The notes below the pieces were generated by a model. That model searched no databases. It saw only the letters and a program-made list of their open reading frames with translations, and was not told where the DNA came from. From Bacteroidota bacterium (GTDB taxonomy: Bacteria; Bacteroidota; Bacteroidia; Chitinophagales; Chitinophagaceae), in the NCBI GenBank assembly GCA_028875875.1, contig JAGWUV010000027.1, positions 1-64,000 on the forward strand: 64,000 nt of DNA, read 5' to 3'. Below are positions 1-64,000 of this stretch, piece after piece. Within the stretch, counting starts at the first letter, position 1. Each line of letters begins with the position of its first letter. Made by a program: the position numbers and the translations under genes.

Positions 1-1
1 C

Positions 2-418
2 TTTCTGTTGCACAAAGAATATATCGATCACGATGGAATCGACTTTGATGAAGAAAATGAAAAGCCATTCTCCTTTTATTATCCTCTATTTCTGCCTTAC
101 AGGGAAATAAAGTATTTAATTAGTTCAACTTTCCCCAAAATAACCTGGAAAGAGTCTTACGATGATGGAAAAGCTATCGATGCTGCTTCTGCGCATGTAA
201 TTACCGCCAATGGAATCATCCTTTTTTTCATGACCATAGAAAATGGTAACGTGTATTGCCCCATACATGCCAGCGTAGAATTAACAGACTTCCCTTTTGT
301 TGAACTTAAAAGGTTATCAAGAAGAACTGACTGGTTTCTTTATCATATTAATTCGCAATCCTACCTAAATGCAGAAGATGATAGACAGGTAGAAATTGAT
401 CTGCTCGCCTCTCTATAG
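2..418 (+). CDS. Hypothetical protein, 5' end outside the window
   Basis: The reading frame is open from the first complete codon of the window and ends at a TAG near 418, so the true start probably lies upstream; the TTG at position 8 is only the first possible start inside the window. About 138 residues are visible. The protein is soluble-looking, with no signal peptide or membrane segment, rich in aromatic and acidic residues, and has a pattern of alternating strands in its middle. I do not recognise the family. It is convergent with the next gene, with only about 27 bases between the two stop codons. Confidence 0.6.
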   Translation, partial: FLLHKEYIDHDGIDFDEENEKPFSFYYPLFLPYREIKYLISSTFPKITWKESYDDGKAIDAASAHVITANGIILFFMTIENGNVYCPIHASVELTDFPFVELKRLSRRTDWFLYHINSQSYLNAEDDRQVEIDLLASL

Positions 419-444
419 ATGCCTTCTAATAATCAAAAAAAGTA

Positions 445-1812
445 TCACCTCTTTACATACTTTTTGTAAAGTCGAAAATTATCTTCTTGAATAAGATACA
501 GAAAATATCTTCTATCATCACTTTTCCTAATTCGTTCAATCAAGTCAGACTCCTGCTTACAAATGACTCTGAACTTATGATTAATTTTATGCACTACCTC
601 ATTTCTTATTCTTTTTTGAACTTCCAACGCTTTTTTCTGAATTCCCAAGCATCTGTTTACTTCTTCAACCGATGAAAATATATTTTTTTCAGATTTTGAA
701 AAAATTAGGCAAATGAGTAAGTCATCCAAATCAGTAAATTCTATTTCCTCCGAAACACTAGAATATTTTGGTTTAGGAGTTACTATTTTCTCTTTATTCT
801 TTACTTTCTTGAATCCATAAAAAAGAGAGCCAATTAATAATGGAAACAACAGTATCGAAGCCCATAAGTATTGAACATTATTTATACGCTTATATGCAGG
901 ATAGCTTTCTAGACTAAAATCTGTAGCTAAAAATTTTGTAGAGTCAATACTATTGTCTGAATAGGAATAATACAGGGTGTTATTGATCGTAAAAAAGCAT
1001 TCAATATATTTATTTGAATATTTAAAAAGTTCTTGTAATTTTTTTGCATTAAGCCTATATACTTTATTCTCCGAAAAATTAATAGCAGAGGCGTCTTCAT
1101 CTCTAAAATATATGATTAAGGCAGTCTTAAAAAAATCAAGATTAGCGATGAGATAGTTACTATTAAGATGCTTATTTACAAGTTGGCTGCTCAGCGTTCC
1201 AATAATTTTATCTTCTTTATTCAGAAGGTCAAGCTTCATAATAAATGGTGTGGATGAAGGTGTATAGTTTTTTATTAAGTCTGGTGTTTCCGATTGAACT
1301 GCGAATAAAGTTGACGTATTAGGGATATAGGAAAAGATTGAATTGATGATAGGGTATTCTTTATCAAGTTGATAATTATGCCATTCATTTTCTTTCCCGA
1401 AATATCGTAGAAGTCCGTTTGTATGCCAAAACCCATAGCCTCCGTAAGAAAACAATGTATCATTATAAGAAAAATCTATAGCACGGTAGTTGGCTCCAAA
1501 ATCTATGGTAGAATCAATCCTTATAAAAGCCATTTGCTTTGATGTCGTATCCAATGCTTTATACACTTGCCCTGTACCATTAACAAGAATGTATAACCCT
1601 TTACTATTTTTAATCAGATGCTGGTTTTTATTCTTTTTATTTTGATAAATAGGTAGATATTCCTTTTGTTCAATTGAATTAATTGAACTAATTGGCTTTT
1701 GTAATGAATATAGGTAGTTAAGTAGTGGTGTCTTAGCAGTCCAATAGGTCTGTGATTGGCAGGGAAGCCTGGTCATAAATATTAACACACCAATTAAAGC
1801 TAATTTTTTCAT
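445..1812 (-). CDS. Membrane-anchored protein with Kelch-like exported part and winged-helix-like tail (paralog of 7616-9013)
   Basis: 455 residues. An N-terminal signal peptide (about 1-20, ending in SQT) is followed by a beta-rich extracytoplasmic region with a Kelch-like motif near 120-135 (DTLFSYGGYGFW). One transmembrane helix lies near 315-335, then a basic stop-transfer stretch and a cytoplasmic tail of about 100 residues. The tail has the pattern LGIxKKxxExQKRxR, DLIERIR, DxRYFxY. The end of that pattern resembles the wing of a winged-helix DNA-binding domain, but this is inference. The gene at 7616-9013 has the same architecture and shares several identical blocks, so the two are paralogs; they flank the rhodopsin locus. 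Layout resembles membrane-tethered one-component sensors. Function unknown. The start is the Met that gives a good signal peptide. Confidence 0.75.
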   Translation of the reverse strand: MKKLALIGVLIFMTRLPCQSQTYWTAKTPLLNYLYSLQKPISSINSIEQKEYLPIYQNKKNKNQHLIKNSKGLYILVNGTGQVYKALDTTSKQMAFIRIDSTIDFGANYRAIDFSYNDTLFSYGGYGFWHTNGLLRYFGKENEWHNYQLDKEYPIINSIFSYIPNTSTLFAVQSETPDLIKNYTPSSTPFIMKLDLLNKEDKIIGTLSSQLVNKHLNSNYLIANLDFFKTALIIYFRDEDASAINFSENKVYRLNAKKLQELFKYSNKYIECFFTINNTLYYSYSDNSIDSTKFLATDFSLESYPAYKRINNVQYLWASILLFPLLIGSLFYGFKKVKNKEKIVTPKPKYSSVSEEIEFTDLDDLLICLIFSKSEKNIFSSVEEVNRCLGIQKKALEVQKRIRNEVVHKINHKFRVICKQESDLIERIRKSDDRRYFLYLIQEDNFRLYKKYVKR

Positions 1813-2220
1813 TGCATGAATTTGATATATATATCAACAGCTTATCCCAAGAAACAGATATATTCAAACTTATATCTAGTTCTTAAAAATAAACTTAATT
1901 TGTAACATCCTAAACTGTAAATGTTTATATTGATTCATGAGTAAATCCAAATTTCCTACCTAATTCCAAACCTATATTACAAATAAAGTTACTCTAAATA
2001 TTAATTTAGCCTCGCAAGACAAGTATTACTAAATTAAGTAAGAAGATAGCTTGCTGTTGGATTAACTCTGCTTTGGCTGATAAGGCCTATGTAACAAAGT
2101 CCTCGTAATCGTTGATTTAATTATGCAGATTCCCCTTTAGATAGCAACAAATTCTAACAGATAGACTTTTTCTGGTACTATCATTTAGGTAAAATGAATT
2201 AAAAGATTAAACCTGCTATT
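1813..2220. other. Intergenic region, no gene seen
   Basis: About 400 bases, strongly AT-rich, between two divergently transcribed genes (the paralog gene on the minus strand and the Crp/Fnr regulator on the plus strand). It must hold both promoters. I see no convincing TAnnTTTG box, no strong hairpin and no ORF. Confidence 0.5.
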
Positions 2221-2985
2221 ATGAATCAGAATTGGGTATATAATACTCGCAAAGAGTTAGACAGATCCATTGAAAATTTAAATTGGGAACCCGGCTTGTT
2301 TCCTTTTAATGCATCAAACCCGGTTGATGACATTAACAACACTAGCATAAGTTACAATAGTAAAAACCCGATAGAAGAGTTATTAAAGCATGGCATTAGT
2401 CTTACCTATAAGAAAAATCAGCTCATCTATTCCGAAGGTAACCATGCAATAAATCTTTATTACATTATAAAAGGGAAAATAAAAACTTTCAAAGCCAATG
2501 ATCATGGGCAGGAACTTATTCTTGACCTATATACTTCAAATGAGTTTATGGGATATATCCCCCTATTGGAGAATAGTTCTCATAAAGAAACAGCAAAAGC
2601 ACTAGAAGAAACAGAATTACTTATCATACCTAAAAACGAATTTATCACACATATATCAAACAGTATTGTAGTCAATAACTTCTTTTTACGCTTACTAACC
2701 AAAAATATTAATGAACAAAGAACACGGTTAGTAATGCTGGCTTATGGTTCACACAGAAAAAAAGTAGCCGAAGCTCTTTTATTTATATTTTCTAAATATT
2801 ATCAACTACATGACGAAAACTTGTTTATAAGAATGAACAGAAAAAACTTAGCAGCAATAGCCGGTACTGCGACAGAATCACTGATACGTACACTTACAGA
2901 TTTTAAAAATGAGAAATTAATTCAAATACAAGATGCAGCAATTAATATCATCAATAGAAATAAACTAAAAAATCTTATTGATTAG
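2221..2985 (+). CDS. Crp/Fnr family transcriptional regulator
   Basis: 254 residues, slightly longer than usual because of an unmatched N-terminal extension of about 50 residues. A cyclic-nucleotide-binding beta-barrel runs about 55-150 (KKNQLIYSEGNHAINLYYI, then GQELILDLYTSNEFMGY). The dimer helix is about 150-185. A Crp-type helix-turn-helix lies near 206-236 (MNRKNLAAIAGTATESLIRT, with the usual A-T-E-S-R recognition helix). There is no cysteine anywhere, so an FNR-type Fe-S cluster is excluded. Whether it binds cAMP cannot be told from sequence. It is transcribed towards the convergent crtY-blh/rhodopsin genes, which makes it a candidate regulator of the phototrophy locus; the link is by position only. 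Confidence 0.88.
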   Translation: MNQNWVYNTRKELDRSIENLNWEPGLFPFNASNPVDDINNTSISYNSKNPIEELLKHGISLTYKKNQLIYSEGNHAINLYYIIKGKIKTFKANDHGQELILDLYTSNEFMGYIPLLENSSHKETAKALEETELLIIPKNEFITHISNSIVVNNFFLRLLTKNINEQRTRLVMLAYGSHRKKVAEALLFIFSKYYQLHDENLFIRMNRKNLAAIAGTATESLIRTLTDFKNEKLIQIQDAAINIINRNKLKNLID

Positions 2986-3543
2986 TTCAGATTCTTTAAT
3001 CTTAGAGAGCAAGTTTGAATATAACGAGTGTATTATTTTACACTGAGATTAGCTTAACGCTTTTTCAGAATTTATTTATGTGTATCCCTATATACATTGA
3101 ATGCAAGGCCAAGAGTAAGTAGAATAAGAAAGAAGCATCGGCGATAGAGCTCAATTTAAACAGATGTTCCTATTGCCATTGGAAGAACAAATGGAGGGGA
3201 TCTATTCGTAAGAAAGATGCTTGTCTAACTTTCTAAAGCTCATATCTCATGTTGCCTATGAAGTGGTTAATAATGAATTAAAGTGAACTACTATTCCTTT
3301 CAAAATAAAGTTATACTAAGATTATCTTTACTTCCTTTTGGGATCATTAATGATGTTGTTACAAACTTCGAGCTCATATATATTTTAAGTAAGCAGTCAA
3401 TTGCTACAATAGCTTTTAATTTCATTATCAAACTTCAATAGATAGTTGGAACAATAATTTACCTTTAAACTTTAAAAGGTTCTCCTTGTATAAAAAAATA
3501 TAATATAATTATATTGTAATCGTGCCACATTTGACTAAGAATA
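2986..3543. other. Intergenic region between convergent genes, no gene seen
   Basis: About 560 bases, AT-rich, with stop codons in all frames. It lies between the 3' ends of the Crp/Fnr gene and the crtY-blh gene. I see no clear intrinsic terminator and no recognisable remnant; it may contain decayed coding sequence. Confidence 0.4.
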
Positions 3544-5568
3544 CTATTTTGTAAAAGGCATCTTTATTCGCTTATAAAGTTGATCCATACTTAAAATATG
3601 CGGTAAACTCATGCAGGATAAAAGAATAAAGAATATACCCCAAGGATCGTTTTTAAATTCATACATAAAAGCTGCTAAGAGTAAAGCCCCAGCGATACTG
3701 AATGGTAGTGATTTTATCCATATTTCATAAGAGGACATTTTTAGTGTCGATTTTAGGTGTTTCCAACCATGTAAACTATGCTGAAAGGTAAAATAAAAAC
3801 CAAAGCTTAGCAATAGAGGTAGTCTAGATAAAAGTAATAAGTACAAAGTTGTAAATAACATTTTCCATGACTTTGTAATTATAATAAGTGTCATCGCAAC
3901 GAAAAGTACAAAAAATTGAAGATCATGTACTTGTATCTGACTTAGAAACTCTAATTTATTGATCAGTGATAGTCTAGGGATATGTTTTAAAATACTTATG
4001 GTTTCGGTAAAATTGAATATTAATATTATGCATAATAAAGTAATACCCCAAAATAAAGTATAGACGTTTTGCCTCAACTTCCATTCATAGAAATCAGTTT
4101 GCCCAAAATGCCAACTTGAGAATAAAAGAAAGCAGATTAAAGCTATATCAGGTTTAATTATCCATACTATCCCTAAAAGTAAACTCTTAAATAAATACTG
4201 TATAATGAATTTAAAAAAGTCATATTTATTTCGAAGATTTTTATCAATAAGATGATCAACTGCTCCGTGCGATAAGCCAACTGTAATAAAGCCTATGACC
4301 AGAATTACCCAAATGATATTTTGAAAGCCATGTATATATAGGATAATAGCAATAAGACTAAGTAAAAAAGTAAGTAATGACTTAGAAATATTGGATAACG
4401 TAAATAAAATATCGTTAAAGGCAGCTTTTAAAAAAAGATAAATTGGCAGCTTTGAAAAAATTAAAATTTCTTTTGAAATATTCGATTGTTCATTTAAAAA
4501 TTCCAAAATATCTTTAATTGTAACATTGTTGAAAAGTGATTGGAATATTTCTTTTCCTTTATAGGGTTTTTCTTCTAGAATTTTTAATAATAATCTGTCG
4601 TAAAATTTAAACCTACCACTTCTTGAAATTCTAGTATATGGGATATCTTTTATCATTGAATTTGATAGATGAAAGGCATCCAAAACCATAGTATGAAAAG
4701 CATAACCAGTTGATGCTTTCAGCATACCCCCGTTTATACCAGTATTAATCCAGTTTTCTTCTAACTTTTTTATAGCAATATTTGAGGATGTCATTGGTAT
4801 ACAGCCCTCTTCAAGGTCTATGACTTCGTAATCATAGTTGTGTTTTCGTATATAATCTTTCAGTATTTGTTCAGCTTCCTGCTTTTGAATTTTTTCTTTA
4901 CCGAAACGAGTGATTTCAAATAAAGCTTCGCTTTCAGAGAAGGGCAGTATATAAATAAATTGACAGAATCCATTTTGGGGAACATTAAAATCCATAAGTC
5001 TTGCAGAAGACACATCAAAATCGTTATTGAGATTTTTAATTTTCCATCCGACAAAAGATTGTACCAGATAGCTTTGATTTGTCTTGGGTATTAAAAAAGA
5101 GGGTGGCCGACTGTCAAATATTTTTTTTACTAAAATTGTTTCATGTTGTAAAGTGATTTCAAAATAATTTTGTTTGGAAATAATCATAGAGTCTACTAAT
5201 TCATCATATATTATTACATCTAATTCATTTAAACAGGTAGTAATTTTATTGTAAATAGCAGATCCGTTTATATGATAATAATTAAAAGGACTAATAGGTT
5301 GACTATTGTTATCATTAAATGATACAAATGCCCATTTATTACTTATCAATTCATTTAATGTTAGAATAGATATTTCCTCTGAAGTAGCCCAAAAACAGAA
5401 TGTTTTGTGTATTATTTTTTTTAAGTTCGGCTCAAATATTACTATTTTTTTATTAGTAAGTAGATTATTTTCATACATCTTTAGGAGTAACATGCTGTTA
5501 GCAGCACCTAAGCCTGCGAACACAAAGTCGATTGATCTTATTTTTTTACGTATCAGACTCTTTACCAT
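3544..5568 (-). CDS. Fused lycopene beta-cyclase / beta-carotene 15,15'-dioxygenase (CrtY-Blh fusion)
   Basis: 674 residues in one uninterrupted frame. The N-terminal part (about 10-370) is a CrtY-type flavin-dependent lycopene cyclase: dinucleotide-binding loop GLGAAN at 19-24, KTFCFW at 55-60, the catalytic-region motif ALFEIT with Glu218, and GGMLKASTGYAFHTM at 280-294. The C-terminal part (about 375-674) is a Brp/Blh membrane dioxygenase with several hydrophobic helices and all four His motifs of that family: GLSHGAVDH (431-439), SSWHFGQTD (484-492), FQHSLHGWKH (595-604) and SLPHILSMDQ (654-663). Known chemistry: CrtY cyclises lycopene to beta-carotene; Blh cleaves beta-carotene to two retinals. 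The fusion should channel lycopene to retinal for the rhodopsin encoded just upstream. Usual CrtY and Blh are separate proteins of about 380 and 280-300 residues, so both halves are full length. Confidence 0.93.
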   Translation of the reverse strand: MVKSLIRKKIRSIDFVFAGLGAANSMLLLKMYENNLLTNKKIVIFEPNLKKIIHKTFCFWATSEEISILTLNELISNKWAFVSFNDNNSQPISPFNYYHINGSAIYNKITTCLNELDVIIYDELVDSMIISKQNYFEITLQHETILVKKIFDSRPPSFLIPKTNQSYLVQSFVGWKIKNLNNDFDVSSARLMDFNVPQNGFCQFIYILPFSESEALFEITRFGKEKIQKQEAEQILKDYIRKHNYDYEVIDLEEGCIPMTSSNIAIKKLEENWINTGINGGMLKASTGYAFHTMVLDAFHLSNSMIKDIPYTRISRSGRFKFYDRLLLKILEEKPYKGKEIFQSLFNNVTIKDILEFLNEQSNISKEILIFSKLPIYLFLKAAFNDILFTLSNISKSLLTFLLSLIAIILYIHGFQNIIWVILVIGFITVGLSHGAVDHLIDKNLRNKYDFFKFIIQYLFKSLLLGIVWIIKPDIALICFLLFSSWHFGQTDFYEWKLRQNVYTLFWGITLLCIILIFNFTETISILKHIPRLSLINKLEFLSQIQVHDLQFFVLFVAMTLIIITKSWKMLFTTLYLLLLSRLPLLLSFGFYFTFQHSLHGWKHLKSTLKMSSYEIWIKSLPFSIAGALLLAAFMYEFKNDPWGIFFILLSCMSLPHILSMDQLYKRIKMPFTK

Positions 5569-5625
5569 ATATGAAAATAAATGATTTGAACGGAGGAAGT
5601 CTTAAGAAGTATTATTATGAAGATA

Positions 5626-5667
5626 GAAAAAAGGCTATCTTAAGTAATTAAGATAGCCCTTACGTTT
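5626..5667 (-). terminator. Strong bidirectional intrinsic terminator between rhodopsin and crtY-blh
   Basis: Perfect 11-bp inverted repeat GGCTATCTTAA (5633-5643) / TTAAGATAGCC (5648-5658) with loop GTAA. It has an A-run on the left (5627-5632) and a T-run on the right (5665-5671), so it can work in both directions. On the minus strand it lies directly after the rhodopsin stop codon. The rhodopsin message is therefore probably mostly monocistronic, and crtY-blh needs read-through or its own promoter. Confidence 0.85.
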
Positions 5668-5681
5668 TTTTCTAAATATTA

Positions 5682-6401
5682 TTAGTCTTCAGCATTTCTG
5701 CTTAATGAATAAATGACTAATCCAAATCCAATTTTGTTAACAGCATCTCCAATATTATAAACAATATCCATAGCATGAGAAGCTGCTGCGGGGTCTGCAA
5801 CTATCTGAAACCCGAATAATCCCCCTGGTGTACCTAATATATATCCTAATGGATAAATAGCCCATCCAACTAAAACAAACCACGCTAATATGCGTGTTGC
5901 TTTAGCAACTTGTACTCCTGCACTTTGAGAAAGTTTTGCAATTTCGCCAAACCATACCAGATAAGCGATATAGAAATAGGCAATACCTGAAATGATGCCC
6001 CATAATACACTTCTACTACGATCAATAGTTTCACCGAAATATCCAGTAACAAGCATAACCAGAGATGCAAATATTAGCTGCCACAAAAGGGATGATTTTG
6101 CTCCGGCTTTTTTAGTGATCAAATAAAATTCAACACACATCAGAGGCACAGTAAGAATCCAATCTACATATCGAAAAAACGTTGGCGATTCGCCTGTTTC
6201 AAGATTGTAGCCTCGCATATAATAATAATGTACCGCAGCGATGAAGGTAATTAAACCAGAAACCAGAACCGATGTTCTCCATTTTTTCGATGTGTTGTTT
6301 AATTCGAAAAAAAAGAAGACAGAAGCAGCCATCATGGCCATAGTTCCAATAAAGAACGTAAACGCGACATAATTGTCACTTGCAATCTTTAGATGTTCCA
6401 T
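5682..6401 (-). CDS. Proton-pumping microbial rhodopsin (proteorhodopsin/xanthorhodopsin type)
   Basis: 239 residues, seven transmembrane helices. Helix C carries the DTE proton-pump set in RYVDWILTVPLMCVEF: Asp80 (Schiff-base proton acceptor), Thr84, Glu91 (donor). Met88 is at the spectral tuning site (105 in green proteorhodopsin), which predicts green absorption. His58 is the partner His of the Asp acceptor. Asp219 and the retinal lysine Lys223 are in IGDAVNKIGFG of helix G. In helix E, Gly135 (LWGIISGIAY) aligns with bacteriorhodopsin Trp138 and xanthorhodopsin Gly156. That small residue leaves the opening through which a carotenoid antenna reaches retinal. Start ATG at 6401 follows an A-rich leader typical of Bacteroidota. 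Retinal would come from the CrtY-Blh fusion encoded next on the same strand. Confidence 0.97.
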   Translation of the reverse strand: MEHLKIASDNYVAFTFFIGTMAMMAASVFFFFELNNTSKKWRTSVLVSGLITFIAAVHYYYMRGYNLETGESPTFFRYVDWILTVPLMCVEFYLITKKAGAKSSLLWQLIFASLVMLVTGYFGETIDRSRSVLWGIISGIAYFYIAYLVWFGEIAKLSQSAGVQVAKATRILAWFVLVGWAIYPLGYILGTPGGLFGFQIVADPAAASHAMDIVYNIGDAVNKIGFGLVIYSLSRNAED

Positions 6402-6575
6402 TTTAAAGTGTTTAGGTTTTAATAATAAACATTCAACAAAAAGTTAGAAAAAAAGTTTTATTTATCTTAAACAGAGGTTATGCATAGTTAAGTTTTCAAG
6501 CTATCGTATACGGAGTTACGAACCTTAATGTAGTGATATATTTCAAGATAAAGTGTGTGCGTTATTCAATTATCT

Positions 6576-6589
6576 ATTGATTGCTCAAT
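6576..6589. promoter_or_regulatory. Crp/Fnr-like palindrome upstream of the rhodopsin gene
   Basis: ATTGA-TTGC-TCAAT is a perfect 5+4+5 dyad about 175 bases upstream of the rhodopsin start. Crp/Fnr proteins bind similar TTGAn-type dyads, and such a regulator is encoded at 2221-2985. A 9-base direct repeat TCAATTATC (6566-6574 and 6585-6593) overlaps it. The AT-rich context makes chance dyads likely, so this is a weak call. Confidence 0.25.
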
Positions 6590-6987
6590 TATCATAATTA
6601 AATGATCATTTGGTTATATTATGGAACAACTTATTAGAATACTTTCAATGAGCAAAGTTCTAACACATTATATTCACAAAACCTGCTATCTGGTGTAAAA
6701 CGGATTTAATTTAAATATCAGGTTTCCCGCCATTTTTCTAAATGGAGGGCTTATATTAATTCAATATTCTTAGGTACCTATTGCCTCACCAAAAGTCATT
6801 CTATTACACTAATCTCTTTGTATTTCTAAAATTTGTTAGCTAGTAATTTATTACAGGGTTTGATATGAAATGAAAGAAAAATCATTACCAGATATGTCTG
6901 TATGTTTTACGATTTTATTTAGTAAAATCGTAGGCTCCCCATTTTCAGTATGCTTCAAAAGAATAAAATATTGTTTGCATATTTAAA

Positions 6988-7046
6988 CTATTATTGGTCG
7001 TAGTGAAGCGAAGGCGTAGCCGAAGCCCAACGAAGACTAATAATAG
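6988..7046. repeat. Long hairpin with GC-richer loop, possible mobile or REP-like element
   Basis: Arms CTATTATTGGTC (6988-6999) and GACTAATAATAG (7035-7046) pair over 12 positions with one G-T wobble. The 35-nt loop is conspicuously richer in G and C than its surroundings and contains GGCGTAGCC. A T-run (7051-7056) follows, so it could also act as a plus-strand terminator. Confidence 0.4.
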
Positions 7047-7098
7047 GGTTATTTTTTCACGATACATTCTTGGAGATTATCCTCCAAGTGCATCAAGA

Positions 7099-7282
7099 AG
7101 AACAACAAAAAGATCCTGAAAAATAAAGAACTCAAAGAGTACCTCGGGGTATCCTATTCCACTTTAAAAAAAATGAGGAGCAATAACGTTATCCTCTTAC
7201 AAAAAAGTAATGGCCAATTATTACTACGAGTTAGATGTGATCAAAAGAATCTTTAAATTAAAAAAACCACCTCATAAGAGGT
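7099..7282 (+). pseudogene. Remnant of a small helix-turn-helix (excisionase/MerR-like) protein
   Basis: One frame reads NKELKEYLGVSYSTLKKM followed by RSNNVI, a recognisable helix-turn-helix of the excisionase type. The expected continuation (NYYYELDVIKRIFKLKK) is in another frame starting near 7209, so a frameshift lies around 7196-7208. There is no in-frame ATG, and a stop codon lies upstream near 7043. I read it as a decayed gene of under 70 codons, possibly a trace of a mobile element next to the rhodopsin. Confidence 0.4.
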
Positions 7283-7286
7283 GGTT
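7265..7286 (-). terminator. Terminator-like hairpin
   Basis: Perfect 9-bp stem AACCACCTC / GAGGTGGTT with loop ATAA. The run of A immediately to its left becomes a U-tract on the minus strand, so it is best read as a minus-strand terminator. No minus-strand gene ends here, and the hairpin overlaps the end of the decayed HTH remnant. Confidence 0.5.
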
Positions 7287-7615
7287 CTACTATCAATATT
7301 CCCCCCAATATTTGATAGTGAAGCTTATTGAATTAAGGTAATTGAATAAAATTGGTTTGGAATAGAGTATAAAAAATTTCCGTAGCAAATAATTGCTTTA
7401 TATACACCTTAAAATTAAGCACATGATAATTTATGAAGCTATCATAGGTTACCTTTTAGGTAAAGAATTAGGTTTAGGATATGAATTTTTGAAAGTGGTC
7501 TACTTAACTGTTTTTGAATATTCTACGAATAAGGTTATTTTAGCATAACTAAAATCTTAGCCTAATACCTTCCCATTTTTTAGATAGGTTACTCAAAATC
7601 ACTCAATTTGCTGCT

Positions 7616-9013
7616 ATGAAAACCCTTATCCCCCTGATAACTTTTTGGCTTTTCTATTGCTCTGCCGCCAATGCCCAAACTTATTGGGTACACAAAACAC
7701 AATTATTGGAGTACTTATATAATCATAAAGGTGCTATTGACTACGTTCACTGTAATGCACCGATATCCAATATTCAAAAATCAATTCTTCCAATTCGAAT
7801 CGGTAAGAATTTTAAAGTATTTGAAAAATTAGTTAAGACTAATAAGAGTCTTTACCTATTAATAAAAGGAACAGGTATTGTTTTTAAGGCAACTGGAATA
7901 AATGATACTGCCATTGCTTTTACAAAAGTTGATTCTACCTTCTTTATGGGATACAATAATGATGCTTTTATTTTTTCCTATCGAGATACTTTATTTTCTT
8001 TCGGCGGAAGAGGTTTTTGGAAATATAATGGACAGTTACTGTACTTCACTGAAGGGGAAGAATGGAATATGCTTCCCATCAATGAAGAGATCCCTTTTAT
8101 TGACCAGGAAAAAATATTTTACAACCAAAAAAAGGGGAATATCTTCCTTTCTATACAACAAACCGCTAATGAGGCTGTAAAAACAAACCCTAATTATAAT
8201 CCTCCCTATATTGCTGACAGATTTAGTTTAAACGAGAGGAAGCATACAGTTTTAGGTGAATTAAAAAATAATGCAATTAGTATTGTTGATAAAAAAGATA
8301 AAGAGATAATTCATTGGAACGCTCCTACGTTAGGAGGATGTGTAATTATTAAAAATGGAATCAGCTACTTATTAGATTTTGAACATAATCTCTTTTTTAA
8401 GGAACATTCAGAAAAAAAGGTCGTTAATATGATGTCAATACCTGCCAATAGCGATATTATGTCCATTTTCCAGGTAAAAGATACAGTGTATTATTCTCTT
8501 TTCAATAGCGATAGGCTCTATTCATTCACTATATCCAGATCAGATTTTGAAAAAGAGGGCCAACCTATCTATACACCTGTTACAGAGTTCTACAGCAAAA
8601 TTGTACTTATTGCAGTACCGATATTGGCCATTGCCGGCTTTGTTCCCTTTTGGATGAACAAAAGAAAAAAGAAGCAACAAATCTCATCCTCATTAACAGA
8701 ATTAGATACAGCAATAGCAGAAAACGAGGACAACGATAATGCTACCTTCAATGCAATGGAAAGGCACCTCATCACTTCTATCATTGCAGAGGGAACCGTA
8801 TCCGTTGACAGGATTAACCAGATTCTGGGTATCAACAAAAAATCTATTGAGATACAAAAAAGGGCCAGAATGGATATTATCAATAAGATTAACTATAAGT
8901 TCAAAACCATCCATTCAACAGAAGCAGATTTGATCGAGCGTATCAGGTCTGAAGAGGATAAAAGGTATTTTAAGTACTTTATCGATGAAAAGAATAGAGA
9001 AATATACGGATAA
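7616..9013 (+). CDS. Membrane-anchored protein with Kelch-like exported part and winged-helix-like tail (paralog of 445-1812)
   Basis: 465 residues. A signal peptide ends after ANAQ (about residue 21) and is followed by QTYWVHKTQLLEYLY, nearly the same as its paralog. The exported beta-rich region has a Kelch-like block near 125-140 (DTLFSFGGRGFW). One transmembrane helix lies near 325-345, followed by KRKKKQ. The cytoplasmic tail contains VDRINQILGINKKSIEIQKR, DLIERIRSEEDKRYFKYF. The tail is the best conserved part between the two copies, which suggests it is the functional output. A wing-like RxxDKRY pattern hints at DNA binding, unproven. Transcribed away from the rhodopsin gene. Confidence 0.75.
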   Translation: MKTLIPLITFWLFYCSAANAQTYWVHKTQLLEYLYNHKGAIDYVHCNAPISNIQKSILPIRIGKNFKVFEKLVKTNKSLYLLIKGTGIVFKATGINDTAIAFTKVDSTFFMGYNNDAFIFSYRDTLFSFGGRGFWKYNGQLLYFTEGEEWNMLPINEEIPFIDQEKIFYNQKKGNIFLSIQQTANEAVKTNPNYNPPYIADRFSLNERKHTVLGELKNNAISIVDKKDKEIIHWNAPTLGGCVIIKNGISYLLDFEHNLFFKEHSEKKVVNMMSIPANSDIMSIFQVKDTVYYSLFNSDRLYSFTISRSDFEKEGQPIYTPVTEFYSKIVLIAVPILAIAGFVPFWMNKRKKKQQISSSLTELDTAIAENEDNDNATFNAMERHLITSIIAEGTVSVDRINQILGINKKSIEIQKRARMDIINKINYKFKTIHSTEADLIERIRSEEDKRYFKYFIDEKNREIYG

Positions 9014-9468
9014 TAATGGCTAGAGATTTAGAAAAGTACTTGTCTAACAATAGCTGGTTAATTCAATTTACATCAATGCAAAAGAACATACTTATAATAC
9101 TCGTAAGGGTTTAATTTATTTTACTATTGCTTTAAAACTATAGAAAAGGTTCACCAGTTCTTTTCCAATTCAAATTAAAATCGCTCGATTTGGGTTTGAA
9201 GAAAATAATGAGCTGGCGTATTAAACTTTTTCGATTCTCAACATTTATCACGAAACAACTTCCTTTTTTCACTTACCTGAGCATTGTGTATGGATTTTTA
9301 GATAATCAATGATATGCTTATAGGAATAAGTTACTGCCCCATAGGGTCTATCCTGAAAATAGCCTATTTTTCCTCTCATCCCTTAACTCCTGTAAAGACC
9401 TTATTGATTTTTTTAGGAGCCTCGCACACTTGTACTACCGTACCTTTGGCAGCAATTAAAACCTTTTC
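9014..9468. other. Intergenic region, no gene seen
   Basis: About 450 bases separating the AT-rich phototrophy region from core genes. Only the proximal promoter of the next gene is recognisable: a TACCTTTG -7 box at 9441-9448, about 20 bases before its ATG. I see no matching -33 TTG at the usual distance. Confidence 0.45.
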
Positions 9469-10173
9469 ATGCCCAGCGGAACCGTTTATCTCATTCCTAC
9501 AGTATTGCACGAAGAAGCCCTGCAAACCGTTCCTCCGTATGTTGTGGAGGCGGTGAAAGACTGTTCCGTTTTTTTTGTGGAGAACGAAAAAACGGCCCGC
9601 CGTTTCCTGAAAAAGGTATGGAAGGAAATAGTGATTGATGATTACCAATGGTTTGCCATTCACAAAGCAGAGGAAACGGTAAAACAATCCTTTGTGCGGT
9701 TATTGCAGGAAGGTAAGCATATTGGTATCATCAGTGAAGCAGGCTGCCCCGGTGTGGCCGATCCCGGACAACTGTTAATTGAAGCGGCCCAGGCACTCAA
9801 TGCCCGGGTAAAACCTTTGGTAGGGCCCAGTTCTATCTTACTGGCTTTGATGGCCAGCGGCATGAATGGCCAGTGTTTCCAGTTTCATGGTTACCTGCCC
9901 ATTGATGCACAGGAAAGAAGAAAGAAGATAAAGGAACTGGAAGCAGACTCCCACAAACGCAATTGTACACAGCTCTTTATTGAAACACCATACCGCAATA
10001 ACCAACTGATCAAAGACCTGGTACAGGCCTGCAGGCAGGAAACAAAACTCTGTATTGCGGTAGATATCACCGCTCCTTCAGAAAGTATTCATACCAAAAC
10101 TATCCGGCAATGGCAAAGCCAGCTGCCTGATATTCATAAAAGGTTAGCGATATTTTTATTGCATAGTGCTTAA
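9469..10173 (+). CDS. SAM-dependent methyltransferase, tetrapyrrole methylase (RsmI-like) family
   Basis: 234 residues. N-terminal GTVYLIPTVLHEE and the SAM-binding segments GIISEAGCPGVADPG (about 84-98) and VGPSSILLALMASG (about 120-133) are those of the tetrapyrrole (corrin/porphyrin) methylase fold, as in RsmI, the 16S rRNA C1402 2'-O-methyltransferase. It is about 45 residues shorter than E. coli RsmI and lacks the C-terminal extension, which is common in Bacteroidota members. The substrate is therefore not certain; rRNA is the best guess. ATG at 9469 is chosen because the family motif begins right after it. Confidence 0.85.
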   Translation: MPSGTVYLIPTVLHEEALQTVPPYVVEAVKDCSVFFVENEKTARRFLKKVWKEIVIDDYQWFAIHKAEETVKQSFVRLLQEGKHIGIISEAGCPGVADPGQLLIEAAQALNARVKPLVGPSSILLALMASGMNGQCFQFHGYLPIDAQERRKKIKELEADSHKRNCTQLFIETPYRNNQLIKDLVQACRQETKLCIAVDITAPSESIHTKTIRQWQSQLPDIHKRLAIFLLHSA

Positions 10174-10200
10174 ATGCTTAAACAGGCACTGCAATAAGTC

Positions 10201-10251
10201 TTCGACAAGCTCAGGCTGACATAAGCTTTCTGTCATGTTGAGCTTGTCGAA
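10201..10251. repeat. REP-like palindromic repeat between convergent genes
   Basis: Arms TTCGACAAGCTCA...CTGACA (10201-10221) and TGTCA...TGAGCTTGTCGAA (10231-10251) pair over 21 positions apart from three mismatches, around a 9-base loop. I recognise this word as a common intergenic palindrome in Bacteroidota genomes. It sits between the 3' ends of two convergent genes and may act as a bidirectional terminator. Confidence 0.75.
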
Positions 10252-10305
10252 ACATAGACAGAAAGCGGTTGTAAGTAAAAAAAATCGCTAATGCAACGCG
10301 TTAGG

Positions 10306-11676
10306 TTACAAACCATGCTGATCAATCAGGTAAATCAATGCCGTCATATTCACGGCACCCAGCAACAGTTCACGTTTATTCACATTTTCAAATACATCGT
10401 TCCTCGCATGGTGCAGATCGAAATAGCGTTGATTATCGGGCTTTAACTCACCAACCGGTGTATGCAGTAAACTGTACAGCGGACCAACATCGGCACCGCC
10501 GCCGCCATAGTCGAGGCTTTCGCATCCGTAAGGTTTCAACAGGGGCAGCCAACCTTGCACTTTTTGTAACTGGGTAGAGTTGAGTGCCAGGCTAAAGCCC
10601 CTGGGCGTAAAGCCGCCGTTATCGCTTTCCAGCGCAAAAATGTGGTTCTCATTCCTGGCTTTAGCTTCTTCCCCGTATTTCTTTCCACCTCTTAACCCAT
10701 TCTCTTCGTTCGCAAACAATACAAAACGGATGGTATGTTTAGGCTGGTAGCCCAATGCTTTTAAAGTGCGTAATATTTCAATGGTATGTACCACACCGGC
10801 ACCATCATCATGGGCACCCTCATTTACATCCCAGCTATCCAGGTGGCCGCCGATGGTAATGTATTCATTCGGGAATTCAGACCCCTTTAATTCAGCGATC
10901 ACATTATGGCCAATGGTATCGGGCAATTGCTTACCATGTGTTTGGATATTCACCGTTACCGTACGCTTACTGGCAAGTTGGTACAGGTAGTCTGCATCTT
11001 TTAGTCCTAATGCCGCTGCCGGTATCTTCGGAAAAGAGTCGTTATACGCCATACTACCCGTATGCGGGTTATTATCAGTTGATTCGGTTAAAGAACGGAT
11101 CAGTACGGCCACAGCGCCATATTGGGCAGCCCGGCTGGGTCCGGAATGACGGTATACGCCACTTTCGGCATAGGCTTGCATAGGAACAATATAGGTGGGG
11201 TTGAAAGCATAATCGTAATACACGATCTTACCTTTCACCTGGTCTTTCTTTTGTTCCAGCTCCGCAAAATCTTTTACCGCCAGCACTTCTGCAGTAACCC
11301 CGCTAATAGGCCCACCTAATGAATTGCCCAGGGCCGTTGCATCCAGCGATTTATTTTGTTTTTGTTTGTTTACGGCAACAATACTTACCTTATCGGTACC
11401 GCCGCGAACCCAATGGGGTACCATACATTGCTGTAACCAAACGGTATCAGCACCTGCCTCCTGCATCGTTTTTTTACCCCATTGCACGGCTTTAGCAAAT
11501 TGCGGTGAGCCTGCCAGCCTGCCGCCAATTTGTTTGGTCAGTTGGTGCAGCAGGTCGTAAGCTGTACCATGCACTAAAATTTCATCTGCAATTTTTTTGA
11601 TCATTGTGGAGTCTGCACTTTGCTGTGCATAGATGTACAAAGGCGTACAAGCCAATATTCCCAGTAGTTTTTTCAT
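10306..11676 (-). CDS. Secreted M28 family zinc metallopeptidase (PGCP-like)
   Basis: 456 residues with a signal peptide (about 1-18, cleavage near YAQQ). A PA-type insert occupies about 110-250 and the M28 catalytic domain about 255-456. The zinc ligands and catalytic residues are visible as GGHLDSWD, GAHDDGAG, ANEENGLRGG, ESDNGG and a C-terminal FDLHHARND. This is the layout of plasma glutamate carboxypeptidase-like aminopeptidases of Bacteroidota, which release amino acids from peptides in the periplasm or outside the cell. A second M28 enzyme of different layout is encoded at 62271-63806. The gene converges with the methyltransferase gene across a palindromic repeat. Confidence 0.9.
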   Translation of the reverse strand: MKKLLGILACTPLYIYAQQSADSTMIKKIADEILVHGTAYDLLHQLTKQIGGRLAGSPQFAKAVQWGKKTMQEAGADTVWLQQCMVPHWVRGGTDKVSIVAVNKQKQNKSLDATALGNSLGGPISGVTAEVLAVKDFAELEQKKDQVKGKIVYYDYAFNPTYIVPMQAYAESGVYRHSGPSRAAQYGAVAVLIRSLTESTDNNPHTGSMAYNDSFPKIPAAALGLKDADYLYQLASKRTVTVNIQTHGKQLPDTIGHNVIAELKGSEFPNEYITIGGHLDSWDVNEGAHDDGAGVVHTIEILRTLKALGYQPKHTIRFVLFANEENGLRGGKKYGEEAKARNENHIFALESDNGGFTPRGFSLALNSTQLQKVQGWLPLLKPYGCESLDYGGGGADVGPLYSLLHTPVGELKPDNQRYFDLHHARNDVFENVNKRELLLGAVNMTALIYLIDQHGL

Positions 11677-11699
11677 ACAACTAAAGATAAGGTTTTATG

Positions 11700-11812
11700 C
11701 AGAAGGAAGAGGGCAGAGGGCGGAGAGCGGAAAGCTTAAGGCGGAGGGCTTAAGGCAAAGATCAGAAGGCAAAGAGCAGAGGGCTGAATGCTAAATGCTA
11801 AAGGCTGCACTA
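11700..11812. repeat. Degenerate purine-rich short-unit repeat
   Basis: Successive variants of GGCAGAGGGCGGAGAGCGGAAAG, then AAGGCGGAGGGCTTAAGGC, then GAATGCTAAATGCTAAAGGC. It looks like an eroded tandem array with units of about 7-20 bases. The same flavour recurs at about 12735-12765. It starts about 20 bases upstream of the M28 peptidase start codon. Confidence 0.55.
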
Positions 11813-11949
11813 GAACTTACAAGGTATCGCTTGCCAAATAAATATTGACACGGCGCTATCCTGCTTATTCAATTTTTATATAGTAAGTGAGCTACATTGT
11901 TCGGATCAAGATTTTGAAAGCCTTATGCTGCCTACATTTCAGCATTTTT

Positions 11950-12000
11950 GTTCGGGATTTTTCCGAACATCGTTTGGATCGGCTTCGGATCGATCCAAAC
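11950..12000. repeat. Two adjacent hairpins
   Basis: The first pairs GTTCGG (11950-11955) with CCGAAC (11963-11968). The second is a perfect 10-bp stem, GTTTGGATCG (11972-11981) with CGATCCAAAC (11991-12000), loop GCTTCGGAT. Both share a TCGG-rich vocabulary, and the following sequence repeats ATCGAAG. They look like an intergenic repeat element rather than a terminator, since no T-run follows. Confidence 0.5.
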
Positions 12001-12590
12001 ACGACCCGAAGGAGTATCGAAGCAATATCGAAGAAAGATAAGTACAGTTATCGGGTATTGGGACCTTGTCTTAGAAGCAGTTTCCTATAAAGCCTTTACA
12101 AGTTTGTAGTAAAATATCGGGTAGGGATTGGGGCCATCTGTTTGGTCTTTGGGTATTGGTTTTTAGCATATAAAAAACAGCAATCGGGTAGGTTAATGTG
12201 CAAATGATTGATTATAAGTGGATTGCCAGTATCATAGTGGTTTAGTAGAATACTTAAGTATTGATTATCAGCACTTTGTTATTTTCATGAACTCCATACG
12301 GCTTATGTAGGGCGTATATAGGGAGTAACAAGGAAGGGAGGAGGACGGAGAGGAGGAAGGATTAGCGGATTTCGGATGACGAATTCATGAATTGGTAAAT
12401 TGTGGATTAGGGAAGTGGTGTTTAGAGGTGCCTTACCTCTGATAATCTAATGAATACATTGTATAAAAGCCTGTTTTTTCACTACCTCTTTTAGCAGCAC
12501 TCGCTCTTCGGATCGCTATATAACCTGGTCATATTCGGGTATTGGCCGATAATAATATAGATATACCACAATATCAAGCTGTGTATAAAG

Positions 12591-12673
12591 CATATATATC
12601 CCATCTCTTTAAAGGAATGGGATATATATGGGACATATATGGCTTGTATATGGGATATATATGGTTTATACCC
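12591..12673. repeat. Large AT-rich dyad plus tandem ATGGGATATATATGG units
   Basis: CATATATATCCCAT (12591-12604) and ATGGGATATATATG (12617-12630) form a perfect 14-bp dyad around a loop that itself contains CTTTAAAG. Directly to the right follow GGGACATATATGG, GTATATGGGATATATATGG and a weaker copy. The ORFs through this stretch encode only repetitive Tyr-Ile-rich peptides and are not genes. Confidence 0.65.
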
Positions 12674-13197
12674 TTGTTTGAGTCGAAAAAAACCGTTGCA
12701 ATTCCCGGTACAGCAGGGAGGGTATAAGGGCAAAAACTAAAAAAATAAAGGCTAAAGACTAAAGACCAGCTCTTTATTAACCGGCAACTTTATATAAAAA
12801 ATAATTACATTGTTATTTGGAAAACAGGTATTAAAAATCTTATATTCGTTTAAGGCACTACAGTGTCCTGTTATTTATTTTCAACCCGGCAGTGCTCCCG
12901 GGCATCTCTATCGACTGTGACTGAGCAGGCGGAGCTGTAGGAAAGATGAAAAATAAGATATAATGAAGGGCATTCTAAAAATTGAAAATCTGATTGACGC
13001 AATAGTCAATACAAAAAACGCAATATAAAAGTGTTGATAATCAATGTATGATTTTTTATGTATATTCGTATGATACGTAAATGATTGCGTTATAGGCAAC
13101 CAATAATGAAACCCATTTTCAATTCATGGCAGACAATTTTGTAGCCAGTAATTGTTGGACACATTTTTTAGGTTTACATATTTTAATATTACATTTT

Positions 13198-13506
13198 ATG
13201 ACAAGAGACGCAAACCTTTATATTTTATCAGACAAAGATTGGAGACCATTGGCTGACTTATTTAAAAGCCATAAGGACTACAACCTTAAACATCAAGTTT
13301 CTATTTACCAACTTATGACATCTACAAGCGTTGGACACCATTATGCAATTTTGACATTATCTGACAAAGCAGATGAAATTGTTGAAGAATATGGTGCGAC
13401 ACCCGCTTCTGAAAAAAATTATTTAAGAATCACATTACATGATTATCATGGAGACACTTTATTTGGCGACAAATCAAATGTAGTGTTCCTTAATAAATTC
13501 TATTGA
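13198..13506 (+). CDS. Small hypothetical protein
   Basis: 102 residues from the ATG at 13198 (MTRDANLYILSDKDWRPLAD). An in-frame ATG exists at 13126, but it would add a hydrophobic and cysteine-containing leader that does not look like a signal peptide. The body is soluble and mixed alpha/beta with several His residues. I do not recognise the family. Its last 7 bases overlap the 3' end of the next gene, which is convergent. The pair may be one cassette in the accessory region. Confidence 0.55.
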   Translation: MTRDANLYILSDKDWRPLADLFKSHKDYNLKHQVSIYQLMTSTSVGHHYAILTLSDKADEIVEEYGATPASEKNYLRITLHDYHGDTLFGDKSNVVFLNKFY

Positions 13507-13841
13507 GAACCATTACTGACAGAAAACTTAAACGAACCGTACTCAATGTCCAAAGCATCAAAAATTTTTGGTGCTATCGTCTTAAATTCATCTGTAAACT
13601 TTTCATAGGTATTGTTTGGGAACTCAAAGTTTATTACAATTGAATAAGGCTTTTCACCTATACATCTGTATGCTAAAAGAGCATCACAAACAGTATTCAG
13701 TAAGTCAATAGCGGTAAATTTTTGTTGACTTTGGCTGCCTATAACATTCGGTTTTGCAATAGGCTGGCTGACGGAATTGCCATCAGCATTTGTACTTTCT
13801 TGTACTTTTGTTTCGTCTAACATATCTTTATTGAGCGACAC
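13500..13841 (-). CDS. Small hypothetical protein
   Basis: 113 residues. The first 40 are polar and low-complexity (Gln, Asn, Ser-rich). The remainder reads as one small mixed alpha/beta domain (FTAIDLLNTVCDALLAYRC, then KPYSIVINFEF). No signal peptide or membrane helix. It overlaps the stop end of the preceding convergent gene by 7 bases. Upstream of its start is a block of structured non-coding repeats (13880-14080). Family not recognised. Confidence 0.6.
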   Translation of the reverse strand: MSLNKDMLDETKVQESTNADGNSVSQPIAKPNVIGSQSQQKFTAIDLLNTVCDALLAYRCIGEKPYSIVINFEFPNNTYEKFTDEFKTIAPKIFDALDIEYGSFKFSVSNGSQ

Positions 13842-13891
13842 AATGTTATTTAAACTTCAGTATCGTTGTTCGGCATTTGTTCCAAGCTGAC

Positions 13892-14076
13892 GTGTCGCTA
13901 TTACCAGCCCATCGCAAAGCCGCCCAACGTTGTAGGTAACCCTATTGCGACACACTACACAAATTCAAAACCATACTGCATGACACTTCATAAATTGCCA
14001 ACTCACAAATTGCAGCACATTTGCAGGCACACAAAACCATACGCACAAGACCAAACCTGCAAAAGAGCTGCAATTT
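13892..14076. repeat. Structured non-coding element E1 (attC-like or REP-like)
   Basis: Two nested structures. First, arms GTGTCGC (13892-13898) and GCGACAC (13947-13953) enclose ATTACC/GGTAAC and the dyad CAACGTTG. Second, AAATTGCAGC (14007-14016) pairs perfectly with GCTGCAATTT (14067-14076). After a symmetric 3x3 internal loop (ACA/AGA), TTTGCAGG (14020-14027) then pairs with CCTGCAAA (14056-14063) around a 28-nt loop rich in CACACAAA. A second copy with compensating changes lies at 19702-19770. It ends 25 bases before the start of the Hsp70-linked operon. Confidence 0.75.
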
Positions 14077-14101
14077 AGCCGACGCTCACTTCAGTACAAC
14101 C

Positions 14102-16021
14102 ATGAGCTACATTAACCCATATGAATTTTTAGGAATTACCTCAACCAATTTATCTGAAGTTGACAGTAAAACTATATTAAAGGAAAAGAAAAAGCTATCA
14201 CAGGAAATTGAATTAAGCGATACTGACTCAATAATTCATAATGGTATTGAACTGACAAAGTCCGATTGTTTAAGAGCAATCGATGATTTAGACGATAGAA
14301 CTATAAAGGAGTTTCATTTTTTTATTTTTAGGAATAAACCTTTAAACGATTTTTTAGCAAAAGGAAGCCTTTTGTTTTTTGAAAAGTATCAGGTTGAAAG
14401 CATTTATAAGTTACCTGCTTTTATAAACTTTGTTGCTCCCTATTTTGAGCCACGATATGACAAAGCATTAAGCATAAATTACAAATCTGGCAACAAAGAA
14501 AGTGTCGAGAAAATACTATCTGTTCAGCCTTTAAGCACTTCATCACTTTATGAAAATTGCTTTAAAGGCACTTATCAAATACTAATTGATGCTGACAGAG
14601 AAATCAACAAACTAATTGACGAGATTAAGGATGAAAAAAGTCCATATATTCAAAAGTCTTTTCGGGGAATTGAAGCAGAAATTAAATCTAAAATAAACAT
14701 TGAGCTAATAAATCTACTACCTCCGTACTTTCAAGGTATCAGAAATCAAATTGCAATGAGCATTCGAAACCTTGCAAGAGATATAAACAATGACCCATAT
14801 AATTTGGTTGAGCCTGCTTTTAAAGTTAGCTCAATTGCAAATGAAATCGAATCTGACGGATTAACCAAACAAACTGTTTCCAAAGGTTACAACATAATTA
14901 AAAGTCGCTACGAAGATTTACTTCAACAAAAAGAAGATGAAAAATATCAACCGCAAATTAACAAATGCTATATACTAATTGATTCAATAGTTGATAAAAG
15001 AGATTCAGTAAATAAAAAAGAAATTTCAGCTTCAGTTGTAAGTAGCTGGATTAATTCCAATATCAATATTGCTGAATTGAATAATCTTCCAAGTGCCGCA
15101 TTTCAAGTTAGGAATTTAATTGCTCTTTCTCTAAAAAGCCTATCTGTTGCTGTTTGGAATAACCTTGATGAAATTGATGTTGCATTAAATGTTTTAGCTA
15201 AAGCTACTTTACTTAAAGTAAATGAAGAAACAAAGGCTGTATTGGTTGAGGCTAAAATTCAGTTAGACGATTTGAAAACTAAAATTCAAAGACAACGATT
15301 AGCCACACTACAACAAGCAGCGAATAATCAAAAAAAAGAAACGTCAAATTTTGGAGTTTTGATAGTAATAGGAATAATCATTTTCGTTATTTATTTGATT
15401 TCAAACTCTAACAATTCCAATAATTCCTCAACTCCATCATACAATGACAATTCGAGCAGTTCCTATTCAACTGCACCAGCAACAGTTGATACCGCCAAAT
15501 CAGATGTTGCTATTCCTCCACAAACCACAGATACCTATCAAACAGAACCAGTGTACAACAAGGTTACAATGCCGAACGGCAATATTTCCAGTTGTTCAGG
15601 CATAACACCTAAATATGATAAAAACATAAGCACCAGACTTATTATTACGGCAGAGCTTACAGATGTTGCAGTTAAGCTTTATGATTATGAAACTGATAGA
15701 TGTATTAGATATGTTTTTGTTAATGATGGAAGCACCTACACAATGAAAAATATTCCTGAAGGTAGATACTATTTGAAAATAGCTTATGGAAACGATTGGG
15801 AGGTTAAAGAGGGCGACCCTATCTGTAAAGGTCGCTTTGCAACACATTCATCATTTAAAAAAGATTTGAGTGTATATGATTTCAACAAAACATATTACGA
15901 TGACGGTCGTGTATCTGTTCCATACTACACATTGAAACTCTACAGAACTTACACAACAAATACGTACGATGATAATTCCGCAGGTAGTTCAATTTCAGAA
16001 TCTGATTTTAATAATAACTAA
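14102..16021 (+). CDS. Membrane-anchored protein with J-domain-like N-terminus, first gene of an Hsp70 operon
   Basis: 639 residues from ATG 14102, which follows the E1 element; a longer frame into E1 is rejected. The N-terminus MSYINPYEFLGITS plus about 60 helical residues looks like a divergent J-domain, but the HPD tripeptide is missing, so the call is tentative. Residues about 190-255 and 310-375 are an internal duplication (NIELINLLPPYFQGIRNQIA versus NIAELNNLPSAAFQVRNLIA). A coiled stretch (375-410) leads to one transmembrane helix (417-434), a Ser/Asn/Thr-rich spacer (435-490) and a C-terminal beta-sandwich-like domain (about 505-615). Topology would place the helical part in the cytoplasm with the Hsp70 and the beta domain outside. 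The next gene starts 2 bases after the stop, so the genes are co-transcribed. Confidence 0.7.
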   Translation: MSYINPYEFLGITSTNLSEVDSKTILKEKKKLSQEIELSDTDSIIHNGIELTKSDCLRAIDDLDDRTIKEFHFFIFRNKPLNDFLAKGSLLFFEKYQVESIYKLPAFINFVAPYFEPRYDKALSINYKSGNKESVEKILSVQPLSTSSLYENCFKGTYQILIDADREINKLIDEIKDEKSPYIQKSFRGIEAEIKSKINIELINLLPPYFQGIRNQIAMSIRNLARDINNDPYNLVEPAFKVSSIANEIESDGLTKQTVSKGYNIIKSRYEDLLQQKEDEKYQPQINKCYILIDSIVDKRDSVNKKEISASVVSSWINSNINIAELNNLPSAAFQVRNLIALSLKSLSVAVWNNLDEIDVALNVLAKATLLKVNEETKAVLVEAKIQLDDLKTKIQRQRLATLQQAANNQKKETSNFGVLIVIGIIIFVIYLISNSNNSNNSSTPSYNDNSSSSYSTAPATVDTAKSDVAIPPQTTDTYQTEPVYNKVTMPNGNISSCSGITPKYDKNISTRLIITAELTDVAVKLYDYETDRCIRYVFVNDGSTYTMKNIPEGRYYLKIAYGNDWEVKEGDPICKGRFATHSSFKKDLSVYDFNKTYYDDGRVSVPYYTLKLYRTYTTNTYDDNSAGSSISESDFNNN

Positions 16022-16023
16022 TT

Positions 16024-16380
16024 ATGGATGCAATTAAAATACCTAAACATTTTCCAGTTGTTCTTAACCAAGTATTCGAGATAGAGAATAAATTAAAAAA
16101 CATTACAGAAGCAAATTCTATTCAAAGAAATCTTGATAGAATAAAAGATTATTTTGAAAATGAGGCATTACAAGATGGACAAGGATTAGTCTATCATAAC
16201 CCAATTGGTGAGCCTTATAATGTTACGAGAGCAGATTGTGAAGCAACAATATCAGGAAATGACCATGAGAATCTTGTAATCATTGAGGTATTAAAGCCAA
16301 TAATATATTTCAAATATGCCAATACGCAAATGATAGTTCAGAAAGCAATTGTCATAGTTCAATCTCAAAATCTAAAATAA
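16024..16380 (+). CDS. Small GrpE-like protein in Hsp70 operon
   Basis: 118 residues with no membrane segment. An N-terminal helix (about 10-50) is followed by LVYHNPIGEPYNVTRADCEA and a beta-rich end (NLVIIEVLKPIIYFKYANTQ then MIVQKAIVIVQ). A long helix followed by a small beta domain, ending in a repeated valine/isoleucine strand, resembles a shortened GrpE, the nucleotide exchange factor for Hsp70. The resemblance is structural rather than by clear sequence match, and position between a J-like gene and an Hsp70 gene supports it. It starts 2 bases after the previous stop and ends 7 bases before the Hsp70 start. Confidence 0.6.
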   Translation: MDAIKIPKHFPVVLNQVFEIENKLKNITEANSIQRNLDRIKDYFENEALQDGQGLVYHNPIGEPYNVTRADCEATISGNDHENLVIIEVLKPIIYFKYANTQMIVQKAIVIVQSQNLK

Positions 16381-16387
16381 TCATATT

Positions 16388-18892
16388 ATGGAAAATAGAA
16401 TAAACTTCGGAATAGATTTAGGTACAACTAATTCTGCCATTGCAAAATTTGTAAAAGGCGATGTTGCAGTATTTAAAGACCCCTTAGATACTGGCAAAGA
16501 GACGTTACCTTCTGTGGTTTATTATAAAACTGATAACATTATAGTTGGCAGTAGAGCCAGGACTTACTTAACACGAGATGCAAAGAATGTTTTCAGCACT
16601 TTCAAAAGAAAAATGGGTACTACTGAAAGTTTTAAAGTGAAAAATTTAAACCAATCAAAAACACCTGTTGAACTATCTGCCGAAGTAATAAAGCAACTTA
16701 AAAGTTTTATTCATTCTGGAGAGATACTTGATGCTGCGGTTATAACAGTACCAGCTTCGTTTGAATTACCTCAAACTAAAGCTACCCAAGAGGCTGGCTA
16801 TTTAGCAGGATTTAAACAGGTAATTACATTACCTGAACCAATTGCAGCAAGTTTAGCTTATGCAAATAAGAAAAAGGAAAATGATATTCAGAATGGTCAG
16901 TGGTTAGTTTATGATTTGGGTGGTGGCACATTTGATGTTGCACTAATGAAAATAAAGGATGGAGAAATAAAAGTACTCGACCACGAAGGCGATAATTTTT
17001 TAGGCGGTGCAGATTTTGACAATTTAATTGTGGAAAAATTTATTATCCCATTCTTAAATAAGAACTACAAATTTCACGACTTAGAAGTAGAACTTAAAAG
17101 CGAAGCAAGCAAGAGAAACGTCTTGTATTATCGCTTATTGCTTTTAGCTGAAGAAGCTAAAAAACAGTTGTCGAGTTTTACATCCACTGAAATCGAATTG
17201 ATAGATATTAAGGATGATAATGATGTAGAAGTTGATACAGTTGTTACAATTACTCGTTCTGAATTTGAGAGCTTAATAAAAGAGCAAGTAGATAGAACAA
17301 TTGAAATGATTAAGAAAATACTTGTTCGCAAAGGACTAAAGCCGTCAGACATTTTATTTACATTAATGGTCGGCGGCTCAACATATATCCCATACGTTAG
17401 AAAGAGAGTTGAAGAAGTTCTACAAATACCAAACAACTGTGATATTGACCCAACAACTGCCATTGCAATTGGAGCAGCATATTACGCAGGTACAAGAGAA
17501 AAAAACTTTTCTAAAGAAGAACCCAAAAAAATCACTCATGGCATTAAAGTAAAATTTGCGTATCAAAAAAATTCACTGGAAGATGAAGAAATGCTTGCTG
17601 TTAGAATCGATGGTAATATAGATGGATTGTACTACCAAATAACAAGAGAAGATAAAGGTTTTGATAGTGGTAGAAAAAAACTTACTGCCAGAATTTCGGA
17701 AGACCTTCCTTTAGTTAAAGAATCATATAACTTCTTCAAATTTGTTGTACTTGATGAACAAAATAACACAATTGATACTGATGCAGAAATTATTGGAATA
17801 GCTCATGGCAAAGTTGAGTTTACAGGCACACCGATTTCCCATGACTTTTGCATTGAGTTAGACAATACAGAAGCCGTTGACAAGTCAACAAAGCTTGAAC
17901 TAATTTTTCAAAAGGGTTCTATTTTGCCTTTGAAGTGGAAGAAAACTTATACTCTACTAAAATCATTGATAAAAGGTACAGACGATAAAATAGTAATACA
18001 CATTTTGGAAGGTTCTCATACATCTATTGCTCAAGCAATAAGCACTGTTGCTTATTTAGAAATTAACGGCAGAATGATTGAAAGAGATATTTTAAAAGGC
18101 ACTGATATAGAGATAAAAGTTGAAATGTCAGAAGATAATGAATTAAAAGCATCCGCTTATTTAGTAATGACTAATCAGGAGTTTAATATTCCTGTAGCCA
18201 TTAAAAACAGGGGTACTTCTGTTGCCAAATTAAAAGAAGATGTGGGGATTTTGAATGACCGAATTGAAACTGAAATTAACCAAGCAATAGATAGGGAAGA
18301 TTATGAAGTTGCAGAAGAATTAACTATACTAAAATCACAGATGCAAGAATTGGAAGATGACGTTGTCAAAATTCAAGATGATGATGTTACAGATAAAAAA
18401 TTTCAATCCGAAGATATAAAGCGAAAGTTTGCTCAAAAATTCTATGATATAACAAAGGATAAGCAAATGTCGTTGTTGAAAGCAAAATACAACGAGGATA
18501 AAGAATGGTGTAAAGAAATTCTTGATGAAAATGGGAATGACCATGACCATAAAATGTTCAATGATATTGTTGCGAGAGAGCAAGTATTTCTTAATTCCAT
18601 AAATCCAATAAAAATTACAGAAGCGATTGATGAGTTAATTGATTTAGGAAGTAACATACTTTGGCGTACTCCTGCATTCCTTGAAGCAAGGTTTAAGAAG
18701 CTAATAGAAAAACCTCAAATATTTAACGACCAAGAGCAAGCTAAAGTTTGGATAGAAGCAGGAACTATAGCTATCCAAAACAAGAACTATGACAAATTAA
18801 GAGAAGCAAACTGGGGCTTAATTTCATTAATGCCAAAAGCAGCAAGAAACAACGATGATTTAAACGACAGGATAAGAATAGGCTTTAAATAA
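16388..18892 (+). CDS. Divergent Hsp70/DnaK-family chaperone
   Basis: 834 residues, about 200 more than DnaK. The N-terminal ATPase domain (about 1-375) is intact: phosphate-1 motif IDLGTTNSAI at 9-18, phosphate-2 DLGGGTFD at 176-183, adenosine motif VGGSTYIPYVRKR at 328-340, and ITVPASF. The canonical interdomain linker and DVTPLSLG block of DnaK are absent; after about 380 comes KITHGIKVKFAYQK. The middle part (380-620) is beta-rich, the end (620-834) is helical and acidic with a long coiled region around 625-660. It is thus a specialised Hsp70, not the housekeeping DnaK. It lies in an operon with a J-like membrane protein, a GrpE-like protein and two membrane proteins. Confidence 0.9.
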   Translation: MENRINFGIDLGTTNSAIAKFVKGDVAVFKDPLDTGKETLPSVVYYKTDNIIVGSRARTYLTRDAKNVFSTFKRKMGTTESFKVKNLNQSKTPVELSAEVIKQLKSFIHSGEILDAAVITVPASFELPQTKATQEAGYLAGFKQVITLPEPIAASLAYANKKKENDIQNGQWLVYDLGGGTFDVALMKIKDGEIKVLDHEGDNFLGGADFDNLIVEKFIIPFLNKNYKFHDLEVELKSEASKRNVLYYRLLLLAEEAKKQLSSFTSTEIELIDIKDDNDVEVDTVVTITRSEFESLIKEQVDRTIEMIKKILVRKGLKPSDILFTLMVGGSTYIPYVRKRVEEVLQIPNNCDIDPTTAIAIGAAYYAGTREKNFSKEEPKKITHGIKVKFAYQKNSLEDEEMLAVRIDGNIDGLYYQITREDKGFDSGRKKLTARISEDLPLVKESYNFFKFVVLDEQNNTIDTDAEIIGIAHGKVEFTGTPISHDFCIELDNTEAVDKSTKLELIFQKGSILPLKWKKTYTLLKSLIKGTDDKIVIHILEGSHTSIAQAISTVAYLEINGRMIERDILKGTDIEIKVEMSEDNELKASAYLVMTNQEFNIPVAIKNRGTSVAKLKEDVGILNDRIETEINQAIDREDYEVAEELTILKSQMQELEDDVVKIQDDDVTDKKFQSEDIKRKFAQKFYDITKDKQMSLLKAKYNEDKEWCKEILDENGNDHDHKMFNDIVAREQVFLNSINPIKITEAIDELIDLGSNILWRTPAFLEARFKKLIEKPQIFNDQEQAKVWIEAGTIAIQNKNYDKLREANWGLISLMPKAARNNDDLNDRIRIGFK

Positions 18893-18899
18893 TATCAGC

Positions 18900-19214
18900 A
18901 TGGTAATTAAAATCATCAAAACAATACTTGCAATTTTATTCTTTATTTGCCTTGCAAATATGCCTTATGGGTACTATCAGCTTGTAAGGTTTTTGGCACT
19001 TATTGGCTTTGGGTTATTAGCTTATTACTCAAATGAAAGCGGAAATAAAATTGAAGCAGTAATTTTTGTTGCATTGGCTATTTTATTTCAGCCGATAATA
19101 AAAATTGCTTTAGGTAGAACCTTATGGAATGTCGTTGATGTAATTGCAGGAATATACTTATTGATTTCCATTTTCCTTAAACCATCAAACAATATAAATG
19201 GAAGAAAAAATTAA
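18900..19214 (+). CDS. Small membrane protein (DUF6804-like)
   Basis: 104 residues with four hydrophobic segments. The pattern MPYGYYQLVRFL, then AILFQPIIKIALGR, LWNVVDV matches what I recall of DUF6804 small integral membrane proteins of Bacteroidota, for which no function is known. It starts 7 bases after the Hsp70 stop codon and overlaps the next gene by 17 bases, so it is translated from the same message. Confidence 0.75.
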   Translation: MVIKIIKTILAILFFICLANMPYGYYQLVRFLALIGFGLLAYYSNESGNKIEAVIFVALAILFQPIIKIALGRTLWNVVDVIAGIYLLISIFLKPSNNINGRKN

Positions 19215-19665
19215 AACGACTATACCTGATTTCGATAGCAAGGAGAAGGAAGAAGATAAGGATACTACCAAATATTTGCTGATTATTTTTATTCCGATAA
19301 TTACTGTTATTATTTTATGTTTCAGGTATCATACTTTAAGAATTATTAGCCTGTGCTTATCTGGGTTTGCGATGGGTTATTTGTCTTACAAATCATATAA
19401 AGCAAGGGAAAAGAAATTGGATAAAGAAATAGTCTCACAAGTGATACTTGTTATATTAACTGCATTCGGTATCTTTTACAAATTCTTTGGTGATTTAGTT
19501 CTATCTTATTGGGTTATTGCATTATCGAGTATGATACTTATGATTGTTTTAAAAATACAAAACGAAAAACAAAAGGCATACATAACCTATTATGTTTTTT
19601 TTGGAGCCATTATAGCAGCACTGATTTTAAATTATCATGCTATTTATTTCCTTTTTAGAGATTAA
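19198..19665 (+). CDS. Small membrane protein, last gene of Hsp70 operon
   Basis: 155 residues. A charged cytoplasmic N-terminus (about 1-24, EKEEDKD) is followed by about five predicted transmembrane segments (25-42, 48-62, 80-98, 105-120, 131-150). No recognised family. Its start codon lies inside the end of the preceding gene (17-base overlap), which implies translational coupling. The next structured repeat begins about 20 bases after its stop, so it closes the operon. Confidence 0.7.
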   Translation: MEEKIKTTIPDFDSKEKEEDKDTTKYLLIIFIPIITVIILCFRYHTLRIISLCLSGFAMGYLSYKSYKAREKKLDKEIVSQVILVILTAFGIFYKFFGDLVLSYWVIALSSMILMIVLKIQNEKQKAYITYYVFFGAIIAALILNYHAIYFLFRD

Positions 19666-19701
19666 GTAATTAGTTTAAACTAATGACGTTTCCGACCCAC
19701 C

Positions 19702-19770
19702 AAGTCAGGCACATTTGCAAGGCACACAAAGCCGACACACAAAACCAAACCTTGCAAAAGAGCCTGCCTT
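19702..19770. repeat. Structured non-coding element E2, second copy of the E1 stem-loop
   Basis: AAGTCAGGC (19702-19710) pairs with GCCTGCCTT (19762-19770) with one mismatch, then an ACA/AGA internal loop, then TTTGCAAGG (19714-19722) pairs perfectly with CCTTGCAAA (19750-19758). The 27-nt loop CACACAAAGCCGACACACAA... is nearly the same as in E1. Stem sequences differ from E1 but stay paired, which is covariation and argues for a selected folded DNA or RNA. Confidence 0.75.
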
Positions 19771-19845
19771 GTTCCAACGCTTCCGGGACACACCCTACTT
19801 CGTTAGACACATACTTTCAATTTGACAAACCCGAAAGAAGGGCTA

Positions 19846-20045
19846 CCTACAACAAGTGTATTGCCAAAATGCAGGCTGACGGAAGCCGTGTTTCAAATAC
19901 AGTAAGTTTGTTGGGCTGCATATCCAGCTTGACCTTATCTATTTTGCTATGTGCATATCATCATCTTTTTTATTTTTACTCAGCAGCGGTCAGCCGGGCG
20001 GACGGAATTCTATTTCCTGCACTTCGGCAATACCTGGACGTTAGC
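19846..20045. repeat. Cassette-boundary-like element E3 (about 200 nt)
   Basis: Begins near ACCTACAAC and ends at GGACGTTAGC. It contains ATATCCAGCTTGAC (19920-19933), shared exactly with E4, and GGACGGAATTCTATTTCC (20000-20017), shared exactly with E5, then a TTCGGCAATACCTG end that recurs in E5. Ends of the type ...AAC and GTTR... resemble integron attC core boxes. No integrase is in the window. Confidence 0.55.
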
Positions 20046-20103
20046 TGCTACTGTAAGACAATTCGCAAACCAAAATTATTTTTCATAAACATAAGATGGA
20101 GAA

Positions 20104-20520
20104 ATGTTTTATAAGGAAATAAAACTAATCGCTGCTCACAGAATTTTAAAATCTATCAATAACACATACATGAAGTGGCATGGCAAAAATTCTGCTCCTT
20201 CGTATTTATGGCTTGACTTTAAACATATCAAAAAAAGCAACCGTTTGTTAAGCAATAGAACATTAAGAGATGCCGCATTCCTGCTAAAACAAAACGGACA
20301 CGCAGACATTCTTGACAACACACGAGATGTTTACGACATAAAAATCGGGATGCTTAAAGACCATTTTTATGAATGCGAAACTGCTTACAAAGAAAACTTA
20401 TATCTCCGAAAGATTTTTAATTCTGTTAATGGATTTATCTTAGCTCTTAGTGCATTAATCATTGCATCAGGTGTAATATTAGGTGCAATAAAGTTGCTAC
20501 TAAAAATATTCCACAAATGA
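20104..20520 (+). CDS. Hypothetical protein with C-terminal membrane helix
   Basis: 138 residues. The first 105 are helical and basic (YKEIKLIAAHRILKSINNTY near the start). One transmembrane helix lies near 110-132, followed by LLLKIFHK, so it is likely tail-anchored or single-pass. Family not recognised. It stands alone between two structured non-coding elements (E3 and E4), as expected for a single-gene cassette. Confidence 0.55.
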   Translation: MFYKEIKLIAAHRILKSINNTYMKWHGKNSAPSYLWLDFKHIKKSNRLLSNRTLRDAAFLLKQNGHADILDNTRDVYDIKIGMLKDHFYECETAYKENLYLRKIFNSVNGFILALSALIIASGVILGAIKLLLKIFHK

Positions 20521-20884
20521 AAATCAGCAATGGGAAAATATAGGCTGTTAACACGCACATTAAAATAAAGCCATCTACAATTTTATCTTCTATCCACCTC
20601 ATAATGACAGACAACTTCTCCATATTTCAAAGGACTGTGTTTAAAGAAAAACAGCAGTAGCCAACAAGAGACTTTGCAATAGCAGGGTTTGACCAACTGC
20701 ACTTGTGCAGCAGTAACTTTATTCTGCTGTATATCCAGCTTGACATTTGCTACTCAACTGTTATTTCATATATTCAACAATAATTTTTCAATTGAGCATT
20801 TGTTCCGGCAGAAATTACGCTATTGCCCTGTCATCGCAAATACTTGTTCGTTAGTAAAAATTAAAATAAATTAAATAAAATTCT
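20521..20884. other. Non-coding stretch containing element E4
   Basis: About 360 bases with no credible gene. Most of it is the E4 element (20653-20854). The remainder is AT-rich leader sequence in front of the nuclease-like gene. Confidence 0.55.
20653..20854. repeat. Cassette-boundary-like element E4 (about 200 nt)
   Basis: Begins AGCAGTAGCCAAC and ends TTGTTCGTTAG. It contains an internal hairpin, CTGCACTTGTGCAG, then ATATCCAGCTTGAC (20731-20744, identical to E3). The TTCCGGCAGAAATTAC...ATCGCAAATACTTG end aligns with the end of E5. Confidence 0.55.
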
Positions 20885-21421
20885 ATGCTTTTCAATAATC
20901 AAAAAGTAAAAGAAATATTCAATGACAATTTTATAAAAGCAAGTAATGTTTTAAAGACATTAGATTTTTATTCAAATAGGCATACCAATGAAGAAATAAA
21001 TTTCAGGGGACTTGTTGGTTGGGTCTTTGAAGAGACAATTTTTTCTTGCTTAAACAACGAGTTAAATTCACTGAATCTCCGACATGAATTAAAAGTGCAA
21101 TTCAATTTGTCAAGCTTATTCGTGATTGGTAAAAAAAGTAAAGGGAAAGCTGACCTCTATTTGCATACAGACAAACAAAACTATTTAATTGAACTTAAGC
21201 ATACTGGTGTATTTGGCATTGCTGATTATGACAAATATCGAAAGTATAGAGAAATTGTTAATAACAATAATTTTAAATATTTATACTTGACAAAGGGTGA
21301 ATCTTATGAAAAATTTGTAACTGAATGTAAAAATATTTTTGGTTCAGAAAATGCATTCTTCTTGGATAAGGACGGAGATTGGGAAAAGTTTATCAATTTA
21401 ATTCAAACTGACAATTTATAA
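20885..21421 (+). CDS. PD-(D/E)XK superfamily nuclease-like protein
   Basis: 178 residues, soluble. GLVGWVFEETIFSCL (about 43-57) gives the helix-1 Glu. GKADLYLHTDKQNYLIELKH (about 94-113) gives the core strands with Asp and the E-x-K catalytic pair, spaced as in PD-(D/E)XK nucleases. The rest is alpha/beta (FKYLYLTKGE). Such folds occur in restriction enzymes, Holliday-junction resolvases and many stand-alone defence or mobile-element proteins. No methyltransferase or helicase partner is adjacent, so the role is open. It sits alone between structured elements, consistent with a cassette gene. Confidence 0.65.
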   Translation: MLFNNQKVKEIFNDNFIKASNVLKTLDFYSNRHTNEEINFRGLVGWVFEETIFSCLNNELNSLNLRHELKVQFNLSSLFVIGKKSKGKADLYLHTDKQNYLIELKHTGVFGIADYDKYRKYREIVNNNNFKYLYLTKGESYEKFVTECKNIFGSENAFFLDKDGDWEKFINLIQTDNL

Positions 21422-21577
21422 AATTCACTTTTATTTTATTGCTTACAAATAACAAATTAAATGGACTGCCACTAAGAAAGCATTTAGCGTTATTGCGGTT
21501 GGACGACAAATCAAGCGATGAACTTTTTATCTTTACTGAACAAAACAATTTATTCAACAATATAATTTCAAATACTG

Positions 21578-21607
21578 CATAACGCAAATGCGTGAACGTT
21601 ATGTTCC
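21578..21607. repeat. Short attC-like dyad
   Basis: CATAACG and CGTTATG pair perfectly over 7 bases with 12 bases between them, including GCGT. The ends AAC and GTT match the orientation of the other element ends (E3-E5). It lies between the nuclease-like gene and the protease remnant. Confidence 0.4.
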
Positions 21608-21632
21608 ATACTATGCGACATTTCAAAAACTA

Positions 21633-21824
21633 ATGAAAAGATTAATAATCGCTTTACTCATCTTGCAGACATATAATCCTTCTTTTTCTCAACTTGTTAT
21701 TCAAATAAAAAAAGAAGGAGGGGTTTCTATTGTTCCATGCAAGGTAAATGGGCTAAGCCTTTCTTTCATTTTTGACACTGGTGCATCCGACGTCACAATC
21801 TTGCTTGAAGAAATTAATTCATGA
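21633..21824 (+). pseudogene. Truncated retropepsin-like aspartyl protease
   Basis: 63 residues from ATG 21633. A signal peptide (about 1-20) is followed by VPCKVNGLSLSFIFDTGASD, the DTGAS active-site loop and flap start of a retropepsin-like aspartyl protease as found in exported Bacteroidota proteins. The domain should continue for another 70 or more residues, but a TGA stops the frame just after LLEEINS, and downstream sequence is interrupted in all frames. It is a broken gene, probably inactive. Confidence 0.65.
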
Positions 21825-21935
21825 ATTCAGTATTAACTCTGACGAATTAGGATTGCAAATCAGTGGATTATAAAACGGTAGTCAGAATTTTCTGGGACAG
21901 ATCAAAGTAATTTTATTATCTATTCATAATTGACC

Positions 21936-22697
21936 ATGTTACGGAAAGACAACTTTTACCCTAATTTAGGATACTGGTTTTTGTTGTATATCATCTTGGT
22001 ATTTGCCGGGTTTTATTATACCTATTTCTCTGTATTATTTAAAGCGAAACCCATTATTATCCATGTACATTTTGTGTTAATGTCTTTGTGGATTGTTATG
22101 CTCATCGTTCAACCATTTTTAATAAAATACAAAAAGTTGCCGCAGCATAGATTAATTGGTAGATTAAGCTATTTTTTAGTTCCACTAGTTTTGCTTTCTG
22201 CTTTTTTGGTGATAAGATTAGAGTATTATACGAGGATTAATGACTTTCGCTTACAAATTGCAAATGGGCTAAGCCATATCTCCGAATCAGAAATATTAAA
22301 GCAATCATGCAACAATCCCAACGGGCTTTTCTTTTTTTTATTCTTTGCGTTATTTTATGTGCTTGGTATAATTAACCGGCACAAGTCTTCCGTTCATGCA
22401 AGATATATGCTTGCGACAGGCTTGACATTGTTAGCGCCTACATTTGACAGGATAGTGGAAATTGATTTTGGCATTAGAATAATTGCTGGTATTATCCCAG
22501 CCTTTGTAATTACTTTTTTACTCATTGATTTTATCTTAATTATTCTTATTCGTAGAGACTATAAAATTGGAAAGCCAATCAAGACATTGACAGCTTGCTT
22601 AATTATTTACGGTGTTGGACAAATTCTTTATTATGTGATTCCCAACTTTGATTGGTGGGGTCATTTCTATGCGTTTATTATGAAGCCTGCACCGTAA
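21936..22697 (+). CDS. DUF2306-like integral membrane protein
   Basis: 253 residues from ATG 21936 (a TTG two codons upstream is possible). About seven transmembrane helices. The segment HVHFVLMSLWIVMLIVQPFL, then LPQHRLIGRLSYFLVPL, has the His-Trp-Gln-HRxxG pattern seen in DUF2306-type membrane proteins; the conserved His residues could bind haem or metal, but function is unknown. A conserved second His pair is in KSSVHARYMLATG. It is flanked by the protease remnant and element E5. Confidence 0.65.
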   Translation: MLRKDNFYPNLGYWFLLYIILVFAGFYYTYFSVLFKAKPIIIHVHFVLMSLWIVMLIVQPFLIKYKKLPQHRLIGRLSYFLVPLVLLSAFLVIRLEYYTRINDFRLQIANGLSHISESEILKQSCNNPNGLFFFLFFALFYVLGIINRHKSSVHARYMLATGLTLLAPTFDRIVEIDFGIRIIAGIIPAFVITFLLIDFILIILIRRDYKIGKPIKTLTACLIIYGVGQILYYVIPNFDWWGHFYAFIMKPAP

Positions 22698-22733
22698 TTT
22701 TTTCATTGTTTGAACTCAAGAAATCAAAATAAC

Positions 22734-22932
22734 AGCAGCCAACACTGGTATTACTAATAGTGGTGGTGGACATTAGAACAATCAGCAGCAGTAATTCTGC
22801 TATACAGTGGTTCAGGGCTCGACGAATAAAGCCCAGCTTTAGTTCTTAATATTTAACTTTATCAAAAAGCCGGGTAGCAGTTCCGGTGGACGGAATTCTA
22901 TTTCCCCGACATCGGCAATACCTGCTCGTTGC
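22734..22932. repeat. Cassette-boundary-like element E5 (about 200 nt)
   Basis: Begins AGCAGCCAAC and ends CTCGTTGC. It contains GGACGGAATTCTATTTCC (22888-22905), identical over 18 bases to E3, followed by the matching ATCGGCAATACCTG. The middle carries AGCAGCAGTAATTCTGCT and GGCTCGACGAATAAAGCCC, both hairpin-forming. It directly precedes the TPR gene. Confidence 0.55.
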
Positions 22933-22979
22933 CTGCAAGCCGGGCGGGACGCTTAACAACTAAATAAAACTATAACTAT

Positions 22980-24056
22980 ATGAATTTAAAATTGATCATA
23001 TTAATTGTAGTATTGTTGGCCAAAACTTCAATTTGCAATGCGCAAGGGACTACGCAGGTATATTCCCAGAACAAAGAAGCTAATTCCTATTATGCTAAGG
23101 CCCTTCATTATATTGAAATAGGAACTCCAAGCAAGGGTGGCTCACCCGATAGTTTACAAATAGCCGTTCAATATTTACAAAAGGCAGTAAAGGCAGACCC
23201 AAATTTTGTAAATGCCTACATTGAACTGTGCAGAACTTACTGGAAATTTAATTTTTCTTTTCCCAATTATATTAAATACTATGGTAATGCCCCGAGCATT
23301 CTGCCAAAAGCGAAAATCGCAATTTCTAAGGCATTGCGGATTGACAGTGCTTCATCGCATGCGTATTCAGAATTAGGAAGGATGAACCTATTTTATGAGT
23401 ACAAATTTGATGAGGCTTTAAAAAATTTTGCAAAAGCAATCAAGTACGATTCAACAAATGCAGCCAATTATGCATATTATGGTGAAACACTTGCGCTACA
23501 AGGAAAATGGGACGAGGCTCAACAATGGTTGGGCAAAGCAAATAAAATCAGTCCGAATGATGCGAGTGTTTTAGTGACAACGGGATGGTATTATCATTGG
23601 CAAAGGAAATACGATACTGCTGAGCAGTACTTCAACAAAATTAATCCGGAAAGCTGGGCAAGAGCATTTTATTTATGCCTGAATGATATTGCCAAAGGCA
23701 AAGCAGCACAGGGTGTTGAAATTTTAAAATCATTTGACCCAAGTGGAAACGGTATATTAGCAAACGGTGGCACAAAAGCATTATTGGCTTATGCCTTAAT
23801 CAAAAGCGGGCAGATTGATGAAGCAAGAAAATTATTAAAGAAAACAGAAGAACTGAATCAAGTGGTTAATTACCGTTCCGCAATTTGTTATGTTGCACTT
23901 GGTGAGTATGACAAAGCGTTTGAATTGCTAAATAATGAATTAAATGAACAACATGACAACTGGCTCATCTGGCTTAAATATGATAATGCATGGGATGCTG
24001 TTCACAACGACAAACGTTACAAAGAAGTACTTAAAAAAATGCCTTTTGACAAATAA
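22980..24056 (+). CDS. Secreted tetratricopeptide repeat (TPR) protein
   Basis: 358 residues. Signal peptide about 1-21 (ending CNAQ). TPR-type helical pairs run through the protein: AVQYLQKAVKADPNFVNAY, then ALKNFAKAIKYDSTNAANYA, then AQQWLGKANKISPNDAS, and weaker ones to the C-terminus (ARKLLKKTEELN, AFELLNNELNEQ). The fold suggests protein binding in the periplasm. It resembles the TPR ends of Bacteroidota cyclase and regulator proteins but has no catalytic domain. It starts 48 bases after element E5, the last cassette-like gene of the region. Confidence 0.8.
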   Translation: MNLKLIILIVVLLAKTSICNAQGTTQVYSQNKEANSYYAKALHYIEIGTPSKGGSPDSLQIAVQYLQKAVKADPNFVNAYIELCRTYWKFNFSFPNYIKYYGNAPSILPKAKIAISKALRIDSASSHAYSELGRMNLFYEYKFDEALKNFAKAIKYDSTNAANYAYYGETLALQGKWDEAQQWLGKANKISPNDASVLVTTGWYYHWQRKYDTAEQYFNKINPESWARAFYLCLNDIAKGKAAQGVEILKSFDPSGNGILANGGTKALLAYALIKSGQIDEARKLLKKTEELNQVVNYRSAICYVALGEYDKAFELLNNELNEQHDNWLIWLKYDNAWDAVHNDKRYKEVLKKMPFDK

Positions 24057-24252
24057 GGACACGAAGGCCTGCAGGCAACAAACGGTCACTGTTGCACAAA
24101 TAAGATGTACACATGGCATAAAAGAAAGAGGTGTTAGAACGATTTTTGTATAGTAATAGTTATGCAAGGCATAAAACAATTCACACCTAAGCTGTTTCAA
24201 AGTATTCAGTTACAAGCATTATGTTCTCATCTTTTGTAACTTTACACAACAC

Positions 24253-24285
24253 CAATAGGAGGGAGGAAACAGGTGCTTCCTATTG
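24253..24285. repeat. Hairpin in the 24.1-24.35 kb intergenic region
   Basis: CAATAGGA (24253-24260) and TCCTATTG (24278-24285) pair perfectly around a 17-base loop. The intergenic stretch 24057-24354 separates the convergent TPR and DUF6090 genes and marks the right edge of the AT-rich accessory region; nothing else is recognised in it. Confidence 0.4.
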
Positions 24286-24354
24286 ATTGTCCGCTGCTGG
24301 TTCCTGCAGCACAAACCTAATTAGAAGATAACGTACGGGAACGATACAATTTTT

Positions 24355-25074
24355 TTAACCCTGTACCTTTTCTAATAGATGTATAAGGTGCAGGCAACTC
24401 TTCTTTAAATCATTCAGTTCGTACATGATGTAATACTGTTCCGAGATCCTCATTTGCACCAGTTTATTCCTGTATTTTTCCATGGTAACAGCATCATCGG
24501 TAAGGAGCGATTTATGGGGTGCATTCATATGCAGCCCGTACTCCAGTTTAAAAATATTCTGTGCGAATACAACACAGTCCATCGTATTCGTTTCTACCAC
24601 TTTTGCCTGTGCTTCTGCTGTTTTTACTTTATCATAATAATTCACGATGCTGTCAGACAATTGTTCGTTCTCAATGAGCCTGAAATTACCTGTATTGATC
24701 AATTGGTTAAAGGTTCTTTCCGTTGCATTAAATTCGGGCATAATAGAACCATACTTGAAAAAGAGCTGGTAAACTGTGTCAATAGAAGAAGCAGGGAGTG
24801 GCCGTGCTTTCAAAGCAGTTAACAAAGAATCTTGTCCTTTGGCTAATTTTTCTCCGAGAACAATAATGTCATTCAATTGGGCAGAATCATTTTTGATGTC
24901 TGTATATAAACTGGCCAGGTATTTCTTTGCCTTGCTGTTATCGGAAATATGTTCCCTGATATTTTCTGCGATGAAACCCATAAATACCGCCAGGAAGATC
25001 ATTAAGCCTTCCAGCAGGTATTCACGAAAATGTTTGGCCTTATCCTTTGAAATTTTTGCGTGATGAACTTCCAT
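24355..25074 (-). CDS. DUF6090 family membrane protein
   Basis: 239 residues. A short charged N-terminus is followed by FREYLLEGLMIFLAVFMGFI, one transmembrane helix with the A/G-F-x-A/E-N continuation typical of DUF6090 proteins of Bacteroidota. The rest is a long helical cytoplasmic or periplasmic region with LINTGNFRLIENEQLSDSIV, a motif common in this family. Function unknown. Monocistronic, convergent with the TPR gene. Confidence 0.8.
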   Translation of the reverse strand: MEVHHAKISKDKAKHFREYLLEGLMIFLAVFMGFIAENIREHISDNSKAKKYLASLYTDIKNDSAQLNDIIVLGEKLAKGQDSLLTALKARPLPASSIDTVYQLFFKYGSIMPEFNATERTFNQLINTGNFRLIENEQLSDSIVNYYDKVKTAEAQAKVVETNTMDCVVFAQNIFKLEYGLHMNAPHKSLLTDDAVTMEKYRNKLVQMRISEQYYIMYELNDLKKSCLHLIHLLEKVQG

Positions 25075-25317
25075 AGGTGTGTATAGATGTGGATGATGAC
25101 AAATGCGTTAAAGCTAATATACGTGTTCGCTTGCGATACGCCTACAGTAGTGTATTAATTTTTATTAAAAGGAACCGATTGGGCTACCGTGGATATATCG
25201 TTTAATATGCAAGGTTGAATACATTTGATTTCTAACTATTGATGATAGGAACCTAAACGAAGTCAGCTTTTTTCTGTTTTTATCTATTTGAACGGATGTT
25301 CAGCAAAGCTTAATTGG

Positions 25318-26160
25318 ATGGAACTTTTTCAAAACAGGAAACTCTTAATTGCGACCAGGCATCACAAAGAAAAAGTGATTGCACCTATTGTTGAAAAAGC
25401 ACTGGGTGTATATTGTTTTGTGGATGCCGGTTTTGATACGGATGTATTCGGCACTTTTACAGGCGAGGTAGATAGAGCATTGGATCCGCTGGCTACGGTA
25501 CGGGAAAAATGTTTGCGGGCCATGCGGTTCAATAACTGCGACCTGGGCATTGCGAGTGAAGGTTCTTTCGGTCCGCACCCTTCGCTGTTTTTTGTGAATG
25601 CAGATGATGAGCTATTGATCTTTATCGATACGAAGCATAACATAGAAGTAGTGGTAAGAGAGTTGAGTACGGCAACTAATTTTAATGGAAGAACAATACA
25701 CGATCAAGAGGAGTTACTGGCTTTCGCAGAACAGGTACAGTTCCCCTCGCATGCGTTGATCCTTAGAAAAGCAAAGGAAGAGAACGTTGCAATACACAAA
25801 GGCATAACAGATACGGCTACCTTGCTAAAGGTATTTGAAGACCTGTATAATCAATACGGATTGGTATATGCAGAAACAGATATGCGGGCCATGTATAACC
25901 CTACCCGTATGCAGGTAATTGCACAGGCGGCAGAGAAGCTACTGCAAAAGATTCAATCGCTTTGTCCTCATTGCCAAATGCCCGGTTTTGGTATTACGGA
26001 TGTTCAACAAGGCTTGCCCTGCAGCTGGTGTGGTTTCCCTACACGATCTACGCTTAGCTATCTCTATGTTTGTTCGCATTGCAGGTTTACCCAAGAAGAA
26101 AGATACCCACATCACAAAACCGAAGAAGATCCTATGTATTGTGATCGGTGTAATCCATGA
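25318..26160 (+). CDS. DUF6671 family protein with C-terminal zinc ribbons
   Basis: 280 residues from ATG 25318 (the frame extends to a TTG at 25288, but MELFQNRKLLIATRHHKE is the family-like start). An alpha/beta domain (about 1-205) contains FGTFTGEVDRALDP and GIASEGSFGPHPS, as in DUF6671. The C-terminus has two CxxC pairs twice (CPHC/CSWC and CSHC/CDRC), probably two zinc ribbons. Biochemical role unknown. Monocistronic. Confidence 0.8.
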   Translation: MELFQNRKLLIATRHHKEKVIAPIVEKALGVYCFVDAGFDTDVFGTFTGEVDRALDPLATVREKCLRAMRFNNCDLGIASEGSFGPHPSLFFVNADDELLIFIDTKHNIEVVVRELSTATNFNGRTIHDQEELLAFAEQVQFPSHALILRKAKEENVAIHKGITDTATLLKVFEDLYNQYGLVYAETDMRAMYNPTRMQVIAQAAEKLLQKIQSLCPHCQMPGFGITDVQQGLPCSWCGFPTRSTLSYLYVCSHCRFTQEERYPHHKTEEDPMYCDRCNP

Positions 26161-26303
26161 GGTAACTTATGCAAGAGAAGTTTTTAGAAATAACAGGTCC
26201 TTTGTCCGGCTTCCGGCTATCGTATGCCCGTTTCCTCCCAATATGAAGGAATGATGAACGGGGTGAACTGATTGAATAATTAGTTGTTACTTCGTTAAAC
26301 AAA

Positions 26304-26364
26304 GTACGGGTGTTGAAGTGTGCGACGCAAGGAACGATGCCAGCAGTGCTTCAGCCGGTTACTA
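26304..26364. repeat. Intergenic repeat, copy R1
   Basis: GTACGGGTGTTGAAGTGTGCGACGCAAGG... ending TTCAGCCGGTTAC. It matches R2 (38287-38352) and R3 (63821-63880) in the words GGTGTTGAAGTG, GNGACRCAA and GCAGCCGGYTACA. It ends about 12 bases before the bshA start, so it is transcribed in, or overlaps, its leader or promoter. Confidence 0.65.
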
Positions 26365-26375
26365 AATAAATTATT

Positions 26376-27515
26376 ATGCGTATAGGAATCGTTTGCTACC
26401 CTACTTTCGGGGGTAGTGGTGTTTTGGCAACGGAATTAGGCAAGGCCCTGGCCGATAAAGGGCACGAAGTTCATTTTATTACTTACCAGCAGCCGGTTCG
26501 GCTGAATGTGTTCAATACAAATATTTTGTATCATGAGGTGAGGGTTCCTACCTATCCTTTGTTCGATTATCCGCCGTATGAACTGGCCTTGGCCAGCACC
26601 ATGGTGGATGTGATCATCAACCAGGATCTCGACCTGCTGCATGTGCATTATGCTATTCCGCATGCTTCTGCCGCTTACCTGGCCAAACAAATTATTAAAA
26701 GTAAAACGGGCCGCGATGTGCCGGTGATCACCACTTTACACGGAACGGATATTACATTGGTGGGAAGGGATAAAACCTATGAACCGGTGGTTACTTTTTC
26801 TATCAATGAGAGTGATGCGATCACAGCGGTTTCCGAGAACCTGAAGCAGGAAACGTATAAGAATTTTCAGATACACAAGGAGATTGAAGTGATCACCAAT
26901 TTCGTAGACGTAAGCCGCTTTAACAAAAAGCCTTTCGATGCATTTAAAAAAGTGATTGCACCGAATGGCGAGAAGATACTGGTACATGCCTCTAACTTCC
27001 GGAAAGTAAAAAGGGTGCTGGATGTGGTGAAAGTATTTGCGGAAGTGAATAAATATATTCCCTGTAAGTTGCTGATGGTAGGGGATGGCCCTGAAAGGCC
27101 TGCTGCCGAAGAATTAGCCAGAGCCCTGGGCGTAGAGCATGAGATTCGTTTTGTAGGAAAACAAGAACAAATTGAAGAAATACTGGCTGTGTGCGACCTG
27201 TTCCTTTTGCCTAGTGAATATGAAAGTTTCGGACTGGCAGCACTGGAGGCAATGGCTGCACGGTCGGTAGTGATCAGCACTAATGCAGGTGGCTTACCAG
27301 AAATTATGGAGCAGGGTAAAACAGGCTTTATGGCTAATGTAGGCGATGTTGCTGCCATGAGCGATTTTGCTATCAGCCTTTTAAAGAGTGAGAGCCGTTT
27401 GGAGGAGATGAAAGAAGCTGCCTTTCAGCAGGCTTTAGCCTTTGATATCCATAATATTGTTCCGCAGTACGAGAAATTGTACAGTCGTTATTGCAGGAAT
27501 GTACCTTGTACCTAA
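26376..27515 (+). CDS. bshA: N-acetyl-alpha-D-glucosaminyl L-malate synthase BshA
   Basis: 379 residues, a GT-B glycosyltransferase of family GT4. The start MRIGIVCYPTFGGSGVLATE and the central HVHYAIPHASAAYLA are diagnostic of BshA, which joins UDP-GlcNAc and L-malate in the first step of bacillithiol synthesis. The C-terminal nucleotide-sugar site is LPSEYESFGLAALEAMA. Other bacillithiol genes (bshB, bshC) are not in the window. Its 3' end overlaps that of the convergent aminotransferase gene by 4 bases. Confidence 0.93.
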   Translation: MRIGIVCYPTFGGSGVLATELGKALADKGHEVHFITYQQPVRLNVFNTNILYHEVRVPTYPLFDYPPYELALASTMVDVIINQDLDLLHVHYAIPHASAAYLAKQIIKSKTGRDVPVITTLHGTDITLVGRDKTYEPVVTFSINESDAITAVSENLKQETYKNFQIHKEIEVITNFVDVSRFNKKPFDAFKKVIAPNGEKILVHASNFRKVKRVLDVVKVFAEVNKYIPCKLLMVGDGPERPAAEELARALGVEHEIRFVGKQEQIEEILAVCDLFLLPSEYESFGLAALEAMAARSVVISTNAGGLPEIMEQGKTGFMANVGDVAAMSDFAISLLKSESRLEEMKEAAFQQALAFDIHNIVPQYEKLYSRYCRNVPCT

Positions 27516-28705
27516 TCAGTTTCCATTAAGCTGTCGAGGATGATGTTGCACATGGTGTTTAGCTCTTCCATGGAAATAGCCAGAGGGGGTGCAATACGCA
27601 TACAATGAGGGGCAAATAAAAACCAATCGGTGATCATTCCCCCGGCGATACATTTTTTGATGATGGTATAGCAGGTATCGAAAGAGTCAAATTCTACTGC
27701 CATCCATAATCCGATGCTTCTTACTGCTTTTATTTTGGGATGTTGTATTTGTTGTAAGAGATAAGCTTGTTTTTCTTGTACAGAACCGATCATTTTTTCT
27801 TGCAACAACACTTCCATTGCCGCTTTGCCCGCAGCACAGGAAACAGGATGCCCGCCGAAGGTGGTAATATGGCCGAGTACAGGATCATGGGTTAGCTGTC
27901 CCATCAATTGTTTATCTGCTATAAAAGCACCCAGTGGCATACCGCCGCCCAGGGCTTTGCCGAGTAAAAGTATATCGGGTATAATGCCAAATTGTTCAAA
28001 TGCCCATAAGGTTCCGGTTCTGCCAAAGCCACTTTGTATCTCATCGAGTATTAATAAGACTCCCTGTTCAGTACATTTTCTGCGGATAGCTTGTATCCAT
28101 TCTTTTGAAGGTGCTACCACGCCGGCTTCGGCCTGTACGGTCTCCATGATCACACACGCAGTGGTAGCATCAATGGCAGTGATCGCTTCTTCCGTTCCAT
28201 AATCAAAATGATCAATGCCGGGTAACAAGGGCCTGTAGGCATTACGCCAGTATTCATCTCCCATTACACTCAATGCACCTTGTGTACTGCCGTGGTAAGA
28301 CTTATTGAACGAAATGATCTTAGAACGATTCGTAGCTCTTTTGGCCAGTTTCATGGCACCTTCCGTTGCTTCAGCACCGCTGTTGGTAAAGTACACGCAG
28401 TTCAGTGATGACGGTAAATGTTGGGTAAGTAGTTGCGCATAGGCTACCTGTGGCTGCTGTATGAATTCGCCATACACGATCAGGTGCATATAGGCTTCAC
28501 TTTGGGCTTGTACGGCTTTGATAACGGCAGGATTACCATGACCGATATTGGCTACGCTAAACCCTGAAATAGCATCTATATAAGCCTTCCCGTCAACATC
28601 ATACAAATACACACCCTGCGCTTTCACCATTTCAATACCAATGGGGGCATCAGATGTTTGTGCCACATGATTCAAAAAAAGCTGCCTGTTGGAAATACTG
28701 CCCAT
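27512..28705 (-). CDS. Class III pyridoxal-phosphate aminotransferase
   Basis: 397 residues from the Met of MGSISNRQLFLNHVAQTSDA; a longer frame to 28789 would run into the promoter of the divergent gene. Fold-type I class III motifs: FTNSGAEATEGAMKLAKR, the Asp of LILDEIQSGFGRTG, and the PLP lysine in LLLGKALGGGMPLGAFIA. The family includes acetylornithine, 4-aminobutyrate and ornithine aminotransferases; the substrate cannot be assigned. There is no amino acid biosynthesis gene nearby. Confidence 0.88.
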   Translation of the reverse strand: MGSISNRQLFLNHVAQTSDAPIGIEMVKAQGVYLYDVDGKAYIDAISGFSVANIGHGNPAVIKAVQAQSEAYMHLIVYGEFIQQPQVAYAQLLTQHLPSSLNCVYFTNSGAEATEGAMKLAKRATNRSKIISFNKSYHGSTQGALSVMGDEYWRNAYRPLLPGIDHFDYGTEEAITAIDATTACVIMETVQAEAGVVAPSKEWIQAIRRKCTEQGVLLILDEIQSGFGRTGTLWAFEQFGIIPDILLLGKALGGGMPLGAFIADKQLMGQLTHDPVLGHITTFGGHPVSCAAGKAAMEVLLQEKMIGSVQEKQAYLLQQIQHPKIKAVRSIGLWMAVEFDSFDTCYTIIKKCIAGGMITDWFLFAPHCMRIAPPLAISMEELNTMCNIILDSLMETD

Positions 28706-28760
28706 TATTTTTTTGACTGAATTTAATATTCGACATTCGGTACTCGAAATTCGTTTTTTT

Positions 28761-29297
28761 ATGGCAACCATACTTCCTGTTTTAGACAAACATCCTCAAT
28801 TTGGTAAGAAATGTTTTGTAGCCCCCAATGCAACGATCGTTGGCGATGTGGAAATGGGAGATGATTGCAGCGTGTGGTTCAATGCGGTTGTAAGGGGTGA
28901 TGTGAATGCTATTAAAATGGGCAATAAAGTAAATGTGCAGGATGGCGCCGTGATCCATTGCACGTACCAGAAAAACCCAACGATCATCGGTAATAATGTT
29001 TCCATCGGCCATAATGCGTTGGTGCATGGCTGTACGGTGATGGATAATGTGCTGATCGGGATGGGGGCTATCGTGATGGACAGGTGCATTGTGCATAGTA
29101 ATTCCATCATTGCTGCGGGTGCAGTAGTATTGGAAGGAACAGTGGTGGAAGCTGGTAGTATTTATGCAGGTGTTCCGGCTAAAAAAGTAAAAGATGTTTC
29201 GCAGGATTTGATCAATGGTGAGATCAACCGTATTGCCAATAACTATATACATTATGCTTCCTGGTTTGAGGAGTATAATGAAAGCCCTTCAAAATAA
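28761..29297 (+). CDS. Gamma-type carbonic anhydrase family protein
   Basis: 178 residues from ATG 28761. A left-handed beta-helix of hexapeptide repeats (about 15-150) with the gamma-CA signature RGDVNAIKMGNKVNVQDGAV and the metal histidines in VIHCT, SIGHNALVHG. Members include carbonic anhydrases and related transferase-like proteins (YrdA/PaaY); activity is uncertain. Divergent from the aminotransferase gene. Confidence 0.88.
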   Translation: MATILPVLDKHPQFGKKCFVAPNATIVGDVEMGDDCSVWFNAVVRGDVNAIKMGNKVNVQDGAVIHCTYQKNPTIIGNNVSIGHNALVHGCTVMDNVLIGMGAIVMDRCIVHSNSIIAAGAVVLEGTVVEAGSIYAGVPAKKVKDVSQDLINGEINRIANNYIHYASWFEEYNESPSK

Positions 29298-29340
29298 ATG
29301 CGGCTACAAGGCGTTATAGAAGCTGAAAACCTTACTGCGT

Positions 29341-29538
29341 ATGAGGAAAACAATTTTACTTCTTTGGGTTGTTGTGAGTGCCAGTGCCTGCAGCCTGTTT
29401 CATAAAACTGAAAAGCATGGATGCCCTACTAATGGCAAAAATGTAGATGCTGGAAAGCTGGCTGCGGGTGATCCTAAAGCAGCACATGATGCCGCCAAAG
29501 CTCCGAAATTCAAAGCAGGTAAACAGTTTGATCAGTAA
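29341..29538 (+). CDS. Small lipoprotein
   Basis: 65 residues. A lipoprotein signal (RKTILLLWVVVSASAC) with the lipobox cysteine at about 17 is followed by a short hydrophilic, Lys/Ala-rich tail with one further Cys. Function unknown; small lipoproteins of this kind are common in Chitinophagaceae. Its last 7 bases overlap the 3' end of the convergent rsgA gene. Confidence 0.65.
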   Translation: MRKTILLLWVVVSASACSLFHKTEKHGCPTNGKNVDAGKLAAGDPKAAHDAAKAPKFKAGKQFDQ

Positions 29539-30461
29539 TTCTTCTCGTCTATCGTTTCTAAGATCTTGCAGTAACTGATGTAGCGGTCTTCCGATATCTC
29601 TCCCTTTAATACGGCTTCTTTTACGGCGCAGCCGGGCTCATTGCCATGCAGGCAGTTATTGAACTGGCATTGTTGTATCAGCCGGCGCATTTCAGGAAAA
29701 TAATGTGATAGTTCTTGTTTGGTAATATCTACCAGTCCTAATTCACGGATACCCGGTGTATCAATAATTCTTCCGCTACTATCAGGCAGATCGAACATTT
29801 CCGCAAAAGTGGTGGTGTGCATGCCCTTGCCACTCCAGCCGCTTACTTCCTGGGTACGTAAATTCAGTTCCGGGAACATGGCGTTAATGAAAGATGATTT
29901 GCCCACACCGCTATGTCCACTAAGCAATGTAGTTTTTAAATGAAGCAAGGCCTTTGCTTCCTGCACGCCTTCATTCTTCTCAACACTGGTTAAATAAGTG
30001 GGATAACCGATAGACTCGTATATGTTTTTCCATTCATGAAAAATATCCATCTCTTTTTTACGGTAGAGATCAGATTTGTTGAATACAAGAATAGCAGGTA
30101 CATGATACATTTCGCAAGCCACCAAAAAACGATCAATAAAACCCTGAGATGTTTTGGGATCTTTTAAAGTAGCGAACAATAAACTCTGGTCGAGATTGGA
30201 TGCAACGATGTGGTGCTGCTTTTTGTGGTGCGGACTTTGCCTGGCTACATAATTCCTCCGATCGTGAATGGTAGTGATGGTTACAGTATTCTCCCATTCG
30301 TTCTCCATTTCTATTTCCACTTCATCTCCTACGGCAATGGGATTGGTAGAAGTGATGCCATCTATTTTGAACACCCCTTTGATACGGGCATTGAATGCTT
30401 TGCCTGCTTCGTTCTTTACCACGTACCAGCTACCAGTAGATTTATATACCCAGCCTTTCAT
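29532..30461 (-). CDS. rsgA: Ribosome small subunit-dependent GTPase RsgA
   Basis: 309 residues from the Met of MKGWVYKSTGSWYVV; the longer frame adds a non-conserved leader. An N-terminal OB domain (about 1-75) is followed by a circularly permuted GTPase: the G4 motif FNKSDLY comes before G1 GHSGVGKSSFINAM and G3 DTPGIRELG. A C-terminal zinc-binding motif CQFNNCLHGNEPGC follows. RsgA acts in late 30S subunit maturation. Confidence 0.93.
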   Translation of the reverse strand: MKGWVYKSTGSWYVVKNEAGKAFNARIKGVFKIDGITSTNPIAVGDEVEIEMENEWENTVTITTIHDRRNYVARQSPHHKKQHHIVASNLDQSLLFATLKDPKTSQGFIDRFLVACEMYHVPAILVFNKSDLYRKKEMDIFHEWKNIYESIGYPTYLTSVEKNEGVQEAKALLHLKTTLLSGHSGVGKSSFINAMFPELNLRTQEVSGWSGKGMHTTTFAEMFDLPDSSGRIIDTPGIRELGLVDITKQELSHYFPEMRRLIQQCQFNNCLHGNEPGCAVKEAVLKGEISEDRYISYCKILETIDEKNY

Positions 30462-30596
30462 GCTAACGAAGATAAGATGATTAGAGGGATGAGTTATGCA
30501 TGAAGGGAGATAAGTGTTTTGCGTTGACCGTTGACCGTTTATCGTAGACGGAATAATATACAAAAGACTAAATACCAAAACACCAAAGACCCCCTA

Positions 30597-31604
30597 TTAA
30601 GGAAATTTCCTGAAAACAGTGAGTCGTAGCAACAGTTCAATAATGATACAAGCCAGGCCTATCAATACAAGGGGTAAGAATTCTTCTGTATATCGATCGT
30701 AGGTTGTTATCTCCACTTTGCTTTTTTCAAGAAGGTTAATGCTATCGTAGATCTTCTTCAATGCCTCATTATCCGTAGCATGAAAATATTGCCCACCGGT
30801 TTGTGTGGCTAATTGTTTCAGTAAGCCTTCATTGAATTCCATCTTCCTCGTTTGCGTGGTAGTGCCCAGCATTGACTGTACCTGTACATCCATGCTTTTA
30901 TTACTGCCCACGCCAATGGTGTATACTCGTATGCCATACAACTTGGCCATGTTCATGGCGATGTCAGGCGATATCTGTCCGCCGAAATCAACGCCATCCG
31001 TAAGTAAGATGATCACTTTACTTTTGCTCTTGCTGTCCTTCAGCCTGTCTACACTGGTTGCCAATCCTGAACCGATCGCCGTACCTTCTTCCTGTAAATA
31101 ACCGTTTTCAATATTACTGATCTGCGCAAGCACTGCATTGTGGTCTGTTGTTACCGGGCATAAAGTGAAACTCTGGCTGCTGAAGATCACGATACCGATT
31201 TTATCACCCGGCCTTCCCTCTACAAATTTTGATGCAACTGCTTTGGAAGCTTCTAAACGATTGGGCGTAAAGTCTTGCTCCGTCATACTGCCGCTGATAT
31301 CGAAGCAAAGAACAATATCAATGCCTTCTCCTTCTGTTTGCTGTTCCGTGAATTTTTGCCTGGGTCTTGCTATCGCTACAATAAATGCTGCAATGGCAAT
31401 ACATCGAAGTAACAAAGGCAGATACCTGAAAGTTGTTTTCCAGTTTTGTGTATGCTGGATGAAATGCGTGGTAGTAATGGTTAGAGCGGCTGTTTGCTTG
31501 CGGTGCGACCTGATATGCCAAAAGATAAGATATGGCACTATCAATAAAAGTGGCAATATCCAGGGATAAGCAAATTCTATATGTTGCAACCAGTTACTAA
31601 GCAT
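30597..31604 (-). CDS. BatA-like von Willebrand factor A domain membrane protein
   Basis: 335 residues. Two N-terminal hydrophobic helices (about 12-30, 55-75), a VWA domain (about 88-285) with the MIDAS motif DISGSM and later TDGVDFGG, and a C-terminal helix (about 310-330). This is the layout of BatA of the Bacteroides aerotolerance (Bat) operon. It is the last gene of a four-gene minus-strand operon after moxR, DUF58 and a BatD-like gene, and it overlaps the previous gene by 8 bases. batB and downstream Bat genes are not present here. Confidence 0.87.
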   Translation of the reverse strand: MLSNWLQHIEFAYPWILPLLLIVPYLIFWHIRSHRKQTAALTITTTHFIQHTQNWKTTFRYLPLLLRCIAIAAFIVAIARPRQKFTEQQTEGEGIDIVLCFDISGSMTEQDFTPNRLEASKAVASKFVEGRPGDKIGIVIFSSQSFTLCPVTTDHNAVLAQISNIENGYLQEEGTAIGSGLATSVDRLKDSKSKSKVIILLTDGVDFGGQISPDIAMNMAKLYGIRVYTIGVGSNKSMDVQVQSMLGTTTQTRKMEFNEGLLKQLATQTGGQYFHATDNEALKKIYDSINLLEKSKVEITTYDRYTEEFLPLVLIGLACIIIELLLRLTVFRKFP

Positions 31605-32556
31605 TATTTTTTTGTTGAAAGCGAAACTGATCGATCGTTTTTACAAATGTGATGGCCGATTGAACTGCTTCTATGCAGGTTTCTTTCGAAGGTGTATATT
31701 TTGCAAACTTCACAGCATCAGCCATTCGTAAGAGTTGAAAATATTGTGTTTGTACCGGCTCCGTTCCCACTTTGCCTTTGATCAGTAGCATGTATTCGTC
31801 TGTTGTTTTATCTGCGGTAGCTGTATGTAATCTTTGGTCCGAAAAATTTCGGCAGAGCATAGTGATCTCAGAAAAGAAAATTTTGAATGCTTCTTTTTCT
31901 ATCAACCCTTTGTTCAGTAAGGCTTCGAGCTGTTGTATGATGTCTTCTGTTCTTTGCGGTTTTACGGGAACAGCACTACGTTTCGGTCTTTTTCTTTTTA
32001 GTAGCCTGTACAGGATAAATAATATAAGCAGTAATACTACTGAGCCGCCTGCATAGAGGATTATTTTGTTCCAATCTTTTTCCGGTTCTACTTCAACGAT
32101 GTCTTTGATATCATGGTATTCCTTCAGGTCTTTTACATTGGCCGGAAGAACGGTGATGTTTAAAGGATTGGTATGTATGGTTTGTTTATCGGAGAAACTA
32201 ACCGTTTGGGAAGGGATCTGCCAGTACCCTGAATCGAAAGAAGTGAGGAGTATTTTTTGTTCGTAAGTAGTAAGCGCATCTATGTTGATGGTATCGATAG
32301 GTAAACGCTTCACTACTTCCAAATGATGAAAGGTATCGGGCAGGTTGATCCATTGCTGGAGGGCTACCGATTTGGTATCAATGTCTTTTACTGTGATGGT
32401 CAGTTCTACCTGTTCACCGATCAATATCTTATCATGGTCAAGTGTTGCGGTGATCTTCTGTGAGAAAGCAGTACTGAATGGCAGCAGTAATAGCAGTAAT
32501 ATCCATCTTATTTGGATGGAGCAATAATGAATCATCTGCCTTGCTTTACTACTCAT
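31597..32556 (-). CDS. BatD-like membrane protein of the Bat operon
   Basis: 319 residues. Signal peptide or first helix ends FSTAFSQ (about 33). An exported beta-sandwich region (about 35-165, KITATLDHDKILIGEQVELT) resembles the BatD repeats. One transmembrane helix near 178-195 is followed by KRKRPK and a cytoplasmic helical domain like those of DUF4381 proteins. ATG overlaps the DUF58 stop (ATGA type), so translation is coupled. Role in the Bat complex is inferred from position. Confidence 0.75.
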   Translation of the reverse strand: MSSKARQMIHYCSIQIRWILLLLLLPFSTAFSQKITATLDHDKILIGEQVELTITVKDIDTKSVALQQWINLPDTFHHLEVVKRLPIDTINIDALTTYEQKILLTSFDSGYWQIPSQTVSFSDKQTIHTNPLNITVLPANVKDLKEYHDIKDIVEVEPEKDWNKIILYAGGSVVLLLILFILYRLLKRKRPKRSAVPVKPQRTEDIIQQLEALLNKGLIEKEAFKIFFSEITMLCRNFSDQRLHTATADKTTDEYMLLIKGKVGTEPVQTQYFQLLRMADAVKFAKYTPSKETCIEAVQSAITFVKTIDQFRFQQKNNA

Positions 32557-33452
32557 GCTCTCCTGATAAAAAATTGTTGTAATGATTTCACATAGTCATC
32601 TCCCGTTGCAATCTGAACCAGGTCGGCGCCTGCCAGCCTGAATGTTTGTTTCGCATCATTCTGGATGCGGGCAAACTGTTGGGCATAGTAATGCTGCACC
32701 ATGGGATCGTTGGTATCCAGCAGTAAGGTTTTGCCTGTTTCGGCATCCTGAACTTCTATTAAGCCAATCGCAGGTAAAGCCGTATCGTTCTTATCAAATA
32801 CCTGTATGCCGATCACATCATGTTTTTTAGCAGCCACACGCAATGCTTCATGATAACCCTCGTCAGCAAAATCACTTAATAAAAAAACAATGCTTTTATG
32901 CCGCGTAATATTGTTCAGGAATTGTAATGCCTTTACAATGTTTGTGGCAGATGATTGGGGGTGAAACGTGAGCATTTCCCGAACCATATGCAATACATGG
33001 TCTCTTCCTTTGGAGGAAGGAATATATTTTTCAACTGTATCCGTAAAGAAGAGCAAACCCGTTTTATCATTATTGCTCAAAGCACTAAAGGCAAGCACTG
33101 TGCATATTTCAGTGATCAATTCTTTTTTATTTTGCTGGTGCATACCAAAAGCACTGCTCGCACTGGCATCTACTAAGAGATAAACACTCAGTTCTCTTTC
33201 TTCTTCAAATACTTTGCTGTAGGTGCCGTTCATACGGGCACTCACGTTCCAGTCGATAAAGCGTATATCATCGCCGGCCTGGTATTCTCGTACTTCTTTA
33301 AAGGCCATACCTCTTCCCTTGAAAGCAGTGTGATATTCACCGGAGAACAAGTGGTTGGTGAGCCGCTTGCTTTTGATCTCCAGTTCCCTCACTTTCTTCA
33401 GCAGCGTAGCTGCATCGGTAGTAGCAGGTGATATGTTGGAAGAACTGCTCAT
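32553..33452 (-). CDS. DUF58 domain protein of the MoxR/Bat operon
   Basis: 299 residues, no membrane segment. The DUF58 core FKGRGMAFKEVREYQAGDDI, then RFIDWNVSARM, is followed by a VWA-like fold (VYLLVDASASSAFG). DUF58 proteins are regularly encoded between moxR and VWA genes and probably act with the AAA ATPase in assembling or activating membrane or redox proteins. Starts 3 bases after the moxR stop. Confidence 0.9.
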   Translation of the reverse strand: MSSSSNISPATTDAATLLKKVRELEIKSKRLTNHLFSGEYHTAFKGRGMAFKEVREYQAGDDIRFIDWNVSARMNGTYSKVFEEERELSVYLLVDASASSAFGMHQQNKKELITEICTVLAFSALSNNDKTGLLFFTDTVEKYIPSSKGRDHVLHMVREMLTFHPQSSATNIVKALQFLNNITRHKSIVFLLSDFADEGYHEALRVAAKKHDVIGIQVFDKNDTALPAIGLIEVQDAETGKTLLLDTNDPMVQHYYAQQFARIQNDAKQTFRLAGADLVQIATGDDYVKSLQQFFIRRA

Positions 33453-33455
33453 TTG

Positions 33456-34454
33456 TTAAGGTACCTGGATGGTTTTTAGAATATCATCGATGAGCATTTC
33501 GCTGGAGATATTTTCTGCTTCTGCTTCATAGGTTAATCCTATGCGGTGACGCATCACATCTTTGGCGATCATCTTTACATCATCGGGTATAACGTAGCCG
33601 CGTTTATGAAGAAAGGCAACGGCTTTGGCTGCCAATGCCAGGTTGATGCTTGCCCTTGGGGATCCGCCGTAGCTGATCAGGTTTTTCATTTTATGTAAAC
33701 CATATTGCTCAGGGTAACGGGTAGCAAAAACGATATCTAAAATGTAGTTCTCAATTTTTTCATCCATGTACACTTGGCGCACTAAGTCGCGGCTTTCCAA
33801 TATCTCACGAGTGCTCACCACTTTTTGAACAGTGGGTATTTCCAGTCCCTGCACTTGCTGTCGTATGATCAGTTGTTCTTCTTTTTTATCAGGATAACCT
33901 ACGATCACCTTCAGCATAAAGCGGTCTACCTGTGCTTCCGGTAAAGCATAAGTGCCTTCCTGTTCCAAAGGGTTTTGTGTAGCCAATACAAGAAATGGCT
34001 GCGGTAATGGGTAGGTGGTTTCTCCGATGGTCACCTGTTTTTCCTGCATGGCTTCCAGTAAAGCACTTTGCACTTTAGCCGGAGCACGGTTGATCTCATC
34101 TGCCAGTATAAAATTGGCGAAGATGGGGCCTTTGCGGACAGTGAATTCGTTCCGCGGCTGGTTGTACAACATGGTGCCAATAACATCGGCGGGTAAGAGA
34201 TCCGGTGTGAATTGAATACGACTGAACTGGCCATCTACAGCCTGCGATAGTGATTTGATGGTTAATGTTTTGGCTAATCCCGGGACACCTTCCAGCAAAA
34301 CATGGCCATTGCTTAAAAGTCCGATTAACAACCGGTCTACCATGTATTGCTGCCCAACGATTATTTTGGATAACTCATTTTTGATCCGCTCGATCAATTG
34401 CGACTGGTATTGAATCTTTTGGTTAAGTTGTTCTATATCTGCGGCTGTTTGCAT
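33456..34454 (-). CDS. MoxR-family AAA+ ATPase
   Basis: 332 residues. Walker A GVPGLAKT (about 57-64), Walker B ILADEINRA, sensor-1 LATQNPLEQEGTYALPEAQ and an arginine-finger region AQVDRFML; the C-terminal lid domain follows. MoxR ATPases act as chaperone-like partners of VWA proteins. It is the first gene of the operon moxR-DUF58-batD-like-batA. Confidence 0.93.
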   Translation of the reverse strand: MQTAADIEQLNQKIQYQSQLIERIKNELSKIIVGQQYMVDRLLIGLLSNGHVLLEGVPGLAKTLTIKSLSQAVDGQFSRIQFTPDLLPADVIGTMLYNQPRNEFTVRKGPIFANFILADEINRAPAKVQSALLEAMQEKQVTIGETTYPLPQPFLVLATQNPLEQEGTYALPEAQVDRFMLKVIVGYPDKKEEQLIIRQQVQGLEIPTVQKVVSTREILESRDLVRQVYMDEKIENYILDIVFATRYPEQYGLHKMKNLISYGGSPRASINLALAAKAVAFLHKRGYVIPDDVKMIAKDVMRHRIGLTYEAEAENISSEMLIDDILKTIQVP

Positions 34455-34562
34455 GCATTAAGTTTGAATAGTGAATGTACAAAGCCTTCCCCATTGATCG
34501 GCTCATCAAATTGTGAAAACCCGGCGCTCTTTTACAAGAAATATCATGCCAGAGAACGGAAA

Positions 34563-35273
34563 TTATCCTTTCCATTTTCTTAATTGTTGCAATAAAGCCC
34601 TAAGGTCTTTAGGAACTTCAGCTTCCAGGTTGAAGGTTTCTCCGTTCAGCTCAAAACTGAGTTTCCATGAATGAAGGGCAAGCCTTGCTAAAATGGGTGT
34701 TTCTTCTTCAGCCTGTTTGGAGAGTTTAAAATTTCTTTTGAATGAAGACAGCAGGATGGGTTTTGCATCGCCATACAACTCATCACATACAATACTGTGG
34801 CCAATATGCTTCATGTGAACGCGTATCTGGTGAGTGCGGCCGGTATGTATCTGGAATTGCACCCATGAATACAGGCGAAAGGTTTCCAGTACTGTATAAT
34901 CGGTTAAAGAAGCTTTGCCTTTCTGATGGGTAACCATAAAGCCGGGTTTGCCGGGATGTTCCATAATGGCAGCATCAACGCTTCCTTCGGAGTGTAGCAT
35001 CATGCCATTCACTAAACCGAGATAAAATTTTTGTACATCCCGTCCTTCAAAGCGTTGTGATAACTCTTTATGTGCTTCTTCTGTTTTTGCAAATACGATC
35101 AGACCACTGGTATCTTTATCCAAACGGTGTACGGTAAAAATGTTGCCGTACTTTTCTTTTAAAATATGTTTTAAAGAAACTTCTTTACCCATTCTGTCGG
35201 GCACACTCAGTAACCCCGAAGGTTTGTTAACGGCAACAAAACTTTCGTTCTCAAAAATGATCTCAGGCTTCAT
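34563..35273 (-). CDS. RluA-family pseudouridine synthase
   Basis: 236 residues with no S4 domain. The RluA catalytic motif TVHRLDKDTSGLIVFAKTEE contains the catalytic Asp; later HTGRTHQIRVHMKHIGHSIV is the second family block. It probably isomerises uridine in rRNA or tRNA; the target cannot be told. It starts 3 bases after the stop of the RluB-type synthase gene upstream, so the two form an operon. Confidence 0.9.
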   Translation of the reverse strand: MKPEIIFENESFVAVNKPSGLLSVPDRMGKEVSLKHILKEKYGNIFTVHRLDKDTSGLIVFAKTEEAHKELSQRFEGRDVQKFYLGLVNGMMLHSEGSVDAAIMEHPGKPGFMVTHQKGKASLTDYTVLETFRLYSWVQFQIHTGRTHQIRVHMKHIGHSIVCDELYGDAKPILLSSFKRNFKLSKQAEEETPILARLALHSWKLSFELNGETFNLEAEVPKDLRALLQQLRKWKG

Positions 35274-35276
35274 TCG

Positions 35277-36386
35277 TTAATTACGTTGTTCTTTAGGCTT
35301 CTTTACAAAACTTTGATTCATGAATTTCAACAAGCGTACTTCTTTTTCATTCAGCATACGCCACTTGCCGCGTTCTACATTTTTCTTTGTGAGGTTGGCA
35401 AACATAACGCGGTCGAGGTTTCTTACATCATAACCGAGGTGCTCGAATATTCTTCTCACGATCCTGTTGCGGCCGCTGTGTATCTCAATACCTATTACGC
35501 TTTTATCCTTTACATCTACAAAAGCTAAGCTATCTGCTTTTACAAAACCATCTTCGAGAGTAACACCATTGAGTACTGCATCAAAATCTCTTTTGGTAAG
35601 CGGCTTGTCTAATCTTACCTCGTATACTTTTTTGATCTCGAAAGAAGGGTGGGTAAGCTTTTGCGCCAGTTCACCATCATTGGTAAGTAATAAAACACCC
35701 GTAGTATTCCTGTCTAATCTGCCAACGGGGTATACTCTTTCTTTAGTAGCTCCTTTGATCAGGTCGAGCACAGTTTTTCTACCTTCAGGATCCTTGGCCG
35801 TAGTGATATAATCTTTGGGTTTATTCAGTAAAATGTAAGTAAGGTTGCGTTGCAGGAAGATGCGTTTGCCTTTCACCTTTACATCTTCATTGCCTATTAC
35901 TTTATAACCGGGTTCGTAAATGGTGTCTCCGTTAACTGTTACTAATCCACTTTTTACTAACTCGGCAGCTTCTCTTCTGCCACAGATGCCACAGTAAGCA
36001 ATCAGCTTATTCAAAGGCATCAGCTCTACTTCTGATTTTTGTCCTTTTGTCTCTCTGAGTTCTTTTTTAGGAGTAATATTTTTTTCGGGAGATTGATTTT
36101 TTACAAATGGCTTATCAGGTCTTTCTTCCTGGTTCTGGCGATCTTCCCAGGGCTTACGGTTGGGATTTGAGGATGGTTTCCTGTCATCTCTTTTTTGCCA
36201 CCTGTCTTCTGTTGGCGGCTGGTTGATTCCTCGTTGCTGTTCCCACTTTCTTCTTCTCGCTTCTTCTCCCGCAGCTCGGGCTTCGGCTTTTGCTTTTCTT
36301 TTTTCCTGGCGGATGGCTTCTTTCTTCTTAGCCCCTTTAAATTCAGGTTTTACGAACTTTTCGAATCCTTTGTTTGTCATGTTCAT
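35277..36386 (-). CDS. RluB/RsuA-family 23S rRNA pseudouridine synthase with long charged N-terminus
   Basis: 369 residues. The first about 120 are low-complexity, basic and Gln/Pro-rich (KKKEAIRQEKRKAKAEARA), common in Bacteroidota members. An S4 RNA-binding domain follows (about 122-180, LNKLIAYCGICGRREAAELV), then the catalytic domain with VYPVGRLDRNTTGVLLLTND and GRNRIVRRIFEHLG. The family makes pseudouridine in the peptidyl-transferase region of 23S rRNA. First gene of a two-gene operon. Confidence 0.9.
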   Translation of the reverse strand: MNMTNKGFEKFVKPEFKGAKKKEAIRQEKRKAKAEARAAGEEARRRKWEQQRGINQPPTEDRWQKRDDRKPSSNPNRKPWEDRQNQEERPDKPFVKNQSPEKNITPKKELRETKGQKSEVELMPLNKLIAYCGICGRREAAELVKSGLVTVNGDTIYEPGYKVIGNEDVKVKGKRIFLQRNLTYILLNKPKDYITTAKDPEGRKTVLDLIKGATKERVYPVGRLDRNTTGVLLLTNDGELAQKLTHPSFEIKKVYEVRLDKPLTKRDFDAVLNGVTLEDGFVKADSLAFVDVKDKSVIGIEIHSGRNRIVRRIFEHLGYDVRNLDRVMFANLTKKNVERGKWRMLNEKEVRLLKFMNQSFVKKPKEQRN

Positions 36387-36437
36387 TTGATTTGCTGTTT
36401 TTCAACAGGTGAGCCTCAAAGGTAAGCAAATAAAAAA

Positions 36438-36460
36438 GAAGCCACTTTTTGGGTGGCTTC
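36438..36460 (-). terminator. Intrinsic terminator
   Basis: GAAGCCAC (36438-36445) / GTGGCTTC (36453-36460) with a 7-base loop. The A-run at 36430-36436 becomes the U-tract on the minus strand. It lies about 30 bases after the stop of the Spy-like gene on that strand. Confidence 0.75.
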
Positions 36461-36491
36461 GGTATACTTCAAGAATGGGACAATCATTTTA

Positions 36492-37118
36492 TTATCTCGA
36501 CATTTTCCTGTTTTGTTTCAGAGATTCCAATTTATCCAACTGCTCTTTTGTGAGCATAGATCTGAAGTTTTCTTTTTGTTCTTTCAGCAAGGCTTGTACC
36601 TGTGCCTTTTTCTGTTCTGGAAGTAGAGTGTCATTTTCATGAATGGCTTTCATCTTTTCGTGGTTGGCTGTTTGTTGTGCTTTCAGCTTTGCAACCTGTT
36701 CGTCATTTAGGCCAAGCTGTAAGCGCATTCTTTCCATACGGGCAGCGGCCATTGCCTGTACATTGATCTGCCTGTTGTTTTTGGTCTGTTCTATTTTAGC
36801 TTTCTGATCTGTTGTAAGTAAATGTTGCATTTGATCCTTACGTTCCCTGCGTAAGGCAGCACTTTGTTGTTTGTATTCGCCCAGGCTTATTTTATCATTT
36901 GCCTGTAGTGCTGCCAACTTTTGGTGATAGTTGGCATTGATCTTTTTCGCTTGTGCTTTTTGTTCCGGGCTAAGGTTCAGGTGATGTGCCATTTTCTTTG
37001 CCATTTCCATCCGGTGGTGCTGCAATGGCCTTTGATTATCCCACTTATGTTGCTCTTGCGCCATGGTTGCTGTAGTAAGCAACAGTAGGGTTGTGCTTAG
37101 GGTGATTAACTTTTTCAT
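36492..37118 (-). CDS. Periplasmic Spy/CpxP-like helical protein
   Basis: 208 residues from the Met of MKKLITLSTTLLLLT; the ATG two codons upstream is equally possible. Signal peptide ends TMAQ. The rest is helical and rich in Gln, Lys and Met, with repeats of the LTxxQ-type pattern (LNLSPEQKAQAKKI, LLTTDQKAKIEQ, LGLNDEQVAKLKA, LTKEQLDKLESL). Spy and CpxP are periplasmic chaperones or stress sensors; here the four-fold pattern suggests two domains. Followed by a clear terminator. Confidence 0.8.
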   Translation of the reverse strand: MKKLITLSTTLLLLTTATMAQEQHKWDNQRPLQHHRMEMAKKMAHHLNLSPEQKAQAKKINANYHQKLAALQANDKISLGEYKQQSAALRRERKDQMQHLLTTDQKAKIEQTKNNRQINVQAMAAARMERMRLQLGLNDEQVAKLKAQQTANHEKMKAIHENDTLLPEQKKAQVQALLKEQKENFRSMLTKEQLDKLESLKQNRKMSR

Positions 37119-37202
37119 GTTCATTGTTTTTAGTATGTATAGGACATACAACGCTGAACAGGGTTTAAATCAATAACCTTTTGAAACCAGCGATTCGCCG
37201 AT

Positions 37203-38240
37203 TTACATGCGATCTTTATTAGCCAGCTGGCCGCAGGCCGCATCAATGTCTTTACCTCGGCTTCTTCTCAGTCTCGCATTCACACGATGCTTTTCAAGAT
37301 AACCCATGAAGCTTTGAATAGTACTTTCATCGGGTTTGGCAAATTGGGCATTATCAATGGGGTTGTATTCAATGATATTCACAAGGTCGGCAGGTACTTG
37401 TCTGTACACCTTCACCAGTTCCTCTGCATCTTTTTGAGAATCATTGAAATTTTTGAAGAGGATATATTCGAACGTGATCTCGTTGCCGGTTTGTTTATAA
37501 AAATAATTCAATGCCTCTATTAAGGCATGGATATTATTCGTTTCGTTGATCGGCATGATCTCGTTGCGTTTCACATCATTGGCTGCATGTAAGGATAAGG
37601 CCAATTTAAAGCGTACTTTATCATCTCCCAGCTTTTTTATCTGTTTAGCTACACCTGCTGTTGAAACGGTGATGCGTCTAGGGCTCATGAAAAGTCCGTC
37701 TTCAGCCGATATACGTTCAATGGCTTTAAGTACATTGTTGTAGTTGAGTAAAGGTTCGCCCATACCCATGAAAACAATATTGGAAAGCTTTTTCTCATAC
37801 ACACGTTCACTTTGCTGGTTGATAAGCACCACTTCATCATAGATCTCATCATAAGTAAGGTTTCGTTTACGTTCCATGGTGCCTGTTGCACAAAATTTAC
37901 AGCTGAGACTACAACCTATTTGTGAAGAAACACAAGCTGTTTTACGGTCTTCGGTAGGAATTAATACCCCTTCTACCTTGTAGCCATCCTGTGTTTCAAA
38001 GCGGCTTTTAATGGTGCCGTCGGCACTGTATTGTGTTGCATCTACTTTTAAAGCAGGGAAACTAAAATCACTTGCTAATTTATTACGCAGCTCTTTGCTC
38101 AGGTTGCTCATGTCGTCGAAACTATGTGCATGTTTTTGCCATAACCATTCGTACACTTGTTTGGCCCTGAATTTTTTTTCGTTGATGGAAAGAAAATACT
38201 CCTCTATCTGGCTGTAACTGAGATGTCTGATATTCTGCAT
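37203..38240 (-). CDS. rlmN: Dual-specificity 23S rRNA/tRNA methyltransferase RlmN
   Basis: 345 residues. A radical-SAM CxxxCxxC motif is in CSLSCKFCATG (about 110-120). The RlmN signature QTGCKV-like substrate region is in QDGYKVEGVLIP, and the second catalytic Cys is in RRSRGKDIDAACGQL near the C-terminus. It methylates C2 of A2503 in 23S rRNA and A37 in some tRNAs. Divergent from obgE. Confidence 0.95.
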   Translation of the reverse strand: MQNIRHLSYSQIEEYFLSINEKKFRAKQVYEWLWQKHAHSFDDMSNLSKELRNKLASDFSFPALKVDATQYSADGTIKSRFETQDGYKVEGVLIPTEDRKTACVSSQIGCSLSCKFCATGTMERKRNLTYDEIYDEVVLINQQSERVYEKKLSNIVFMGMGEPLLNYNNVLKAIERISAEDGLFMSPRRITVSTAGVAKQIKKLGDDKVRFKLALSLHAANDVKRNEIMPINETNNIHALIEALNYFYKQTGNEITFEYILFKNFNDSQKDAEELVKVYRQVPADLVNIIEYNPIDNAQFAKPDESTIQSFMGYLEKHRVNARLRRSRGKDIDAACGQLANKDRM

Positions 38241-38286
38241 CCCGCAAAGATAGCCATGATTATTGGTTTTACTGTTTTTGATGAAT

Positions 38287-38352
38287 CGGGTACAGGTGTT
38301 GAAGTGAGTGACACAACGAAAGCTGAACAGTATTACTGCAGCCGGCTACATA
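38287..38352. repeat. Intergenic repeat, copy R2
   Basis: CGGGTACAGGTGTTGAAGTG... ending TACTGCAGCCGGCTACA. Same family as R1 (26304-26364) and R3 (63821-63880). It lies between the divergent rlmN and obgE genes, with its end about 44 bases before the obgE start. Confidence 0.65.
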
Positions 38353-38377
38353 ATATGTTACAAGGTTTGGGATCGCT

Positions 38378-38385
38378 TATATTTG
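38378..38385 (+). promoter_or_regulatory. TATATTTG -7 box upstream of obgE
   Basis: TATATTTG fits the Bacteroidota -7 consensus TAnnTTTG. It ends only 10 bases before the obgE ATG, which would leave a very short leader. No -33 TTG is seen at the usual spacing, so confidence is low. Confidence 0.35.
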
Positions 38386-38395
38386 CAGCTTATTC

Positions 38396-39400
38396 ATGGA
38401 AAAGAACAACTTCATAGACTATATCCGCATTTTCTGCAGGAGTGGGCACGGGGGTGCAGGTGCGAAGCATTTTATGCGTAATAAGCTTACAGCAAAGGGT
38501 GGCCCTGATGGCGGTAATGGTGGACGTGGCGGCCATATTATTTTGAAAGGTAATGCGCAGTTATGGACCTTATTGCATTTACGCTATTTTAAAAATGTAT
38601 TGGCAGAGAATGGAGAGAATGGAAGTAAAAATAATTGTACGGGTCATGATGGGCAGGATATCATCATTGAAGTGCCTTTAGGAACTATTGCTAAAGATGA
38701 AGAAACAGGAGAGATTGAAGCGGAGATACTGGAAGATGGGCAGGAGATCATTTGGATGAAAGGAGGAAGAGGGGGATTGGGTAATTCGAATTTTGCAACA
38801 CCTACCAACCAGGTTCCGGATCATGCACAACCGGGCGAAGAGGGCGTGGAAGGATGGAAATATTTGGAGCTGAAAGTATTAGCCGATGTGGGTTTAGTGG
38901 GGTTCCCCAATGCGGGTAAATCAACATTATTAAGTGTAATCACAGCTGCGAAACCCAAAATTGCTGATTATGCTTTTACAACATTAACACCTCAGCTGGG
39001 TATGGTGGAGTATAGGGATGGCAAGAGCTTTTGCATTGCAGATCTGCCCGGTATTATTGAAGGTGCTGCTGAAGGAAAAGGGTTGGGGCATCGTTTTTTA
39101 AGGCACATAGAACGCAATTCAGTGTTACTGTTTTTGATACCGGCAGATAGTGATAACCATGCCCGCGAATTTGAAGTATTGAAAAATGAGTTGGAAGAAT
39201 ATAACCCCGAGATGCTGCAAAAAGATTTCATTATAGCGATCAGTAAAAGCGATATGCTGGATGATGAACTGAAAAATGAAATAAGCAAAGAGTTGCCCAA
39301 AGATGTTCCGCATTTATTTATTTCTTCTGTAACCAATAAAGGATTAACTGAGCTGAAAGACCAGCTCTGGCAAACATTGAATAAGCCGGCAGATAGCTAA
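38396..39400 (+). CDS. obgE: GTPase ObgE/CgtA
   Basis: 334 residues. The glycine-rich Obg fold occupies about 1-160 ([33 protein letters not shown]), and the GTPase domain has G1 GFPNAGKST, switch [11 protein letters not shown] and G4 ISKSDML. There is no C-terminal OCT domain, as usual in Bacteroidota. It acts in 50S subunit maturation and the stringent response. Confidence 0.95.
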
Positions 39401-39700
39401 AAGCCTTACTGCTACTGCATTGTTAAGAATTTGTTACGCAAGCGATTGCGGAAAAAACAGGTGTCCCGGGGTTACCTCCTGGGTTACTTTTTTTAATTTA
39501 CGGTATCAATTGGTGTAATGCAGGCTTTTAAATAGTTTTCTCATACCGCAACGAATCCGCTTGCCTGCAATATGAAAATCCTCTGTACACAGACTCCACG
39601 ATTGTCTCGCCAGCATTAATGAAAGAAAAATTTCTGAGAAATTATTTCAGGCTTGTTTACGCAACAAACATTCATTTAAAACATTAAAAAAGGAAAGATC
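39401..39700. other. Intergenic region with obgE terminator
   Basis: 300 bases. Left part: a terminator hairpin CCCGGG (39465-39470) / CCTGGG (39478-39483, one G-T wobble) followed by T7 at 39488-39494. The right part must contain the promoter of the small exported protein gene; no clear box seen. Confidence 0.5.
39465..39494 (+). terminator. Probable obgE terminator
   Basis: Short 6-bp stem CCCGGG/CCTGGG (one wobble pair), 7-base loop, then TTAC and a run of seven T. Situated about 65 bases after the obgE stop. Confidence 0.55.
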
Positions 39701-40123
39701 ATGAAAAGAGTATCAGTAAACACAATCGCAAAAAAATTATTCGCAGGAAGCATATTAGTAGCCACTTTATTTCTTTCTGCACAAGTACATGCAGCTGGTA
39801 ACAAAGAAAAAGCCGGTAAGGAAGTAAACAATGTAAGTGTGAAATACAATGGCTCTTCTGAAGATGCCCTGTTGTTCACAGTAAAATACAGTAACCCCTC
39901 CGGTGATGCCTTCTACCTGTTCCTGACAGATGAGAATGGAGAAGTTTTGTACAGAAGCAAATTCAATGACAAAAACTTTTCTAAAGTATTCAGCTTACCA
40001 AGAGCAGAGTATAACAAGGTTTCATTCATTGTAAAAAACAGTAAAAACAATTACGAAGAGAAAAAAGATGTAAACATTTCAGTGTCTACTTTAAGTGTAG
40101 ATGATGTAAACATTAACGAATAG
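39701..40123 (+). CDS. Exported beta-rich hypothetical protein
   Basis: 140 residues. Signal peptide about 1-31 (FLSAQVHAAG). The mature part begins with a Lys-rich stretch, then alternating strands (NVSVKYNGSSEDALLFTVKY, SNPSGDAFYLFLTDENGEVL), looking like a single small immunoglobulin-like beta domain. It is monocistronic with a strong terminator. Such single-domain proteins are common in Chitinophagaceae; function unknown. Confidence 0.75.
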   Translation: MKRVSVNTIAKKLFAGSILVATLFLSAQVHAAGNKEKAGKEVNNVSVKYNGSSEDALLFTVKYSNPSGDAFYLFLTDENGEVLYRSKFNDKNFSKVFSLPRAEYNKVSFIVKNSKNNYEEKKDVNISVSTLSVDDVNINE

Positions 40124-40150
40124 TACAAGCGCCTGAAAGTAAACCATGAA

Positions 40151-40176
40151 CGGCTCCGCGAAGCGGAGCCGTTTTT
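40151..40176 (+). terminator. Strong intrinsic terminator
   Basis: CGGCTCCGC (40151-40159) / GCGGAGCCG (40163-40171), loop GAA, then T5. It ends the preceding plus-strand gene. Confidence 0.9.
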
Positions 40177-40219
40177 ATTGCTTGTTATGAACCAGCTGTT
40201 TGTTAATGTGCCGGAAATG

Positions 40220-40250
40220 AAAAGAGCCGCTCAAATGTAGCGGCTCTTTT
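40220..40250. terminator. Bidirectional terminator after typA
   Basis: AAAAGAGCCGCT (40220-40231) / AGCGGCTCTTTT (40239-40250), perfect 12-bp arms with A and T tracts at the ends, so it works on both strands. It lies 24 bases after the typA stop on the minus strand. Confidence 0.9.
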
Positions 40251-40273
40251 GTTATACATTAAATAGATGAAGA

Positions 40274-42085
40274 TTATGCTTCTTCCATTTTCATTTGCTT
40301 TTGCTGTTTCTTTCTTTCTTCTTCATCCAGTGTTACCTTTCTCATACGTATATGGTTAGGCGTTACTTCGATGCACTCATCAAATTGTATGTATTCCATA
40401 CATTCTTCCAGTGTCAGCAATGTTTTAGGAGCAATGTTGGTAGCCGCATCACTACCGCTGGCACGCATGTTGGTGAGCTTTTTACCTTCAATAGCGTTCA
40501 CTACCAGGTCGCCGGGTTTAATATGTTCTGCAATGATCTGCCCTGCATAAACTTCTTCTCCCGGATCAACAAAGAAAGTTCCCCTGTCTTGTAATTTATC
40601 GATAGAGTAACCGGTGGTTGTTCCGCCTTGCTTAGCCAATAATACACCATTATTTCTGCCGGGGATAGCACCTTTCCAGGGTTTGTATTCTGTAAAGCGG
40701 TGAGCCATCACAGCCTCTCCGGTGGTGGCAGTAAGCATTTGCGTACGCAAGCCGATCAAACCACGGGAAGGAATTTCAAATTCAAGATGCTGCATTTCGC
40801 CTTTCGTTTCCATCACATGTAATTCTCCTTTACGGCGTGTAACAAGATCTATCACTTTACTGGCGAATTCCTGAGGTACATCTACTACCAGGTTTTCGTA
40901 AGGTTCGCATTTTTTTCCATCAATAGTTTTTACAATTACCTGTGGTTGACCAACCGTTAATTCATATCCTTCACGACGCATGGTTTCTATCAATACACCT
41001 AAGTGAAGGATACCACGGCCATAGACCAGGAAGGCATCCCCGCTTTCGGTATCCATTACCCTCAAGGCAAGGTTCTTTTCGGTTTCCTTCATCAGGCGGT
41101 CGCGGAGGTGACGGGAAGTAACAAACTTACCATCTCTTCCAAAGAAAGGAGAGTTATTGATGCTGAACGTCATGTTCATAGTCGGCTCATCTACACTGAT
41201 CACCGGTAAAGCTTCCGGATTTTCTGCATCTGCGATGGTATCGCCAATGTTGAAGTCTTCAATGCCCACTACCGCACATAAATCGCCTGCCAATACTTCG
41301 GTTACTTTCTTTTTACCCATCCCTTCAAATACATAGAGTTCACGAACTCTTGTTTTTTTGATGGAGCCATCAGCCTGAACCAATGAAATGGGTTGGTTTT
41401 CTTTAATAGAGCCTCTGCTTACTTTACCAATAGCGATCCTTCCAAGGAAAGAAGAATAATCAAGCGAAGTAATCTGCAACTGCAGGTTCCCTTCTGCTAC
41501 TTTTGGTGGAGGTACATGCTGTAAAATGCCATCCATTAAAGGAGTGATATCATCACAAGGAGTTAAACTATTGTTGAACCATCCGTTCTTACCGCTACCA
41601 TAGAAAGTAGGGAAATCCAGTTGTTCTTCAGTAGCATCGAGGTTAAAGAAGAGTTCAAATACCGCATCGTGTACTTCATCGGGGCGGCAGTTGGGTTTAT
41701 CTACTTTGTTAATTACAACAATCGGGTGCAGGTTTAACTGAAGGGCTTTTTGCAGTACAAAACGAGTTTGGGGCATCGGACCTTCAAAAGCATCTACCAG
41801 TAAGATTACACCGTCGGCCATTTTCAGTACGCGTTCTACTTCCCCGCCAAAGTCGGCGTGGCCCGGTGTGTCGATCACATTGATCTTCACATCTTTATAA
41901 ACTACTGCGGCGTTCTTACTAAAAATGGTAATACCTCTTTCACGTTCAAGGTCATTATTGTCCATGATCAGTTCGCCGGTTTCCTGGTTGTCACGGAACA
42001 CTTTGGTTGTTTGTAAAATTCTGTCTACCAAAGTCGTTTTGCCGTGGTCTACGTGGGCAATAATGGCTATGTTTCTGATTTCCAT
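40274..42085 (-). CDS. typA: Ribosome-associated translational GTPase TypA/BipA
   Basis: 603 residues, the standard length. G1 AHVDHGKTT, switch [14 protein letters not shown]3 [16 protein letters not shown]4 NKVDKP. Domain 2 beta-barrel, EF-G-like domains III and V, and the TypA-specific C-terminal domain ([13 protein letters not shown]) follow. It helps ribosome assembly and stress adaptation. Divergent from the next gene. Confidence 0.96.
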
Positions 42086-42176
42086 GTAAAAATTTGAAGC
42101 TGCAAATGTAAGGTATTACAATGGCATTGCGGCTTTTTAGGTTTTAGCTTAATGTTCAGTTAATACAGAAATCTGT

Positions 42177-42184
42177 TATATTTG
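42177..42184 (+). promoter_or_regulatory. TATATTTG -7 box
   Basis: TATATTTG, matching the Bacteroidota TAnnTTTG consensus, ends 16 bases before the ATG of the FGE-sulfatase-domain gene. No clear -33 element. Confidence 0.4.
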
Positions 42185-42200
42185 AGAAAATACTACTGCG

Positions 42201-43118
42201 ATGATGAGAATTTTTACGGCCTCCATCTTGCTGGTAATTTCATTTGCCTTTATACGGAAAGAAAATCTCCCACTTGCAAAAATCTCTACGCCACCCGGTA
42301 CTGTTATGCTGAAAGAAGGGTTATTTATCGACAGGGAAGAAGTAAGCAATAGTGCATGGCGGGAATATAATGAAGGTTGGATATTAGGTGTAGATGGAGA
42401 TACGGAATTGTACAAAAAGAATTTACCTGATTCAGGGGTTTGGTATTCCATGCGATTCGACAGGGAGCGATATGTAAACAACTATAATGGCGGTGCTGCT
42501 TTTGATAATTACCCGGTAGTAGGCATTACTTATGACCAGGCTGTTGCTTTTTGCGAATGGAGAACAGAAAGGGTAAATGAGTATTTACAGAAGACACCCG
42601 GTGCTTCATTCAAAAGCGTAACATACAGGCTTCCAACGGAAAAAGAATGGGAGTTGGCAGCATCCGGGAAATTGGATACAGCTAAATATCCTTATGGAAT
42701 GCAGGATACGATGATGAGGATAAAGGGCCAGTTACACAGAACCTTTAACTGTTATTACAATCAACTGGATTCTTTAAACGAATACAATAACCAGGTGGGA
42801 CCGGTTGATTTTTCCGTTCCCAATGCCTATGGTGCGTATAACATGATTGGTAATGTGGCCGAAATGGTTGCGGAAAAGGGGCTGGCAAAAGGAGGCCATT
42901 ATGAATTGCCACTGGACTTTTGCAAAATCAGGGAAGAAATGAGTTATGCGGGCCCTAACCGTTTTTTGGGTTTCCGCTGTATTTGTGAAACCAGCAATGT
43001 ATTTTCCTCTAAAGAAAAAATAAAGGAAATGAAGAAAGAACAAAAGGACAGTTTTAAAAAGCAAAAGCCTTCCAGGAAAGTGAAAGGCTTTGCACAGCAA
43101 GGTGAAACGCAGGAATAG
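42201..43118 (+). CDS. Exported FGE-sulfatase (SUMF1) domain protein
   Basis: 305 residues. Hydrophobic N-terminal segment (about 1-18). The SUMF1/FGE fold runs about 30-265: PGTVMLKEGLFIDREEVSN, NYPVVGITYDQAVAFCEWR, YRLPTEKEWELAASG, NMIGNVAEMVAEKGLAKGGH, FLGFRCICE. It resembles the GldK/GldJ type of structural FGE-like proteins more than catalytic FGE; the copper-binding Cys pair cannot be confirmed. The tail (270-305) is very basic (KEKIKEMKKEQKDSFKKQKP), which is odd for an exported protein. Nearly touches the convergent next gene (2 bases). Confidence 0.82.
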   Translation: MMRIFTASILLVISFAFIRKENLPLAKISTPPGTVMLKEGLFIDREEVSNSAWREYNEGWILGVDGDTELYKKNLPDSGVWYSMRFDRERYVNNYNGGAAFDNYPVVGITYDQAVAFCEWRTERVNEYLQKTPGASFKSVTYRLPTEKEWELAASGKLDTAKYPYGMQDTMMRIKGQLHRTFNCYYNQLDSLNEYNNQVGPVDFSVPNAYGAYNMIGNVAEMVAEKGLAKGGHYELPLDFCKIREEMSYAGPNRFLGFRCICETSNVFSSKEKIKEMKKEQKDSFKKQKPSRKVKGFAQQGETQE

Positions 43119-43120
43119 GG

Positions 43121-44230
43121 TTAAACCCTGATATAGATTTTCTTTTTATCCATCCAATAGCCAACACTCCAGCATAAAAGCATGTATGCAACGGCAAAAA
43201 GGAAGGCGCCGAAGTAGCTGCCTGCATATACAAATATGTTGTTGTAAATCCAGTGAAACAGGTTTTCGTCTCTTGCAGGAATCATATATAATACAGTTAC
43301 CAGGAGTTCAGACAAAAGATAAATGATTAAAGGGTTTTTGCCAGCACTTTCGAAGAATGGCGCCCATTTGGTTTTGTGTAAAAAATCTACTACGTATATC
43401 ACTGCAGACAGGATCATACAATCCAATCCTACCGTGTGTAATACAAAAGAGCTAGTCCATATCTTTTTGTTAATAGGGAAGGATAAGTTCCAGAAATAGG
43501 AGAGTACTAATAATCCAAAGCCTGTTAAAAGTAATTTAGTCAGTCCTTCGTAAGTATTTCCTTTCTTCTGTACAAAATCGCCTACTGCATATCCTGCCAC
43601 AACATTTGCAATGGCCGGCATGGTGCTTAATAGCCCTTCAGGATCGAACGCCATACCTTCTCCATGATACATGTGTTTATCTCCAATTAACCACATATCC
43701 AATTTCAAAACAGCGTTGCCTTCCAGTGTATAATCTCCGAAACTGTACATAAGTAACCAGTACAACAACAGTAGTCCAATACTTATATAAATAGCTTTTC
43801 TTAAAGAAGTAAAGTAAATGAGTGTTGCAGCTATACCATAGCAAAGTGCAATTCTTTGTAATACTCCAAATATTCTTGTATCGCTGATGGGAAAAGAAAC
43901 AATCTCCTTTTGATCATTCAGCCTAAAGAAAGGGAACCAGTACATGAGATAGCCCAATAAAAAAATGATGGCCGTACGTTTTACTATTTTACTCATTACT
44001 TCAGCTGTTGTTTTTGTATTCCATTTGGCCATAACAAAACTTAGGGCATTACCAACAGCGAAAAGGAAGGAGGGGAATACAAGATCCGTAGGTGTAAATC
44101 CATCCCAGTGTGCATGCTTTAATGGTGCGTAAGTGGTGGCACCGTTACCCGAGGTGTTTACAATGATCATAAAGCAAATGGTCATTCCTCTGAAAACATC
44201 CAAGGCAAGAAATCGTTGTTTAGGGGGCAT
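43121..44230 (-). CDS. HGSNAT-like acyltransferase (DUF5009/DUF1624), membrane protein
   Basis: 369 residues with about ten transmembrane helices. The start RFLALDVFRGMTICFMIIVN and HWDGFTPTDLVFPSFLFAVG match the heparan-alpha-glucosaminide N-acetyltransferase family, including its conserved early Asp and His region. Bacterial members probably transfer acetyl groups to cell-envelope glycans or amino sugars across the membrane. Substrate unknown. Monocistronic. Confidence 0.87.
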   Translation of the reverse strand: MPPKQRFLALDVFRGMTICFMIIVNTSGNGATTYAPLKHAHWDGFTPTDLVFPSFLFAVGNALSFVMAKWNTKTTAEVMSKIVKRTAIIFLLGYLMYWFPFFRLNDQKEIVSFPISDTRIFGVLQRIALCYGIAATLIYFTSLRKAIYISIGLLLLYWLLMYSFGDYTLEGNAVLKLDMWLIGDKHMYHGEGMAFDPEGLLSTMPAIANVVAGYAVGDFVQKKGNTYEGLTKLLLTGFGLLVLSYFWNLSFPINKKIWTSSFVLHTVGLDCMILSAVIYVVDFLHKTKWAPFFESAGKNPLIIYLLSELLVTVLYMIPARDENLFHWIYNNIFVYAGSYFGAFLFAVAYMLLCWSVGYWMDKKKIYIRV

Positions 44231-44339
44231 TGTTTTGGTTTTAATTTTAATTGCCCTAAGTTAATTAATTCTAGTAGTTGTTGTTGTACTAAAAAATCAT
44301 TTGAATAATGTAGCTTTAAATAATACTAAAAAGCTTCCT

Positions 44340-45329
44340 ATGAAATGGCTTAAACGAATAACGATTGTTGTATTATTGTTGATTGGTCTTTATATGGTTG
44401 GGCCAAGGCCGGAACATCCTGTTTACGGTAATGCACTGCCCGCTGTGCCATCAACAGCGGTAGCATTAGAACAATATGTTGGTAATGAAGAAGCCCGCCA
44501 TAAGTTGAAGCCGGATAATGAAGCGAGGATTGTTTGGGTGAATGATTCATTGAAACAACCAACGGAGTATGCTATTGTGTACCTGCATGGTTTTAGTGCT
44601 TCGCAGGAAGAAGGGAACCCGGTACACCGGAATATCGCCAAAGCGTTTGGTTGTAACCTTTATTTGTCAAGGCTTGCAGAACATGGTATTGATACTACTG
44701 AACCGTTGATGAATTTAACAGCACAGAATTATTGGGAGTCTGCAAAACAGGCTTATGCTATCGGCAAGCAATTAGGAAAGAAAGTGATCCTGATGGGAAC
44801 ATCAACAGGAGGTACGCTGGCTTTATTGCTTGCGGCGGCATATCCGGATGTGGCGGGAGTTATATTGATGTCGTCCAACATTGAGATCAATGATCCTAAT
44901 GCCTGGCTATTGAATAATCCCTGGGGATTACAGATCGCAAGGCTGGTGATGCATTCCAAATACAGGGATATTACCAATGATAAACCTGCTTACCGGCAAT
45001 ACTGGAATGGGCATTACCGGCTGGAAGGTGCGGTTGCCCTGGAAGAGTTATTGGAGACTACCATGAAGGAAGCAACTTTTAAAAAAATACATCAACCTGT
45101 GCTTACTTTATACTATTATAAAGATGAACAGCACCAGGATCCTGTAGTGAAAGTGAGTGCTATGAGAACAATGTTTAGTGAATTGGGAACACCGGCAAGT
45201 GAGAAAAGAATGATAGCTGTTCCCAATGCTGGTAATCATGTATTGGGCTGCCCAATTGTTTCGAAAGATATTGTAACACCACAGAAAGAAATTACAGCTT
45301 TCCTGAAAGAAGTTATGCACCTGCCATAA
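44340..45329 (+). CDS. Membrane-anchored alpha/beta hydrolase
   Basis: 329 residues from ATG 44340; the 13 codons upstream start with TTG and are not needed. An N-terminal hydrophobic anchor (about 5-22). The alpha/beta-hydrolase core has the oxyanion region YLHGFSASQEEG, nucleophile Ser in LMGTSTGGTLALLLA, Asp in KDEQHQDPVV and His in PNAGNHVLG. Likely an esterase or lipase facing the periplasm; substrate unknown. Confidence 0.87.
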   Translation: MKWLKRITIVVLLLIGLYMVGPRPEHPVYGNALPAVPSTAVALEQYVGNEEARHKLKPDNEARIVWVNDSLKQPTEYAIVYLHGFSASQEEGNPVHRNIAKAFGCNLYLSRLAEHGIDTTEPLMNLTAQNYWESAKQAYAIGKQLGKKVILMGTSTGGTLALLLAAAYPDVAGVILMSSNIEINDPNAWLLNNPWGLQIARLVMHSKYRDITNDKPAYRQYWNGHYRLEGAVALEELLETTMKEATFKKIHQPVLTLYYYKDEQHQDPVVKVSAMRTMFSELGTPASEKRMIAVPNAGNHVLGCPIVSKDIVTPQKEITAFLKEVMHLP

Positions 45330-45334
45330 AATAA

Positions 45335-45358
45335 GCGATCCGGCCATGGCCGGATCGC
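45335..45358. terminator. Perfect 24-bp palindrome between convergent genes
   Basis: GCGATCCGGCCA / TGGCCGGATCGC with no spacer. It lies between the stops of the hydrolase and the sugar kinase, as expected of a bidirectional terminator, although the T-run is weak (GATTTTTATATT starts 9 bases later). Confidence 0.65.
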
Positions 45359-45389
45359 AACTATTGATTTTTATATTCTTATTCTAAGA

Positions 45390-46313
45390 TTAACCTACAA
45401 GATCAATATCGAAGTTTACCAATTGTACAAACTCCTGCAACCTTTCATCAATATCGTTTTTATTAATTTCTCTTAATCTTTCTGTTCCAAATTTTTCAAC
45501 GCAGAAAGAAGCCATTGCAGAGCCAACGATAATGGCTGTTTTCATGTTCTCAAAAGAAATATCTTTTGTTTTGGCAAGGTGTCCGATAAAGCCACCGGCA
45601 AATGTGTCTCCGGCGCCTGTTGGATCAAATACTTCTTCTAAAGGTAAGGCCGGTGCAAAGAATACTTTGTCATCATAGAACAATAAAGCACCATGTTCTC
45701 CTTTTTTAATAATCAGGTATTTTGGGCCCATGGCCATGATGCTTTTTGCAGCACGAACCAGAGAATAATCACCGCTTAGTTCTCTTGCTTCACTGTCGTT
45801 CACCAGCAGAACATCTACTTTTTGTAACACTTTTTTCAGGTCCTCCATGGCAACATTCATCCAGAAGTTCATGGTGTCCATTACAATAAGCTTGGGTTTT
45901 TGCTTCAGCTGTTCAATTACACTCAACTGAACAGCGGGTGCCAGATTGCCCAGCATTAAGAATTCGCAGTTTTGATAACTTTCAGGTACAACTGGTTCAA
46001 AGCTGCCCAATACATTCAACTCTGTAGCCAAAGTATCACGGGTATTCATGTCCAAATGATAACGGCCTGCCCAAAAGAATGATTTTTCATCTTTTTTTAT
46101 CTGCACACCTTCAAGCGAAACGTTTCTTGCAGTTAAGGCGTCTAGTTCTTCCTGCGGGAAATCACCGCCTACAACTGATATTTGGTTTACGGAAGTGAAA
46201 TTAGAAGCACACCATGCGATATATGTGGCAGCACCGCCCACGATCTTATCGCTTTTGCCAAAAGGTGTTTCAATAGCATCGAAAGCCATTGAGCCAACAA
46301 CGAGTAAAGACAT
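45390..46313 (-). CDS. PfkB-family sugar or nucleoside kinase
   Basis: 307 residues. Ribokinase fold with the N-terminal GG motif (GKSDKIVGGAATYIAWCAS) and the C-terminal anion-hole/catalytic motif EEVFDPTGAGDTFAGGFIGH (catalytic Asp). The small lid strands are present. Substrate unclear; Bacteroidota members of this type are annotated as adenosine kinase or ribokinase-like. Monocistronic, downstream of the Tyr-rich protein and its terminator. Confidence 0.9.
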   Translation of the reverse strand: MSLLVVGSMAFDAIETPFGKSDKIVGGAATYIAWCASNFTSVNQISVVGGDFPQEELDALTARNVSLEGVQIKKDEKSFFWAGRYHLDMNTRDTLATELNVLGSFEPVVPESYQNCEFLMLGNLAPAVQLSVIEQLKQKPKLIVMDTMNFWMNVAMEDLKKVLQKVDVLLVNDSEARELSGDYSLVRAAKSIMAMGPKYLIIKKGEHGALLFYDDKVFFAPALPLEEVFDPTGAGDTFAGGFIGHLAKTKDISFENMKTAIIVGSAMASFCVEKFGTERLREINKNDIDERLQEFVQLVNFDIDLVG

Positions 46314-46393
46314 AGAATTGCTTTTGTTTATCGGGATGCGAAACTATAGCAAATGAAGGATACTGCACAGATATTTTAGTAGGGATACAGAAA

Positions 46394-46419
46394 AGCCGCA
46401 TCCTTTAACAGATGCGGCT
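46394..46419 (-). terminator. Intrinsic terminator
   Basis: AGCCGCATC (46394-46402) / GATGCGGCT (46411-46419) with an 8-base loop; AAAA on the left gives the U-tract on the minus strand. It ends the Tyr/Asp-rich protein gene. Confidence 0.8.
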
Positions 46420-46445
46420 CCGGTTTTCATAGCGTTCTTTTGTTT

Positions 46446-46946
46446 TTAATGTCTTCCCCAACCATGTCCACGACCGCGGTCATGGTCATCATCACCACCT
46501 CTTCTCCATCCGCCGTCATGATCATAATGGTTTTCATAACACCTGTTGTAATACCTGTCGTCACGGTCTCTTCCTGCATAAACAGGCCTGCCGTAAGCAT
46601 ATCTTTCCCTGTATACATCTGCATGTATCCATGGTCTTGGTTCATTAATGCAAACTCTTCTTGCATGGTAAATATCATAACCCCTGTAACATGAAGGTAT
46701 ACCTGCACTGTACATCCAGCGGCCATCATCGAAGTATACATACTGGCGTGCTGCTACATCAAAATACATATCCAATTCAGGATAATAATAAAAATCATCA
46801 TTATCGTAATACACCGGAGCTGGGGCCGGTGCCACATATACGGGAGCCCCCACATGGATGCCAACATTAAATCTAACTTGAGCATCTGATTTAGTATATG
46901 ATGAAAATACTATTCCGGCAATGGCAATTGTAATAATCTTTTTCAT
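46446..46946 (-). CDS. Exported Tyr/Asp/Gly-rich hypothetical protein
   Basis: 166 residues from the Met of MKKIITIAIAGIVFSSYTKS; the longer frame adds 30 unlikely residues. Signal peptide about 1-23 (ending SDAQ). The mature protein has a Pro-Ala-Val stretch (VAPAPAPVYYDNDDFYYYPE), a small YXXB-type beta unit (YVYFDDGRWMY) and a low-complexity His/Arg/Asp/Gly tail. It resembles small exported proteins of Bacteroidota with no known role; the tail could bind metal. Confidence 0.75.
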   Translation of the reverse strand: MKKIITIAIAGIVFSSYTKSDAQVRFNVGIHVGAPVYVAPAPAPVYYDNDDFYYYPELDMYFDVAARQYVYFDDGRWMYSAGIPSCYRGYDIYHARRVCINEPRPWIHADVYRERYAYGRPVYAGRDRDDRYYNRCYENHYDHDGGWRRGGDDDHDRGRGHGWGRH

Positions 46947-47128
46947 AACGAATGGTTTTATACTTACTATATGCCAAACACAATGCCAAAACGGAGATGA
47001 ATTGTTATAAAAAAGTGAATGCTTGAAAGGCTTCAAAAATTCTCATCAATACTTAATCTTTTTCAAAGCCTAAACTGCGTAGTTTTTGGTACATTCATCA
47101 CTCATTTTTATCTATCAAGATTGCACAT

Positions 47129-48571
47129 ATGAAAATCAAATCAAACCAACCATTCAAAGCTTCCAGGAGACAATTTATTCGTAACACGGCCTTGGCCGCA
47201 GGTTTTTACATTGTACCAAGACATGTGCTGGGCAAAGGTTTTATTGCACCCAGTGATAAACTGAACATTGCAGCAATAGGCGCCGGCGGAAAAGGCCAAA
47301 GCGACTTGTTTGAATTCAGTAAGAGTCCTAAAGCCAATATCGTTGCCCTGTGTGATGTTGATGATAGGGCTAGTGTTAAATCACGTCAGCGTTTCACCAA
47401 AGCAACCTATTATAAAGATTTCAGGGAAATGCTGGAAAAGGAGAAGAATAACATTGATGCAGTATCGGTATCCACTCCCGATAATACGCATGCTGTTGCA
47501 GCGCTAACGGCCATGCAGTTAGGAAAGCATGTGTATGTGCAAAAGCCTTTAACACATGATATTTATGAAGCAAGAATTTTAACCGAAGCCGCTGCAAAGT
47601 ATAAAGTGGTTACGCAAATGGGTAACCAGGGAGGAAGTGGTGATGGTGTAAGGAAGATGAAAGAAATGTATGATGCAGGTCTTATCGGCGATGTGCATAC
47701 GGTATATTGCTGGACCAACAGGCCTGTTTGGCCGCAGGGCATTCCTACGCCAACAGGTAAGTTTGATGTTCCTAAAGAATTGAACTGGGATTTATGGTTA
47801 GGCCCTGCCAGGGCAATCGATTATAATCCTGCCTATGTTCCTTTTAGCTGGCGTGGCTGGTGGGCTTTTGGTACAGGAGCATTGGGTGATATGGCTTGCC
47901 ATATTATGGATCCTGTTTTCAGGATATTGCCGATCTTATATCCGAGTGAAGTAGAATGCAGCGTTGCCAATAGCTGGAAATCTATGTGGGCAGAATCAAA
48001 TAATCCAGATGGTTGTCCTTCTTCTTCTATTATTCACCTTACATATCCCAGGAATGATGGCAAGGGAAAGATAAAAGTTACCTGGATGGATGGAGGCTTG
48101 TTGCCCGAACGGCCTGACGAGTTATTACCCGATGAACCGATGGGTAATTGGGATGGTGGAGCCATTTTTGTGGGCACAAAAGGTAAGATAATGGTTGATT
48201 GCTACGGTGCAAATCCAAGATTGCTGCCTACGATAAGAATGAAGGAAGAAACAATGCCTAAGGAAACCCTTGCAAGAGTACCGGAGGGGCATTATGTGCA
48301 ATGGGTAAATGCCTGTATAGATGGGTATGGCAAAGGTGTTACTAGTTCTCCTTTTGAATATGCCGGTCCTTTAACGGAAAGCATCCTCATGGGTAACCTG
48401 GCGATCCGAAGCTGGCAAATGATCAATCCAAATATGAAAGGCTGGGGAGATAAATACCTGGGCAGAAAGAAATTGTTGTGGGATGCTAAAAATATGACGA
48501 TCACCAATTTTGAAGAAGCTAACCAATTTGTAAGAAGAACGTATAGGGAAGGATGGGATTTGAAATTATAA
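47129..48571 (+). CDS. Tat-exported Gfo/Idh/MocA-family oxidoreductase
   Basis: 480 residues. Twin-arginine signal (KASRRQFIRNTALAAGFYIV). A Rossmann NAD-binding domain follows (LNIAAIGAGGKGQSDLFEFS) with the CDVD turn and the EKP-like motif as VYVQKPLTHDIYEAR. The C-terminal alpha/beta domain includes WDLWLGPARAIDYNPAYVPF. Tat export means the cofactor is bound before export, as in glycosidase-like Gfo/Idh/MocA enzymes. It opens the sugar locus and converges with the isomerase gene at 48662. Confidence 0.9.
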   Translation: MKIKSNQPFKASRRQFIRNTALAAGFYIVPRHVLGKGFIAPSDKLNIAAIGAGGKGQSDLFEFSKSPKANIVALCDVDDRASVKSRQRFTKATYYKDFREMLEKEKNNIDAVSVSTPDNTHAVAALTAMQLGKHVYVQKPLTHDIYEARILTEAAAKYKVVTQMGNQGGSGDGVRKMKEMYDAGLIGDVHTVYCWTNRPVWPQGIPTPTGKFDVPKELNWDLWLGPARAIDYNPAYVPFSWRGWWAFGTGALGDMACHIMDPVFRILPILYPSEVECSVANSWKSMWAESNNPDGCPSSSIIHLTYPRNDGKGKIKVTWMDGGLLPERPDELLPDEPMGNWDGGAIFVGTKGKIMVDCYGANPRLLPTIRMKEETMPKETLARVPEGHYVQWVNACIDGYGKGVTSSPFEYAGPLTESILMGNLAIRSWQMINPNMKGWGDKYLGRKKLLWDAKNMTITNFEEANQFVRRTYREGWDLKL

Positions 48572-48601
48572 ATGTTCTGCAAAATCAATAGAAACAATAG
48601 A

Positions 48602-48626
48602 AAAGGCTCCATACAATGGAGCCTTT
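48602..48626. terminator. Bidirectional terminator
   Basis: AAAGGCTCCA (48602-48611) / TGGAGCCTTT (48617-48626), loop of 5, A tract on the left and TTTATTTTC on the right. It separates the convergent Gfo/Idh/MocA and isomerase genes. Confidence 0.88.
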
Positions 48627-48661
48627 ATTTTCTCAATGTAACGAAACACTTCTCGACTACA

Positions 48662-49543
48662 TTACATAGTGAATGATTTCATATAGCCTGCATCAGCTTT
48701 AGCACTGCTCAAAGGGTTAGTGTTTGTAAAAGCTTCCTGTTCAACAATATAGTATTCCATGCCGTTGGCCGCAGCAGTTTTGAGGATAGATTTAAAATCT
48801 ATAGTTCCTTTACCAAGTATGCACGACTCATGGCCTTTATCTGTTCTTGTAAGGTCTTTTACATGGCATAAGCGGAAACGATGGCTATATTTTTTTAGCC
48901 ATTCATGGGGATCATTGCCCGATGCAACTACCCAATAAATATCCATCTCAAAATCCACCAAAGAAGCATCGGTATTTTTCATCATTACATCTTGTGGTAA
49001 TTGGCCATCTACAGCTTTGAATGAGTAATCGTGGTTGTGATAAGCAAATCGAATACCGTTCTTCTTGCATATCTCACCACAATTATTGAATTCGTCTGCA
49101 AACTTTTTGAAAGCATCAATGTTGGGCTGAGGGCCTTTCCATGGGCAGATCAGGTATTTCATTCCTATCTCCGCTGCTTCTGCTGCTTTTCGTTCGAAAT
49201 CTTTTGTGATATCACAATGGGCGGAAATGATCTTCATCCCCAGTTCATCCATATATTTTTTAAATGCTTTGTTACTCATTCCCCAGAACATGCCTTCCTT
49301 GCCTTCAAAGCTTTCTACTTGTTTATAGCCAAAAGAAGCAAGTTGCTTTAGCGTGTCTTTTGCATTGGCTGCCATATCTTCTTTCACCGTCCACAGTTGT
49401 ATGCCAAAGTTGTTAAGCTTAGCAGAAGGTGAATACAGCTCTTGTGTTAAGAGCGAAGATGCTTTTGCTATCGGGGAAGCAAAGGCAAGGGCAGATAAGC
49501 CGCCCAGCTTTAAAAAATCTCTTCTGGAATTTTTCATATGCAA
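48662..49543 (-). CDS. Tat-exported sugar phosphate isomerase/epimerase-family protein
   Basis: 293 residues (a start two codons later, MKNSRRDFLKLGG, is equally possible). Twin-arginine signal followed by a TIM barrel of the xylose-isomerase-like/AP-endonuclease-2 family (FGIQLWTVKEDMAANAKDTL, RFAYHNHDYSFKAVDG, DFEMDIYWVVASG, RLCHVKDLTRTDKGHE). Metal ligands Glu, Asp, His, Glu are in the expected strands. In 3-keto-sugar loci such proteins act as lyases or epimerases on keto-glycosides. Last gene of the minus-strand operon. Confidence 0.87.
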   Translation of the reverse strand: MHMKNSRRDFLKLGGLSALAFASPIAKASSLLTQELYSPSAKLNNFGIQLWTVKEDMAANAKDTLKQLASFGYKQVESFEGKEGMFWGMSNKAFKKYMDELGMKIISAHCDITKDFERKAAEAAEIGMKYLICPWKGPQPNIDAFKKFADEFNNCGEICKKNGIRFAYHNHDYSFKAVDGQLPQDVMMKNTDASLVDFEMDIYWVVASGNDPHEWLKKYSHRFRLCHVKDLTRTDKGHESCILGKGTIDFKSILKTAAANGMEYYIVEQEAFTNTNPLSSAKADAGYMKSFTM

Positions 49544-49587
49544 ACGATGAATTGATGATTAATAAGATACTTAAAAATTGGAGTAAA

Positions 49588-50211
49588 CTAGGAAGTGGCC
49601 CAGGCTTTCTCTCCTTTTTTATACTCTGTGCAACCTTCAAATTTTCCGGGAACCTGTACATACCGCAATGCTTTGGTAGCACCGGGTTCTGATGTAAAAT
49701 AGCCTAATAAGGTAAGCTGTTTCATCATCGTGAAATAATGGTTAGGTTGCCACGTAAATAGTTTGTCACGCTCCTTGTTTGCTTTTTGGCGTTCAGCGCT
49801 TTCTTTCGCATCTTTTTCTTTTTGGTATTCTTTTGCCTCTTTGTCAATGGCTGTGAGTAAAGTTTTACGCTGGTCGGGAGTGGCCTTCATAAAGTCAACG
49901 CCGTTAGCTTTCTTACTTGCTTCGTTTAATTGGTCTATACCTGCCATGAAAGCTTTCTGGTCGTCTTCTGTATAGCAATCTGTTACCATTACTTTCATAA
50001 ATTCGCCAATCTTGGCAGCCTTAGCACCTGGTGAAGAAGTGGTGGGAATAATTGTTTCGCCCACTTCATCTAAAAAAGCAATGTTATCGGCAGAGAAAGA
50101 AATGCCTGCTCCTGTTTTTGGATTCTTGCAACCGCTTAATAAAAATTCACCACCAATTACTGCTCCTCCTGTAGCCAGTGCTACCATTCTCAATAGTTCT
50201 CTTCTGTTCAT
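49588..50211 (-). CDS. Gluconate 2-dehydrogenase subunit 3 family protein (GMC partner)
   Basis: 207 residues. N-terminus MNRRELLRMVALATGGAVIG is a Tat-like signal, and FLLSGC provides a possible lipobox, so it may be a Tat lipoprotein. The body matches the gluconate-2-dehydrogenase subunit 3 fold (FLDEVGETIIPTTSSPGAKA, FTWQPNHYFTMMKQLTLLG, YFTSEPG). Such subunits carry the GMC flavoprotein across the membrane and assist its maturation. The gene follows the GMC gene with a 19-base gap. Confidence 0.9.
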   Translation of the reverse strand: MNRRELLRMVALATGGAVIGGEFLLSGCKNPKTGAGISFSADNIAFLDEVGETIIPTTSSPGAKAAKIGEFMKVMVTDCYTEDDQKAFMAGIDQLNEASKKANGVDFMKATPDQRKTLLTAIDKEAKEYQKEKDAKESAERQKANKERDKLFTWQPNHYFTMMKQLTLLGYFTSEPGATKALRYVQVPGKFEGCTEYKKGEKAWATS

Positions 50212-50230
50212 AGAAAATTATTTTACCTGT

Positions 50231-51910
50231 TTACAGATTTTGTTTTTTCAGTTCCTCTACGGCATAGTTGGCTGCTCTTGCAGTGAAAGCCATATAGGTT
50301 AATGATGGATTCACGCAAGATGCACTTGCCATAAATGCTCCATCAGTTACAAACACATTGGGTGCATCCCAAACCTGGTTCCATTGATTAAGTACAGATG
50401 TCTTAGGATCTTTACCCATACGTGCTGTTCCCATTTCGTGGATACCACGTCCGGGAGTACCATCGCCATCGTGGCCTTTTACATTTTTAACACCGGCTGC
50501 TTCAAGCATTTCCACTGCATCATTCAGCATGTCTTTTCTCATCTTCAATTCATTCTCTTTCAGTTCACAGTCGATTGAAAGAACATTCAACCCCCACTTA
50601 TCTTTCTTGGTCTTATCAAGTGTTACTTTGTTATCATGGTTGGGCAGCATTTCTCCAAAGCCACCTATACCCATTGTCCACTGACCGGGTTCGGTTAACG
50701 CTTCTTTAAAATCAGCGCCAATACTCAGTTCCGCAATTTCGCGGCTCCAACCCTGGCGCATACCGCTACCCTGGTAACCAAAACCTCGCAGGTAATCACG
50801 TTTATCATCCATGAAGTTGCGGTAACGTGGAATGTAAATACCGTTGGCCCTTCTGCCGAAATAGTATTTGTCTTCATAGCCATCTACAGTTCCGGAAGCA
50901 CCTACTCCTAAATGGTGGTCCATCAGGTTGTGGCCTAACTCTCCGCTACTGCTGCCTAAACCTTCGGGCCATACATCTGTAGCTGAGTTCATCAATATCC
51001 AGGCACTGTTGAGTGTAGAGGCATTGAGGAATACGATCTTGGCTTTGTATTCGTATGTTTTATTGGTTTCTGCATCCAACACTTCAACGCCGGTAGCCCT
51101 TTTCTTGTCTTTGTCGTATAAAATTTTTGTAACGATACTCCATGGACGAAGGGTGAGGTTGCCGGTTTTTTGTGCTGCCGGTAATGTAGAAGATTGTGTG
51201 CTGAAATAACCGCCGAAGGGGCATCCCAACCAGCATTTGTTCCTGAACTGGCATTGCGTTCTTCCTTCCAGTGGACCAGTTACGTGGGCCACCCTTCCGA
51301 TGATCATGGCACGCTTGCCTTTGTAATATTGTTTGATTCTTGCTGCTACATCTTTTTCTACGCAGGTCATATCCATCGGTGGGAGGAAATGGCTATCGGG
51401 TAATTGCGGAAGGTTTTCTTTGCTACCGCTGATACCGGCAAATTTTTCCACATATTCATACCATGGCTCAATGTCTTTATAACGAACAGGCCAATCTATA
51501 CCCACACCTTCTTTGGCATTGGCTTCAAAATCCAGGTCGCTCCAGCGATAGGTTTGCCTGCCCCATAGTAAAGAACGGCCACCTACATGGTAACCCCTGA
51601 ACCAGTCGAATCTCTTCACTTCTGTGTAAGGGCATTCGCTGTCTTTCACCCACCAATCCAGGTTGGTTTCATTTAAAGGATAATCCCTTCTCAATACCGG
51701 ATAATCTTTGATCATCTCTTGTGTTCTGCCACCCCTGTGTGGAAACTCCCAGGGATCTTTTGTAGCGTTCACATAATCTTTAATGTGTTCAATGTTTTGT
51801 CCTCTTTCGAGCATTAATACTTTTAAGCCCTTTTCGGTCAGTTCTTTGGCAGCCCAGCCACCGCTGATGCCGGAGCCAATCACAATTGCGTCATAAACAT
51901 TTTCGGCCAT
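50231..51910 (-). CDS. GMC-family FAD oxidoreductase (probable glycoside 3-dehydrogenase)
   Basis: 559 residues. FAD-binding GSGISGGWAAKELTEKGLKV with LMLERG, the GMC loop GGRSLLWGRQTYRW, CxxxC-like cluster region CQFRNKCWLGCPFG, and the C-terminal catalytic block GRGIHEMGTARMGKDP and NPSLTYMAFTARAANYAVEE. It has no signal of its own and is probably exported with its subunit-3 partner. GMC plus subunit 3 plus cytochrome c (56750-57142) is the composition of the periplasmic glucoside 3-dehydrogenase (LacABC type) of Caulobacter, which makes 3-keto sugars. Confidence 0.92.
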   Translation of the reverse strand: MAENVYDAIVIGSGISGGWAAKELTEKGLKVLMLERGQNIEHIKDYVNATKDPWEFPHRGGRTQEMIKDYPVLRRDYPLNETNLDWWVKDSECPYTEVKRFDWFRGYHVGGRSLLWGRQTYRWSDLDFEANAKEGVGIDWPVRYKDIEPWYEYVEKFAGISGSKENLPQLPDSHFLPPMDMTCVEKDVAARIKQYYKGKRAMIIGRVAHVTGPLEGRTQCQFRNKCWLGCPFGGYFSTQSSTLPAAQKTGNLTLRPWSIVTKILYDKDKKRATGVEVLDAETNKTYEYKAKIVFLNASTLNSAWILMNSATDVWPEGLGSSSGELGHNLMDHHLGVGASGTVDGYEDKYYFGRRANGIYIPRYRNFMDDKRDYLRGFGYQGSGMRQGWSREIAELSIGADFKEALTEPGQWTMGIGGFGEMLPNHDNKVTLDKTKKDKWGLNVLSIDCELKENELKMRKDMLNDAVEMLEAAGVKNVKGHDGDGTPGRGIHEMGTARMGKDPKTSVLNQWNQVWDAPNVFVTDGAFMASASCVNPSLTYMAFTARAANYAVEELKKQNL

Positions 51911-52058
51911 GGTGTATCTTGTTAATCGTTAGGAATTTTATAATTATTGTTTTCTTCAGTTTGTAATACGTTGAATGATGGATGTGTTGTACTTTATAAT
52001 TTGGTAAGTATTGATGAAGTGATGAAAAGCCTTTCAGGATTCATCCTCATCACAAGTA

Positions 52059-52949
52059 CTATACATCACAAATAGAGATCGCTTTTTCCAGGGAACCAAT
52101 TTTATTATTGCCTGTTGGAATGAATTCCTGGGCTACATAACCTTTATGCCCTGTTTCAACAATCGCTTTCATAATGGCAGGATAGTAAAGCTCCTGTGAT
52201 TCATCTATCTCATGCCTTCCCGGAACGCCACCTGTGTGATAATGTGCGATGTATTCATGATTCTCTTTGATAGTGCTGATCACATCTCCTTCATCAATTT
52301 GCATGTGGTATATATCATACAGTAATTTGAAATTTGGCGAGCCCAAACGTTTGCATAATTCAACGCCCCAATGTGTTTTATCGCACATATAATCTTTATG
52401 ATTCACTTTACTGTTCAGTAGTTCCATTACCAATACCACGTTCTTCTTTTCAGCAAGGCCAATGATCTGTTTTAATCCTTCAACACAGTTGTTCCATCCC
52501 GTTTCATCATCCATGCCTCTTCTGCTACCGCTAAAGCAGATCAGGTTTTTATAACCTGCTTTTGATACCAGTTCAATATGCTCTGTATAACGTTCTATTA
52601 AAGCTGCATGAAATCTTTTATCTGCAAAGCCATCTGTTAAATTCAGTTCGGCTCCATTACACATTGAAGAATCCAGTCCGTGTTTTTTTAGCGTATCCCA
52701 CTCTTTCGGGCCCACGAGATCAATTCCTTTTATTCCGATCCTTTTAGCGTTTTCACATAATTCATCTAATGGCAGGTATTGATAGGTCCACCTGCAAACG
52801 GCATGGTTGATATTTCCTTTCAAAGCGATTTGTATTTGTTTTTTAGATTCTGCAGTAACTTGAATGGGCAAAGCCGCTGAAGCAGCAACGCCCATGGCTC
52901 CTGCAGCGATGTTTTTGAGAACTTCTCTTCGGGATGTTTTGTTTGTCAT
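52059..52949 (-). CDS. Tat-exported hydroxypyruvate isomerase-like TIM-barrel protein
   Basis: 296 residues. Twin-arginine signal (TSRREVLKNIAAGAMGVAAS). The TIM barrel resembles hydroxypyruvate isomerase-type sugar isomerases: INHAVCRWTYQYLPLDELCE, ICFSGSRRGMDDETGWNN, VLVMELLNSKVNHKDYMCDK, KLLYDIYHMQIDEGDVISTI, IAHYHTGGVPGRHEID. Metal-binding Glu, Asp, His and Glu are conserved. It starts 7 bases after the MFS gene stop, so they are one transcription unit. Confidence 0.88.
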   Translation of the reverse strand: MTNKTSRREVLKNIAAGAMGVAASAALPIQVTAESKKQIQIALKGNINHAVCRWTYQYLPLDELCENAKRIGIKGIDLVGPKEWDTLKKHGLDSSMCNGAELNLTDGFADKRFHAALIERYTEHIELVSKAGYKNLICFSGSRRGMDDETGWNNCVEGLKQIIGLAEKKNVVLVMELLNSKVNHKDYMCDKTHWGVELCKRLGSPNFKLLYDIYHMQIDEGDVISTIKENHEYIAHYHTGGVPGRHEIDESQELYYPAIMKAIVETGHKGYVAQEFIPTGNNKIGSLEKAISICDV

Positions 52950-52956
52950 GATGATA

Positions 52957-54228
52957 CTAAATAGTTAAACTGGCTTTTTTCGCTTTTCTCATGTATAAGT
53001 TCAAACCGATAAATGCTACGGTAAGCACAATCGGAATGATTAAGGTAACATTGATGATCTCCGGCCCTGCAGCTGTTTTAGCATCTGCAAAAGCTTTTGC
53101 CATTTCAGATCCAGCGGTGGCATTGCTATAATCGGCCAGGTTGGCGCCGGCCGGCAATTTTTTCATTACCAATCCATCATAAAATCCACCCATGAACATC
53201 ATATATACCGATACAGCAAACATGCCGGCTCCGCCCATCAGGTTAATACCTACTGCGCCGGTTCTTGGCAGGTTCTCAGATACAAAGCCCAGCATGGTAG
53301 GCCAGAAATAACATACGCCCATTCCAAACACAACTGCCCCGATAAACAATAGATTGCCTGTTGCATGCCCGAGCATGTACAAGCCAATGGCTGCCAATAC
53401 TGTAGAGATGAGCAGCACACCCTGTGGCGAAAACTTATGTACAACCGGTTCTGCAAAGGCTCGTCCTAGTACCATTACCCCGGTTTCGATGGTTAGTAAA
53501 AGAATGGCATTGTCTGTAACATTTTTCAACAGCACATCAATCCATTGTCCGGTGAACAATTCAGTGATCGCTGTTCCGAACATGCATATGATCATGAAAA
53601 AGAAAAGCGGGTTTAATAATGAGGCATACATCTCTTTTGTTGATACGCCGCTTTCCACTCTTTCTGTTTTAGGAAATTCAAGTTTCGAGAACAGGTAGCC
53701 GTATAAAAAGGTAGGGATAAGCATTACTCCCACCTGAATTTGAATGTTCAATCCAATTTTATTGAAAAGGAATACCAGTAATGTTCCAATTACAATACCA
53801 CCCGGAAACCATAAGTGAAAGTGATTGAGTTTGGTGGTTTTATTATCAGGGAACAAAGATGTTACCAACGGATTACAAGCAGCTTCAACTGTGCCATTGG
53901 CAATACCGATTAGTAAAGTAGAAATAAATAACGACCAAAAGCCGTTGGCAAATATGGTTAGCAGAATACCGGCCAGGTGAAATATGAAAGCCATTACCAG
54001 CAATTTCTTCATACCTATGATATCTACTACGATGCCGCCAAAAATTACTGCCAGCGGAAAGCCCCAGAATGCAGTGGCTGCAATAGTACCTAACTGTGAG
54101 GCATTGAGATGAAAATCAATACCCTGCTGATTCAATACGCCTGCCCTGATACCGAAAGAAAGCGATGTGACCAACAACGCCAGGCAACTGGCAATAAAAA
54201 GTTTATTACGCTGAATGGAAGCTTGCAT
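52957..54228 (-). CDS. MFS sugar permease
   Basis: 423 residues from the Met of MQASIQRNKLFIASC; a Met 16 codons upstream is less likely as it adds a polar, non-conserved leader. Twelve transmembrane helices. The loop-2 motif (GGIVVDIIGMKKLLV) is an MFS signature. Similar genes in Bacteroidota sugar loci take up keto- or methyl-sugars; specificity unknown. It is the first gene of the minus-strand operon, 55 bases from a LacI-type palindrome. Confidence 0.85.
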   Translation of the reverse strand: MQASIQRNKLFIASCLALLVTSLSFGIRAGVLNQQGIDFHLNASQLGTIAATAFWGFPLAVIFGGIVVDIIGMKKLLVMAFIFHLAGILLTIFANGFWSLFISTLLIGIANGTVEAACNPLVTSLFPDNKTTKLNHFHLWFPGGIVIGTLLVFLFNKIGLNIQIQVGVMLIPTFLYGYLFSKLEFPKTERVESGVSTKEMYASLLNPLFFFMIICMFGTAITELFTGQWIDVLLKNVTDNAILLLTIETGVMVLGRAFAEPVVHKFSPQGVLLISTVLAAIGLYMLGHATGNLLFIGAVVFGMGVCYFWPTMLGFVSENLPRTGAVGINLMGGAGMFAVSVYMMFMGGFYDGLVMKKLPAGANLADYSNATAGSEMAKAFADAKTAAGPEIINVTLIIPIVLTVAFIGLNLYMRKAKKASLTI

Positions 54229-54282
54229 AATCGTTAGATAGTTTTTATGGCTTTTATAAGGCTGATTTGCAGGCATTAAATG

Positions 54283-54292
54283 TAAACGTTTA
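54283..54292. promoter_or_regulatory. LacI-type operator-like palindrome, copy 1
   Basis: TAAACGTTTA, within ATGTAAACGTTTATT. LacI/GalR regulators bind palindromes with a central CG such as this. It lies in the divergent promoter region of the sugar locus, closest to the permease gene. Confidence 0.6.
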
Positions 54293-54305
54293 TTTCAAAA
54301 AATTT

Positions 54306-54315
54306 CGTTTAAACG
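54306..54315. promoter_or_regulatory. LacI-type operator-like palindrome, copy 2
   Basis: CGTTTAAACG, a perfect 10-base palindrome that contains the halves GTTTAAAC of copies 1 and 3 in inverted order. Spaced 23 bases (about two helical turns) from copy 1, start to start. Confidence 0.5.
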
Positions 54316-54351
54316 TCTTCTTTTTGACGTACATCAAAAAGAATATCTTTT

Positions 54352-54361
54352 CAAACGTTTG
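54352..54361. promoter_or_regulatory. LacI-type operator-like palindrome, copy 3
   Basis: CAAACGTTTG, a perfect 10-base palindrome with the same AAACGTTT core as copy 1, on the side of the plus-strand operon (Gfo gene at 54457). No LacI gene is in the window, so the regulator would be encoded elsewhere. Confidence 0.6.
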
Positions 54362-54456
54362 CAGTTAATTAAAGCCTGTATCTGCTGTAAATATTTTCGA
54401 ATATCTTCTCCTGATTCATTTTTCCATACGATATTTAAGGCTCAAATGCTAAGCCA

Positions 54457-55614
54457 ATGAAAAGAAAACTACGTATGGGCATGATAGGTGGTGGTAAGGA
54501 TGCTTTTATCGGGGCCATTCACCGTATCGCCGCTTTAATGGATGGCCAAATTGAACTTGTTTGCGGGGCATTCAGCAGTAACGCAGAAAAATCTAAGTTA
54601 AGCGGTGAAGCGTTGTTTCTCTCTCCTGACAGGGTTTATGCAACTTATGAAGAAATGATCCGAACAGAAGCTTCGCTGCCTGAAGATAAAAAGATGGATT
54701 TTGTAAGTATTGTAACGCCTAATCATGTGCATTTTGGTCCTGCAAAAATGGCTATGGAGCATGGTTTTGATGTGGTGCTCGATAAGCCGATGACTTTTAC
54801 ATTGGAAGAAGCCAAAGCTTTACAGCAAGTAGTTGAAAAAACGGGAAGAACATTCTGTTTAACGCATACCTACTCCGGTTATCCCATGATCAAAGAAGCC
54901 AGGCAATTGGTTGCATCGGGTAAGCTGGGCAGGATCAGGAAGGTTTATGTTGAATACCCGCAGGGTTGGTTAAGTACTTTTTTGGAAAACAGTAACCAAA
55001 AACAGGCAGCCTGGAGAACAGATCCGAAACGCAGCGGTATTGCCGGCTGTATGGGTGATATTGGAACACATGCTTTTAATATGGCCGAATACGTGAGTGG
55101 TTTGCAGGTTACATCCATTTGTGCAGATTTACAGGTAGTAGTAGAAGGAAGATTACTTGATGATGATGGAACTGTTTTGCTTAAATTCAACAACGGGGCA
55201 ACGGGGATACTGTTTGCGACACAGGTGGCTGCCGGTGAAGAAAATAATATTAAGATAAGGGTCTATGGTGAAGAAGGCGGCTTGGAATGGCAACAAAGTG
55301 ATGCCAATACTTTGTTGTTGAAATGGTTGGATAAACCTACAGAAATCTTAAGAGCCGGAACGGGGTATCTTTCTTCTTATGCAAGTCATAATGCCAGAAC
55401 ACCGGCCGGGCATCCGGAAGGTTACCTTGAAGCTTTCGCCAATCTCTACCGCAATTTTGCTTTAACAGTAAGGGCCAAAGCCAATCAAGAACCTGTGCAG
55501 CCCGAATGGCTTGATTTTCCCGGTGCAGAAGAAGGAATCAGGGGCATGGCGTTTATTGAAGCAGTTGTGGCTTCTTCAAAAACAGATATGAAGTGGATGC
55601 CTTTTGAAGTATAA
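54457..55614 (+). CDS. Gfo/Idh/MocA-family oxidoreductase (cytoplasmic)
   Basis: 385 residues without a signal peptide. Rossmann start RMGMIGGGKDAFIGAIHRIA, the conserved EKP-type block as DVVLDKPMTFTLEEAKALQQ, and the substrate-domain segment HTYSGYPMIKEARQLV. The C-terminal part contains CMGDIGTHAFNMAEYVSG with the catalytic His. It probably reduces or oxidises the keto sugar with NAD(P). First gene of the plus-strand operon Gfo-isomerase-cytochrome c-DUF1080. Confidence 0.9.
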   Translation: MKRKLRMGMIGGGKDAFIGAIHRIAALMDGQIELVCGAFSSNAEKSKLSGEALFLSPDRVYATYEEMIRTEASLPEDKKMDFVSIVTPNHVHFGPAKMAMEHGFDVVLDKPMTFTLEEAKALQQVVEKTGRTFCLTHTYSGYPMIKEARQLVASGKLGRIRKVYVEYPQGWLSTFLENSNQKQAAWRTDPKRSGIAGCMGDIGTHAFNMAEYVSGLQVTSICADLQVVVEGRLLDDDGTVLLKFNNGATGILFATQVAAGEENNIKIRVYGEEGGLEWQQSDANTLLLKWLDKPTEILRAGTGYLSSYASHNARTPAGHPEGYLEAFANLYRNFALTVRAKANQEPVQPEWLDFPGAEEGIRGMAFIEAVVASSKTDMKWMPFEV

Positions 55615-55653
55615 ATAATCACCTGTTTCATTACTTAATTTAACTTCCATACA

Positions 55654-56706
55654 ATGACAACCATTAAAGGTCCGGGTATTTTTCTGGCCCAGTTCATGGG
55701 CGATACTGCCCCTTTCAATACGTTGCCTTCTATTTGTGAATGGGCGGCTTCATTGGGTTTTAAGGCGGTACAATTACCTACATGGGATAGCCGTTGCATC
55801 GACCTGCAGAAAGCTGCTGAAAGCAAAACGTATGCAGATGAGCTAAAGGGCATTATTAATAGTTACGGACTAGAAATTTCAGAACTTTCAACTCATCTGC
55901 AAGGCCAGTTAGTAGCGGTACATCCTGCCTACGATACTTTGTTCGATGGATTTGCTCCTGAACAGTTCCGTAATAATCCTACAGCACGCACAGAATGGGC
56001 CGTTCAGCAATTGAAACTCGCTGCCCGGGCTTCGCGTAACTTAGGTTTAAATGCCCACGCTACTTTTAGTGGTGCCTTATTGTGGCCCACCGTATACCCA
56101 TGGCCGCAACGGCCTGCTGGACTGGTAGAAACCGGTTTTACAGAACTGGCTAAACGCTGGTTGCCCATTTTGAATGTGTTTGAGGATAATGGGGTTGATC
56201 TTTGTTATGAGATCCATCCGGGAGAAGATCTGCATGATGGCGTCAGTTACGAAATGTTCCTGGAAAAAGTGAACCATCATGCACGTGCCTGTTTACTGTA
56301 CGATCCCTCTCATTTCGTATTACAATGCCTCGATTATCTTTCATATATAGATCATTATCATGAAAGGATCAGAATGTTCCATGTGAAGGATGCGGAATTC
56401 AATCCCACTGGTAAACAAGGCGTGTACGGAGGATATCAAAACTGGATAGACAGGGCTGGAAGATTTCGTTCGTTGGGAGATGGGCAGGTTGATTTTAAAT
56501 CAATCTTTAGTAAATTGGCAGCTTACGATTACAAAGGCTGGGCGGTGATGGAATGGGAGTGCTGTTTGAAGCATCCTGAAGATGGTGCCAGGGAAGGTGC
56601 TCAGTTCATCAAAGAACATATTATTCGTGTTACCGATAAAGCCTTTGATGATTTTGCAGGAACCGGTGCCAACGAAGCTTTCAATCGTAAAGTGCTGGGT
56701 TTATAA
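55654..56706 (+). CDS. Sugar phosphate isomerase/epimerase-family TIM-barrel protein
   Basis: 350 residues, cytoplasmic. Xylose-isomerase-like barrel: GFKAVQLPTWDSRCIDLQKA, GLEISELSTHLQGQLVAVHP, HATFSGALLWPTVYPWPQRP, DLCYEIHPGEDLHDGVSYEM, CLLYDPSHFVLQCLDYLSYI, RMFHVKDAEFNPTGKQGVYG, WAVMEWECCLKHPEDGAREG. Metal-site Glu, Asp, His and Glu are conserved. It works with the adjacent Gfo gene (39-base gap) and probably converts the keto-sugar product. Confidence 0.9.
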   Translation: MTTIKGPGIFLAQFMGDTAPFNTLPSICEWAASLGFKAVQLPTWDSRCIDLQKAAESKTYADELKGIINSYGLEISELSTHLQGQLVAVHPAYDTLFDGFAPEQFRNNPTARTEWAVQQLKLAARASRNLGLNAHATFSGALLWPTVYPWPQRPAGLVETGFTELAKRWLPILNVFEDNGVDLCYEIHPGEDLHDGVSYEMFLEKVNHHARACLLYDPSHFVLQCLDYLSYIDHYHERIRMFHVKDAEFNPTGKQGVYGGYQNWIDRAGRFRSLGDGQVDFKSIFSKLAAYDYKGWAVMEWECCLKHPEDGAREGAQFIKEHIIRVTDKAFDDFAGTGANEAFNRKVLGL

Positions 56707-56749
56707 TAACTATCGGAAAAATTTTTCTTATCATTTCATAATTCAAATC

Positions 56750-57142
56750 ATGAAAAAGTATTTAATCATTTCTGCAATTGCACTGGTTGCAGTTGCTTGT
56801 GGTAGTAATTCGAGTGAAACTAAAAAAGACGATGCTGCATCTGCAACCGCAGCAACAACAGCGGCAGATGATATTTCCCAAAATCCCGATTATCAAAAAG
56901 GGTTAGCATTGGTGGCGAAGAACGACTGTTTAACTTGTCATAAGATCGATCAGAAAGTAACCGGCCCCGCTTACCGGGATGTTGCCAATAAATACACTGA
57001 TAAAGATATTCCAACATTAGCCCAGAAAGTAATAAAAGGTGGCCAGGGTAACTGGGGCCAGATACCTATGACGCCGCATCCTAATTTATCTGAAGCCGAT
57101 GCAGAGCAAATGGTGAAATACATTTTATTACTCAAGAAATAA
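56750..57142 (+). CDS. Lipoprotein cytochrome c (class I)
   Basis: 130 residues from ATG 56750. Lipobox in ALVAVACGS (Cys about 18), then an Ala/Thr-rich linker (about 20-48). The haem site is CLTCH (about 64-68) and the distal Met ligand is probably in GQIPMTPHP (about 107). Anchored to the membrane facing the periplasm, it is the likely electron acceptor of the GMC dehydrogenase of this locus, as in LacC of Caulobacter. A longer frame upstream overlaps the isomerase and is not used. Confidence 0.92.
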   Translation: MKKYLIISAIALVAVACGSNSSETKKDDAASATAATTAADDISQNPDYQKGLALVAKNDCLTCHKIDQKVTGPAYRDVANKYTDKDIPTLAQKVIKGGQGNWGQIPMTPHPNLSEADAEQMVKYILLLKK

Positions 57143-57149
57143 TCTCGCC

Positions 57150-57872
57150 ATGAAAAAAGTATTTTTAGGCACAGCCATGCTGGCCATCGTGTCCATGAGT
57201 TTTATTGGTATTCATAAGGTGAAGACAACTTCTGGTAATGCAGATGAATGGATTTCCTTGTTTGATGGGAAGACCACTAAGGGCTGGCATACCTATGGTA
57301 AAAAAACAGTTGGCGATGCGTGGAAAGTATCTGATGGAACTTTACACCTGGACGCTTCTAACAAAGCGGAATGGCAAAGCAAAGGTGGTGGCGATATTGT
57401 AACCGATGCATCGTTCGATGATTTTGATCTGAAACTGGAATGGAAGATTTCGAAAAACGGTAACAGTGGTGTAATCTTCTGGGTACAGGATGAGCCGGAG
57501 AAATACAAATATGTTTGGTTCACCGGTCCTGAAATGCAGGTACTGGATAATGATGGGCATCCTGATGGAAAAATATTTAAACACCGTGCAGGTAATTTGT
57601 ATGATCTTGTTCCTGGGAAAGAAGGTGCTGTAAAACCCGTAGGAGAGTGGAACAAAGCTGAGATCGTTTGTAGTAAAGGCGTTCTGAACTTCTATCTCAA
57701 CGGCGTGAATACCGTTTCTGCCACCTATGGAAATGCCGCTTGGAGAGAGTTGATCGCTAATAGCAAGTTTAAGGATATGCCGGATTTTGCAAAGGTTTTC
57801 AAAGGCCATATTGCATTACAGGATCATGGTTGTGATGTTTGGTTCAGGAATATCATGATCAAAAAATTATAG
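57150..57872 (+). CDS. DUF1080 (3-keto-disaccharide hydrolase) domain protein, exported
   Basis: 240 residues. Signal peptide about 1-26 (AMLAIVSMSFIG). DUF1080 (LamG-like jelly roll): WISLFDGKTTKGWHTYGKKT, DVW-like DFDLKLEWKISKNGNSGVIF, YVWFTGPEMQVLDNDGHPDG, GHIALQDHGCDVWFRNIMI. DUF1080 enzymes cleave or process 3-keto-glycosides in Bacteroides. It fits the product of the GMC enzyme. Last gene of the operon, 7 bases after the cytochrome stop. Confidence 0.92.
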   Translation: MKKVFLGTAMLAIVSMSFIGIHKVKTTSGNADEWISLFDGKTTKGWHTYGKKTVGDAWKVSDGTLHLDASNKAEWQSKGGGDIVTDASFDDFDLKLEWKISKNGNSGVIFWVQDEPEKYKYVWFTGPEMQVLDNDGHPDGKIFKHRAGNLYDLVPGKEGAVKPVGEWNKAEIVCSKGVLNFYLNGVNTVSATYGNAAWRELIANSKFKDMPDFAKVFKGHIALQDHGCDVWFRNIMIKKL

Positions 57873-57893
57873 TCTGCCCTTGCCTAGCAATAA

Positions 57894-57929
57894 GAAGTCA
57901 CTTGCAATTGCGGGTGGCTTCATTTTTTG
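57894..57929 (+). terminator. Terminator of the sugar operon
   Basis: GAAGTCAC (57894-57901) / GTGGCTTC (57914-57921, one wobble) with a 12-base loop, then ATTTTTTG. It closes the plus-strand operon 22 bases after its last stop. Confidence 0.75.
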
Positions 57930-58059
57930 TGCCAATAGTATATGCAGGAAGAAAACCATCTTTTACACGTTACTGATTATATTGAATAGGATGGCAACTT
58001 AACAAATCACTCATCCTGCCGTTATGTAGTAAATCAATTACATTTATTACATTCGTATC

Positions 58060-59331
58060 ATGACAGAAATGTATACTGTTGGATGGATTTTCTTAACCTT
58101 GATACTGGTAGGCTTTTTTTCCGGCTATGAGATTGCGTTCATCAGTGCCAATAGACTGGGTATTGAACTGAAGAAAAAGCAGGGAAAACCTAGTGGTATT
58201 ATTTTAGCCGGTTTTCTTGAGCAGCCTGCGAAATTTATCAGTACCTGTTTAATAGGACTGAACATTTCCCTTGTGATGTATGGATTACTTTTTGATGAGT
58301 TGTTGAACCAGTCGATCTGGGATCCCGTTCGTAAGTATTTTCATATTCATAATGACTACTTTAATCTTGTAGTAGACACTTTCTTCTCTACTATCATCGT
58401 ATTGATTTTAGGCGAGTTCATTCCTAAAGCCATCTTCAGGGCTAAAAGTGAGGTGTTGTTATATCTCTTCGCTCCATTGGCTAAATTCTTTCATAACCTC
58501 TTTCAGCCACTGGCTCATTTGTTTGTAAGCATTTCTCAATGGGTATTGAAATACATTTTCAACGTACATATCCGGGATAAAAATGAAGCGTTCAACAAAA
58601 TGGATCTTGAACATTTTTACCAGCAAACCAAAGAACAGGATGATGAGAACCCTGAGCTGAATAAAGAATTATTTGAGAATGCGCTTAGCCTGCCCACTGT
58701 AAAAATTAGGCAATGCCTTGTTCCCCGAACTGAGATCGAAGCGATTGAGTTGAATGCTTCAATTGAAGAAGCCAAGCGGCAGTTTATTAGTACCAAGCTT
58801 AGTAAGCTTGTGGTATACAATGAGAATATTGATGATGTTCAAGGTTATATTCACCAGCTTGATCTTTTTAAAAATCCACAGTCTGTAAAAGATATTCTGT
58901 TGCCTATATCAGCAGTTCCTGAAAGTATGAGCGCTACAGACCTCATCAGTAAATTCACTAAAGAAAGAAAAAGTATTGCATGGGTAGTGGATGAGTTTGG
59001 CGGAACATCAGGCATTGTAACAATGGAAGATGTTTTGGAAGAAATATTCGGCGAGATTAAAGATGAGTATGATACAGAAGAATTTGTAGATAAGCAGTTG
59101 TCTGAAAATGAATTCATTTTCAGCGGAAGGTTGGAATTAGATTATTTACAGGAAAAGTATGAACTAGAGTTTGATGAAAATGATTCTGAAACATTAAGCG
59201 GGTTCATCATCACACAACACGAAACTATTCCCAAGCCTAAAGAAAGAATCATCATCAGCAATTACCAGTTTGATATTTTAAATGTTAGTGATACAAGAAT
59301 TGAAATGGTGAAAATGAAAATATTAAAGTAG
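58060..59331 (+). CDS. CNNM/HlyC-CorC family membrane protein with CBS pair
   Basis: 423 residues. An N-terminal DUF21 (CNNM) membrane domain (about 1-190) with four helices; GFFSGYEIAFISANRLGIEL is its signature. A CBS pair follows (about 200-330: VPRTEIEAIELN and GTSGIVTMEDVLEEIFGEI), then a CorC_HlyC C-terminal domain (about 345-423). Members export magnesium or cobalt; Bacteroidota GldE (gliding) is a relative, so either role is possible. Confidence 0.88.
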   Translation: MTEMYTVGWIFLTLILVGFFSGYEIAFISANRLGIELKKKQGKPSGIILAGFLEQPAKFISTCLIGLNISLVMYGLLFDELLNQSIWDPVRKYFHIHNDYFNLVVDTFFSTIIVLILGEFIPKAIFRAKSEVLLYLFAPLAKFFHNLFQPLAHLFVSISQWVLKYIFNVHIRDKNEAFNKMDLEHFYQQTKEQDDENPELNKELFENALSLPTVKIRQCLVPRTEIEAIELNASIEEAKRQFISTKLSKLVVYNENIDDVQGYIHQLDLFKNPQSVKDILLPISAVPESMSATDLISKFTKERKSIAWVVDEFGGTSGIVTMEDVLEEIFGEIKDEYDTEEFVDKQLSENEFIFSGRLELDYLQEKYELEFDENDSETLSGFIITQHETIPKPKERIIISNYQFDILNVSDTRIEMVKMKILK

Positions 59332-59363
59332 GTATGTATTAACCGAACTTCATTCCAATATTC

Positions 59364-60536
59364 ATGGTACCACAGGAACAACTTAATTCTCCTCATACCC
59401 CCGGATCAGAACTGCAATTACAGCTTGAAAAGCTGAATACCATTTTTAATAGTCTACGAGAAATCATCTTCACTGTTGATATTGAAAAAAAAATGATAGA
59501 GAATGTAAATGGCTCTATTGAATTATTGGGATACCAGAAAAGCGAATGGGAAAAACAAGTGTTTACAGAATGGACCATAGGTAAACGGAAAAAATTTGCA
59601 GACCTGATAAAACATGCCAGTCGCAGCAAAACAGAAGCCACAAGCCAGCTCGTTTTTTTGCCTACCAAAGATGAAAAAGAGTTAGTGCCTTTTGAATTTT
59701 CAACAGTGCTGTACACTTTTAAAGGAAGCAAATACTTGTTGTGTGTGTTGCGTGATGTTACGGAAAGGGAAAAGCTTTTAAAAGACCTGGAACAATCCCT
59801 CCAAAAAGAAAGAGAGTTAAATGAATTAAGATCGGGTTTTGTATCAACAGCATCACACCAGTTCAGAACACCGCTCACCATTATTCAAAGTGGCATTGAT
59901 ATAATGGATATGTATTTGGAAGATTTGCCTGAAGAAAAACAGCGTCCGTTTCAAAGGCAGTTCAAAAGAATACAGGGTGAGGTAGAAAGACTGCAAAGTT
60001 TAATGAGTGATATTTTGCTGTTGGGCAGAACCTACGCCAGCAGAACACCTTTTCAGCCTGAACTACGTGACTTAGTGGAATTTTGCAAGGAATTAATGGT
60101 GCAAAAATTCAATAACCGTTATCCTATTAATCGCTGGGTTTTGCTGGAAGTAATGGGAAAAGAACAGCCTGTTCTCTTTGATCCTAAACTAATGGACCAT
60201 GCCTTGGAGAACATCATCAGTAATGCTTATAAGTATTCAGAGAAAGGACATATTGATATGAATGTGGTTTTTGAATACGATAAGGTTTCCATTGCCATCA
60301 CCGATCACGGAATTGGCATACCGCAGGCCGACCTTGCACACCTGTTCCAGCCTTTTTACAGGGCTTCGAATACAACGGAGATCCAGGGAACGGGCTTGGG
60401 ATTAGCTATTGTAAAAGATTATATTGATATTCACGGCGGACAAATTTTTGTAATAAGTGAAGAGAACCACGGAACTACGGTTACAATTTTATTACCTTTA
60501 AACAACATCCCTTTAAGCCATGCAACCAAAGGTTAA
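59364..60536 (+). CDS. PAS-domain sensor histidine kinase
   Basis: 390 residues, no membrane segment. A PAS domain (about 22-132) is followed by a short coil and the HisKA domain with the H-box TASHQFRTPLTIIQSGIDIM (His about 166). The HATPase has N-box IISNAYKYSEKGHI, G1 DHGIGIP, G2 GTGLGLAIVKDYIDIHGGQ. Cytoplasmic sensor; the signal is unknown. It overlaps the next gene by 17 bases, so the two are translated together and probably form one phosphorelay. Confidence 0.92.
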   Translation: MVPQEQLNSPHTPGSELQLQLEKLNTIFNSLREIIFTVDIEKKMIENVNGSIELLGYQKSEWEKQVFTEWTIGKRKKFADLIKHASRSKTEATSQLVFLPTKDEKELVPFEFSTVLYTFKGSKYLLCVLRDVTEREKLLKDLEQSLQKERELNELRSGFVSTASHQFRTPLTIIQSGIDIMDMYLEDLPEEKQRPFQRQFKRIQGEVERLQSLMSDILLLGRTYASRTPFQPELRDLVEFCKELMVQKFNNRYPINRWVLLEVMGKEQPVLFDPKLMDHALENIISNAYKYSEKGHIDMNVVFEYDKVSIAITDHGIGIPQADLAHLFQPFYRASNTTEIQGTGLGLAIVKDYIDIHGGQIFVISEENHGTTVTILLPLNNIPLSHATKG

Positions 60537-61638
60537 GATACTTGTAATTGAAGATGAGCAATATATTCGAGAGAACATGCAGGAACTGCTGGAAGCCAGG
60601 GGCTTCAATGTTCGGGCTGCCACCAATGGCAAACAGGGCGTTTTAGAGGCGGTAGATTTCAGACCTAACCTTATTCTTTGTGATATTATGATGCCCAAAA
60701 TGGATGGATTCAAAGTGCTGGAGCAGATCAGGAAAACATCTTCTATTCAAAATACACCCTTCATTTTTCTTACTGCAAAGATCGACAAGCAGGATATTAG
60801 GCAAGGCATGGAAATGGGGGCTGATGATTATCTTACCAAACCTTTCACGGCCAAAGAACTTACGGCGGCCATTGAAGCCCGTTTAAAGCGGCATGAAAAA
60901 CTGAGTACACAGTATTCAAAAGTGAAGCATGAACTCGATACCTCTGTTTTTTCAACCTATTATCATGAATTCAATACGCCTTTGCATGGTATTGTAAGCG
61001 GTTTGAATTTGCTGATCAATGCAGGTAAATCTTTTAGTGAAAAGCAGGTGCAGGATCTTCTGCTTTCTATCCTCAAATCTTCTATACGTTTAAATCATTC
61101 GCTTTCTAACTTAATGTTGTATGAGGAAATTAAACGTGCAGAAGTACATCCAGAACTTACTACGATGTTCACTAATGGACAAAGCGGCATTATGTGGCCT
61201 CAAAAGATAAGAGATGAGTTGATAACTATTGCCCGTGAAATTTATAATAGGCCCAATGATATTAGTGTAGATTTTCTAGATACTACGGATCTTGGAATAA
61301 GCTTCGAATACTTACTTCGTATTTTAATAGAGATTACCGATAACGCATTGAAATTTTCAAAAGCCGGTCAAAAAGTTACCGTTACGGGAAGAAAAGAAGG
61401 TGAAAATTATATTTTTGAGGTCATTGATAACGGAACAGGTTTCGGTTTAAAAAGTATTGATGAGATTGGTCCCTTTAAGCAGTTCAACCGCAAAAGGTTC
61501 GAGCAGCAAGGTTTGGGTATCGGTTTATACCTTGTAAAACAACTGATCGGTTATAATCGCGGTGATCTAACCATTGATACCGTAGAATTACAGGGTACAA
61601 AAGTTACAGTTGCATTGCCTTTACTGGAATCTTTTTAA
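60520..61638 (+). CDS. Response regulator-histidine kinase (REC-HisKA-HATPase)
   Basis: 372 residues. REC domain about 6-125: acidic pair in VIEDEQ, phosphorylation Asp in LILCDIMMPKMDG, switch Thr in IFLTAK, Lys in YLTKPF. After a short helix comes a HisKA-like H-box STYYHEFNTPLHGIVSGLNL and a HATPase with N-box EITDNALKFSKAG, G1 DNGTGF and G2 GLGIGLYLVKQLIG. REC precedes the kinase part, so the receiver probably controls kinase activity. Partner of the overlapping PAS kinase. Confidence 0.9.
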   Translation: MQPKVKILVIEDEQYIRENMQELLEARGFNVRAATNGKQGVLEAVDFRPNLILCDIMMPKMDGFKVLEQIRKTSSIQNTPFIFLTAKIDKQDIRQGMEMGADDYLTKPFTAKELTAAIEARLKRHEKLSTQYSKVKHELDTSVFSTYYHEFNTPLHGIVSGLNLLINAGKSFSEKQVQDLLLSILKSSIRLNHSLSNLMLYEEIKRAEVHPELTTMFTNGQSGIMWPQKIRDELITIAREIYNRPNDISVDFLDTTDLGISFEYLLRILIEITDNALKFSKAGQKVTVTGRKEGENYIFEVIDNGTGFGLKSIDEIGPFKQFNRKRFEQQGLGIGLYLVKQLIGYNRGDLTIDTVELQGTKVTVALPLLESF

Positions 61639-61707
61639 ACCTATTTCCGATTGATGATGCCTAATGCACAGTCATCCTTTTTTATTTTTTAGGAAAGGTC
61701 ATCCTGT

Positions 61708-61715
61708 TAACTTTG
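61708..61715 (+). promoter_or_regulatory. TAACTTTG -7 box upstream of rpiB
   Basis: TAACTTTG fits TAnnTTTG of Bacteroidota promoters. It lies 76 bases before the rpiB ATG, a normal leader length. No clear -33 element. Confidence 0.4.
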
Positions 61716-61791
61716 CCGCTTACTGTTTAATTCAAATAGCAGTAAATACAATTCATCAGTAAGTATTATTCAGTTTAAAAATCTCAGTATT

Positions 61792-62247
61792 ATGAATTCT
61801 GTGTTCGATACAGCAAAGCCTATTGCCATTGGTAGTGATCATGCAGGTTTTGAATATAAAGAAGCAGTAAAAAAATGGTTAGAAGAAAAAGGTTTCCAGG
61901 TAAAAGATTTTGGGACGTATTCTGTAAGTTCTGTTGATTATCCTGATTTTGCACACCCGGTGGCCAGCAGTGTTGAGAATAATGAAACAGCATTTGGTAT
62001 TTTATTCTGCGGAAGTGCCAATGGTGTTGCTATCACTGCCAATAAACACCAACATGTGAGAGCCGGTTTATGTTGGGAGAACGATGTGGCCAAACTGGTT
62101 CGCTTGCATAATAATGCTAATGTTATTTGTATTCCCGCCAGGTTTGTAGCCTTATCGCTGGCGCAGGAAATGATTGAAAACTTCATGACTACTGCATTTG
62201 AAGGTGGCCGTCATGCTAACCGTGTGAACAAAATAGCTTGTTCTTAA
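61792..62247 (+). CDS. rpiB: Ribose 5-phosphate isomerase B
   Basis: 151 residues. RpiB/LacAB fold: GSDHAGFEYKEAVKKWLEEK, the catalytic Cys in ILFCGSANGVAITANKHQHV and RAGLCWENDVAKLVRLHNNA. It interconverts ribose 5-phosphate and ribulose 5-phosphate. Its stop lies 24 bases before the start of the M28 peptidase. Confidence 0.92.
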   Translation: MNSVFDTAKPIAIGSDHAGFEYKEAVKKWLEEKGFQVKDFGTYSVSSVDYPDFAHPVASSVENNETAFGILFCGSANGVAITANKHQHVRAGLCWENDVAKLVRLHNNANVICIPARFVALSLAQEMIENFMTTAFEGGRHANRVNKIACS

Positions 62248-62270
62248 TCATTCAATATTACACTTACATC

Positions 62271-63806
62271 ATGAGAAAATTATTGTTGTTATGCCTGCCT
62301 TTCGCTGCTACGGTTGCGATGGCGCAAAAAGCAGAGGATGCATTTAAGTATGCCAACCTCATTACCGAGAAAGCTTTACAAGAAAAACTTTCAGTTATTG
62401 CCAGTGCAGATATGGAGGGGCGTGAGACTGCAACACCGGGACAGAAAAAAGCAGCTGCGTACATAGAGCAGCAGTTTAAAAGAATGGGGTTGAAGCCGGG
62501 TAATGGGGATAGTTATCAAATGTATTATCCTGTTTACCAAGATGAGTTAACCGGCGAGCAATTGCAGGTGAACGGAAAAACATTTGCATGGGATAAGGAT
62601 TATTCCTTTTTATTGAATGCTATTTCTTCCGGACAATGGACATACAATAACATCGTTTTCGCTGGTTACGGAATGGAAGATGCTGCTAATAAAATACATG
62701 ATTATGCAGGCCTTGATGCGAAAGGGAAAATAGTGCTCGTGTTGGAAGGAGCACCTGATAATTATCCCAACAAAGCGAATACAAGGTTCAATCCTTCCTC
62801 TACCTATGCCAAAGTCAATGTAGCTCGCACACAAGGTGCCGCAGGATTGTTAATTGTTTCGCATGATTTTCCTAAACAAATACCTACACCTTTCCAGGGT
62901 AATATGTATTTGCAGCGTAATGAAGGTGCCTCATTTGTGGTTGGACAAATTTCTGCCGAAGTAGCATCGGCCTTATTGGGCAGAACGTTTACGTTGAGCG
63001 CTGATCAATTCAAAGAAATACCGAAAGGCGTATACGTTGCCGCATTAAAATTGATGCTGCAAAAGAAAACTAATGAATTACAAAGTAGCAACGTAATTGG
63101 TATACTGCCCGGAACTGATAAAAAAGATGAATATGTATTCTTAACCGGGCACTATGACCATCTCGGGAAAAGAGGAGATGTTATCTACTACGGCGCGGAT
63201 GATGACGGCTCCGGTACAACAGCTGTATTGCAAATGGCTGAAGCGTTTACTACTGCTGCGAAAAAAGGCGATAAGCCTCGCAGAACTATTGTATTTATGA
63301 CTGTAAGTGGTGAAGAAAAAGGGTTATGGGGATCGCAGTATTATTCTGAGCACCCTATTTACCCTTTAGATAAAACAAGTGTTGACCTGAATACGGATAT
63401 GGTGGGTAGGATTGATACTGAACGTAAGCTGGGTGATACGTTGAATTATGTATATGTGATTGGTCATGATAAGTTAAGCAGTGAGCTGGCTCCGATAAAC
63501 GAAGGGGTGAACAACAAATTCACCAAACTTACTTTGGATTACAAGTATGATGATCCAAAAGATCCCAATAGGATTTATTACCGCAGCGACCATTACAATT
63601 TTGCACGTAAAGGGGTGCCCATCCTGTTCTTTTATGATGGGATGTTATTAGCCGATTATCACAAACCAACAGATACGGTTGATAAAATTAATTTTGGTTT
63701 GATGGCCAAAAGGGTACAGATGATTTTTTTAACCGGATGGGAAATGGCCAACCGGGATAATATGCTGAAGAGGGACACACCTTTGAACATGCCTTCTACA
63801 AGATAA
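62271..63806 (+). CDS. Secreted M28 family metallopeptidase with PA domain
   Basis: 511 residues from ATG 62271 (the frame upstream overlaps rpiB and is not used). Signal peptide about 1-18 (ATVAMAQ). An early motif EGRETATPGQKKAAAYIEQQ, a PA insert (about 120-265), and the M28 catalytic domain with LTGHYDHLGKRGD, GADDDGSGT, SGEEKGLWGSQYY, TDMVGR and a final RSDHYNFARKGVPILFF holding the last zinc ligand. Likely aminopeptidase acting in the periplasm. Different subfamily from the M28 enzyme at 10306-11676. Confidence 0.9.
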   Translation: MRKLLLLCLPFAATVAMAQKAEDAFKYANLITEKALQEKLSVIASADMEGRETATPGQKKAAAYIEQQFKRMGLKPGNGDSYQMYYPVYQDELTGEQLQVNGKTFAWDKDYSFLLNAISSGQWTYNNIVFAGYGMEDAANKIHDYAGLDAKGKIVLVLEGAPDNYPNKANTRFNPSSTYAKVNVARTQGAAGLLIVSHDFPKQIPTPFQGNMYLQRNEGASFVVGQISAEVASALLGRTFTLSADQFKEIPKGVYVAALKLMLQKKTNELQSSNVIGILPGTDKKDEYVFLTGHYDHLGKRGDVIYYGADDDGSGTTAVLQMAEAFTTAAKKGDKPRRTIVFMTVSGEEKGLWGSQYYSEHPIYPLDKTSVDLNTDMVGRIDTERKLGDTLNYVYVIGHDKLSSELAPINEGVNNKFTKLTLDYKYDDPKDPNRIYYRSDHYNFARKGVPILFFYDGMLLADYHKPTDTVDKINFGLMAKRVQMIFLTGWEMANRDNMLKRDTPLNMPSTR

Positions 63807-63820
63807 AGCTCGATAGAATT

Positions 63821-63880
63821 ATACCGGCTGCAGTGTGCGACGCAACAGGTGCTGAATAGCACAACTGCAGCCGGTTACAT
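63821..63880. repeat. Intergenic repeat, copy R3
   Basis: ACCGGCTGCAGT at the left pairs perfectly (12 bp) with ACTGCAGCCGGT at the right end. Between them GTGTGCGACGCAACAGG and GCTGAATAGCACAA match the middles of R1 and R2. It follows the M28 stop by about 15 bases. Confidence 0.7.
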
Positions 63881-63930
63881 AAAAATAACTCACCCTGCTA
63901 ACGGGCATAATTCAATATCTTCGCCCAACT

Positions 63931-64000
63931 ATGGCAAAGTTTGCACATGATACTGTGGTGCCGGATACCGACAGTGAACTGAATAAGAAACAGCAGGTTG
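63931..64000 (+). CDS. Probable UbiE/MenG methyltransferase, 3' end outside window
   Basis: Only 23 codons are visible from ATG 63931 (MAKFAHDTVVPDTDSELNKK). The start resembles the N-terminus of demethylmenaquinone/ubiquinone methyltransferases of Bacteroidota (VVP...S...KK.QV). A TATCTTCG box lies 15 bases upstream, close to the TAnnTTTG consensus. Identification is tentative because of the short length. Confidence 0.5.
   Translation, partial: MAKFAHDTVVPDTDSELNKKQQV

Follow-up and report, generated by a model that had tools for sequence, protein, structure and literature searches.

Five genes at positions 14102-19665 of the analysed DNA (the window, a stretch of 64,000 nucleotides from a Bacteroidota bacterium) raise the question of whether a J protein, an exchange factor and an Hsp70 have been rebuilt there as a membrane-tied chaperone system, and what such a system would serve for. 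All five lie on the + strand. Gene 1 (14102-16021) encodes a membrane J-like adaptor of 639 aa, gene 2 (16024-16380) a GrpE-like protein of 118 aa, gene 3 (16388-18892) a divergent Hsp70 of 834 aa, gene 4 (18900-19214) a small membrane protein of the DUF6804 family (104 aa), and gene 5 (19198-19665) another small membrane protein of 155 aa. The tight packing claimed in the first-pass annotation matches the open reading frames, which are spaced by 2, 7 and 7 bases and then overlap by 17 bases. No Pfam family scored above its cut-off for genes 1, 2 and 5.

Gene 3 is an Hsp70 (PF00012, E 2e-72, residues 7-371). Its ATPase domain (residues 1-371; 16388-17500) keeps the catalytic residues and has altered J-docking residues. 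DnaK K70, E171, D194, T199 and D201 are kept in 30/30 aligned members, the window copy included, which bears out the intact ATPase domain proposed earlier. N170, T173 and Q378 are lost in 30/30 members and R167 in 29/30; these four residues are kept by E. coli DnaK, HscA and HscC and by two other Hsp70s of the same genome. The VLLLD-type hydrophobic allosteric linker is missing from the alignment, in agreement with the claim that gene 3 has no DnaK linker, and an extra beta domain (residues ~386-473; 17543-17806) occupies its place in the AlphaFold2 model of the C-terminal half. We found that in this model the domain is followed by a substrate-binding beta domain (SBD; residues 475-607; 17810-18208), which was identified by Foldseek (probability 1.00 against the DnaK SBD), VIA (top-ranking matches spanning 110-123 residues at Z ~13) and hhalign (E 0.0011, score 33.0; maximum of 100 permutations 22.0). 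A helical lid-like region was assigned to residues 612-820 (18221-18847) from the AlphaFold2 secondary structure. The C-terminal half had been described as novel. The DnaK-like SBD rules out a wholly novel half, and the helical lid also speaks against it, but the extra beta domain replacing the linker upholds part of that description. What is new in gene 3 is this extra domain at the place of the linker, together with the altered J-docking site. In the tree, the family was set apart from DnaK, HscA and HscC with support 100/99, a placement to be read cautiously because HscC sits on a long branch. Against the NCBIfam DnaK equivalog, gene 3 scored 255.1 bits, below the cut-off of 822.55.

The GrpE-like character of gene 2 was backed by profile comparison. 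The gene 2 family aligned with GrpE at hhalign E 0.0021 over 96 columns, and 0/200 permuted profiles scored as high. Gene 2 had no Pfam match, GrpE was absent from the families matched by 21 members, and an E. coli relative gave a weak PF01025 match (E 0.018) under the cut-off. Two GrpE-like proteins beside alpha-proteobacterial J-like genes were placed by position and by eye, as their profile scores were not significant. Judged by its sequence, gene 2 may be the exchange factor that releases ADP.

The Hsp70 family is present in 21/395 Bacteroidia genomes. A GrpE-like protein was found in 18 of these 21 genomes and a J-like protein in 17, and the J-like gene is unlinked from the Hsp70 in 5 of the 17 genomes having both. 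Because of this co-inheritance, we infer that the J-like proteins are the Hsp70's own partners. The order of genes 1-2-3 was found again in loci L026-L031 (L031 stops within the Hsp70), and the GrpE-like gene adjoins the Hsp70 in 17/20 other Bacteroidia loci, so the arrangement is not mere chance. Genes 1-3, for the membrane-bound J-like adaptor, the short GrpE-like protein and the divergent Hsp70, are a conserved system. Of the five genes, this core co-occurs in other genomes; genes 4 and 5 are restricted to close relatives. Gene 4 belongs to DUF6804 as first suggested (PF20619, E 2.3e-32, 111.4 bits against a cut-off of 27), and its relatives adjoin the Hsp70 in L026-L030 (weakly in L030) and L040. 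Among the fetched loci, relatives of gene 5 were seen in L026 and L027 only. Outside Bacteroidia, relatives were seen through plasmids and E. coli. The distribution is patchy, and some copies are plasmid-borne or Tn7-borne. The first-pass annotation knew of no described system of this composition; likewise, we found no published operon of this kind in a literature search at the level of titles and abstract beginnings, and a term search for five chaperone words in PMC8649781 returned none.

The operon is bracketed by two hairpin elements on the + strand. The upstream element (14001-14092, model boundaries) ends 9 bases 5' of the gene 1 start codon; its exact pattern lies at 14015-14068 (0 in 100 shuffles) and its DNA fold has a z of -4.97. 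The downstream element has the same orientation (19695-19787; exact pattern 19709-19763). The covariance model gave 84.6 bits for the upstream and 95.9 bits for the downstream copy, each copy itself having been used in building the model. With this model, covarying same-orientation hairpins were found to bracket the genes in the window and in three close relatives (L027, L028, L029), in line with the cassette-like accessory region proposed at first. They were not found in L026, L030 and L031, nor in the 20 loci L037-L056, so the cassette argument stands on four close copies, two of which are near-identical. L026 has the operon in common with the window, but not the upstream DNA. For the window, these observations support a mobile, hairpin-bounded cassette.

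Elsewhere, by tool result, 8/14 regions examined have restriction-modification, Abi or Argonaute genes next to the hairpins. By eye, some hairpin cassettes carry apparent metal or TonB genes (L168, L177). An Rfam search gave one sub-threshold match, which was dismissed as chance. Integron cassettes, which can carry anti-phage systems, are similar in having same-orientation imperfect hairpins between accessory cassettes, and a tyrosine recombinase lies near some of the hairpin arrays. However, the cassettes here are several kb long, the comparison rests on covariation rather than on an attC consensus, and integron membership was rejected, with no integrase above the TIGR02249 cut-off in 7 genomes (0/1 and 0/6).

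On balance, we favor the explanation that the operon encodes a mobile Hsp70 machine, complete in itself and anchored to the inner membrane, probably for defence against phages or other mobile DNA. More tentatively, it may be an anti-phage system in which the otherwise near-universal contact between HPD and R167 has been rewritten in both partners, which would insulate it from the host's DnaK network. In this reading, several membrane J-like sensors would share one Hsp70, and the system could move between genomes as a defence cassette bounded by hairpins. Proteobacterial copies were found beside GajB and ZorA, GajA and GajB, or RdrB (Gabija, Zorya and RADAR genes), and some of them sit as cargo in Tn7-like elements by annotation. 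The proteobacterial AAA protein matched the IetA and TRIP13 models of PADLOC through its AAA region (E 2.2e-27 at best), and the other proteobacterial system proteins matched nothing convincing there. In the window, no PADLOC family matched any of the five proteins at E 0.5, and no nuclease or toxin part was recognised in the operon by Pfam.

In Bacteroidia, the neighbours at 20 loci were not clearly richer in defence genes than control regions taken from the same genomes. At E 1e-15, 51 PADLOC families were matched in 139 neighbour genes versus 32 in 137 control genes; these are counts of families rather than genes, most families were matched by one to three genes, and the ORFs of both sets were called mechanically. 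Among the matches listed, the neighbours included type II methylases (2 genes), mad3 (3 genes) and PDC candidates, and the controls DpdF, PsyrT, IetA and GajB. A defence neighbourhood in Bacteroidia is thus unsupported. Phage carriage was also rejected: tblastn of two Hsp70 C-terminal halves against 50,697 phage records found nothing, and a viral-contig scan, whose reach is limited to relatives sharing short peptide patterns, gave 40 pattern matches with no relative among them.

The lack of clear defence enrichment in Bacteroidia would also fit a membrane-protein quality-control or stress Hsp70 of the HscC/DjlB/DjlC kind, spread as an accessory stress trait, which we regard as possible but rather doubtful. 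HscC with the tail-anchored DjlB and DjlC of E. coli is a described membrane Hsp70 (PMC8215388); like the new family, it is a specialised Hsp70 of sporadic distribution, and it is paired with dedicated J partners that are tail-anchored in the membrane (PMC8215388), as the new family may be too. Many J-like proteins of the new family likewise finish in a C-terminal predicted TM helix, and genome G173 encodes one Hsp70 of the family and several different J-like proteins. Against a stress trait stand the defence genes in hairpin cassettes and in several proteobacterial islands, as well as the patchy, plasmid- and Tn7-borne distribution. The two systems also differ in their parts. HscC was suggested not to interact with GrpE (PMC8215388), whereas a GrpE-like gene accompanies the new Hsp70s; R167, N170, T173 and Q378 are present in E. 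coli HscC but lost from the new family; and the new family has the extra beta domain and groups apart, in a tree to be taken with caution given the long HscC branch.

A second alternative concerns the N-terminus of gene 1. The J-like domain covers residues 1-77 (14102-14332; AlphaFold2 mean pLDDT 89.9), and this N-terminal module is common to 32 proteins of the fetched loci, near-copies counted. The helical duplication noticed at first was recovered as a second copy of the module at residues ~244-353 (14831-15160), where the J-like profile gives a second domain match (iE 1.6e-22). A single TM helix is predicted by hydropathy scan at residues 412-430 (15335-15391), as in 27/32 J-like proteins. 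The C-terminal domain beyond it (residues 485-637; 15554-16012), taken for a beta domain in the first-pass annotation, recurs in a separate 370-aa protein of L038 with 37% identity.

The N-terminus could be a helical adaptor with no descent from a J domain, and the Hsp70 could act as an ATP switch that needs no J-type cycle. The HPD motif, which was needed in every Hsp70 pair tested (PMC8215388), is found in 0/32 J-like proteins of the fetched loci and in 0/8 plasmid or E. coli candidates. Gene 1 does not match Pfam DnaJ (PF00226), and at E 1 the 16 aligned J-like members matched 13 families, PF00226 not among them. The missing HPD and the lack of a DnaJ match rule out an ordinary J protein. 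Structural matches to the PDB were weak, with none at E 0.001 or better and the J domain 2qsa at VIA Z 5.5, rank 43 amid unrelated helical rows, and the Hsp70 itself lacks the J-docking residues. The alpha-proteobacterial J-like proteins were assigned by position and by eye, their profile scores not being significant. Nevertheless, we consider an unrelated adaptor unlikely. The predicted helix order fits a J domain (helices 6-10, 22-38, 53-64 and 66-77 in the AlphaFold2 model), with a beta hairpin (43-52) in place of the HPD loop. The profile match extends across the J domain (hhalign E 0.014) with a score that 0/200 permuted profiles reach, and the J-like proteins are co-inherited with the Hsp70 even where the genes are unlinked. 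The J-domain-like N-terminus proposed in the first-pass annotation is supported by helix order, topology and profile, with weak PDB matches and no HPD. The membrane-tied J/GrpE/Hsp70 set as a whole is supported as a dedicated set conserved in other genomes, but with a J-like protein that lacks HPD.

It is improbable that the chaperones serve as a threshold switch gating an effector whose gene lies elsewhere, as was proposed for NTP-dependent conflict systems (Kaur 2020): HSP70, GrpE and DnaJ-fused proteins do occur in some GTPase-centred neighbourhoods (PMC7159879), but none of the five genes gave a Pfam match to a GTPase, vWA, MoxR or effector domain, and the gamma-proteobacterial form has an AAA+ ATPase as its tested partner.

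Other known systems share single features with the operon. In the proposed GAP1-N2 GTPase conflict systems, genes for an Hsp70, GrpE and a protein containing DnaJ lie close together, but by description GTPases and FNIII-DnaJ fusions are central to these systems (PMC7159879). CnuD of the CoCoNuT Type IV restriction systems has an Hsp70-like NBD and SBD in a predicted defence role (PMC11090510). However, CnuD is either joined to McrBC parts in one protein or encoded alongside them, it has degenerate Walker A-like motifs, and neither DnaJ nor GrpE turned up when the main text was searched for these terms (PMC11090510), whereas the ATPase residues of the new family are intact. With DnaK-DnaJ-GrpE the new family shares the three roles by homology and the SBD fold, but it has lost the linker, the HPD and the docking residues and scores far under the DnaK equivalog cut-off. 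Taken together, the whole is a variant of the Hsp70 system, and the set of changed parts is new.

From these parts we infer a chaperone cycle with a defence role for the preferred membrane-tethered machine. One helix would anchor the J-like adaptor in the membrane, and the adaptor's helical module would capture either a client or a structure linked to infection. Loss of HPD in the J-like proteins is paired with loss of the HPD-contact residues in the Hsp70, and the HPD-less domain may bind its cognate Hsp70 at the correspondingly altered site. The Hsp70 would then hydrolyse ATP and so clamp onto the client beside the membrane; release of ADP by the short GrpE-like protein would reset the Hsp70. 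The docking, the client, the exchange of nucleotide, the membrane topology and the defence output are all predicted features of this model.

The hairpin cassettes provide a route to finding further systems. With the ATPase kept and both sides of the HPD contact changed, the family offers a natural experiment on the triggering of Hsp70 by J proteins and on the ways in which a chaperone pair can become private. If the operon is a defence system, a dedicated Hsp70 cycle would join the immune machines of bacteria, in a simple operon that could be tested in laboratory strains.

We confirmed five forward-strand ORFs at 14102-16021, 16024-16380, 16388-18892, 18900-19214 and 19198-19665 (genes 1 to 5), where the first-pass annotation had proposed a new membrane-linked Hsp70 system. 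Gene 3 was assigned to Hsp70 over residues 7-371 (Pfam; this genome has two further Hsp70 matches), and gene 4, previously called DUF6804-like, proved to be DUF6804. For genes 1, 2 and 5 no family passed its cut-off, and a PADLOC comparison of all five proteins gave no match.

The C-terminal half of this Hsp70 was found in 21 of 395 Bacteroidia genomes (~5%, this genome counted), which span many families. Of the 20 other Bacteroidia loci, 17 have a GrpE-like gene of ~100-120 codons next to the Hsp70 (interrupted in one of the 17, L038), and a profile detected a J-like module nearby in 11/20. Across the 395 genomes, the J-like profile matched 20, 17 of them with the Hsp70, and the GrpE-like profile matched 21, 18 of them with the Hsp70 (hypergeometric p 2e-23 and 3e-25, taking genomes as independent). 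In five genomes the J-like gene lies on another contig or >1 Mb from the Hsp70, so the overlap is not explained by linkage alone. Four Hsp70 genomes gave no J-like profile match; in these, the N-termini of proteins encoded next to the Hsp70, all four aligned jointly, matched the profile over 44 columns (hhalign E 9.8e-5). J-like matches without the Hsp70 occurred in genomes G040, G153 and G366, and GrpE-like ones in G086, G347 and G366. Relatives of DUF6804 were seen beside the Hsp70 only in loci L026-L030 and L040, and those of gene 5 only in L026 and L027, indicating that genes 4 and 5 are accessories. The expected five-gene co-occurrence held for the Hsp70, GrpE-like and J-like genes, and for genes 4 and 5 only in those few loci.

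Gene 1 residues 1-233 were modelled with AlphaFold2 (14 relatives in the alignment; mean pLDDT 89.9) as a short and then a long helix, a beta hairpin, a further pair of helices and a helical bundle. In this model, the helix order is that of a J domain, with the hairpin at the place expected for the HPD loop. The J-like profile matched 30 genuine J domains over 59 columns (E 0.014), exceeding 200/200 column-permuted profiles. A J-like topology for the N-terminus, as proposed earlier, is supported by helix order and profile, but the HPD motif is missing (0/32 J-like proteins) and matches of the model to the PDB were weak, with nothing at E 0.001 or better. J domain 2qsa had the top probability (0.41) among the 50 PDB matches listed, and VIA aligned it with Z 5.5 and rmsd 4.2 over 83 residues, a result that unrelated helical structures tie. 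A TM helix, frequently close to the C-terminus, was predicted in 27 of the 32 proteins, a set containing near-copies. Genome G173 has a single Hsp70 of the new family vs six J-like proteins, a possible arrangement of one Hsp70 hub with many J-like adaptors. These six lie at separate sites (L039, L133-L136) with differing tails, by eye TM, zinc-ribbon-like or ankyrin-like (ankyrin-repeat look in one protein).

Over 96 columns, the gene 2 profile aligned with GrpE's C-terminal part at E 0.0021, exceeding 200 permuted profiles. This supports a small GrpE-like protein at the profile level, but 21 members scanned one by one matched no GrpE model. For an E. coli relative, GrpE was the sole Pfam family (E 0.018, below cut-off).

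The AlphaFold2 model of the gene 3 C-terminal half (pLDDT 83.3, pTM 0.58) comprises two successive beta domains followed by a helical part. This half had been considered novel; the second beta domain, as modelled, is a substrate-binding domain of the DnaK type (Foldseek probability 1.00; VIA Z about 13; hhalign score 33.0 vs 22.0 for the highest of 100 permuted). We then compared 30 family members with E. coli DnaK, HscA, HscC and the two other Hsp70s of this genome (DnaK numbering). The ATPase domain is intact, as first described, with K70, P143, E171, D194, T199 and D201 kept by the 30 members. R151, N170 (Q in 29), T173 (replaced by I or V) and Q378 (replaced by Y or F) were lost in 30/30 and R167 in 29/30, and P419 was retained. 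According to a review (PMC8215388), HPD residue D35 bonds R167 and Q378, H33 bonds linker residue L391, and P34 touches P419. That HPD is missing from the J-like protein and most of its contact residues from the Hsp70 fits a pair altered jointly.

The Hsp70 family was separate from E. coli DnaK, HscA, HscC and the genome's other two Hsp70s (support 100/99, to be read with caution because HscC is on a long branch). Copies were plasmid-borne in Pseudomonas, Vibrio, Shewanella, Polaromonas, Aeromonas, Sinorhizobium and Aminobacter, and a relative lies within an E. coli island. A Pseudomonas plasmid copy nested with a Bacteroidia copy, which suggests transfer. Gamma-proteobacteria group a GrpE-like gene, Hsp70, AAA+ ATPase and J-like protein, with a TM protein in most copies; alpha-proteobacteria have a J-like protein with a TM helix, a GrpE-like gene and Hsp70. 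J-like N-termini of the gamma-form loci L034-L036 matched the Bacteroidia profile (hhalign E 6.3e-5). The alpha J-like proteins and the GrpE-like genes of L111 and L112 were assigned from position and by eye, and the remaining proteobacterial small genes matched the GrpE-like profile at E 2e-5 to 3e-3. By eye, a DYNxRCSSxRY-like stretch follows the TM helix (L111:4717-6627, L112:5963-8488, L107:18951-19637), and belongs to the J-like protein in alpha-proteobacteria, whereas E. coli HeN100 has it in a TM protein of its own. Strain NH-21 (L108) carries a cut copy of the gamma form with an IS1.

The cassette-like character of the region was borne out by two same-orientation hairpin elements bounding the operon, at 14001-14092 and 19695-19787. 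The pattern GCACATTTGCA(15-45)TGCAAAAGAGC occurs at 14015-14068 and 19709-19763 (0 in 100 shuffles). The match of L026 to the window is confined to 14153-19595 (89% identity) in a comparison including 5.7 kb of L026 upstream and 0.8 kb downstream, and L027 matched over 13928-20042, extending to its own ends. Among 16 hairpin copies, 109/144 outer-stem and 49/64 inner-stem positions pair (0/2000 shuffles as many in each case; the copies are related, hence these are no strict probabilities). The covariance model also placed hairpin pairs around the genes in L027 and the near-identical L028 and L029, with the first element ending 8-9 bases ahead of gene 1, and found none in L026, L030, L031 or L037-L056. 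A 52-base direct repeat (83% identical; 19997-20048 and 22885-22936) beyond the hairpins is possibly another boundary. Elsewhere in the window, a lycopene cyclase/carotene dioxygenase and a bacteriorhodopsin-like gene lie in a low-GC stretch upstream of the operon (3544-6401), and a 178-aa ORF (20885-21421; no Pfam match at 0.01) has by eye a PD-(D/E)xK-type nuclease look.

Excluding this genome, the exact pattern occurred in 6/58 relative genomes (reversed control 0 throughout) and the covariance model matched 13/38, frequently with several hairpins per contig in one orientation. In these relatives, accessory cassettes several kb long lie between such covarying hairpins of one orientation. 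We inspected 14 distinct regions: all eight exact-pattern regions in other genomes (L168-L175) and six two-hairpin contig sites picked from covariance-model matches (L176-L181). Tool results gave restriction-modification, Abi or Argonaute genes in 8/14, a count without matched control: type III restriction (L170, L175), type I-like restriction and AbiGi (L171), type IIG (L172), type II restriction and methylase (L173), a type I methylase subunit (L176), a cytosine methylase (L178), and short Argonaute with an AbiGII-like protein (L180). By eye only, L179 and L181 (no PDB match) look defence-like, and L168 and L177 metal or TonB related; submitted L168 and L174 proteins gave no PADLOC match in a scan that left out L169. 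A tyrosine recombinase is near some hairpin arrays, as in L182 (same contig as L170), ~0.8 kb from the first hairpin, where the top PDB match was XerC-like and the next IntI4. The cassettes are integron-like, but integron integrase models stayed below cut-off in the genomes searched.

We consider the chances of a defence role for the Hsp70 system evenly balanced, the main rival being an HscC-like role in membrane quality control. PADLOC, applied to ten proteobacterial neighbours from 4/9 loci picked for defence-suggesting annotation, identified GajB and ZorA near L036, GajA, GajB and type IIG near L111, GajA- and GajB-like genes near L112 (no match for a RES-domain gene there), and RdrB near L107. 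In the E. coli HeN100 island, only a few kb separate the gamma form (L107:14630-21413) from rdrB, a RADAR gene. Against defence, PADLOC families around the 20 Bacteroidia loci were not clearly richer than in same-genome control regions, hairpins are missing from most Bacteroidia copies, the phage and viral collections searched held no relative, and no effector was recognised within the operon. The genes very probably form a dedicated Hsp70 set that is co-inherited, linked to the membrane and altered in its J contact.
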